Positions 1-35,612 of a stretch of 35,612 nucleotides of DNA are shown piece by piece. Numbering within the stretch: the first letter of the stretch is position 1; each line of letters begins with the position of its first letter. The translations under genes were made by a program, and so were the position numbers. This DNA is from an uncultured Gammaproteobacteria bacterium. Its GTDB lineage: Bacteria > Pseudomonadota > Gammaproteobacteria > Pseudomonadales > Pseudohongiellaceae. The notes under the pieces were generated by a model. It was not told the origin of the DNA and ran no database searches. It was given only the letters and a program-made list of their open reading frames with translations. The stretch spans positions 1 to 35,612 of the forward strand of contig CAJXIY010000022.1 in assembly GCA_913054495.1 (NCBI GenBank), written 5' to 3'.

Positions 1-998
1 CGGTGGGCAACACCGTGGCACCGGAGAAGATCTATCAGCAGTATGGCGCCGATATCCTCCGGCTGTGGGTGGCGGCGACCGACTACCGTGGCGAAATGAC
101 CGTCTCCGACGAAATCTTCAAGCGTGTCGCAGATGCTTACCGGCGGATTCGAAACACCGCCAGGTTCATGTTGGCAAACCTGAATGAGTTTGAGCCGGCA
201 GACGATTTGGTCGCTCCCGATCAGATGCTGGCGCTGGACTACTGGATCGTACGCCAGTGCCAATTGCTGCAAAAGGAAGTAATCGATCATTATCATAGCT
301 ACAATTTTTTGAATATTTACCAGGCTATCCACAATTTTTGCGTGATCGAACTGGGCGGCTTCTATCTCGATGTCATCAAGGACCGACAATACACGACCCA
401 GACTGCCGGCATTCCCCGACGATCTACACAGAGTGCCATGTATCACATATTGGAAATGCTGAGTCGACTAATTGCACCGATCCTCTGCTACACGGCGGAC
501 GAAATCTGGGAAAATATTCCCGGCACCAGGGTGGAGTCGGTTTTTCTCAGCGATTTCGATGCCGCCGAAGAGGATTACGGAGAGTCGGCGGATTTTTCCG
601 ATGATTTCTGGCGTCAGTTAATGGCCATTAAAACAGCCGTGAACAAGGAATTGGAAACCAGACGTGCAGAAAAGACGGTGGGTTCGGGCCTGAGCGCAGA
701 AATAGATTTGTACTGCAGCGATGAATTGGGCCAACAATTGCATCGACTGGGTGACGAGTTGCGATTTGCAATGATCGTGAGTCGAGCCACGGTTAGTCCG
801 CTGGCAGAAGCCGGTGCCGATGCGGTAGACACGCAAGTGGACGGACTAAAACTTCGCGTGTCGGCATCGCTACGGCCGAAGTGTGAGCGCTGTTGGCACC
901 ATCGTGAAGACGTTGGCAGCGATGCTTCTCACCCGCAGCTGTGTCAACGCTGTGTCGACAATATCGAGGGTGCGGGTGAAAAACGCAGTTTCGCGTAA
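1..998 (+). CDS. ileS: Isoleucyl-tRNA synthetase, C-terminal part (5' truncated by window edge)
   Basis: Class I aminoacyl-tRNA synthetase that charges tRNA-Ile in the cytoplasm. Only the last 332 codons or so are present. The reading frame begins with V-G-N-T-V-A-P, the residues that directly follow the KMSKS loop in IleS, so the catalytic Rossmann fold, the editing domain and KMSKS itself lie just off the left edge. Visible are the anticodon-binding helical bundle (ADILRLWVAATDYRGEM onward) and the C-terminal zinc ribbon, with cysteine pairs CERC and CQRC near the end, as in the bacterial eubacterial-type enzyme. The stop codon TAA overlaps the left arm of a palindromic repeat (997-1080). 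In most gammaproteobacteria lspA follows immediately; here it does not. Identification is secure. Confidence 0.97.
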   Translation, partial: VGNTVAPEKIYQQYGADILRLWVAATDYRGEMTVSDEIFKRVADAYRRIRNTARFMLANLNEFEPADDLVAPDQMLALDYWIVRQCQLLQKEVIDHYHSYNFLNIYQAIHNFCVIELGGFYLDVIKDRQYTTQTAGIPRRSTQSAMYHILEMLSRLIAPILCYTADEIWENIPGTRVESVFLSDFDAAEEDYGESADFSDDFWRQLMAIKTAVNKELETRRAEKTVGSGLSAEIDLYCSDELGQQLHRLGDELRFAMIVSRATVSPLAEAGADAVDTQVDGLKLRVSASLRPKCERCWHHREDVGSDASHPQLCQRCVDNIEGAGEKRSFA

Positions 999-1080
999 AA
1001 AAAGGGGCGGAGTCAATTTTCACTCCAGCCTTTATGAATTTGGTATCTTTCAATGAAAATCGCTTCCGACCCCTTTTTTT
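997..1080. repeat. REP/MITE-like palindromic element replacing lspA position
   Basis: An 84-bp imperfect palindrome. The left arm (997-1022) is seven A, GGGG, CGGAGTCA, ATTTTCA. The right arm (1054-1080) read on the minus strand is seven A, GGGG, TCGGAAGCG, ATTTTCA. A 31-base loop separates them. The element begins inside the ileS stop codon and ends at the base before the fkpB start codon, so it fills the whole intergenic space. The GGGGTCGGA-type arm ending resembles REP sequences associated with REP-associated (RAYT) transposases; that link is from memory, not from a search. The long stem followed by a T-run could also act as a transcription terminator, which would separate ileS from fkpB-ispH. 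Confidence 0.8.
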
Positions 1081-1572
1081 GTGGATAGCAACGATGACAT
1101 TCAGATCGAACCGGGATCACTCGTCAGTCTGCACTTTTCCCTGGCGCTCACCGATGGTCAGGTAATCGATTCCAATTTCGCAGCCCCGGCAGCGACATTT
1201 CGCCTGGGCGACGGTAGTATGCTGCCGGGTTTCGAAGCGGCTCTTATTGGCTTGAAACCAGGTCAGGAGCTGGAAACCTTACTAGAGCCCGAACAGGCGT
1301 TCGGGGCGGTAAATCCCAAGAATCAACACCGTTTCCCCATTGCCAAATTCAAAAAATTACTGGAAGATGAGTTAATAGCAACAGAAGTTGGCGCTGTGGT
1401 GTCCTTTAAAGACGCGGCAGGATTTGATCTTCCCGGCGTCATCGCCGAAATCTCTGAACAGACTATCGCTGTGGATTTTAATCATCCACTGGCGGGAAAG
1501 CGGATCGTCTTCAAGGCAAGCATTGTGGCGGTATTAGCAGCGGACGTCGCCAGCGTCGAGGTGAAACTTTGA
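1081..1572 (+). CDS. fkpB: FKBP-type peptidyl-prolyl isomerase, SlpA/FkpB type
   Basis: Cytoplasmic FKBP-fold prolyl isomerase and chaperone of 163 residues. The N-terminal half has the SlpA pattern (VSLHFSLALTDGQVIDSNF, then FRLGDGSMLPGFEAALIGLK), and an insert-in-flap domain follows at about residues 70-130, ending with the family signature VDFNHPLAGK. It normally lies in ileS-lspA-fkpB-ispH, and ispH follows here after 52 bases. The only usable start is GTG at 1081: an in-frame TGA lies at 1054-1056 and no other start codon occurs in the first twenty codons. No Shine-Dalgarno sequence precedes it, because the upstream bases are the T-run of the repeat. Translation may therefore be weak, or the original start may have been lost with lspA. 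Confidence 0.93.
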   Translation: MDSNDDIQIEPGSLVSLHFSLALTDGQVIDSNFAAPAATFRLGDGSMLPGFEAALIGLKPGQELETLLEPEQAFGAVNPKNQHRFPIAKFKKLLEDELIATEVGAVVSFKDAAGFDLPGVIAEISEQTIAVDFNHPLAGKRIVFKASIVAVLAADVASVEVKL

Positions 1573-1624
1573 GACTCCCTGGATTCCTTATTCTGGATAG
1601 CATACTGACGACCAAGATAAACCC

Positions 1625-2608
1625 ATGAATATCACGCCACCATCACAATCTACGGCCTTTATTCATCTTGCCAATCCCCGGGGATTTTGTGCTGGAGTGG
1701 ATCGCGCGATCGATATCGTCAGTCGGGCGCTGGATATTTTTGGTGCGCCGGTCTACGTGAGGCACGAAGTCGTACATAATAAATTCGTGGTGGACAGCCT
1801 GCGTAATCGCGGTGCCATATTCGTGGAGGAGCTGGACGAGATTCCGGAATTGGATTCCCGTAAGCGGCCCTCGATCGTTATCTTCAGCGCCCATGGTGTT
1901 TCCCAGAAAATCAGGGAAGAGGCCAAGGCTAAGGGATTCAAGGTGTTCGATGCCACCTGCCCCCTGGTTACCAAGGTCCATCTTGAGGTGACGCACTTTA
2001 GCCAGTCTGGCAGGGAATGTGTTTTGATCGGCCATGCGCATCATCCCGAGGTAGAAGGCACCATGGGTCAGTATGACGATAGCGCTGGCGGCAGTATTTA
2101 TCTAGTGGAGTCGGTGGCTGATGTCCAGGTATTGCGGGTACAGAACCCAGAGCGGCTTTCCTATGTCACTCAGACCACACTGTCGATGGATGACACCTCC
2201 AAGGTAATCGATGCGCTTCAGGAGAAATTTCCCTCAATCCAAGGACCGCGCAAAAAAGATATTTGCTATGCGACACAGAATCGGCAGGACGCGGTCAAGC
2301 AACTGGCACTGGAATGCGAGTTATTGCTGGTGGTAGGGTCGGTGAATAGTTCGAATTCCAATCGCCTGAAGGAATTGGCAGAGCGTCTGGGTTGTGAAGC
2401 CTATTTGATCGATAGTGCTGAGGATATTGAGTCGGGCTGGTTTCTGGATAAATCCCGGTTTGGCATCACCGCGGGCGCGTCGGCGCCGGAAGTACTGGTG
2501 CAGGAGGTGGTGGCGAGACTGAAGGAGATTTGTCAGCAAGAGCCGGTGGAGCTAAAGGGTGCGAAAGAAAATATCGTCTTCAGTACGCCGAGGGAGCTCC
2601 GTGTCTGA
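1625..2608 (+). CDS. ispH: 4-hydroxy-3-methylbut-2-enyl diphosphate reductase (IspH/LytB)
   Basis: Last enzyme of the MEP isoprenoid pathway; it reduces HMBPP to IPP and DMAPP using a [4Fe-4S] cluster. The 327-residue protein is of normal length. The three cluster cysteines are visible in [15 protein letters not shown] (Cys22), [12 protein letters not shown] and [12 protein letters not shown]. Substrate-binding motifs are also present: [46 protein letters not shown] and [16 protein letters not shown], with the usual C-terminal FSTPRELR. It lies 52 bases after fkpB and is probably co-transcribed with it. It ends convergently with valS 63 bases away; a short hairpin there (TGGCG/CGCCA near 2610-2625) has no T-run. 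Confidence 0.97.
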
Positions 2609-2671
2609 CCCTGGCGGCTTATCGCCACCACCGGCTCCTTAGACTCCACACCTAAAAGCTCGAGGCCCGCA

Positions 2672-5440
2672 TCACAACTGATCCAGCTGCCTAAGTTTTT
2701 CCTGTAGTGCAGCCAGTGCCGCAGACATTTCAGTTTGTTTGCTACGCTCCTTATCGACCACGGCAGCGGGTGCGTTGTCGACGAATTTCTGCTTGCCAAG
2801 TTTCCCCTCAACGGCCTTCAGACCAGCTTCGAGCTTGGCAATTTCCTTCTGCAGTCGCGCGCGTTCGGCCTCAACATCGATAAGTCCCGCCATTGGAACC
2901 AGGATTTCCAAGCCGCCGTGGAGTTGGGTGGCGGCAACGGGGGCTTGCTGATCCGGCGCCAGCCATTCTATATTTTTGAGTTTGGCAAGTTTTTGCAGAT
3001 AAGGTTTGTAGCTCTGTAATCTTGATTTGTCCCCATCCTCGGTGCCGCGCAGAAACACGTCGATCGACTTCGCCGGAGAAATATTCATCTCGCCACGGAT
3101 GTTTCGAATCGCTGTGATTATGCCTTTAAGCCATTCGATACCGTCTTCGGCCTCGGTGTCTATCTGGGCTTTATCAAAAACAGGATAGGCCCCCAGCATC
3201 ACACTATCGCCAGTAATTTGCAGCAGGGGCGCCACCCGCTGCCAGATTTCTTCGGTGATGAAAGGCATGAATGGGTGCAGCAGGCGCAAGCTCTTCTCCA
3301 GTGTGGACAGCAACGCCCAGCGCGTCGCTTCGGCAAACGCTGGATCTGCATCTTCATCCCAGAGAATGGGTTTGGACAATTCGAGGTACCAGTCGCAGTA
3401 CTCGTTCCAGATAAATTGATGCAGTGCCTGGGAGGCCAGGTCGAAACGATAATTGGCCATTGCCTGTTCTACTTCCTGCGCGGTTTTCTCGAAGCGACTG
3501 AGGATCCAACGATCGGCTATGGACAAATGCATTACGGCTGCGTCCGCGTTGGCCACGGATTTATCCTCGGTGTTCATGAGCACATAACGAGCCCCGTTCC
3601 ATATCTTGTTGCAGAAGTTGCGAAAACCTTCGGTCCTGCCCAGGTCAAACTTGATATCCCTGCCAGTCGAGGCCAGGGAGTAGAAGGTGAATCGAAGCGC
3701 ATCGGTACCATAGCCGGTGATGCCGTCGGGAAATGATTCCCGGGTGTGCTTCTCAATCCTTTGTCGTTGCTGCGGCTGCATCAGATCGGCGGTGCGCTTC
3801 TCAATTAATTGCTCCAGGTCGATACCATCGATCAAGTCGATCGGATCGAGTACATTGCCCTTGGATTTGGACATTTTCTGTCCATGCTCATCCCGCACCA
3901 GGCCGGTGATGTAAACTTTCTTGAAGGGGATCTCACCGGTGAATTTAAGCGTCATCATGATCATGCGGGCGACCCAGAAGAAAATAATGTCGAAGCCGGT
4001 AACCAATACGTTGGTTGGGTGAAAGCGATCGAAAAATTCCCGCTCATCGGGCCAGCCCAAGGTGGAGAAGGTCCACAGCGCCGAGGAAAACCAGGTATCC
4101 AGAACATCTTCATCCTGGTGCAACTGAATCTCGGTGCCGAGGCCATGGCTGGCACGCACGTCTGCTTCGCTGTGACCAACATACACCTTGCCATCTTCAT
4201 CATACCAGGCCGGAATCCTATGTCCCCACCATAGCTGGCGGGAGATGCACCAGTCCTGGATATTTCGCATCCAGGCGAAGTAGGTGTTCTCCCAGTTTTT
4301 CGGAACGAATTCGATAGCGCCGTCTTCTACCGCCCTGATCGCGGGGTCGGCTAGCGTCTGCACCGCCACATACCACTGGTTGGTGAGATAGGGCTCGACG
4401 ATAACACCGCTGCGGTCACCCCGTGGCACCTTCAGTTTGTGCGGCTCAATTTTTTCGAGCAGACCGATGGCCTCGAGATCGGCGATCACTTTTTCCCGGG
4501 CGTCGAATCTATCCATGCCCTGGTAAAGCGCCGGCGCATTCTCGTTGATAGCGGCATCTGCAGTGAAGATGTTGATCACTTCCAGCTTGTTGCGCTTGCC
4601 CAGTTCATAGTCATTAAAGTCATGGGCCGGAGTGATTTTGACGCAGCCGGTACCAAATTCTGGGTCCACATAGTCGTCAGCGATGATGGGTATTTTCCGA
4701 TCGCAGAGGGGTAAGTCCACGAACTTGCCCACAAGGTGGCTAAAGCGCTGGTCTTCCGGGTGCACCGCGACCGCGGTATCGCCCAGCATGGTTTCCGGCC
4801 GGGTCGTGGCGACGGTGACATGTTCATCGCTGCCTGAGACCGGATAGCGGAAGTACCACAGGAAACCGTTTTCTTCCTCAGAGATGACTTCGAGATCGGA
4901 TATAGCTGTGTGTAATTGCGGATCCCAATTGACGAGGCGATTGCCGCGATAAATTAAACCCTCTGTATACAGATCGATGAAGACTTTCTCTACCACCGAG
5001 GAGAGCTGCGGGTCCATGGTAAAGCGCTCCCTGGTCCAGTCCAGAGATGATCCCATGCGTCGCAGCTGCTGGGTGATGATGCCACCCGACTCCTGTTTCC
5101 ATTCCCAGACCTTGGCCACGAAAGCGTCACGCCCGAGCTGCTGGCGACTGCTGCCGGCGGCAGCGAGGCGCCGCTCTACTACCATCTGGGTAGCGATACC
5201 GGCGTGATCTGTGCCTACCTGCCACAGCGTCTGGCGGCCCAGCATTCGATGGTAGCGGGTAAGCGCGTCCATGATCGCGTGTTGAAAACCATGGCCCATG
5301 TGCAGGCGCCCGGTAACATTCGGCGGTGGGATGACGATGCAATAGGGCTCACCGTCGCCCTGGGGCGCAAAATAGCCCCGTTCTTCCCAGGTGTGGTACC
5401 AGTGATCTTCGAGCTGCTGTGGTTGGTAAGTCTTATCCAT
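2672..5440 (-). CDS. valS: Valyl-tRNA synthetase
   Basis: Class Ia synthetase charging tRNA-Val, 922 residues. The HIGH motif is HMGH at 47-50 in [21 protein letters not shown] is at 522-526. The CP1 editing domain lies at about 195-340 ([32 protein letters not shown]). The C-terminal coiled-coil tRNA arm runs over the last 65 residues or so ([20 protein letters not shown]). The start chosen is ATG at 5440 (MDKTYQP), which matches the family N-terminus; a TTG 15 bases further upstream would add five residues without a better ribosome site. It is last in pepA-holC-valS, the conserved gammaproteobacterial order. The gap to holC carries six 13-bp tandem repeats and a TATAAT box, so valS probably also has its own promoter. 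Confidence 0.97.
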
Positions 5441-5487
5441 GGCTTCGCTGTGCAAATCTGGTTTCTTCGTGTCGATTTATCGCGCTG

Positions 5488-5565
5488 TAGTTTAAGGTAA
5501 TAGTTTAAGGCAATAGTTTAGGGCAATAGTTTAGGGCAATAGTCCAGTGCAACAGTTCAGAGTAA
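5488..5565. repeat. Six tandem 13-bp repeats in the valS leader
   Basis: Six head-to-tail 13-base units fill 5488-5565 with no spacers: TAGTTTAAGGTAA, TAGTTTAAGGCAA, TAGTTTAGGGCAA (twice), TAGTCCAGTGCAA and CAGTTCAGAGTAA. The middle units are identical or one change apart and divergence grows toward the valS-distal end, the usual picture for an array grown by slippage. On the valS sense strand the unit reads TTGCCCTAAACTA. The array sits 47 bases upstream of the valS start, between the start codon and a TATAAT box, so it would be transcribed in the 5' leader. It is not a CRISPR: there are no spacers. Confidence 0.9.
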
Positions 5566-5621
5566 AAGTTCTCGTCATTAGTTATCGACAATAAGTGCCA
5601 GCGCTGCTGTGAAAGGGCGCG

Positions 5622-5627
5622 ATTATA
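5622..5627 (-). promoter_or_regulatory. Candidate -10 box of a valS promoter
   Basis: A perfect TATAAT on the minus strand in the holC-valS gap, about 182 bases before the valS start. A transcript starting there would carry the tandem repeats in its leader. No good -35 hexamer is visible at 16-18 bases spacing (TCGGTG or similar), so this is a weak call. Confidence 0.35.
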
Positions 5628-5657
5628 CATGATGGCGGCGCAAGCACCGAGGCGTTG

Positions 5658-6080
5658 TTATATCTTATGGGTCTCGGGCGAATGACCCTGGTCTTTATAG
5701 AAGCGGTAACGCACTCTGCCTTGTTCCAGGCTGTCCTGATCCGCACTGACTATTTCATTCACACGGGCGAAGTCCAGGTGACTGGTGTGGGTGTCGGCAC
5801 TGAGATTGATCAGCACATCATCGTGACTGCCGTCCGGCAACTGCGAGCTGATCACTATTGATTCATTGCCGGTTTTCTCATCGAGCAGCCCATGCGGCAC
5901 GAAGCTGGTGGCCTGGTATTGCCAGAGCATGTCATCCAGCCGTTTTGCCTGCTCTGTCGATTGGGTCTGAATGAACACCCGATGTCCCAGCTTCCAGGCC
6001 TTGTCTATCAACCGGCAGGCAAACAGGATGCGGGCGTCCGAACCTTCTTCACTGAGCGTGTAAAAACTAATCTGGGTCAT
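5658..6080 (-). CDS. holC: DNA polymerase III chi subunit
   Basis: Clamp-loader accessory subunit that links the tau complex, through psi, to single-stranded DNA-binding protein. The 140-residue protein has the chi pattern: QISFYTL at the N-terminus, then LFACRLIDKAWKLGHRVFI and QTQSTEQAKRLDDMLWQY, FVPHGLLDE and the late R-Y-R-F-Y-K. Length matches the family (about 140-150). It starts 11 bases after the pepA stop and is followed by valS, the conserved pepA-holC-valS arrangement, so translation is probably coupled to pepA. Confidence 0.95.
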   Translation of the reverse strand: MTQISFYTLSEEGSDARILFACRLIDKAWKLGHRVFIQTQSTEQAKRLDDMLWQYQATSFVPHGLLDEKTGNESIVISSQLPDGSHDDVLINLSADTHTSHLDFARVNEIVSADQDSLEQGRVRYRFYKDQGHSPETHKI

Positions 6081-6091
6081 TGCTGCCGGAT

Positions 6092-7579
6092 TCAGGCTTT
6101 CTGCCCAAGCAGATATTCCATCAACAGGCCCACAGGTCTCCCGGTGGCGCCTTTCAGAGCCCCGCTGTGCCAGGCACTGCCGGCAATATCCAAATGCGCC
6201 CAGCGATACTTCTCGGTGAAGCGGGAAAGGAAGCAGGCGGCGGTAATGGTGCCTGCTCGAGGTCCGCCAATATTCGCAATGTCGGCGAAATTGCTATTGA
6301 GCATGGATTGGTACTCTTCCCAAAGGGGCAACTGCCAGGCCGGATCGAGGCTTCGTTCTCCGCACTGTCGCAAGGACTTCGCCAGTTTGTCGTTATTGCT
6401 GAGTAGCGCCGTGACGTGGGAGCCAAAGGTCGCCACGGCGGCACCGGTCAGCGTCGCGATGTCGATGACGCTACGTGGGTTGAAGCGGGCGGCGTAGGTG
6501 AGGGCGTCACACAGTACCAGACGGCCCTCGGCATCGGTATTAAGCACCTCGATGGTCTTGCCTGCCATGCTGGTGACGATGTCACCCGGCTTAGTGGCTT
6601 TGCTGCCTGGCATATTTTCGACGGCGCCGATGATGCCGATGACGTTGATCGGCAGTTTCAGGTCGGCGCAGCAACTCATGACAGCGATGACACTGGCGGC
6701 GCCACACATATCGAATTTCATCTCGTCCATAGCCGCGCCAGATTTGAGGCTGATGCCGCCGGTATCGAAGGTGACGCCCTTGCCCACGAGGACATGGGGC
6801 TTGCTATCGGCTCTGGCACCGTTGTGCCGAATCACGATCAATTTGGCTTCCTCGGCGGAGCCGGCAGATACCGAGAGCAGCGAGCCCATGCCCAGCCGCG
6901 CCATTTGTTTCTCGCTCAACACCTTGACCGTCAGGGACCGATTACGATTACCGAGGTCTTTGGACTTTTTCGCCAGATAGCTGGGGGTGCAGATATTGCC
7001 TGGCAAGTTGCCTAACTGCCGCGCACGATTGATGGCCTTGCCGATGGCCTGGCCCTGTTTCAGACCTGATTCCAGCTGCTTGCGTCGGCTACGGTTGCTA
7101 GCGGAGAGGCTGATCGCCTTGATAGTCGGGCTCCTGCTCTTCTTGCTCTTGGTGGTGTCATAACTATAGCTGGTGCGCTCTGCCTGTTGCGCTAGGCGTG
7201 CGGCTAGCCACGCGGGCTCGCGATCATTGAGTTCGAGACTCGCCAGGGCAAAATGGACGCTGCTGGCATTCAGAGTGAAGGCTTTTTTCAAGCTGGAAGC
7301 CAGGAGTTTCGCCGCATTTTTAGCGCTCATCTTGCGGCGATCGCCGCCACCGACGAGCAGCAGTCGCTTCGCCGCCGACCCTACGGGATCATGAATCAGG
7401 TGAGTTTCACCGAGCTTGCCGGTGAAATCACCGCTGCGCAGTAACTTACTCAGGGCCTTCTTCGCCGCAATGTCGATCAAGCCGGCTTCGTCGCTGAGAA
7501 TGCCCTTACTCCAGATGACCGCCACCAGGCAATCTGATTTAATTTTTCCCACCGATCCTACTTTAATTGAAAACTTCAT
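6092..7579 (-). CDS. pepA: Cytosol (leucyl) aminopeptidase, M17 family
   Basis: Hexameric two-metal aminopeptidase that removes N-terminal residues from peptides; in E. coli PepA also binds DNA in site-specific recombination and carAB control. The 495-residue protein has the M17 catalytic core: VGKGVTFDTGGISLKS (metal-binding Lys267 and Asp272), MKFDMCGAA (Asp290) and NTDAEGRLVLCDAL (Asp349, Glu351, catalytic Arg353). The N-terminal macro-like domain occupies about residues 1-165. It heads the pepA-holC-valS group. The usual divergent neighbour lptF is present but separated by an additional thioesterase gene. Confidence 0.97.
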   Translation of the reverse strand: MKFSIKVGSVGKIKSDCLVAVIWSKGILSDEAGLIDIAAKKALSKLLRSGDFTGKLGETHLIHDPVGSAAKRLLLVGGGDRRKMSAKNAAKLLASSLKKAFTLNASSVHFALASLELNDREPAWLAARLAQQAERTSYSYDTTKSKKSRSPTIKAISLSASNRSRRKQLESGLKQGQAIGKAINRARQLGNLPGNICTPSYLAKKSKDLGNRNRSLTVKVLSEKQMARLGMGSLLSVSAGSAEEAKLIVIRHNGARADSKPHVLVGKGVTFDTGGISLKSGAAMDEMKFDMCGAASVIAVMSCCADLKLPINVIGIIGAVENMPGSKATKPGDIVTSMAGKTIEVLNTDAEGRLVLCDALTYAARFNPRSVIDIATLTGAAVATFGSHVTALLSNNDKLAKSLRQCGERSLDPAWQLPLWEEYQSMLNSNFADIANIGGPRAGTITAACFLSRFTEKYRWAHLDIAGSAWHSGALKGATGRPVGLLMEYLLGQKA

Positions 7580-7867
7580 GAATGTTTCTTAACTCCATTG
7601 TTGCTTTGAGTGCCCGGTCGGGGCGGTATTAACTTTTGCCGACAATCCTAAAGTTATTCAATTGCTTAAGCAACCGGGTAGTCGAGGTAAATGGCCTTGG
7701 ACCAGGCCCGGAAGTCTGACCGTTGGCGCTACCGAATAACTGTCACACATCATCAAATGTAGTTCCCATTCATCAACAACACCAAACTTGCCTTGTTATT
7801 GAACCAAGAGCATTATGCGTTGTCACAAGGTATTGATTGTCAGTAGTAATTATCATTCGGAGTTGCC

Positions 7868-8311
7868 ATGCCTCGCATTAAAGTCTCAGTCCCAGACCAT
7901 TTTTTATTCAGCATGGAACGCAGTGTCGGCATCAGCGACGTCAATTACGCGAAACACCTAGACAGCGTGGCCATGGTGAAAATCCTGCACGAGGCTCGAC
8001 TTCAGTTCTTGGCCGGTCTCGGTTTCACGGAAGGGAATATCTTCGGTCTTGGCATGGTAGTAACTGATCTCGCGGTGGACTACCGCTCGGAATCATTTGC
8101 CAACGACTCGCTAATCATCGACGTGGGTGTGAGCGGCTTTAATCGCTACGGTTTTGATATTGGCCTGCAGGTGACCAATAGCGCGTTGGAATCGGTGGTC
8201 TGCAACGCCAAGATGGGCGTGGTGTTCTTCGATTTCGATAGGCACAAGATCACCGAACTGCCACCGGCATTCAAAGCCATTCTTGAACAGCCTGAGTCCC
8301 GGGTCGCCTAG
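7868..8311 (+). CDS. Acyl-CoA thioesterase-like hotdog-fold protein
   Basis: A 147-residue single hotdog domain of the 4-hydroxybenzoyl-CoA thioesterase / YbgC-like kind. The region SDVNYAKHLDSVAMVKILHEARLQF corresponds to the active-site loop and long central helix of these enzymes, with D-x-N-x-x-x-H in place of the more common D-x-x-x-H-x-x-N. Later strands (LGMVVTDLAVDYRSE, DSLIIDVGVSGFN) fit the fold. Substrate is not predictable. The start ATG follows CGGAG at good spacing. It is inserted between divergent pepA and lptF, which are usually direct neighbours. The 288-base gap to pepA contains a perfect 12-bp palindrome (TTGCTTAAGCAA, 7662-7673) of unknown role. The stop codon lies inside the left arm of the next repeat element. 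Confidence 0.8.
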   Translation: MPRIKVSVPDHFLFSMERSVGISDVNYAKHLDSVAMVKILHEARLQFLAGLGFTEGNIFGLGMVVTDLAVDYRSESFANDSLIIDVGVSGFNRYGFDIGLQVTNSALESVVCNAKMGVVFFDFDRHKITELPPAFKAILEQPESRVA

Positions 8312-8390
8312 CCCGAATATTTCACCAGTTGCCTGAAGTTTAACGCCGAGATTTCGTGTTTTGGGCGTACTGTTGAAATATCCAGGCTAG
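8308..8390. repeat. 83-bp inverted-repeat element with 21-bp arms
   Basis: The left arm (8308-8328) reads CTAGCC-CGA-ATATTTCA-C-CAG. The right arm (8370-8390) read on the minus strand is CTAGCC-TGG-ATATTTCA-A-CAG, so 18 of 21 positions match. The interior is 41 bases. The stop codon of the thioesterase gene is within the left arm. A third copy of the same 21-mer (19 of 21 matching either arm) occurs alone at 21408-21428. The structure fits a miniature transposable or REP-like element. Confidence 0.75.
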
Positions 8391-8504
8391 CTCGACCCGG
8401 AGCCGACAGCCGACTTCTGAGACATTACTGTATTGTTCAGAGCCGCCCCAGTACACTGCGCTCTCACGGTGTAAGGACAGCTAATCAGAGGTTCGCTAGT
8501 CAAT

Positions 8505-9611
8505 TTGATCATTTTCCGTTATCTCAGCAAACAGATAATGCAGGTGATGGCTGCCGTCACCCTGATATTGCTAGTGGTGACGCTCACCAGTCGCTTTATT
8601 CAATATCTGGGCGATGCAGTAGCCGGCAGATTGGCATCCGATGTCCTGTTACTGCTGATGTTCTACCGCTTGCCGGACTTCCTGCTGGTTATCATTCCCC
8701 TGGCCCTGTTCCTCGCCATCTTGCTGGCTTACGGCCGCATGTATGCCGAAAACGAAATGGTTATTCTCTTCGGTGCCGGCTTCAGTGAACGCAGGCTATT
8801 GCTGTTCACCCTCGGTAGTTCGACTGCCGTGCTGGTGTTGATCGCTGTCCTCAGTTTGCTGGTCACGCCCTGGGGTATACGCCACACCGAACAACTCAAA
8901 CAGAATCAGGAGCAGCTCACCGAAATTGATCTGATCGTGGCTGGTCAATTCCAGACTTTCAGCGAGGGCGATCGCGTAACTTATGCCGAGCGCATCAGAA
9001 GAGACAGCGACTCTCGCAGTCGTCTGGAAAACGTGTTTGTCGCCAGTAGTGCACAGACCGACGGTGAGCAGACCCTTCGAATTACCATAGCCGAATCGGC
9101 GCGCCCGGAAATCGATGCTGCCACCGGTGCCCGCTTCATGCGCTTGGAGAATGTGATGCAGTATGATGGTGTGCCAGGCCAGGCTGAATTTACCGTCGGC
9201 CAATTCGATGTGCAGTCCATTCTGTTGCCCGAGGCCACCGAATTTGACTTGGTACTGGAAGAAAAAACCCTACCTACACTAGCCCTAATCGGTGCCACGG
9301 ATCCTCAGCAGCAGGCGGAATTGCAGTGGCGCTTGTCCATGTTGCTGCTGATTCCGGTAATTACCCTGATCGCCGTTCCCCTGAGCAGGGTGGATCCGAG
9401 GCAGGGTCGATACGGCAAGCTGTTTCCCGCCACGGTGCTGTATGCCGTCTATTTTTTACTGCTGCAATATGCCAAAGATTTACTTGCCGAAGGTGATATC
9501 AGTAGCGTCATCGGTATGTGGTGGGTACACCTGTTGTTTTGTGGCATCGCATTCGCTGTCTATCGTCTGCCCGCCCTGGGGAATCGTCTTGCGAGGGGTG
9601 CAAAAGCATGA
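8505..9611 (+). CDS. lptF: LPS export ABC transporter permease LptF
   Basis: Inner-membrane half of the LptB2FG transporter that extracts lipopolysaccharide and passes it to LptC-LptA. The 368-residue protein has the YjgP/YjgQ layout: three N-terminal membrane spans, a periplasmic beta-jellyroll (about 130-260, GQFQTFSEGDRVTYAERI), and three C-terminal spans starting with the conserved WRLSMLLLIPVITLIAVPLS and the DPRQGRYGKLFPA loop. The start is TTG at 8505, giving MIIFRYL, which matches the family N-terminus; AGAGG lies 13 bases upstream. lptG follows after 19 bases. The pair is divergent from pepA as in E. coli. Confidence 0.95.
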   Translation: MIIFRYLSKQIMQVMAAVTLILLVVTLTSRFIQYLGDAVAGRLASDVLLLLMFYRLPDFLLVIIPLALFLAILLAYGRMYAENEMVILFGAGFSERRLLLFTLGSSTAVLVLIAVLSLLVTPWGIRHTEQLKQNQEQLTEIDLIVAGQFQTFSEGDRVTYAERIRRDSDSRSRLENVFVASSAQTDGEQTLRITIAESARPEIDAATGARFMRLENVMQYDGVPGQAEFTVGQFDVQSILLPEATEFDLVLEEKTLPTLALIGATDPQQQAELQWRLSMLLLIPVITLIAVPLSRVDPRQGRYGKLFPATVLYAVYFLLLQYAKDLLAEGDISSVIGMWWVHLLFCGIAFAVYRLPALGNRLARGAKA

Positions 9612-9630
9612 ATGTTGCAGGTCAGCATAG

Positions 9631-10707
9631 ATGAAACTACTGGACAGCCATATTCGCAACACGGTTTTGCTATCCATGCTGGTGGTCATCTCCCTGACTG
9701 CCACCCTGGACCTGCTGCTCACGCTGGCTGATCAACTCGGAGACACGGACGAAAATTTCTCCATGTTTAATGCCCTCACCTTCGTTTTATATACCACTCC
9801 CACCAGTATTTACGAATTGTTGCCCTTCACGGCACTGGGTGGTGCGCTTATCGGGCTCGGAGTGTTGGCATCCAACAACGAACTGGTCGTCATGCAGGCA
9901 GCCGGGGTGAAGATATGGCGTATCGTATGGGCGGTATTGAAACCCACGCTGTTCATCATGGGGCTGAGCCTGTTACTAGGGGAATATGTGTCGCCGCCGT
10001 TGGAGCAGATTGCCCGTAGCAACAAGGCCATACAACGTAGCGGCAATGAGGCTATCAATACGGAGCAGGGCAGCTGGCGGAAAATAGGCAACGAATATAT
10101 TCATATCAATGCCATCGCGCCGGGAGGTGAACTGCTCTACGGCATTACCCGTTACCAGCTGGATGCAGATCGCAGAATCGTCGCCACCAGTTTCGCCGCA
10201 TCGGCAAACTATATCGAAGACGATGAGAACAGCTTCTGGCAGCTGAACGATGTCGATGCAAGTTTTCTATCTGCCGACGCGATCTCGGTTCAACACTATT
10301 TGCAGGAAGACTGGCAGGTGGACCTGTCCCCGGAAATCCTGAGTATGTTGTTGGTACGACCAGACCGGCAGTCTATTTCCGGGCTCTACCGCTTCGCCCG
10401 CTTCTTCGACACCGAGGGATTGGAAAGCTCCACCTACTACCTCGCGTTCTGGAACAAACTCCTGCAGCCGATTGCGACACTTGCACTGGTCATCCTGGCC
10501 ATCTCTTTCGTGTTCGGCCCGCTGCGGGAAGCGACCATGGGCTACAGGGTGTTTGTGGCCATGGGCATCGGCCTGGTATTCACGATTCTGCAACGATTGA
10601 TGGAGCCAGCCAGCCTGCTCTACGGGATCAGTCCCTTCCTCGCGGTGCTGATTCCCATAATGATCTGTGGGGGTCTGGGCTTGTTTTTCATGCAGCGCAC
10701 CCGCTAA
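9631..10707 (+). CDS. lptG: LPS export ABC transporter permease LptG
   Basis: Second permease of LptB2FG. The 358-residue protein begins MKLLDSHIRNTVLLSML, as LptG does, has spans at the N-terminus, a periplasmic domain (GSWRKIGNEYIHINAIAPGGELLYGI), and C-terminal spans beginning with YYLAFWNKLLQPIATLALVILAISFVFGPLR. Length agrees with the family. It is in one operon with lptF. It ends eight bases from the stop of the convergent RDD gene, leaving no room for a separate terminator. Confidence 0.95.
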   Translation: MKLLDSHIRNTVLLSMLVVISLTATLDLLLTLADQLGDTDENFSMFNALTFVLYTTPTSIYELLPFTALGGALIGLGVLASNNELVVMQAAGVKIWRIVWAVLKPTLFIMGLSLLLGEYVSPPLEQIARSNKAIQRSGNEAINTEQGSWRKIGNEYIHINAIAPGGELLYGITRYQLDADRRIVATSFAASANYIEDDENSFWQLNDVDASFLSADAISVQHYLQEDWQVDLSPEILSMLLVRPDRQSISGLYRFARFFDTEGLESSTYYLAFWNKLLQPIATLALVILAISFVFGPLREATMGYRVFVAMGIGLVFTILQRLMEPASLLYGISPFLAVLIPIMICGGLGLFFMQRTR

Positions 10708-10715
10708 CGGAATTT

Positions 10716-11204
10716 TTAAGGCGCTTTGGGCACCACCACGACCCTGGTGCCGGAGATTTTGTCATGCAGGGCATCACCCTCGGCATCCACAAGCAGCCAC
10801 AAATATCCCAATCCCAGCACCAAAAAAGCCGGCCAGGCCAGCAGCCAACGCACCACCGCCTGACGCAATCTCACCAGCCCCCCATCGCGGTCAACCACCT
10901 TGATCCGCCAGGCCAGCATCCCCACCGTCTGCCCGCTCCGGGTCCAGAACCACAGAAAGAACCCAGCACAACTGGCCACCATTAGAGAAAATAGAATATT
11001 ACCCAGCACCGGATCAGTCTGCACCCGCCCATCCACCAGCTCACTGGTATCCAGACCCACCACCAGCTGCACAACGAACCCGATCAGCATCCAGATAGCC
11101 CCAACAATAAACCCGTCATACAGCAACGACGCCAGCCGCCGAAACAAGCCTGCACGGGGGTAGCTTGAAATAAGTTCCGCTTGAGTGGACTGAGCTTCGT
11201 TCAT
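10716..11204 (-). CDS. RDD-family integral membrane protein
   Basis: A 162-residue membrane protein with the RDD domain. The N-terminal span region RRLASLLYDGFIVGAIW carries the family's Arg and Asp pattern, and SGQTVGMLAWRIKVVDRDG plus the late D-A-E-G-D-A-L-H-D-K are typical. Two or three membrane spans are evident. Function is not defined for most RDD proteins; some have been proposed to be ion transporters. The start chosen is ATG at 11204 (MNEAQSTQAEL); a longer frame reaching 11273 would run into a palindromic repeat and adds low-complexity basic residues, so it is rejected. It is convergent with lptG. Confidence 0.85.
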   Translation of the reverse strand: MNEAQSTQAELISSYPRAGLFRRLASLLYDGFIVGAIWMLIGFVVQLVVGLDTSELVDGRVQTDPVLGNILFSLMVASCAGFFLWFWTRSGQTVGMLAWRIKVVDRDGGLVRLRQAVVRWLLAWPAFLVLGLGYLWLLVDAEGDALHDKISGTRVVVVPKAP

Positions 11205-11235
11205 TGTCAGTAGATTGGATGGAGTTGAGCGCCGG

Positions 11236-11332
11236 GCTGGGGTGGTTGCTGCTCTGACACGCCGTGAATACATCCCTGTAGGCTCGGCGCCAGCTCCCTG
11301 CTGGCGACGGTCAGATCAACAACCACCCCAGC
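11236..11332. repeat. 97-bp structured palindromic intergenic repeat
   Basis: Outer arms GCTGGGGTGGTTG-C-TG (11236-11251) and its complement at 11317-11332 match over 16 bases with one mismatch. Inside lie a second pair, TCTGAC (11253-11258) with GTCAGA (11310-11315), and a tight hairpin CGCCAGC-TCCCT-GCTGGCG (11288-11306). Together they would fold as a long stem carrying a side hairpin. It lies between pntB and the RDD gene, both minus strand, and could terminate pnt transcription, though no T-run follows. It is unrelated in sequence to the repeats at 997 and 8308. Confidence 0.7.
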
Positions 11333-11362
11333 TGTGTTCGTATCGGAATCTCAAAAAAACAG

Positions 11363-12793
11363 CTATAACTCTTTAACCGCCTGGATCAATTCACTGGCCG
11401 CCTTCTGGCCATCGCCAAACAACATCTTGGTGTTGTCGGCAAAAAACAGAGGATTCTCCATACCAGAGAACCCCGTTCCACGACCCCGCTTGATGACAAT
11501 CACATTCTCAGCCTCAAAGGCATTGAGAATCGGCATGCCATACAGCGGGCTGCTGCTGTCGTTCTTGGCGGAAGGATTCACCACGTCGTTGGCGCCAATG
11601 ACCAAGGCAACCGTCGTGTTCTTGAAGCCTGCGTTGACGTCGTCCATGTCATAGATCTTGTCATAGGGCACACCGGCCTCGGCGAGCAACACATTCATAT
11701 GACCAGGCATGCGTCCTGCCACCGGGTGAATCGCGAATTTAACCGAGACACCTTTCTCATTGAGAATCTGGGTGAGCTCCCAAATCTTGTGCTGGGCCTG
11801 GGCCACCGCCATGCCATAGCCAGGGATGATGATTACCTGGCTGGCGAAGGCCATGAGAATGCCGGCATCCTGTGCCTGGATCTCTTTCATTACCCCTTCT
11901 ATGCCCTCGCCAGCAGGCGCCGCGGCGTCGGTGCCAACGCCGGCAAAGAACACATTGGCCACCGACCGGTTCATGGCCTTCGCCATTAACTGGGTGAGCA
12001 GACTGCCGGCGGAACCCACCACGATGCCGGCGATGATCATCGCCGCATTGCCCAGCACGTAGCCCTCGAAGCCAACTGCAAGGCCGGTAAGGGCATTGAA
12101 CAGGGAGATGATGACCGGCATGTCGGCACCACCAACCGGGACCGTGATGAAGACACCGAGGATCAAAGCCAGCACGAAGAAGATGATGATAGTGTTGATG
12201 TCGGCACTGAAGTATATAGCGATCGCGAAGCCCACGGTGGCGATAGCGAGCACGGCGTTAACCAGGTGTTGCTTGGGCAGGATCCTGCTGAGGCTGAGTC
12301 TGCCGTCCAGTTTGGCCCAGGCAATGATGCTGCCGCTGAAGGAGATGGTGCCGATAACGGCGCCAAGAATAGCCAAGATGGCCACGTCGGTGCCGAGGGT
12401 TGAGGCTATGGTGGTGGCGCCGCTTGGATCGGCCGCAGCCTCTGAGCTGGCCTTGAGCAGTTCCACCGCCGCAATCGCTGCCGCCGCACCACCGCCCATG
12501 CCGTTGTACATGGCGATCATCTGCGGCATGTCGGTCATGGCGACCTTGCGGCCACTGTACCAGGCATAGCCCCCGCCGATGGCGATAGCGACGATTATAA
12601 GTGTGATATTCGTGCTGGCCTGGGCGCTATCGATAACTTCTGGGGTCAGGAAGGTTACCAGCGTGGCCAGCACCATACCGGCGCCGGCCCAGAGAATGCC
12701 GCGTCGGGCTGTGACCGGCGAACTCATCTGCTTGAGGCCGAGGATGAACAGCACCGCGGCGATGAGATAAGAAGCCTGGATTATCATGTCCAT
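11363..12793 (-). CDS. pntB: NAD(P) transhydrogenase subunit beta
   Basis: Membrane domain II plus the NADP-binding domain III of proton-translocating transhydrogenase, which makes NADPH from NADH using the proton-motive force. The 476-residue protein has multiple spans over about residues 1-270, then the soluble domain with IIPGYGMAVAQAQHK, KFAIHPVAGRMPGHMNVLLAEA, YDMDDVNAGF, VALVIGANDVVNPSA and VIKRGRGTGFSGMENPLF, all standard dIII motifs. It begins directly after the pntAb stop codon, and the sequence before its start contains GGAG. It is the last gene of the pnt operon. Confidence 0.97.
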   Translation of the reverse strand: MDMIIQASYLIAAVLFILGLKQMSSPVTARRGILWAGAGMVLATLVTFLTPEVIDSAQASTNITLIIVAIAIGGGYAWYSGRKVAMTDMPQMIAMYNGMGGGAAAAIAAVELLKASSEAAADPSGATTIASTLGTDVAILAILGAVIGTISFSGSIIAWAKLDGRLSLSRILPKQHLVNAVLAIATVGFAIAIYFSADINTIIIFFVLALILGVFITVPVGGADMPVIISLFNALTGLAVGFEGYVLGNAAMIIAGIVVGSAGSLLTQLMAKAMNRSVANVFFAGVGTDAAAPAGEGIEGVMKEIQAQDAGILMAFASQVIIIPGYGMAVAQAQHKIWELTQILNEKGVSVKFAIHPVAGRMPGHMNVLLAEAGVPYDKIYDMDDVNAGFKNTTVALVIGANDVVNPSAKNDSSSPLYGMPILNAFEAENVIVIKRGRGTGFSGMENPLFFADNTKMLFGDGQKAASELIQAVKEL

Positions 12794-13099
12794 CTATGAC
12801 TCCTCGCCCTTGGTTTTTTCCTTGCTGGGATTGAACATTTCCAGCATGCGCTCGGTCACCACGTAGCCACCCACGGCATTACCTGCGCCCAGCAGGACGG
12901 CGATGAACCCGATCACCTGTTGTGTCGTCGTCTCGGCAATACCCAGGGCAAACATCGCGCCCACCAACACAATGCCGTGGACGAAGTTGGAGCCGGACAT
13001 CAAGGGGGTGTGAAGAATCACGGGAACCTTGCTGATAATTTCGTAACCGGTGAAGCCGGCCAGCATGAAAATGTAAATTGCGGCGAGACCTTCGATCAT
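12794..13099 (-). CDS. pntAb: NAD(P) transhydrogenase subunit alpha part 2
   Basis: A small membrane subunit of 101 residues forming the alpha-side part of membrane domain II. It has three hydrophobic segments; the signature is GFTGYEIISKVPVILHTPLM followed by SGSNFVHGIVLVGAM. In E. coli this segment is fused to the NAD-binding domain; here alpha is split in two genes, as in Rhodospirillum rubrum. Its ATG overlaps the pntAa stop by one base (TGATG), so translation is coupled, and pntB follows without a gap. Confidence 0.95.
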   Translation of the reverse strand: MIEGLAAIYIFMLAGFTGYEIISKVPVILHTPLMSGSNFVHGIVLVGAMFALGIAETTTQQVIGFIAVLLGAGNAVGGYVVTERMLEMFNPSKEKTKGEES

Positions 13100-14232
13100 C
13101 AGGAAGCTCCTTTCGATAACTGTGCTTCGATGCCGGCGTGATGAATAGCGCCGGCGTGGGTGATGAGGCTGCCACCGATGATCTCGTCTTCGAGATCGAT
13201 GTTGATGGCGCCGTCTTGAATTAGCAATTCGAGAAAATTTAGCAGGTTCTTGGAATACATCTCGCTGGCATGATTGCCAACCATGCTGGGCACGTTCACT
13301 GGGCCATAAATTTTTACACCCTGGTGCAGCACAGTCTCATCGGCTTTGGTCAGTTCACAATTGCCGCCGCCTTCCGCCGCAAGATCTACTATGACCGAAC
13401 CACCACGCATGCCTTCTACCATCGCCGTGCTGATGATGCGGGGTGAGGTTCGCCCTGGAATAGCGGCGGTGGTGATGATCACGTCGGCCGCTGCCACGTG
13501 CTTGGCGAGGATTTCCTGTTGCTGTTGTTTTTCTTCTTCGGTTAGTTCCCGGGCATAGCCGCCGTCGCCCTCAGCCTTGATTTCGATATCGATAAATTTG
13601 GCACCGAGGGATTCCACCTGTTCTTTGGTGGCGGCGCGAACGTCGTAGGCCTCCACGATCGCACCCAGGCGTCTGGCGGTGGCGATTGCCTGTAACCCGG
13701 CCACACCCGCACCAATCACCAATACTTTGGAAGGGCGGATAGTGCCCGCCGCCGTGGTCAACATGGGGAAAAACTTGCCGAGGATATTGGCAGCGAGCAG
13801 CACCGCCTTGTAGCCGGCGATGGAAGCCTGGGATGACAGTGCATCCATGGCCTGGGCCCTCGAGATTCTGGGAATCAATTCCATGGAGAAGGCGCTGATA
13901 TTCTTGTTTTTCAGTTTGCTAAATCGCTGCAGGTCCGTGTGTGGATCCATATAACCGATGAGCACCGAACCGTCCTTCAGTTGCTCGATCTGCTCATTGG
14001 TCGCCGGGTTAACCATCAGAGTGATATCTGCCTTTCCCAGTAACTCCTTGCTATCGGCGACTATGGAGGCATTCTCATAGTCGGCGTCGGTGTACCCTAC
14101 CAGTTCGCCGGCTCCAGACTGAATATTGATAAGCAGACCCTCGGTGGCTAATCGCTTAACCGTGTCCGGCACCAGCGCCACCCGTTGTTCGTCTTTGCGA
14201 ACTTCTTTGGGTACACAGATTTGAATCGCCAT
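13099..14232 (-). CDS. pntAa: NAD(P) transhydrogenase subunit alpha part 1
   Basis: Soluble NAD(H)-binding domain I of the transhydrogenase, 377 residues. The N-terminus CVPKEVRKDEQRVALVPDTV is typical. The mobile-loop region RAQAMDALSSQASIAGYKAV, the Rossmann motif VLVIGAGVAGLQAIATARRLGA and ITTAAIPGRTSPRIIS match alanine dehydrogenase/PntA proteins. GAGGT lies five bases before the ATG. It is the first gene of pntAa-pntAb-pntB, behind a near-consensus sigma70 promoter at 14269-14296. Confidence 0.97.
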   Translation of the reverse strand: MAIQICVPKEVRKDEQRVALVPDTVKRLATEGLLINIQSGAGELVGYTDADYENASIVADSKELLGKADITLMVNPATNEQIEQLKDGSVLIGYMDPHTDLQRFSKLKNKNISAFSMELIPRISRAQAMDALSSQASIAGYKAVLLAANILGKFFPMLTTAAGTIRPSKVLVIGAGVAGLQAIATARRLGAIVEAYDVRAATKEQVESLGAKFIDIEIKAEGDGGYARELTEEEKQQQQEILAKHVAAADVIITTAAIPGRTSPRIISTAMVEGMRGGSVIVDLAAEGGGNCELTKADETVLHQGVKIYGPVNVPSMVGNHASEMYSKNLLNFLELLIQDGAINIDLEDEIIGGSLITHAGAIHHAGIEAQLSKGAS

Positions 14233-14268
14233 AGGGACCTCAGTTATTCCGTATTTTAAGGAGGGCGC

Positions 14269-14296
14269 AGTATATAACGATCTACGGTGAGGTCAA
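14269..14296 (-). promoter_or_regulatory. Sigma70-type promoter of the pnt operon
   Basis: On the minus strand the -35 box is TTGACC (14291-14296), a 16-base spacer follows, and the -10 box is TATACT (14269-14274). Transcription would start near 14262, giving a leader of about 30 bases before pntAa that includes its GAGGT ribosome site. It lies in the 174-base space divergent to the citramalate synthase-like gene. Confidence 0.65.
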
Positions 14297-14406
14297 ATCG
14301 GATGACTTTCTGCCTCTGGCAGTATATTGATAGTGGGGATATTTGTTAGAATCGCCCGCGCCGGCATCGGCCGCCGGCCAATATTGAGGGTAATTCGGGA
14401 CACAGC

Positions 14407-15945
14407 ATGGGCACTTCAGAGGCAGGGCGACATATCCAGTTGATGGATACCACGTTGCGTGATGGCGAACAGACACAGGGGGTTTCTTTCTCGGTTAATG
14501 AGAAGGTGAACATTGCCCGTGCCCTGCTGCAATCCCTGAAGGTTGATCGGATCGAAGTCGCCTCCGCCTGTGTGTCCGAGGGCGAGCAACGCGCGGTGGC
14601 GCAAATCACCGAGTGGGCAGCAACTGCAGGCCTGTTAGAGCGGGTTGAAGTGCTGGGTTTTGTGGATCATCGGCGCAGCGTCGATTGGATAGTCGCGGCC
14701 GGAGGCAAGGTCATCAACCTGCTGGCGAAGGGTAGTGAAAAACACTGCCGCGAACAATTGGGCAAGACCCTGGAAAGCCATCTAGAGGGTATCGCCAGGA
14801 CCGTAGACTATGCCAAGGAGCAGGGCCTGGGCGTCAATATGTACCTCGAGGATTGGTCCAATGGCTACCTCGATAGCAAAGATTATGTGTTCGCTCTAGT
14901 GACGGGAACAGCCGGCCTCGGCATTGTCCACTATATGTTGCCGGATACCCTTGGCGTGTTTTCGCCGGCACAGGTGTCGGCTTCTCTGGCGGACATGCTG
15001 CGAGAGTTTCCCGACAAACAGTTCGATTTTCATCCCCATAACGACTATGGCCTGGCCACCGCCAATGTGATGGCTGCGGTGGATGCAGGTATCAATACCA
15101 TCCATTGCACAATTAATTGCCTCGGCGAACGGGCCGGCAACGCCTCGCTGGCGGAAGTTGCGGTGGTGTTGAAAGACAAGCTGGGTCTGCAATTGTCCAT
15201 CGATGAAACCCGAATCGGCCTGTTGAGTAACATGGTGGAGAATTTTTCCGGCAAATGGATCGCCGCCAACACACCCATAGTCGGCGCGGATGTCTTCACC
15301 CAGACTGCCGGCATACATGCCGACGGCGATCTGAAGGGTGATCTTTATATGTCCGAGCTCGGCCCTGAAAGATTTGCCCGTAAACGGGTTTATGCACTGG
15401 GCAAGATGAGTGGCAAGGCTTCGCTGATCAATAACCTGGAAGAGCTAGGCATTAGCCTGTCACAGAAAGACCAGGCCAAGGTATTGGAGCGCATCGTCAA
15501 GCTCGGCGACTCGAAACAGAACATCACCTCGGACGACCTGCCGTTCATCATTGCCGATGTCATGGAGAGCAAGGAATATCAGCACATCACCCTGTTGAAT
15601 TGTTACATAAGCTCGGGACTCGATGTCGAGAGCACTGCCAGTATTCGGGTTTCCATTAACGGCGAGGAACAACAGGGCTCGGGTTCAGGCAACGGCGGTT
15701 ACGCGGCCTTCTTCGATGCTATCGAACAAATTCTACAGCGACGGGATTTTGTGATGCCGGCGCTGGTTGACTACGAAGTACACATTCCACGGGGAGGTCA
15801 GATCACTGCGCTGACCGAATGTATTATCACCTGGGAGTGGCAACAACATGAGTTCAAGACCCGGGGCGTGGATGCCAACCAGGTGCTGGCGGCGGTGGAA
15901 GCGACGTTGCGCATGATCAATATCAGGCTGCACGCCGACAGCTAG
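14407..15945 (+). CDS. cimA: (R)-citramalate synthase / alpha-isopropylmalate synthase family
   Basis: LeuA-family acyltransferase of 512 residues: TIM-barrel catalytic domain (about 1-310) and C-terminal allosteric LeuA regulatory domain (about 380-510, GNGGYAAFFDAIEQIL, VDYEVHIPRGG). Catalytic Arg18 and Asp19 are in TTLRDGEQ; metal ligands are in HPHNDYGLA. The sequence follows the Leptospira interrogans citramalate synthase closely (YLEDWSNG, GADVFTQTAGIHADGDLKGD, ARKRVYALGKMSGKASL). The residues recalled as its pyruvate pocket, Leu81, Leu104 and Tyr144, correspond to Leu83, Leu106 and Tyr146 here. This favours pyruvate plus acetyl-CoA to citramalate for isoleucine. An isopropylmalate synthase of the same subfamily cannot be excluded. 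The leader has a GCCGGC/GCCGGC hairpin (14360-14378). It ends 15 bases from leuB, convergent. Confidence 0.65.
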   Translation: MGTSEAGRHIQLMDTTLRDGEQTQGVSFSVNEKVNIARALLQSLKVDRIEVASACVSEGEQRAVAQITEWAATAGLLERVEVLGFVDHRRSVDWIVAAGGKVINLLAKGSEKHCREQLGKTLESHLEGIARTVDYAKEQGLGVNMYLEDWSNGYLDSKDYVFALVTGTAGLGIVHYMLPDTLGVFSPAQVSASLADMLREFPDKQFDFHPHNDYGLATANVMAAVDAGINTIHCTINCLGERAGNASLAEVAVVLKDKLGLQLSIDETRIGLLSNMVENFSGKWIAANTPIVGADVFTQTAGIHADGDLKGDLYMSELGPERFARKRVYALGKMSGKASLINNLEELGISLSQKDQAKVLERIVKLGDSKQNITSDDLPFIIADVMESKEYQHITLLNCYISSGLDVESTASIRVSINGEEQQGSGSGNGGYAAFFDAIEQILQRRDFVMPALVDYEVHIPRGGQITALTECIITWEWQQHEFKTRGVDANQVLAAVEATLRMINIRLHADS

Positions 15946-15960
15946 GGTACCTCGTGGTGC

Positions 15961-17064
15961 TTAGATTGGGGTTTTGGCCAGTTCTTCTACCACCAGGTCA
16001 CCGAAGGCATCGGTGTTGATCATCTTGCTCTGAGTACCCGGTTTAGTCAGATCTGCCGTGGTGTACCCTTGGGTAAACACATTCTGCATGGCATGCCATA
16101 CATTCTGTGCCTCCGCCTCCAACCCCAGACTCATTTCCAACATCATCGCAACCGAACCGATCATGGAGTAGGGGTTGGCGACGTTCTCACCGGCAATGTC
16201 CGGCGCCGAGCCGTGGGAGGGCTCATAGTAAGCCTTGTCGGGTCCGATACAGGCTGATGGCATCAGGCCCAGGGAGCCGAGAATGCCGCCGGCCTGATCA
16301 CTGAGGATATCGCCAAACATATTTTCCATCACCATGACGTCAAATTGACCGGGATTGAGACAGAGATAGGTGGCGGCGGCGTCCACCAGGATATTCACGA
16401 CCTCGATATCCGGGTAGTCCTGACCTACTTCAACCATGACTTCGTTCCACAACACACTGGATTTCAGCACATTACTTTTGTGGATGTTGTGCAACAGGCC
16501 CTTGCGTTTTTTTGCGGTGTCGAAAGCAACCCTGGCGATCCTTGCTATCTGGTCCTCATCATACTCGAGACTCTCGCTGACGAAACGCCTGCCCTGGGCA
16601 TTGATCCCGGTTTCCTTCTTGCCAAAATAGAGCCCGCCAACCAACTCCCGAATGATGATGAAGTCGATACCGTCGCCAATAATTTCGGGTTTCAATGGAG
16701 AAAAATGAGCGAGGCCCTTGGGCAAATATACCGGCCGGAAATTGGCGAAGGTATTGTAGCGGCGACGCAGAGGCAACAGGGCGCCCCGTTCCGGTTGCAT
16801 GTCGACTGGAATTTTCCTGGATGCTTCGTGACTGAGACCGATAGGGCCCTTCAGTATGGCGTCGGCCTCATCACACAACTCTTTGGTGGCATCGGGAAAG
16901 GCATGGCCATGGGCGAAGTAGGCATTGGCCCCGAAGGCGCCATGGCGCAGGTCGAATTCGATATTATTTCTGGCGGCGACGAGATCGAGAATTTTTACGG
17001 CTTCGGTCATGATCTCCGGGCCGATGCCATCTCCATCCAATAAGGCAATCTTGTATGCAGTCAT
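15961..17064 (-). CDS. leuB: 3-isopropylmalate dehydrogenase (LeuB family)
   Basis: NAD-dependent beta-decarboxylating dehydrogenase of leucine synthesis; the family also oxidises 3-methylmalate in the citramalate route. The 367-residue protein shows GDGIGPEIM, QPERGALLPLRRRYNTFANF (substrate arginines), IIRELVGGLYFG, and the divalent-metal motif FGDILSDQAGGILGSLGLMPSA, then EPSHGSAPDIAGENVANP for NAD binding. Some positions differ from the usual enzyme: IHKSNVL replaces the common VDKANVL, and VDAAATYL replaces VDNAAMQL, so its substrate range may be shifted. It is convergent with the citramalate synthase-like gene. leuC and leuD are not in the window. Confidence 0.87.
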   Translation of the reverse strand: MTAYKIALLDGDGIGPEIMTEAVKILDLVAARNNIEFDLRHGAFGANAYFAHGHAFPDATKELCDEADAILKGPIGLSHEASRKIPVDMQPERGALLPLRRRYNTFANFRPVYLPKGLAHFSPLKPEIIGDGIDFIIIRELVGGLYFGKKETGINAQGRRFVSESLEYDEDQIARIARVAFDTAKKRKGLLHNIHKSNVLKSSVLWNEVMVEVGQDYPDIEVVNILVDAAATYLCLNPGQFDVMVMENMFGDILSDQAGGILGSLGLMPSACIGPDKAYYEPSHGSAPDIAGENVANPYSMIGSVAMMLEMSLGLEAEAQNVWHAMQNVFTQGYTTADLTKPGTQSKMINTDAFGDLVVEELAKTPI

Positions 17065-17253
17065 AAATGTCCCTTGCCTGTCTCTACGATGCGGGCTATG
17101 TGTTGTGTCGGTGCATTGAATTGGCGGACAGACTCGCGAAAGGCGCGTAATTTAGCACGTGGCGCCTGGCAGGAACAGGTCTTAGGGGGTGTTGCCTGGT
17201 TAAATTGCAGGAATCAGGCAAACGCTGGAAAGCGCCGAAAACACCGTCAAACT

Positions 17254-17415
17254 CTAGTTCAACGCCTGTAATACGATGGAAATCTGGCGGATGAAGATCA
17301 GGGTGAGAATCACCACCACGGTATACACAACGCCATCGCTCATCTCCAGGCCAAAAAACATCTTTGGTATCTTTTGCTTTTTGTCGTCTTCGTTGCTGTC
17401 TTCGTCATAGCCCAT
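17254..17415 (-). CDS. Small single-span membrane protein, function unknown
   Basis: A 53-residue open frame. The N-terminus is highly charged (MGYDEDSNEDDKKQK), residues 29-42 or so form one hydrophobic span (VVYTVVVILTLIFI), and a short tail RQISIVLQALN follows. AGGGG lies about ten bases before the ATG, in a good position. The acidic head and basic residues right after the span suggest an oriented inner-membrane protein. It lies 190 bases upstream of leuB on the same strand. I do not recognise the family. Coding is supported by the ribosome site and the clean charge-span-tail organisation only. Confidence 0.6.
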   Translation of the reverse strand: MGYDEDSNEDDKKQKIPKMFFGLEMSDGVVYTVVVILTLIFIRQISIVLQALN

Positions 17416-17690
17416 GGGTGGATTTCCCCTTTTTTCAAGGAATCGCTAGCCAGGAAAGCTATTCATTAGCCTCCAAATGGGAGTGTCGGCAATTTTGTCC
17501 CAGGCTTCAGTACTTTGCGTAGGCCCAATTGGGCGTCACGTCGGCCTGTGTCGCTCTCGATACGCCCTCCCGATAGTAGCAGTAGAAAGCCTATCTCTGC
17601 CACCACCAAAGTGCCCAGGCCTTGGTGACAGCGACTCTCACTGTTGAGTTGGTGGCAAAAGAAGAGAAAAGGGGAGCAAATCACGAGATC

Positions 17691-18385
17691 TCAAATGGCT
17701 GTGGTCTGCTCTGGAACCATTCCCACATCAGTTCTGTTAGAACTATCTACCTTTCGCCAACTCCAATAGCCAATTAGAAAATTGCAATGGAGTAATAATG
17801 CGAGCACCCATTCAAACCCATCCTCGTAGTCATCATAGTTGTCTAACAGCCCATCCAGAACCAGGGTCAAGATACCCAGGACCAAAATGATGAGGCACAT
17901 CAGTAACTGCCATGGGCTGTCTTTTTCTGGAATATCCAGTCTTCTAAATTGGTAGACCAGCAGTAATTGTGAAAGGTAGGTGAAGGTAAAGTAAAAAATA
18001 ATGCCGATTCTTCGTGTCAGTTGAAAGCTGTCGCCGATAGCGCCCAGGGCCAGGTGTAACAGAGCAAGGCAAGCGCCGCGATAATGCCCAGTGCGGGAAT
18101 CGCGTTGCCACGATAGCCAAAATCAGCGAGCTTTGCCTGCGCCAGTATCCAGTACCAGATGGTGAGCAAGGCCACTGGTATCATCGTGGCCTTGAAAAAG
18201 AAAAAAGCGAACCCTTCGCGGCCAGTCGCGCTGATTGAGGTACAGCTTTCCCAGTAGGGTACGCACCAGGGCACCGCGCCTTCCCATGCTGCAATCAAAT
18301 AGCTGGCATTGATTGCCACGATCGGCAGTATGCCCAGCACTAGGGATACCCTTGATATGTTCCTGCCCAACATCGTCCCTTTCAT
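17691..18385 (-). pseudogene. Frameshifted DRAM/Frag1-like membrane protein gene
   Basis: Two adjoining minus-strand frames make one protein. The first runs from ATG 18385 (MKGTMLGRNISRVSLVLGIL) to a TGA at 18017. The second continues in another frame (LALGAIGDSFQLTRRIGIIF, then YLSQLLLVYQFRRLDIPEKD) to a stop at 17691 without a gap. Joining them near 18059-18064 with one added base gives 696 bases, exactly 232 codons. CTC-CTG in place of CTC-TG at the join would restore L-L-L-H-L-A-L-G. The product would have about six spans; PYWESCTSISATGREG resembles the conserved loop of the Frag1/DRAM/Sfk1 family (tentative). It is either a recent pseudogene or a sequencing error. Confidence 0.65.
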
Positions 18386-18516
18386 GGCTGCGTTTGCAGA
18401 GTCTCGATTTGACAGCTCTAGCTTGCCTGTTATGCTCTCATCGTCGATGAATATTGGGGTCAGGTATCCGATCCTGCCCTCGTCAACAACTCTATCGTAT
18501 TTTGCCCGATCGAATT

Positions 18517-20217
18517 ATGAAGATCATAACACTGTGCTGCGCCCTCACAATATGCACTGCTGGTACCGCTAGAGCCGCCGAAATTGACACCCGCGTCAGT
18601 GCGCCTGCATGCAGTTCGGTGTTTGAACCTGCAAGCGGTAGTTATCAATTCGTGCAGGAACAGAACATCGACTATGTCATTGCAGACAACGCCCGGGTCG
18701 GTGAGATTTACTACACGCGCTTGCCTATCTTCGACGAAGCCAATCCGGGTGAAAATAATGCCTTATTTCGTTGGGCCAACCGGTTTCATATACTTAGCCG
18801 TGAAAATGTTGTGTCGCAGCAGATTCTTATTGCCCGTGGCGATCAATACGATGAAAGGTTGATCGCGGAGACCGGCAGATTGTTGCGAAAACAGTCTTAC
18901 TTTTATGATGCCGATGTTCGTGCCGTCAGGCTCTGTGGAGGTGAGGTCGATGTGGAAGTCATTACCCGGGATAACTGGTCGCTTACCCCAAATATTTCAT
19001 TCGATCGTTCCGGGGGTGAAAACAGCTACAGCTTTGGTATCCGCGATTCCAACATTCTCGGATTGGGCAAACAGTTTGAGATTGCCAGCAGCGAAGATAC
19101 GGATCGTCGATCGCAGCAACTCATTTACGAGGATCACAATGTATTGGGTTCCCGTGTCAGGACTCGCAGCAAGTACATCGATAGTGACGATGGCGCAAAC
19201 CGCCTGTTCGAGTTGAACCTGCCATTTTTTCCACTGGACTCGAGGCGGTCCTGGGGAATATTCCTGGAGGATGGGGAGCGGGAAGACAAGCAATACTTTC
19301 GCGGCGATGACATCAGCAAGCTTGAGCACGAAATTAAAGATTTCAAGGTCGAGTTCGGTTGGTCAGCGGGTCTCGAAGACAATGTAAGCAGCCGCTGGAC
19401 CCTGGGGTACCGCTATCGTCGTGATGAATTCCACCGTAGCGATGAATTGCCACCGCCGTCGGTGTTCCCCACCGACAGAGAGCTGTCTTATCCCTATGTG
19501 GGATTTGAATTGATAGAAGACAAGTTCGACACCGCATTCAACCTGGACCAGATATATCGAACCGAGGATCTGCAACTGGGGCAGCATTTGTCCAGTACAC
19601 TGGGTTTCGCATCGAGCGCCCTGGGATCTGATCAAGACCGCATGGTCGCCGCCGGGGTCTTCAGTGACACGCTCATGTATACCGACGATATTCTCTGGCA
19701 GCATAGGCTGGAGTGGGAGGGGAGTTGGAACCTGGACAGCAAGGCAGCGGAGGATGTTGTTATCAGTTATGAAACCCGTTACTTCAGACAGGCAACATCA
19801 CGTCGCGCGTTTTTTGCCAGCTTCGAAGCCATTTATTCCAGAAACCTGAATTCCAACACACAGATCTTCTTTGGTGGTTTGACCGGTGCTCGAGCCTTCG
19901 TTAATCGTTTTCAGGCAGGCGACAGGCGTGTCTCGCTGACCTTGGAACAACGAATCTACACGGATATTCATCTGTTTAACCTGATCCGTGTCGGCGGCGC
20001 TTTTTTCATAGACGTGGGCCGGGCCTGGGAGTCGGGTGTCGACAACGGCGTCGAAGACGAACTGCTCGCCGATATAGGATTCGGTATCAGGCTGTTATCC
20101 AGTAAGGCGTCGTCGGGTCGCGTCGTTCACATCGATTTCGCCGTTCCCCTGACCAACAGAAACGATCCGGACGTTAACAAAATCCAGATCGCTTACAATA
20201 TCAAGAGCAGCTTTTAA
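18517..20217 (+). CDS. Omp85/BamA-superfamily outer-membrane barrel protein
   Basis: A 566-residue exported protein. The N-terminus MKIITLCCALTICTAGTARA is a signal peptide with cleavage after ARA. Residues about 70-160 look like a POTRA-type domain (FHILSRENVVSQQILIARGD, LLRKQSYFYDADVRAV, VEVITRDNWSL). The rest is an alternating beta barrel ending in the usual aromatic C-terminus (IAYNIKSSF). FFGGLTGARAFVNRF resembles the conserved L6 region of Omp85 proteins, with A-R-A-F where R-G-Y/F is usual. It may be a single-POTRA surface-antigen-like (D15) protein; the substrate is unknown. The start at ATG 18517 is chosen because the signal peptide begins there, not at 18454. No partner passenger gene is adjacent. 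Confidence 0.8.
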   Translation: MKIITLCCALTICTAGTARAAEIDTRVSAPACSSVFEPASGSYQFVQEQNIDYVIADNARVGEIYYTRLPIFDEANPGENNALFRWANRFHILSRENVVSQQILIARGDQYDERLIAETGRLLRKQSYFYDADVRAVRLCGGEVDVEVITRDNWSLTPNISFDRSGGENSYSFGIRDSNILGLGKQFEIASSEDTDRRSQQLIYEDHNVLGSRVRTRSKYIDSDDGANRLFELNLPFFPLDSRRSWGIFLEDGEREDKQYFRGDDISKLEHEIKDFKVEFGWSAGLEDNVSSRWTLGYRYRRDEFHRSDELPPPSVFPTDRELSYPYVGFELIEDKFDTAFNLDQIYRTEDLQLGQHLSSTLGFASSALGSDQDRMVAAGVFSDTLMYTDDILWQHRLEWEGSWNLDSKAAEDVVISYETRYFRQATSRRAFFASFEAIYSRNLNSNTQIFFGGLTGARAFVNRFQAGDRRVSLTLEQRIYTDIHLFNLIRVGGAFFIDVGRAWESGVDNGVEDELLADIGFGIRLLSSKASSGRVVHIDFAVPLTNRNDPDVNKIQIAYNIKSSF

Positions 20218-20299
20218 TCAAGCGGTCACAGCAATCAAAGGGTCACGATCAAATTACACTGGCCCTAGTTACTTCGCATAATTTTCGGACCGGACTCGG

Positions 20300-21295
20300 C
20301 TATTGTGGAAACCTGGCGATGCCCAGGCTTCCCCGTATGCCACCAACCCAGATCTCATCACCTACTTCGATGGCGACAGTGCCCAGCTTGAAAAAATCAT
20401 TGCCCTTGTAGTCCACCAATTGTTGCACCTCTAGTGTATCCGGATCGACTTTGGCGACACGGGCGACAGCCAATTCACAGGGGCTGGCATCGGCGCAGCG
20501 GGTGACATGACCGGCAACCACGAGTTTTCCATCGGCGGCCCAGCGCACGTTGTCTACGTTAAATCCCACTGCGGCTGAGTCAATTTGTACAGGGACCCGT
20601 CCCCGCGATAGGCGAATCAGTGCCCGATCACTCCAGCCGCCGATATACAGCCAATTTCCGTCTGCAGAAGAGACCAAGCCGTTGGGCCCAGGCATTTGGC
20701 TTCCCGGCACCTCCGTCCAGCCGCTAGTTGGATGCCATTCCCATAATTCACCGCCGGCGGTATCGAAATTGGTGGCGGCGATGGCGCCGTTGGGTAGGGC
20801 GCTAATAGAGTTGATTCGTCTGGTGCCTTCCGGGGCTACAATACAACCGATCCATTGCAGCGACGGCACCCTGCCACGAACATCCAGATTAAATACCTCG
20901 ATCGCCTCACGTTCGCCATGGCCTACGACGTATAGGGTATGCACGCCGGCATCACCTTCTTGTAGGGTAAGGCCGTGGGGTTGGAAGCCGCTGGGGTTCG
21001 GGCCGGGACAGTCTCTGTAAGTCACCCTGTCGTGCGCAGGTGCCGAGGCGCCTTCGGGGAATATTATCCGGGTGCTGTAGTCACGGATGTTCACCGCGTA
21101 GATTGGCCCGTCTACATCAGAGACCCGACCGGACGCAATAAGCCAGGGGGTGTTGGGAATCGGGTACAAGTCTTCGGGATTGGTGGTACCACAGACAAAT
21201 TTAACTTCGCCATCCGGGGTACAAGCCTCGGCGGAGAATGCGTTGATGCTGAACAGACTCAGGAACACAGGCAAGCAAAGAATGTATCGTGACAT
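20300..21295 (-). CDS. Secreted beta-propeller protein, SMP-30/paraoxonase-like
   Basis: A 331-residue secreted protein. The signal peptide is MSRYILCLPVFLSLFSINAFSA, and the start at ATG 21295 is supported by GGAGGT six bases upstream. The mature part looks like a six-bladed propeller of the SMP-30/gluconolactonase or arylesterase type: FQPHGLTLQEGDAGVHTLYV-VGHGEREAIEVF resembles the H-G-x-x-L...L-Y-V-V-x-H...I-E-V-F blade of paraoxonases, and ADGNWLYIGGWSDRALIRL and WAADGKLVVAGH repeat the pattern. Cysteines (CTPDG...FVCGTT, RDCPGP, GCIV, RCADASPC) may pair in the periplasm. The catalytic activity is not predictable. It is convergent with the Omp85-like gene. Confidence 0.75.
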   Translation of the reverse strand: MSRYILCLPVFLSLFSINAFSAEACTPDGEVKFVCGTTNPEDLYPIPNTPWLIASGRVSDVDGPIYAVNIRDYSTRIIFPEGASAPAHDRVTYRDCPGPNPSGFQPHGLTLQEGDAGVHTLYVVGHGEREAIEVFNLDVRGRVPSLQWIGCIVAPEGTRRINSISALPNGAIAATNFDTAGGELWEWHPTSGWTEVPGSQMPGPNGLVSSADGNWLYIGGWSDRALIRLSRGRVPVQIDSAAVGFNVDNVRWAADGKLVVAGHVTRCADASPCELAVARVAKVDPDTLEVQQLVDYKGNDFFKLGTVAIEVGDEIWVGGIRGSLGIARFPQ

Positions 21296-21407
21296 GGCAA
21301 CACCTCCGGTAGTTTTCTTTTTTCTTGTAGATAATGCTGGGGACAGCGAGCTCAACTGTGCTGTTTCCAGATTCCCCAGGGGACCAATTATGCAGTAATA
21401 ACAGCAG

Positions 21408-21428
21408 CTGGTGAAATATCCCGGCTAG
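21408..21428 (-). repeat. Solitary copy of the 21-bp CTAGCC...ATATTTCACCAG repeat
   Basis: On the minus strand it reads CTAGCCGGG, then ATATTTCACCAG. It differs from each arm of the 8308-8390 element at two positions. No partner arm is visible within 100 bases on either side, so it is a half element or a relic. It lies in the 294-base gap between the propeller gene and the PilZ gene, which otherwise shows nothing. Confidence 0.65.
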
Positions 21429-21589
21429 CATAGGTTTCCGTTGGCTTCATTAGCCTTGCCTTTGGGGTGAGATTTGAGAAATTTCCGAAGAATCTCTGCT
21501 GTTTGCTTTGGGCAGACAACGGGTACTTTGAAAGCTATGGGGTGGAGATTAAGAAGGGAAGGCGGGAGAGAGGGTCGAAATTCAGCCCA

Positions 21590-22330
21590 TTAGCTGGCAA
21601 TCGCCAATTCCATGGGTTGTGTTTGTTTCAAGACACTATTTACAAGCTGTTCCAGCATATTCTCGTCTGCGCTTTGCATATTGACAAACTGGCAGCCCGA
21701 TGTGGAGGTGCCGGATTTCCGATCAAACTTCATGCCTATCAATTGCGGTCCGGTTTGTAGAACAAAATTGTCCGGCAAATTAATTCTGCATGCTTCAATC
21801 GCTCGATAGTCATTAAACTCTTTTGCCAGATTTCGGTTTACCCTAATTTTTGCACCGGAAGTCGAAATATCGATGACTTTTCCATCGATGTGTCCACCCT
21901 TGGATAAGCAAAGCAGCGCCGGAACTTCGTCAGATAAAGATTTCAGGTCGACACGCACACTATTGCGTAACTGAATGCAGCTAATCGAGTAGGGAAGTTC
22001 TATCTTATATCTATATGGGCGATCGCAGGAAGGCTCAGAGCTGGCAAGTTCAGCCATTCGAGACTTGAATGCGATGGAGAGTCCACCACATCGAGCGCGA
22101 AACATCATTGAATCTTTCGATTTTTGCTCAGGGATCACTCTCTCACTGTCCATAGAGAATGTGCCTTCTTCAGCATTTACCGAAAGCAGCTTAATCGGGT
22201 TGGAAGAAACTTGGCTCTTGACCATGGAAATTTGGGAAAATCGGTATTCCTGCATGATCGCCATGTTGAGAAGTTGGATGATTTCTCGCCTGTGAGTAAT
22301 GTTGCCATCATCTGGACTTAGAGCGTTCAT
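21590..22330 (-). CDS. PilZ-domain c-di-GMP receptor, YcgR-like
   Basis: A 246-residue cytoplasmic protein in two parts. Residues 1-115 or so look like a YcgR-type N-terminal domain (PIKLLSVNAEEGTFSMDSER, FRARCGGLSIAFKSR). The C-terminal PilZ domain carries both c-di-GMP contacts: R-N-S-V-R at 122-126 (the RxxxR motif) and D-I-S-T-S-G at 154-159 (D/NxSxxG). In E. coli YcgR binds the flagellar motor and slows swimming; no motility genes are near here, so the target is open. Upstream lies a CRP-like palindrome placed for class II activation (22403-22448). Confidence 0.88.
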   Translation of the reverse strand: MNALSPDDGNITHRREIIQLLNMAIMQEYRFSQISMVKSQVSSNPIKLLSVNAEEGTFSMDSERVIPEQKSKDSMMFRARCGGLSIAFKSRMAELASSEPSCDRPYRYKIELPYSISCIQLRNSVRVDLKSLSDEVPALLCLSKGGHIDGKVIDISTSGAKIRVNRNLAKEFNDYRAIEACRINLPDNFVLQTGPQLIGMKFDRKSGTSTSGCQFVNMQSADENMLEQLVNSVLKQTQPMELAIAS

Positions 22331-22402
22331 TTTATTGTTTTCCCGAACTTCAATAGTTTAGTGATCTCCGCGCTGCCCATGAGAAGCGCCGGTTAGATGT
22401 AC

Positions 22403-22448
22403 AGCATACTGAAATTCAGGGGTATTTTTGTGGTGTGCATCACAAAAA
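22403..22448 (-). promoter_or_regulatory. CRP-like site and -10 box upstream of the PilZ gene
   Basis: A 24-bp palindrome (22425-22448) has perfect 8-bp arms TTTTTGTG and CACAAAAA. Its core TGTGG-TGTGCA-TCACA (22429-22444) matches the CRP consensus TGTGA-N6-TCACA except for one base. A -10 box TATGCT lies at 22403-22408 on the minus strand, predicting a start near 22396. The palindrome centre (22436.5) is then about 40-41 bases upstream, the class II activator position. No -35 box is needed or seen. The predicted leader before the PilZ start is about 66 bases. Confidence 0.6.
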
Positions 22449-22599
22449 CGGAAATTAAGTAATGGGGACGCCTGTTGATTTGCGCCAGTGATCGGCAGGC
22501 ATAAAGACGCAATTCACAAAAACGACATTTCCGCTGAAACGTCAACGAATACCATGATTGGGCAGGGCTGTTATCTGGAAGCACCGGTACCTGGCTAGT

Positions 22600-22637
22600 G
22601 GCCGGTCATAGCAAAGTAGTGTATTTTTACACCGGCC
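22600..22637 (+). promoter_or_regulatory. Stem-loop in the leader of the GNAT gene
   Basis: GGCCGGT (22600-22606) pairs perfectly with ACCGGCC (22631-22637). A smaller alternative hairpin, GTGTA-TTTT-TACAC, overlaps its right arm, so the two folds exclude each other. It ends 23 bases before the start codon and just before the AGGAG ribosome site. A regulatory role is only inferred. Confidence 0.35.
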
Positions 22638-22660
22638 CCATCTATTGAAGGAGTGAGTCA

Positions 22661-23242
22661 ATGAATCCCCCCGAAATTTTTACGGCGAAGGAGGAAAACC
22701 GGGATCGAGTTATCCAATCCCTCATTCTGGGTTTCTCTTCAGATCCTCTAGCGCGATGGTTTTGGCCAGAGGCCGCCACCTATTTGCAATCCGGCCCGGG
22801 ACTAGATGCCTTTGCTGGACGTGCTATTGACAGCGGTTCAGCATACGTGACAAAGAATTTTGAGGGAGTGGCAATGTGGATGCCGCCGGGAGTAGAACCC
22901 GATGAAGAACGCATGATGCCGATATTTGAAGAGACGGTGGCTGCGGAAACTATCGAAGATGTATTTGCCGTGTTTGAGGCGATGGACGAATATCATCCCG
23001 ATGATCCCTGTTGGTACCTACCGCTGATTGCAGTGGATCCCGCCTATCAAGGCAATGGATTTGGATCGCAGCTCATGAAACATGCCCTCAACAGGATCGA
23101 TGAAGATGGTCTGCTAGCCTATCTGGAATCATCCAATCCTCGAAATATCACGTTGTATGAACGGCAGGGGTTCGAAATAATGGGACAGGTACAAATCGGC
23201 GGCTCTCCGCCCATACATCCCATGATCAGGCCTTCTAGTTAA
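22661..23242 (+). CDS. GNAT-family N-acetyltransferase
   Basis: A 193-residue GCN5-related acetyltransferase. The acetyl-CoA pyrophosphate loop is visible as LIAVDPAYQGNGFGSQLM (Q-x-x-G-x-G at 130-135), followed by the motif B region AYLESSNPRNITLYERQGFE. The N-terminal VIQSLILGFSSDPLARWFWP and the strand GVAMWMPPGVEP are typical of a large subgroup of uncharacterised GNATs. AGGAG stands eight bases before the ATG. The substrate is not predictable. It stands alone, divergent to the PilZ gene. Confidence 0.9.
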   Translation: MNPPEIFTAKEENRDRVIQSLILGFSSDPLARWFWPEAATYLQSGPGLDAFAGRAIDSGSAYVTKNFEGVAMWMPPGVEPDEERMMPIFEETVAAETIEDVFAVFEAMDEYHPDDPCWYLPLIAVDPAYQGNGFGSQLMKHALNRIDEDGLLAYLESSNPRNITLYERQGFEIMGQVQIGGSPPIHPMIRPSS

Positions 23243-23432
23243 ACCACTGCGCCTGGCGGAAAGCACCTTGAAAACAGCCGGAAATTAATGCGAATCCCGA
23301 ACTGAGCATTTGCTTCGCCTGTTCGCGAGCTTAAACCTTAGTCTGCACGACCGTTCCACCGCGTCAGTGGACTTTGTCGCAAAATTATTTTCCCTATTTA
23401 CATGATGAGTCGTGGAGACTCCCGGTGACACG

Positions 23433-24155
23433 ATGACTGAACCTCCCCAGTTAATTGGCTTGGACAATCTGATGTTGGCCTTTCTGCCGGTAAGCATCGT
23501 GGTGTGGATTCTGTATAGATGGACCCGGGAAGGGCCGGTTTCTGTGTATGGGTTGACTCGCATGCTGGGACAGCTCCTGGTCATCGGTTACTTCCTGACA
23601 TTCATTCTGGAATCCGACCAACTACTCGTTGTCTTCGCCGTGTTAATGGTGATGGTCACGGTCTCTAGCTGGATCGCCTTGCGCACGATCAAGCTGCGGC
23701 GCCGGGAGCTGTTGTTTTATTCCTTCATGGCGATACTGCTGGGAGGAGGGCTGTCGCTCGCCGTGAGTACCCAGCTGGTGCTAAATCTGCAACCCTTCTA
23801 TTCGGCCCGCTATCTGATTCCCCTGGCGGGCATGGTGTTTGCCAGCGCAATGAACAGCGTGAGCATTAGCGCGGAACGTTTCCATAGCGAACTGGATCGC
23901 GGTAGCGACACCAGTTCAGCCAGAGAGCTTGCCCTGAAAGCCGCTCTCATTCCGATCACCAATTCCCTGTTTGCCGTGGGTCTGGTTTCCCTGCCCGGCA
24001 TGATGACCGGGCAAATATTGTCTGGTGTAGATCCGCTGATTGCCGTGCGCTATCAGATCATGGTCATGTGCATGTTATTTTCTTCCGCAGGATTATCTGC
24101 AGCCTGTTTCCTGTATTTTCTCATACGCAGATCGGCTAGACCCGATCAGTGCTAA
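23433..24155 (+). CDS. fetB: FetB-type ABC transporter permease (UPF0014)
   Basis: An integral membrane protein of 240 residues with about seven spans. The C-terminal half carries UPF0014 signatures: FYSARYLIPLAGMVFASAMN, SISAERFHSEL, ELALKAALIPITNSLFAVGL and DPLIAVRYQIMVMCM. In E. coli FetA-FetB exports iron and raises oxidative-stress resistance. The ATPase partner fetA normally lies directly upstream, but here the upstream gene is a GNAT and no ATPase is in the window, so this is an orphan permease or one paired in trans. The start is uncertain: ATG 23433 is chosen, while a GTG at 23412 would add seven residues; neither has a clear ribosome site. Confidence 0.82.
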   Translation: MTEPPQLIGLDNLMLAFLPVSIVVWILYRWTREGPVSVYGLTRMLGQLLVIGYFLTFILESDQLLVVFAVLMVMVTVSSWIALRTIKLRRRELLFYSFMAILLGGGLSLAVSTQLVLNLQPFYSARYLIPLAGMVFASAMNSVSISAERFHSELDRGSDTSSARELALKAALIPITNSLFAVGLVSLPGMMTGQILSGVDPLIAVRYQIMVMCMLFSSAGLSAACFLYFLIRRSARPDQC

Positions 24156-24303
24156 ATACGCTAAAGTCATTGATCTTGGCGGTCAGGCTTGATACCTATA
24201 GAGTGTTGTACTCGGCAGTATCGACCACACGATTGTAAAATGGGCCCTGCAGTCCAGCCCTTGCTTGCAATCGGGTTCCACAATAAAAAATGGAAGCGTC
24301 CTG

Positions 24304-25296
24304 ATGTTCCGTCCCGTACTTGCTTCTTGCGCCATTATCCTGGCTACGGCAGTCGCCGCTCAGGGAGCGGAATTCTCGCCTCGACTCACCGAGTATGGTC
24401 ATCCGGATTTTCAAGGCATCTGGACTAATGAAACCCAGACTCCCTTTCTGAGGCCCGAGGAGTTAGAGACCAAACAGTCCTATTCTTTAGCAGAAGCGAA
24501 TGAGTTTGAGCGAGGAAAAACCCAGATGCTCGAGGAGCGGGCGGCGCCACTGGGTCCGGCCCGTACTGCCCCTGAATTAACCGGTTCTATACAGAACCAG
24601 TCTGAGGATATTTTCAAACGACCGTTTTTCAATATCCTCGTTATCGATGGCGAGTATCGCACCTCGATACTGGTTGATCCGCCCAATGGGCGTCTGCCGT
24701 TTAAGGAAAATTGCCGCGCGATGGATATCTATGGCCAGTGGCGTGCCGCTGGCCATGGTAGCTTCGATGGACCGGAAATCAGAGAACCTGGCGAGCGTTG
24801 TCTCAGCGATTGGGGGCAATTGCCGCCGATGCGGGTGGTGCCGGTAAGTTCAAATTTTAAGTTCGTTCAGAACCAGGATTACGTGGTTTTATATATTGAA
24901 GCCGGCGCCGAAGTGAGAATTATCAAGTTGAGCGATACCCATTCCACGGCATTGCATAAAAAATGGAGAGGCGATTCCATAGGCTACTGGGATGACAACA
25001 CACTGGTCGTCCACACCAACAACTTTCACCGGCAGCAGTCGGTGATCCGGGTTCCCTCATCCGAGTTGTTCGAAGTAGACGAGCGCTTCACTCTGATTTC
25101 GGACGATGAAATCTTCTACCGCTACACCGTGACGGACCCTAATATCTACACGCAGTCATTCACTGGTGAACTCATGCTAAGTCGAATGCCAAGCGGAGAT
25201 AAGTTGTACGACTACGCTTGCCATGAAGGCAACTATTCCCTGCCAGGAATTCTTGCAGGCGCGAGGAGACAGGAGCGGGACGGCCTAATTCGGTAG
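24304..25296 (+). CDS. Secreted protein of unknown function
   Basis: A 330-residue protein with a signal peptide (MFRPVLASCAIILATAVAAQ, then G-A-E). The start at ATG 24304 is preferred over 24265 because the signal peptide begins there. The mature part has YGHPDFQGIWTNETQTPFLR near its start and GDSIGYWDDNTLVVHTNNFH further on. This D-x-x-G-I-W...D-S-I-G-x-W-x-x-x-T-L-V-V pattern belongs to a family widespread in sphingomonads, caulobacters and marine gammaproteobacteria with no assigned function that I know. Conserved cysteines (ENCRAMD, GERCLSDWG, YACHEGN) may form disulfides. It is convergent with the TIR gene, ten bases apart. Confidence 0.72.
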   Translation: MFRPVLASCAIILATAVAAQGAEFSPRLTEYGHPDFQGIWTNETQTPFLRPEELETKQSYSLAEANEFERGKTQMLEERAAPLGPARTAPELTGSIQNQSEDIFKRPFFNILVIDGEYRTSILVDPPNGRLPFKENCRAMDIYGQWRAAGHGSFDGPEIREPGERCLSDWGQLPPMRVVPVSSNFKFVQNQDYVVLYIEAGAEVRIIKLSDTHSTALHKKWRGDSIGYWDDNTLVVHTNNFHRQQSVIRVPSSELFEVDERFTLISDDEIFYRYTVTDPNIYTQSFTGELMLSRMPSGDKLYDYACHEGNYSLPGILAGARRQERDGLIR

Positions 25297-25306
25297 GAGT
25301 TTAGTC

Positions 25307-27394
25307 TCAGTTGGGAAAGGTGGGTTTGAAGTCGATAACCGCTAACTGTGCATCGGACACACCCTGAGATTCTAAGAACTGTTGCCATCGTGGGTCGCTG
25401 TGAAGCCCTTGGAGTAGCGAGTGCGTGTACCCTCCAAAATTTGGATTATGTTCAATTTTCTGGTGTTGCTCTAGCCATCGGAAGGCTTCATCCTTATCTC
25501 CCGCGTGAGCATGAATAGTGGCCATTCCAAGTGGCCAGACTTGCGAGTAGTTAGCTTCGAATTCCACTAATCCAGCATTATACTCATCAAACTCGCCCAT
25601 CGCGTACAAGCTCAATAAGACCCCTCTTGCCCCTAATTGCGGGCGAAGCGCTTGCTTGTAAAGTGACAAGGCTTCCCCAGCATCGCCTTTAAGTAAGCGC
25701 ACCTGTGCCAGAGCAGAGTAGCCGGCGACGCGACCCTGACGCAATAGCTGGCGAAAGATGGTTTCCGCCTCGTCAAGTAAACCGGCCCCCACATAAGCAT
25801 CGCCTAGATTTTTCAGACAGGTCATACAGATGGGATCATGCTCTAGCAGATACTCACCCAGTCGTATCGCATCCTCTGGACGGCGCAGATTAATTACTAC
25901 CCCTACCGCGCCACGCAACACATCCACATCTGTTGGAAAATGCACCAGTGATTGCTCCACATACCGCGCAGCGACTGCCATGTCGTTGTTGTATTTCATC
26001 TCTATCCAGCCTAGAAGCGAAGCCGCATAGTTTGGCCCTATTTCGGCTACCTGCATTGAGACCTCACGCGCAAGCTGCCATTGGTTGGAATTCATATAGG
26101 CGCGTGTCAGCTCTTTTAAGGCCGGAAAATAGCTTGGGTCTCGCTCAACCGCCTGTTGAAGAAGCGGCAGCGCGGTTTGCAATGCTTGTGGTGTGAACTG
26201 GAAGATCAGGTGTCGCGCTTGAAGATACATACGATGTGTTTCTGGATCTGTGGTGAAAACTAAAACGGGATTGTCGAGCAGACGCACTCTTAACTGTGCA
26301 ACCACAGCCGCCGCTATCTGGTCTTGCACAGCAAACACATCATCCAATGTGACTGTGTACGTATCCGACCACAGGTGCGTATCGGTGAGTGCGTCTATAA
26401 GCTGCGCGGTAATTCGAACTTCATCACCCCCTTTGCGCACTGAACCTTCGAGGATGTGAGTAACTCCCAGTTCTGCAACATAGGTTGCGACACCCGAATT
26501 TTTACCCTTGTATGAAAATGCGGAGGTGCGCGAGATAACTTTCAAATTGGTGGTTTTAGTGAGCACGTTCAGTATTTCTTCTGAAATACTGTCGGAAAAA
26601 TATTCCTGCTGCAGGTCTCCACTCATATTCACAAAGGGCAACACAACAATCGATTTTTCTTCAGATTGCGGTTCCAGGACGGGCGCGTTGTAGGGCATGT
26701 ATACCGCAACAAGCGCGATGACGAACACCACCGCCGCAGCGGCAATCGCCAATGATCGGTTTCTAGTGTTGCGCTCTGCACTAAAATCGTTTGCGTCGGC
26801 CGCGATCTCTTTCACCGGCTCTTCTGCCAGGCTTGGTGTCTCTAGTGAAACTGTTTGCGGCCTTGGATCGAGTTCCGATTTGGCAGTGGTCTCAAGCTGG
26901 TCCTCAATAAACGTCTCAGGCACAGCTTCAGCTATGATCTCTGGCACGGCCTCGACAACGTCTCTAGTTGCCGTCGATGTGGCCAGTACTCCACACAGAA
27001 TTTCATGAAAGGTTTCAGACGTATGTTCGCTTCGATCGATTGTCTGGACGCGGCTCAAGCCGAGCCGCAAATCTACCGTTAGGGGTGTTGCGTCAAGCCG
27101 TACAGGAACGATGTGCACGTTCTTGTCCAGCGCATAGTTGATCTCGCGATTACAGTGCTCCGAAGCAAGGGAGGGTTTTGAGATGTACAGCAGCACATGC
27201 TCTGCTCCTTCCAGGGATTCTCCGACTTCGGCGCGCCAATTTGTTCCTGGAGAAATACCTTCGTCGTACCACACGTTGATACCGCTCTCATGCAACAACG
27301 CAATATCTGTATACACAATTTCTGCATCCTCATGCGCATAACACACAAAGATATAGGCATCGCTACCCCGGTACGCTGGAAAGGGTTTAGTCAA
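25307..27394 (-). CDS. TIR-TM-TolB/FlgO-like-TPR protein
   Basis: A 695-residue multidomain protein. Residues 9-135 are a bacterial TIR domain (SDAYIFVCYAHEDAEIV, VWYDEGISPGTNWRAEV, VLLYISKPSLASEHCNREIN); Glu84 in N-R-E-I-N-Y-A-L is at the position of the NADase glutamate. Residues 214-233 are one membrane span. Residues about 247-372 resemble the TolB-like/FlgO-like domain found in class III adenylate cyclase and CadC-type proteins (IVVLPFVNMSGDLQQEYFSD, GVTHILEGSVRKGGDEVRIT, LWSDTYTVTLDDVFAVQDQI). The rest is TPR-like helical repeats. The TIR domain would be cytoplasmic and the rest periplasmic. The start is TTG 27394 after a strong AAGGAGG. No cyclase or effector neighbour is present. NAD cleavage or signalling is inference. 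Confidence 0.85.
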   Translation of the reverse strand: MTKPFPAYRGSDAYIFVCYAHEDAEIVYTDIALLHESGINVWYDEGISPGTNWRAEVGESLEGAEHVLLYISKPSLASEHCNREINYALDKNVHIVPVRLDATPLTVDLRLGLSRVQTIDRSEHTSETFHEILCGVLATSTATRDVVEAVPEIIAEAVPETFIEDQLETTAKSELDPRPQTVSLETPSLAEEPVKEIAADANDFSAERNTRNRSLAIAAAAVVFVIALVAVYMPYNAPVLEPQSEEKSIVVLPFVNMSGDLQQEYFSDSISEEILNVLTKTTNLKVISRTSAFSYKGKNSGVATYVAELGVTHILEGSVRKGGDEVRITAQLIDALTDTHLWSDTYTVTLDDVFAVQDQIAAAVVAQLRVRLLDNPVLVFTTDPETHRMYLQARHLIFQFTPQALQTALPLLQQAVERDPSYFPALKELTRAYMNSNQWQLAREVSMQVAEIGPNYAASLLGWIEMKYNNDMAVAARYVEQSLVHFPTDVDVLRGAVGVVINLRRPEDAIRLGEYLLEHDPICMTCLKNLGDAYVGAGLLDEAETIFRQLLRQGRVAGYSALAQVRLLKGDAGEALSLYKQALRPQLGARGVLLSLYAMGEFDEYNAGLVEFEANYSQVWPLGMATIHAHAGDKDEAFRWLEQHQKIEHNPNFGGYTHSLLQGLHSDPRWQQFLESQGVSDAQLAVIDFKPTFPN

Positions 27395-27799
27395 TTCGCC
27401 CTCCTTGGATAAGCAGAATAAAACACATCTTTACCCTAAGCGAAAAGGGGCGCGAATATGCATGCTTTGCATTCAAAATATTGTTCAGTGCACAGGTAGA
27501 ATAAATCCTATCTCCGTTCAAGTCCACGCCTTCCTTACTAGGAAAGAACATCCTGCCTGCACCGGAAAGCTCTCTAAAACTCCACGGTATTGATCAATCT
27601 AACGGTCCATTCGCCCTCGGAATAGTCGTTTTCTAAATGATTTGAATTTCAGGCCACAGCCTGCCCCACCACCATCTGCTGCGCAGGGCTGCACGAATGA
27701 CGCAAGCACGGCGTCGATCCCCTTTATCTTTTATCTCGACACTGACCCCGAATATTCGAGACAATCAGGCCAACAATAAACGAAACGGGGTATCAGGAA
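27395..27799. other. 405-base intergenic gap, no gene seen
   Basis: Divergent space between the TIR gene and the dimethylglycine dehydrogenase-like gene. I see no credible open frame, tRNA, strong hairpin or riboswitch in it; short frames on both strands lack ribosome sites and recognisable sequence. It presumably holds the promoters of both flanking genes, but I could not assign -35/-10 pairs with confidence. Confidence 0.5.
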
Positions 27800-30247
27800 A
27801 TGGACGATTCATTGCCATCGGAGGCTCAAGTCGTGGTTATTGGTGGCGGCATTGTTGGCGCGTCCGTCGCCTACCATCTCACAGAGATGGGCTGGGATGA
27901 TATCGTTCTGCTTGAGCGTAAGAAGTTAACGTCCGGCACCACCTGGCATGCGGCAGGACTCGTCGGTCAATTGCGCAACTCCCTGAACATGACGAAGTTG
28001 GCGCGGTACACTGCAGATCTCTATCGAAATCTCGAGCAGGAAACAGGTCAAGCCACCGGGTTTCGTCAGAACGGTTCGATATCCATCGCCACCCACATCG
28101 AACGATTCGAGGAGCTGAAAAGAAACGCCTCGATGGCCAAGGTCTTCGATCTCACCGTGGATGTGATCGACGTCCCGGAGATAAAAACCCGTTATCCCTT
28201 GATCAACACCGAGGGTATCCTCGGTGGAATATGGACTCCCTCCGACGGCCAGGTGAACCCCATAGATGTGACCCAGTCCCTCATCAAGGGAGCTCGATTG
28301 AAAGGCGCCCAGATTTTTGAAGATACCCTGGTGACACGCATCTGTCACGATGGCAATCAGGTGACGGGTGTTGAGTCGGAACGAGGCCCGATCAAGGCGA
28401 GACAGGTGGTCATCTGTGGTGGCATGTGGTCGCGGCAGCTCGCGGCGGAAGCCGGGGTTAACATCCCGTTACATGCCTGTGAACATTTCTATATCGTCAC
28501 CGAAGCAATCCCAGATTTACCTAACACACTTCCTGTGCTGCGTGACTACGACGCCTGTGCCTATTACAAGGAAGATGCAGGAAAAATTCTCCTGGGCGTG
28601 TTCGAACCGGTGGCGAAACCCTGGGGTATGGATGGCATTAAAGAGGATTTTTGTTTCGACCAGTTGCCGGAGGATATCGATCATATCCAACCCATCCTCG
28701 AAGCGGCCATGAGCCGCGTACCTGTGTTGGCCCAGACCGGCATAAAGATGTTTTTTAACGGACCGGAGAGCTTTACCCCGGATGACCGCTATCATCTCGG
28801 TGAAACGGCTGAACTAGGGAATTTGTTCATCGCCGCCGGGTTCAATTCCATAGGCATACAATCGGCGGGTGGAGTAGGCAAGGTGTTGGCCCAGTGGATG
28901 AAAGATGGCTTGCCACCGCAAGACCTCTGGGATGTCGATATACGCAGAAACCAAAAATTTCAGGGTAACCGCCAATACCTGCATGACCGGGTTACTGAGG
29001 GCCTGGGTCTGCTCTATGCCATGCACTGGCCCTATCGGCAATTTGCTACTGCCCGGGGCGTGAGGAAATCTGTTTTGCACGATAGATTGGCTAAGAAAAA
29101 CGCCTGCTTTGGCGAGATCGCGGGGTGGGAAAGGCCTAACTTTTATGCTGCCGATAAGGCCTCGGCAACATATCAATATTCCTGGTTCCGGCAGAATTGG
29201 TTTAATTATTCCGCCGAAGAACATCACGCCGTGCGAAATAATCTGGGTCTGTTCGATCAATCCTCGTTTGCCAAATTTCTAATTCAGGGCTCCGATGCGG
29301 AACAGGTTCTGAATCATATCTGCGCTAACAATGTGGCAGTCCCGCCCGGGAAAATTGTTTATACCCAATGGCTAAATACCCGCGGTGGTATCGAAGCCGA
29401 TCTGACAGTAACCCGACTGGAAATGAATGAGTATCTGGTAGTGACTGCAGGCGCTACCCAGGTCCGGGATTTTCAATGGCTGACTCATCATATACCGTCC
29501 GACGCGCGGGTCGTAGCAACCGATGTCACTTCCAGCATGACGGTGATTGGCATTATGGGTCCGCAATCACGGGCTTTTCTGCAATCGCTGGCACCCAATG
29601 ACATGAGCAACGAAGATTTTCCTTTTGGGACGTCGAGGGAGATAGAGATCGCCTACAGTTTTGTACGCGCCTCACGGATCACCTATGTGGGAGAGCTGGG
29701 ATGGGAGCTGTACATTCCCACCGAGCAGGCGCTTGGTGTTTATGACAGCCTGGTGAAAGCGGGTGAGGCCTTTGGTCTGCGGCATATCGGCATGCACGCA
29801 ATGAATTCCCTGCGTATTGAAAAAGCTTATCGGCATTGGGGGCACGATATAACGGACGAAGATACGCCTCTCGAAGCGGGATTGGGTTTTGCGGTTGATA
29901 TGAAGAAAGCGTGTGGTTTTATTGGCAAAGAAGCTCTAGAAAAACAACAGAAGCTCGGGATTAAAAAACGCCTGGTTCAATTTGCGCTGACAGATCCTGA
30001 CCCGCTGCTCTATCACAACGAACCAATTTGGCGAGACGCTGAAATAGTCGGCCATATTACTTCCGGCATGTTCGGCCACACAGTCGGTTGTGCAGTAGGC
30101 TTGGGTTACGTCAATCATGCAGACGGTGCGACCCTGGAATACATCCAATCGGGGAACTTCGAAATTGAAGTCGCAGGGAAAAGGTTCGCTGCCTCGGCCA
30201 CCACGCGCCCTTTGTACGACCCGACCAATGAAAGGATTCGAAATTAG
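27800..30247 (+). CDS. Dimethylglycine/sarcosine dehydrogenase-type flavoprotein with GcvT domain
   Basis: An 815-residue enzyme of the family that oxidatively demethylates dimethylglycine or sarcosine and passes the one-carbon unit to tetrahydrofolate. The N-terminal FAD domain has VVVIGGGIVGASVAYHL (GxGxxG at 15-20) and TSGTTWHAAGLV, where His50 is at the site of covalent FAD linkage in the family. The oxidoreductase core extends to about 385. The linker and the folate-binding GcvT domain follow from about 450 (NLGLFDQSSFAKFLIQG, YVGELGWELYIPTEQALGVY) to the C-terminal barrel (GHITSGMFGHTVGCAVGLGY). Which N-methyl substrate is used cannot be told. No betaine or choline genes are adjacent. 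Confidence 0.88.
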   Translation: MDDSLPSEAQVVVIGGGIVGASVAYHLTEMGWDDIVLLERKKLTSGTTWHAAGLVGQLRNSLNMTKLARYTADLYRNLEQETGQATGFRQNGSISIATHIERFEELKRNASMAKVFDLTVDVIDVPEIKTRYPLINTEGILGGIWTPSDGQVNPIDVTQSLIKGARLKGAQIFEDTLVTRICHDGNQVTGVESERGPIKARQVVICGGMWSRQLAAEAGVNIPLHACEHFYIVTEAIPDLPNTLPVLRDYDACAYYKEDAGKILLGVFEPVAKPWGMDGIKEDFCFDQLPEDIDHIQPILEAAMSRVPVLAQTGIKMFFNGPESFTPDDRYHLGETAELGNLFIAAGFNSIGIQSAGGVGKVLAQWMKDGLPPQDLWDVDIRRNQKFQGNRQYLHDRVTEGLGLLYAMHWPYRQFATARGVRKSVLHDRLAKKNACFGEIAGWERPNFYAADKASATYQYSWFRQNWFNYSAEEHHAVRNNLGLFDQSSFAKFLIQGSDAEQVLNHICANNVAVPPGKIVYTQWLNTRGGIEADLTVTRLEMNEYLVVTAGATQVRDFQWLTHHIPSDARVVATDVTSSMTVIGIMGPQSRAFLQSLAPNDMSNEDFPFGTSREIEIAYSFVRASRITYVGELGWELYIPTEQALGVYDSLVKAGEAFGLRHIGMHAMNSLRIEKAYRHWGHDITDEDTPLEAGLGFAVDMKKACGFIGKEALEKQQKLGIKKRLVQFALTDPDPLLYHNEPIWRDAEIVGHITSGMFGHTVGCAVGLGYVNHADGATLEYIQSGNFEIEVAGKRFAASATTRPLYDPTNERIRN

Positions 30248-30507
30248 TCGCCAGTCCAACTGCGGTCGGGACATCTTCCATAAGTCCTGACTAGTATCAG
30301 TGTTAAGCCTATTTTTTCAGGCTAGCAATCAAAGCTGTTGTGCAATCAGTGAGTATGCAGTAGCTTCCTTTAGAATAGGTTCCTAGCCACCGGGCGTGCT
30401 TGACATGGGCTCTGGACTAGTAGAGTTTATCCACATTCAATCGTTGGGTCGGGCCGAGAAAAAGCCGGCCCTCTGCGGTGTTCCCGCGGTAGAAAACCGG
30501 AGGTGCT

Positions 30508-32499
30508 ATGTCCAGGTACAGTGATCGTGATCTCGGAATGCACCGAAGTATCACCCGGCGCAACTTTATCAGTGGTACCGGGACAGTGGTCGCCGGGTCG
30601 CTGGTCGCACCCCGATGGGCCTTGGCTCAACAGGAAACGCGCACCGCACAGGGGTACTATCCACCGTCTCTGACTGGAATGCGCGGCAGTCATCCCGGTT
30701 CCTTCGAAGCCGCCCATGCGCTTCGCGATGGGAGCGGCTGGAGCGATGCCGCCGATAGCGGCGAATACTACGACATGGTGGTGGTGGGAGGCGGGCTGAG
30801 CGGACTGTCGGCCGCCTATTTCTTCCTGACAGCCGCCGGTCCAGATGCCCGGGTCCTGGTGCTGGAAAACCACGACGACTTTGGCGGCCACGCCAAACGC
30901 AATGAGATGAGCTATCGAGGTCGTACCCTGATGCTGAACGGCGGCACCTCGTATATCGAGTCAGTGCGTCAATACAGCACCGTCTCCAGAAACTTGCTCG
31001 CGGCGATCGGCATCGACGTGGAAAGCGCGATTGGCACCAGCGAGAAAGGGATGGGATTCTACCGATCCCTGGGCCTGGGTCGCAGTACGTTCTTTGCCGA
31101 AGAGGTGTTTGGCGGCGAGGATAGTCTGGTTATGGGGCGTGGAGGGGGAGCTGGCAGCAGCGGATGGGCCGATTGGCTGGCACAGACGCCGCTGTCGGCA
31201 GACGCGCAACGGGACATCGCGAGGCTCTACGATGACACGGCCAACCCGGACTATATGCCCGGACTGCCGGATGTGGACAAGAAGGAACGCCTGGCCAAGA
31301 TCAGTTACCTGGATTTCCTGCTGAATCTGGCCAGGGTGCACCCCGACGTGGTCCCGTTCTTCAACGACCGCCCTAAGGGCAGCTTCTGTGTGGGAATCGA
31401 TGGTCATCCGGCGCTCTATGCCTGGGCCCAGGGCTATCCAGGCTTCCAGGGCATGAACCTCGAACCCAACCCGCTGGTGAGCCCGCTTACCCACATCGGC
31501 GGTGGACAGCATGGTCTCGAGAGCGAGTGGAATGAAGGACCGGACATCTACTTCCCAGACGGCAACGCGACGATCGCGCGGCTACTGGTTCGGGCCATGA
31601 TTCCCGACGCGCTTCCGGGGAGTTCGCTGGAGGACTCGATGATGTCGCGTCTAGCCTACGATAGACTAGACCGCTCGGGTTCCAAGGCGCGGATTCGTCT
31701 CAACAGCACGGTGGTAGCTGCACGGCATTTGGGCGATCCCGACGCCGCCAGCGAAGTCGAAATCACCTATGTACGCAACGGCAAGGCCGAGAAGGTACGG
31801 GCGGGTCACTGTGTGATGGCCTGTTATAACGGCGTCGTCCCACACCTCGTTCCCGAGATGTCCGACACCCAGAAGACCGCGCTCATGTACGGTGTGAAGA
31901 TGCCCCTCGTCTACTCAAACATCCTTATCCGCCAGTGGACGGCCTTCACCAAGCTGGGCATCTCAGGGATCACTGCGCCGGGCATGTATCACACCGGCGC
32001 CACCCTGGGTCGGTCCGTACAGTTTGGTGACTATCAACCCTCCACCTCACCCGATCAACCGATGATTCTGCGTATGGCCCGGGAACCTTGCGCGCCTGGA
32101 CACCCGAAGCGGGAACAGCATCGTCTCGGCCGCGAGGATCTGCTAGCCACCAGCTTCGAGACCTTCGAACGCAAGATTCGCGACCAACTCGGTCGCATGC
32201 TGGAGGGCGGCGGCTTCGACCCGGCGCGGGACATCGAAGCGATCACGGTGAATCGCTGGCCACACGGTTATGCCTATAGCTATAACACATTGGAGGATCC
32301 GATCGAGTGGGCGATGTACGACTCCGACGATCGGCCCTGCGTGATCGGCAGACAACGCTTCGGCCGGATTTCCATCGCCAACTCCGATGCTGCTGCTTCG
32401 ACTCATTCAGACTCAGCCATCGACGAGGCGCACCGGGCCGTCCGCGAGCAGCTCGCCGTTCAAAGTCGTGGGCGGCGAAGAAGCGCCGGTGCGGATTAG
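30508..32499 (+). CDS. Tat-exported FAD oxidoreductase, spermidine dehydrogenase-like
   Basis: A 663-residue flavoprotein with a twin-arginine signal (SITRRNFISGTGTVVAGSLV, Arg17-Arg18, likely cut after A-L-A), so the folded enzyme goes to the periplasm. After YYPPSLTGMRGSHPGSFEAA, a signature shared with Pseudomonas spermidine dehydrogenase, comes the FAD Rossmann motif VVVGGGLSGLSAAYF (GGGLSG at 93-98) and LENHDDFGGHAKRNE. The C-terminal NRWPHGYAYSYNTL closes the flavin site. It probably oxidises a polyamine or other amine; the substrate is inferred from family resemblance only. GGAGG precedes the ATG at five bases. By eye the gene is richer in G+C than the low-GC lipoprotein gene after it. 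Confidence 0.8.
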   Translation: MSRYSDRDLGMHRSITRRNFISGTGTVVAGSLVAPRWALAQQETRTAQGYYPPSLTGMRGSHPGSFEAAHALRDGSGWSDAADSGEYYDMVVVGGGLSGLSAAYFFLTAAGPDARVLVLENHDDFGGHAKRNEMSYRGRTLMLNGGTSYIESVRQYSTVSRNLLAAIGIDVESAIGTSEKGMGFYRSLGLGRSTFFAEEVFGGEDSLVMGRGGGAGSSGWADWLAQTPLSADAQRDIARLYDDTANPDYMPGLPDVDKKERLAKISYLDFLLNLARVHPDVVPFFNDRPKGSFCVGIDGHPALYAWAQGYPGFQGMNLEPNPLVSPLTHIGGGQHGLESEWNEGPDIYFPDGNATIARLLVRAMIPDALPGSSLEDSMMSRLAYDRLDRSGSKARIRLNSTVVAARHLGDPDAASEVEITYVRNGKAEKVRAGHCVMACYNGVVPHLVPEMSDTQKTALMYGVKMPLVYSNILIRQWTAFTKLGISGITAPGMYHTGATLGRSVQFGDYQPSTSPDQPMILRMAREPCAPGHPKREQHRLGREDLLATSFETFERKIRDQLGRMLEGGGFDPARDIEAITVNRWPHGYAYSYNTLEDPIEWAMYDSDDRPCVIGRQRFGRISIANSDAAASTHSDSAIDEAHRAVREQLAVQSRGRRRSAGAD

Positions 32500-32607
32500 T
32501 TGCTGCCTTGGCGGTGTCAGGCATAGGCGATACCCCGAAACCAAGTTATGCCCCTATTTTCAGGTAGCCTAGCAAGATTGAAGATCTTTCATCAGCTAAA
32601 CCGTGGA

Positions 32608-33117
32608 ATGCAACTAATGAATCTCGAAGCCCAGGCGTCTGCTTACAGAAGACTACACCAAACTCAAAAGTTGTTGATGTTACTGCTCTCAGTGCTGTTA
32701 ACGGCTGCTTGCTCCCCCAAAGATGAAAGACCAGGCTTATGGCTAGGGGGAGAAGAAGCAACAGCGATGGTGAATGATTGGCGGTTTACCGATGACATTC
32801 AGGAAATAGCCATTGAAACTCGAACCTGGTATTTGTTAGCCCATTCCACAACCATTTGGTGTGTGGAGTTTGAAGGCAATCTCTACGTTGGTTCTTACGG
32901 CACCGAAAAGAAATTTTGGGAAAAAAACATCGAACGCAATCCCCAAGCCAAAATAAATATCGATGGTGAGATTTACAAGGCAACTATGTCATTGTTAGAC
33001 GACGAAGCACTGAGCCGAGAAGTCAATGTTGCCTACAACCGTAAATACGATATGGAGGAGGTCTTTGGGGACGAGATTCCCCTATGGTGGTTCTATCGAA
33101 TCGAGCAGCAGTTGTAA
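32608..33117 (+). CDS. Small lipoprotein, flavin-reductase-like fold (tentative)
   Basis: A 169-residue protein with a lipoprotein signal: KLLMLLLSVLLTAACSPKDE, lipobox L-T-A-A-C with Cys35. The start is uncertain: ATG 32608 or ATG 32617 (Cys32) leave a long n-region, and the frame is open back to 32548. The mature part has TWYLLAHSTTIWCVEFEGNL and GTEKKFWEKNIERNPQAKIN, which recalls the split-barrel pyridoxamine-phosphate-oxidase-like or deazaflavin-reductase-like proteins (a strand, then N-P-x-A-x-I). This is a loose resemblance. The gene is visibly more A+T-rich than its left neighbour, and it borders the integration scar, so it may be acquired DNA. Confidence 0.7.
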   Translation: MQLMNLEAQASAYRRLHQTQKLLMLLLSVLLTAACSPKDERPGLWLGGEEATAMVNDWRFTDDIQEIAIETRTWYLLAHSTTIWCVEFEGNLYVGSYGTEKKFWEKNIERNPQAKINIDGEIYKATMSLLDDEALSREVNVAYNRKYDMEEVFGDEIPLWWFYRIEQQL

Positions 33118-33165
33118 GAAATATCCTTTCTCTATTACTGTCTTGAACGAATAGAAACTAAGATT

Positions 33166-33193
33166 TGGTACCAGTGGGCGGACTTGAACACCC
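33166..33193 (-). pseudogene. Decayed tRNA-Leu-like 3' end
   Basis: On the minus strand GGGTG-TTCAAGT-CCGCC is followed by CACTGGT-A-CCA: a T-loop matching the consensus TTCRANY, a seven-base acceptor strand, a discriminator and an encoded CCA. The T-stem has two mismatches, and no matching 5' acceptor strand (ACCAGTG) is visible upstream on that strand. CTTAAAC further upstream recalls a Leu(UAA) anticodon loop, but its stem does not pair. It looks like a broken tRNA end or old attachment site rather than a gene. Confidence 0.35.
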
Positions 33194-33401
33194 ATATTAA
33201 TCAACGGTTTAAGTTAGATATGAGGATTTACCCCTCAACCTACCCCTCATAGATTTAATTCTACTCCCCCCCTTTGAAGTTATTTGAGGGTGGTCTTGCA
33301 TATAACCCCTGGGGGAGCCTTCCCCCTGCCTTAATAATTACAGTTGCCAACCCCATACTTAAGAGCTAATTTGGAAAAAATTCTAATTCTGGGGAGGAAT
33401 T

Positions 33402-33494
33402 ATGGCTGAGTTGATAGTGGTTGCCTTGTTGATCCTTCTCTTGTGGGCCTTATTCCGGGGTTTCATCCCGGCAACAGGGGTTCGAAACCCCTAG
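33402..33494 (+). CDS. 30-residue hydrophobic small ORF running into the tRNA-Glu remnant
   Basis: ATG follows GGGGAGGAATT, one of the best ribosome sites in the window. The product is MAELIVVALLILLLWALF followed by a short tail encoded by the tRNA-Glu remnant itself, ending at a TAG inside its acceptor stem. The first 18 residues form one membrane span. It may be a real small membrane protein whose original end was replaced by the tRNA fragment, or an accident of composition. Confidence 0.35.
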   Translation: MAELIVVALLILLLWALFRGFIPATGVRNP

Positions 33495-33503
33495 GGGACG
33501 CCA
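33455..33503 (+). pseudogene. 3' half of a tRNA-Glu(UUC) gene, attachment-site-like
   Basis: The anticodon arm CCGGG-GTTTCAT-CCCGG (33455-33471, anticodon TTC), variable CAAC, T-arm AGGGG-TTCGAAA-CCCCT (33476-33492), acceptor strand AGGGGAC (33493-33499), discriminator G and CCA (33501-33503) are all intact. They match bacterial tRNA-Glu apart from small changes. The 5' acceptor strand should be GTCCCCT. The 27 bases before the anticodon arm keep only a faint D-arm likeness (CCTTCTCTTGTGGGCC) and cannot pair with the acceptor. The preserved part, anticodon loop to CCA, is what tyrosine integrases typically use as an att core. Confidence 0.75.
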
Positions 33504-33505
33504 TT

Positions 33506-33682
33506 TTATTCCTCTGTACCTGCTTTGATGTCACGCTTGATAGCTTTAGCTGTTTCTCTAGCATCTTTGAGGGGTAAATCTTTCATACCGCCCAAGCCTA
33601 TATCTCGATGTTTGTCACCAACTAGGGCTGACGGGATACAGTTTGATGAGCCCAGGGCAACCGTAGTGGCGATTAAAGGCAT
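33506..33682 (-). pseudogene. Tyrosine-recombinase (P4-type integrase) N-terminal fragment
   Basis: A 58-codon frame whose second half, GDKHRDIGLGGMKDLPLKDA followed by RETAKAIKRDIKAGTEE and a stop, has the pattern of the N-terminal DNA-binding domain of phage P4-like integrases (G-K-R-R-x-I-G-L-G-x-x-x-x-x-x-L-x-x-A-R-x-x-A...G). The catalytic domain is absent. The fragment ends two bases from the CCA of the tRNA-Glu remnant. Similarity begins just after the 23-bp repeat at 33618-33640. It is a relic, not a working integrase. Confidence 0.65.
33618..33640 (+). repeat. 23-bp inverted repeat, left copy
   Basis: The sequence begins CCAACTAGGGCTGACGGGAT and continues TACA; on the other strand it is found unchanged at 35559-35581. 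The two copies bracket the ggt gene (1,918 bases between them). The left copy lies at the edge of the integrase-like fragment. Flanking bases outside the two copies do not form a clear target duplication. Confidence 0.85.
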
Positions 33683-33707
33683 CCTGCATACATGGACACA
33701 GTCGGAT

Positions 33708-35393
33708 CTAATCTAGGGTAAGTACCTTTGAGACCCCACGATCTCGGGGATCGGATGCAGGAATAATGCCTTCCTCTCCAATCCATATCACCTGGATATC
33801 GCCAAACTCCCAGCTGTGAGGTTCAACCCGATATCCTCTTTGTTCCAATTCACTGATGGTTTTCGAGGGGAGTGGCAGAGAAGGGCTCTGGGTAATTAAA
33901 TCAGGTGGCGACAACTGGTGATGGAATCGAGTAGCCCCAACTGCTTGCAATGGAGACATATCAAAATCCAGGATATTGATGATCGCCTGGAAAACTGACG
34001 TAAATATTGTCGAGCCCCCCGGTGTACCGATGACCATTGAGACTTTGTCATTCTTCAGCAGGATGGTGGGTGACATCGATGAGAGCATGCGTTTACCCGG
34101 CTGGATTTCATTGGCGGTATTGCCCACCACACCATAAACGTTAGGGACACCTGGTTTTGCGCTGAAGTCATCCATTTCATTATTCAACAGGAAGCCCGCG
34201 CCCTCAACAATAACCCCGGTACCATAGGACCAGTTTATCGTGTAAGTATTGGAAACCGCATTCCCCTCAGCATCAATGATAGAAAAATGTGTTGTATTAG
34301 GAGACTCGAGGCCGGGAACTACATGATCCAATTGCGAAATGCCCTTCGGGTTCACTTCTGCGGCGCGTCTTTTTATGTAGGCATCGCTGATAAGGCCTGT
34401 CATATCGATATCTATAAACCCGGGGTCTCCAAGATATTCAGCGCGATCAGCAAAAACCCGTTTTTCCATTTCCGCGACCAGGTGAACGTATTGTGAAGAA
34501 TTATGGGTCAGGCCAGAAAACTCAGCTGTGAGGTAATCCTTCATCTTCAATAGCTGAATAACCCCAAAACCGCCAGAACTTGGTGGAGGTGCTGACAAGA
34601 TATCGTACTCACGCCATTTGGCTTGTAGCGGTTCGCGCCAGATGGCTTTGTAATCCTGAAGATCTTTAGCGCTGATGATGCCGCCACTGGTCTGCATTTG
34701 TGCCACCAGTAATCTGGCGGTTTCCCCCAGATAAAAATCTCTTGCCCCTTCTGTAGCAATCCGTTTCAGTGTCGCTGCGAGCTCTGGTTGTCGGAATAAT
34801 TTCCCGGCTGTGACTTTTCCAAAATACTGTTTGAAATTCGTACTTGTGCCAAACCAGTCGAAGTGAGTTTGAATGTCTTCAGCCAGGGTTTTTCCCGGAA
34901 TAAATCCAGCCTCTGCCAGTTCTATGGCGGGAGCAACGACGTCCTTCCAGGGTAATTTTCCGAAGCGCTGGTGTGCAGCCCAAAAACCAGCAACAGTGCC
35001 TGGCACACCGGCAGCTTTAGCGCCTATGAGCGTTGCGTTCTCGATAACATTGCCAGCTTCGTCGAGATACATATCTCGGTCCGCCGCCAGGGGTGCCACC
35101 TCCCGGAAGTCCAGAAAGAAGGGTTTGCCATCTATGTAAATCAACATGAATCCACCGCCACCGATATTACCAGCATCGATGTAGGTGACAGCCAGGGCAA
35201 AACCCGTAGCAACACCAGCATCAACGACGTTACCCCCTGCATTGAGTATGTCCAGTGCGACTTGAGCGGCATATTTATCGGGGATGGCAAATGCAGCCTG
35301 TCCTTCGACTGATTTCTCTGCAGCCACGCTGTGAGTAATTGCACTTGCTGAAAGTAGAATTAACAGAAACAATTTTGAGGTACTTTGAATCAT
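33708..35393 (-). CDS. ggt: Gamma-glutamyltranspeptidase
   Basis: Periplasmic Ntn-hydrolase that cleaves glutathione and other gamma-glutamyl compounds. The 561-residue precursor has a signal peptide (MIQSTSKLFLLILLSASAIT, cut near V-A-A). The autoprocessing site is NTTHFSIIDAEGNAVSNTYT, with Thr367 as the predicted N-terminus and nucleophile of the small subunit. Also present are GNIGGGGFMLIYIDG, LDFREVAP, YGTGVIVEGAGFLLNNEMDD, and LSSMSPTI with the oxyanion serines. The C-terminal region PGGSTIFTSVFQAIINILDF is complete. ATG 35393 is chosen because the signal peptide starts there; the upstream extension to 35531 has no signal character. The whole gene lies between two inverted 23-bp repeats. 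Confidence 0.95.
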   Translation of the reverse strand: MIQSTSKLFLLILLSASAITHSVAAEKSVEGQAAFAIPDKYAAQVALDILNAGGNVVDAGVATGFALAVTYIDAGNIGGGGFMLIYIDGKPFFLDFREVAPLAADRDMYLDEAGNVIENATLIGAKAAGVPGTVAGFWAAHQRFGKLPWKDVVAPAIELAEAGFIPGKTLAEDIQTHFDWFGTSTNFKQYFGKVTAGKLFRQPELAATLKRIATEGARDFYLGETARLLVAQMQTSGGIISAKDLQDYKAIWREPLQAKWREYDILSAPPPSSGGFGVIQLLKMKDYLTAEFSGLTHNSSQYVHLVAEMEKRVFADRAEYLGDPGFIDIDMTGLISDAYIKRRAAEVNPKGISQLDHVVPGLESPNTTHFSIIDAEGNAVSNTYTINWSYGTGVIVEGAGFLLNNEMDDFSAKPGVPNVYGVVGNTANEIQPGKRMLSSMSPTILLKNDKVSMVIGTPGGSTIFTSVFQAIINILDFDMSPLQAVGATRFHHQLSPPDLITQSPSLPLPSKTISELEQRGYRVEPHSWEFGDIQVIWIGEEGIIPASDPRDRGVSKVLTLD

Positions 35394-35558
35394 GGGTAAC
35401 ACGCTAACAAAATGAAAAGAGGAACCACCGAGGCAGCAGGAAGATTTAGTATACCAGCACGGCGATATGCAATTGAATTCTACATTACCGAACATGCAAG
35501 CACTATCAGGAAGTGCGTATAAGAAGAACAAACATCCTTTACTTGACCACTTTACCCT

Positions 35559-35581
35559 TGTATCCCGTCAGCCCTAGTTGG
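35559..35581 (-). repeat. 23-bp inverted repeat, right copy
   Basis: Exact reverse complement of 33618-33640, starting TGTATCCCGTCAGCCCTAGT on the plus strand. It lies 166 bases upstream of the ggt start codon and 31 bases from the window edge, so what follows to the right cannot be judged. Confidence 0.85.
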
Positions 35582-35612
35582 ACATAATCCCCTAATTGCC
35601 TAAGAGACAGTA

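Follow-up and report, generated by a model that had tools for sequence, protein, structure and literature searches.

The ileS-fkpB locus of an uncultured gammaproteobacterial genus: an old loss of lspA and a late palindrome, probably unrelated

RESULTS

The loss of lspA from between ileS and fkpB in the genome described here (G000) is old, and the palindrome that now occupies the gap is late. We consider it likely that the locus superposes two unrelated events, namely, the replacement of lspA in an ancestor of the genus and a much later insertion of the palindrome. The locus lies at the start of a 35,612-bp stretch of DNA, analyzed at its full length and referred to here as the window, which is contig C22, one of 201 contigs in a draft assembly that is 99.3% complete.

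Table 1 Features of the ileS-fkpB locus (positions in the window)
Feature	Position	Strand	Description
ileS, 3' part	3..998	+	Pfam Anticodon_1 and zf-FPG_IleRS; frame open at contig start; TAA at 996-998
84-nt imperfect palindrome, probable degenerate RAYT/TIRYT-kind terminal-repeat dimer	997..1080		Folds, C132 partial sibling, transposase-flanking half-site core, absence from congeneric gaps
Left half-site	997..1022	+	AAAAAAAGGGG(-)CGGA..ATTTTCA, core one base short; from sequence
Right half-site	1053..1080	-	Minus-strand AAAAAAAGGGGTCGGA..ATTTTCAT, core GGGGTCGGA intact; from sequence
fkpB	1081..1572	+	FKBP_C, 47.1 bits; GTG at 1081-1083 directly 3' of the palindrome
ispH	1625..2608	+	LYTB, 317.5 bits

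According to the original prediction, lspA is missing from the ileS-fkpB gap, a palindrome fills its place exactly, and fkpB is left without a visible ribosome site. All three observations stand. The gap consists of the palindrome and nothing else, running from the ileS stop codon to the base before the fkpB GTG and containing no lspA frame, and the one PF01252 gene that the genome has lies on a different contig. Inspection of the sequence reveals no purine-rich ribosome site before fkpB, and such a site is, as judged by eye, weak or absent in several congeners too. The C terminus of IleS is as usual in comparison with 29 congeners. Assembly error is an unlikely cause of the missing gene, since the lspA-less order recurs across many separately assembled genomes. 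Elsewhere in the window, positions 25307-27394 on the minus strand encode a TIR_2 domain protein with tetratricopeptide repeats.

We fetched fkpB loci from 29 of the 36 congeneric relatives, leaving out G034 (good fkpB match), G001, G032, and G036 (weak matches only), and G018, G030, and G033 (no match). At all 29 loci read, fkpB comes after ileS with no lspA between them, and 12 to 216 bases separate the ileS stop from the first codon of the fkpB match. The repeat core is present in none of these 29 gaps, and among the loci compared it is confined to G000. Relatives with the same gap and no repeat, which the original prediction had named beforehand as evidence against a deletion junction, are therefore what every congeneric locus read provides. 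The three genomes in which an fkpB match is absent altogether are 94 to 98% complete, which raises the possibility that the G018/G030/G033 branch has lost or altered fkpB as well.

Outside the genus the usual order prevails. Among 21 sampled genomes from other families of the order, 20 have ileS-lspA-fkpB, and the remaining one has ileS-lspA-ispH with no fkpB match. We also compared 80 named ispH loci, 7 of them the closest and 73 more distant. No lspA was seen in the seven closest, but L104 begins inside fkpB and is hence uninformative, and L102, L103, and L105 probably come from the same genomes as G017, G031, and G013. The 73 more distant loci comprise 69 with ileS-lspA-fkpB, 2 with lspA-fkpB and no ileS match, 1 that is truncated, and 1 that lacks lspA. 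This last locus (L172; SEBU01000008.1, PMG_192; genome G354), with its gap near 4440-4480, represents a second lineage in which no lspA separates ileS from fkpB. The single PF01252 gene of this lineage is elsewhere (L300, 1393-1950) and is of a different kind, with the helix-1 Asp and Lys kept; this lineage is probably an independent lspA replacement. Searches of the literature on the gene cluster returned no title dealing with loss of lspA from ileS-fkpB.

The expectation that lspA "must have moved or been replaced" was borne out. A genome-wide profile search located the single PF01252 gene of G000 at C70:923-1339 on the minus strand, adjoining a DUF1499 gene and a histidine-phosphatase gene. 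The same divergent type of LspA was found in 32 of the 36 congeners at 89 to 102 bits (PF01252), with the histidine-phosphatase gene beside it in 32 of 32 loci, and the four congeners without a match (G019, G026, G028, and G032) are all 66 to 88% complete. LspA proteins of the 21 order genomes described above score 126 to 157 bits. The divergent LspA of G000 reaches 97.1 bits against PF01252 (cutoff, 25 bits) and 90.5 against the lspA equivalog TIGR00077 (cutoff, 73.95) and also matches LspA chains of solved structure. A tree of 85 LspA sequences groups the 33 from the genus into one clade (support, 0.98) on a stem of 1.09; the other 52 are those of 21 order genomes and the 29 best-matching class genomes, L300, and an extra copy from G007. 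This extra copy, a second, canonical lspA (L231; G007:C72, 2485-2997), lies beside genes that by eye look cation-efflux-like, MerR-like, and transposase-like. We considered contamination and rejected it in light of these neighbors, on a stretch without ileS, fkpB, or ispH matches; the gene looks like an accessory copy and was excluded from the genus set.

Identities between divergent LspA proteins track those between the corresponding IleS proteins (r = 0.83; 0 of 2,000 permutations as good) across 26 genomes, 4 of the 30 fkpB-locus genomes having been dropped (3 without a divergent LspA match and 1 with a cut ileS). Taken with the locus comparison, this tracking places the replacement before the radiation of the genus, such that the palindrome cannot be its scar.

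Where the divergent LspA came from is a separate question. It could be a native gene that was relocated and then changed fast, not one acquired from outside, and the donor searches are consistent with this idea. They yielded no donor among 273 other genomes of the class (best outside match, 68.9 bits) or, at a limit of 1e-12, among 149 other genomes of a phylum sample (best, 61.9), no relative among viral contigs, and no donor among plasmids, phages, and PHROGs. Identity was at most 36% for all donor-search matches listed, and further plasmid and phage matches were under 60%. However, the long stem would fit acquisition from an unsampled lineage equally well, and the L172 lineage (G354) shows that a different LspA can take over elsewhere. 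We regard a native origin as quite possible but slightly short of probable.

The letters of the palindrome run from A997 to T1080 as AAAAAAAGGGGcGGA..ATTTTCA / TGAAAAT..TCCGaCCCCTTTTTTT. Its A-run merges with the ileS stop codon, and its T-run abuts the fkpB start. Both as DNA (z-score, -3.10) and as RNA (z-score, -3.15; -29.1 kcal/mol), it folds such that only 2 of 200 shuffles are as good. Exact 11-mer inverted pairs spaced by at most 80 bases occur in the window at the palindrome and in one overlapping cluster near 11236-11332; a default repeat scan did not list the palindrome because a one-base gap interrupts it.

DNA similarity identified only one partial sibling of the palindrome in G000, at C132:2624-2656 (85% over 33 bases), which belongs to a full palindrome at C132:2577-2652 whose caps and core are the same. 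A loose half-site search of G000 returned 77 sites, compared with 56 for a control, a modest excess; by hand count, 38 of the 77 have AAATGGGGTCAGAGTA ends, and there are 13 close inverted pairs. Several AAATGGGGTCAGAGTA sites are no more than about 100 bases away from a contig end (e.g., C56, C64, C92, C125, and C153), and these repeats may break the assembly. Exact AAAGGGGTCGGA doublets are present in 4 of 61 genomes of the genus, and a control pattern is present in 0 of 61. In G003, a GGGGTCAGAG-type palindrome sits just 3' of ispH (L073, 3081-3125), which implies that such repeats settle around the ileS-fkpB-ispH operon more than once. We found no closely related sibling species in which the site is empty, the nearest fkpB being 73% identical, and a text search of the literature for the repeat letters returned titles unrelated to bacterial repeats.

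Y1 transposases act on hairpin single strands. Among the PF01797 matches listed, we read 32 transposase loci, 3 from G000 and 29 congeneric, and 13 of these carry genes of a (Y/H)HIVQRG(N/H)NR-like type. The half-site core is near 10 of the 13 (L235 to L239, L241, L242, and L244 to L246). Seven genes have inverted cores on both sides (L235, L237, L238, L241, and L244 to L246); L236 has the core on one side and direct copies beyond the other, L239 has it on one side, and L242 has it on one side, with its contig ending soon after the gene. No core was seen near the short C42 and C43 genes of G000 or near L240, a locus cut at its 3' side whose visible 5' side is without one. None of the other 19 PF01797 loci has the core in place, that of L250 being farther off. 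Cores number 23 in 98.9 kb at transposase loci and 6 in 264.9 kb at lspA/fkpB loci; altered core patterns gave 0 to 1 and 2 to 4, respectively. Against the NCBIfam model for REP-associated tyrosine transposases, L244 scored 71.7 and part of L235 scored 49, below the cutoff of 80. G000 itself yielded no intact cognate transposase gene with half-sites, the C42 and C43 genes being short and without them.

Y1 transposase genes thus carry the same half-site at their ends, and its core is intact in the right arm of the window palindrome. The core there, GGGGTCGG, does not match GGGGWSAS in the form in which that motif is published, and the left arm is short of one base; the same core position is occupied by G in 6 of the 10 core-bearing transposase genes of the genus. 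Because 10 of the 13 transposase genes of this type among the loci read have the core at their flanks, a degenerate terminal-repeat dimer is the best reading of the palindrome, in agreement with the original prediction that it is a repeat of the mobile type. As such, it is of an ordinary mobile-repeat kind.

The palindrome could instead be a bidirectional transcription terminator that originated at this spot. Its A-run, GC arms, and T-run and the strength of its RNA fold would suit that role, and the 216-base ileS-fkpB gap of G021 (L097) contains an unrelated 11-base inverted repeat. However, the loop is long, exceeding on the plus strand the limit of a terminator scan, and core and cap are shared with the C132 palindrome, with the exact doublets of 4 genomes (none for the control pattern), and with transposase gene ends. 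The scan reported one minus-strand site, not above shuffle expectation, and promoter-like and terminator-like sites nearby show no excess over shuffles. We regard a terminator of local origin as improbable and retain the terminal-repeat dimer.

We infer from its sequence that the divergent LspA is a working signal peptidase II. The catalytic pair is kept, Asp118 in 33 of 33 genus sequences and Asp136 in 32 of 33, with one unknown residue in the other. Of the 14 highly conserved LspA residues in the list given in PMC6952399, 12 are kept and the full set is not. The helix-1 Asp is replaced by Ser, Cys, or Ala and the Lys by Gly in 33 of 33 genus sequences; among the 52 other LspA sequences, the Asp is present in 50 and the Lys in 51, the rest being gaps. 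His49, Arg51, and His140 are invariant across the genus. The activity table shown in PMC6952399 has no mutants of the helix-1 Asp or Lys. H. pylori LspA departs at two of the residues listed for it in PMC7240156, so the 14-residue set is no strict definition of the family.

The consistent loss of 2 of the 14 signature residues could mean that the protein is not a working signal peptidase II and that another enzyme does the job. This seems very unlikely, given that it is encoded by the only PF01252 gene in G000, that all 40 sampled genomes of the genus and order that are at least 90% complete have an LspA match, that the Asp pair is intact, and that the protein exceeds the TIGR00077 cutoff. G000 also has Lgt. 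A simple lipobox pattern matched 1 of 27 frames in the window (24265-25296) and is unconvincing by eye, so the earlier claim that this genome makes lipoproteins is supported here by Lgt and LspA and not by the window match. A bolder proposal, which we think possible but on the unlikely side, is that this whole uncultured genus depends, for its essential lipoprotein pathway, on a signal peptidase II rebuilt such that His49, Arg51, and His140 take the role of the missing Asp-Lys pair, possibly with an altered substrate range or globomycin response.

DISCUSSION

The suggestion that lspA was deleted through the palindrome, or that the palindrome took over the gap and is itself the deletion junction, had in its favor that a repeat of mobile type fills the gap exactly, but it can hardly be right when 29 of 29 congeneric loci read lack lspA, none contains the repeat core, and identities of the replacement LspA across the genus follow those of IleS.

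Under the explanation that we prefer, two superposed and unrelated events, the usual lspA would have been lost from between ileS and fkpB before the common ancestor of the genus, and its job would have passed to the divergent LspA beside the histidine-phosphatase gene, to be inherited with the genomes since. This enzyme most likely cleaves prolipoproteins by means of the usual Asp pair, although it lacks the helix-1 Asp and Lys. The small palindrome would have entered the short gap between ileS and fkpB much later, in this lineage, as an inverted half-site dimer like those bounding RAYT/TIRYT-type transposase genes in the genus; a transposase of that type probably mobilized it in trans. In transcripts that read through, a strong hairpin would form ahead of fkpB and may dampen read-through into fkpB-ispH, an effect that a ribosome halted at the ileS stop codon (996-998) would relieve by covering the GGGG arm.

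A textbook gene order can, then, lose an essential member genus-wide, and a repeat can occupy the whole gap where a gene used to be without marking its loss. The LspA variant shared by the genus is mildly novel. It offers naturally occurring LspA proteins that lack two residues lining the site of catalysis and antibiotic binding, and it makes the need for these residues directly testable.

The divergent protein is like signal peptidase II LspA as defined by PF01252 and TIGR00077 in its full-length match, its Asp pair, and 12 of the 14 residues of the PMC6952399 list. It differs from the usual LspA in that its gene lies outside the ileS-fkpB operon, the helix-1 Asp and Lys are replaced, and His49, Arg51, and His140 are invariant in the genus. 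With REP/REPIN elements and their RAYTs, the palindrome has in common a short palindromic doublet linked to Y1 transposases; unlike them, as defined in the relevant part of PMC6006769, it has no GT[AG]G foot, and its ends are A-runs and GGGG. From TIRYT terminal inverted repeats and their dimers, as outlined in PMC3733652 and, for Y1 subclass 2.1, in PMC6006769, it differs in its core (GGGGTCGG and not GGGGWSAS), in being degenerate, and in that G000 has no intact cognate gene with such ends. Nevertheless, inverted half-sites with a GGGG core bordering Y1 transposase genes, together with free dimers in the genome, are common to both, and the palindrome appears to resemble the TIRYT kind in its behavior, short of a claim to strict membership.
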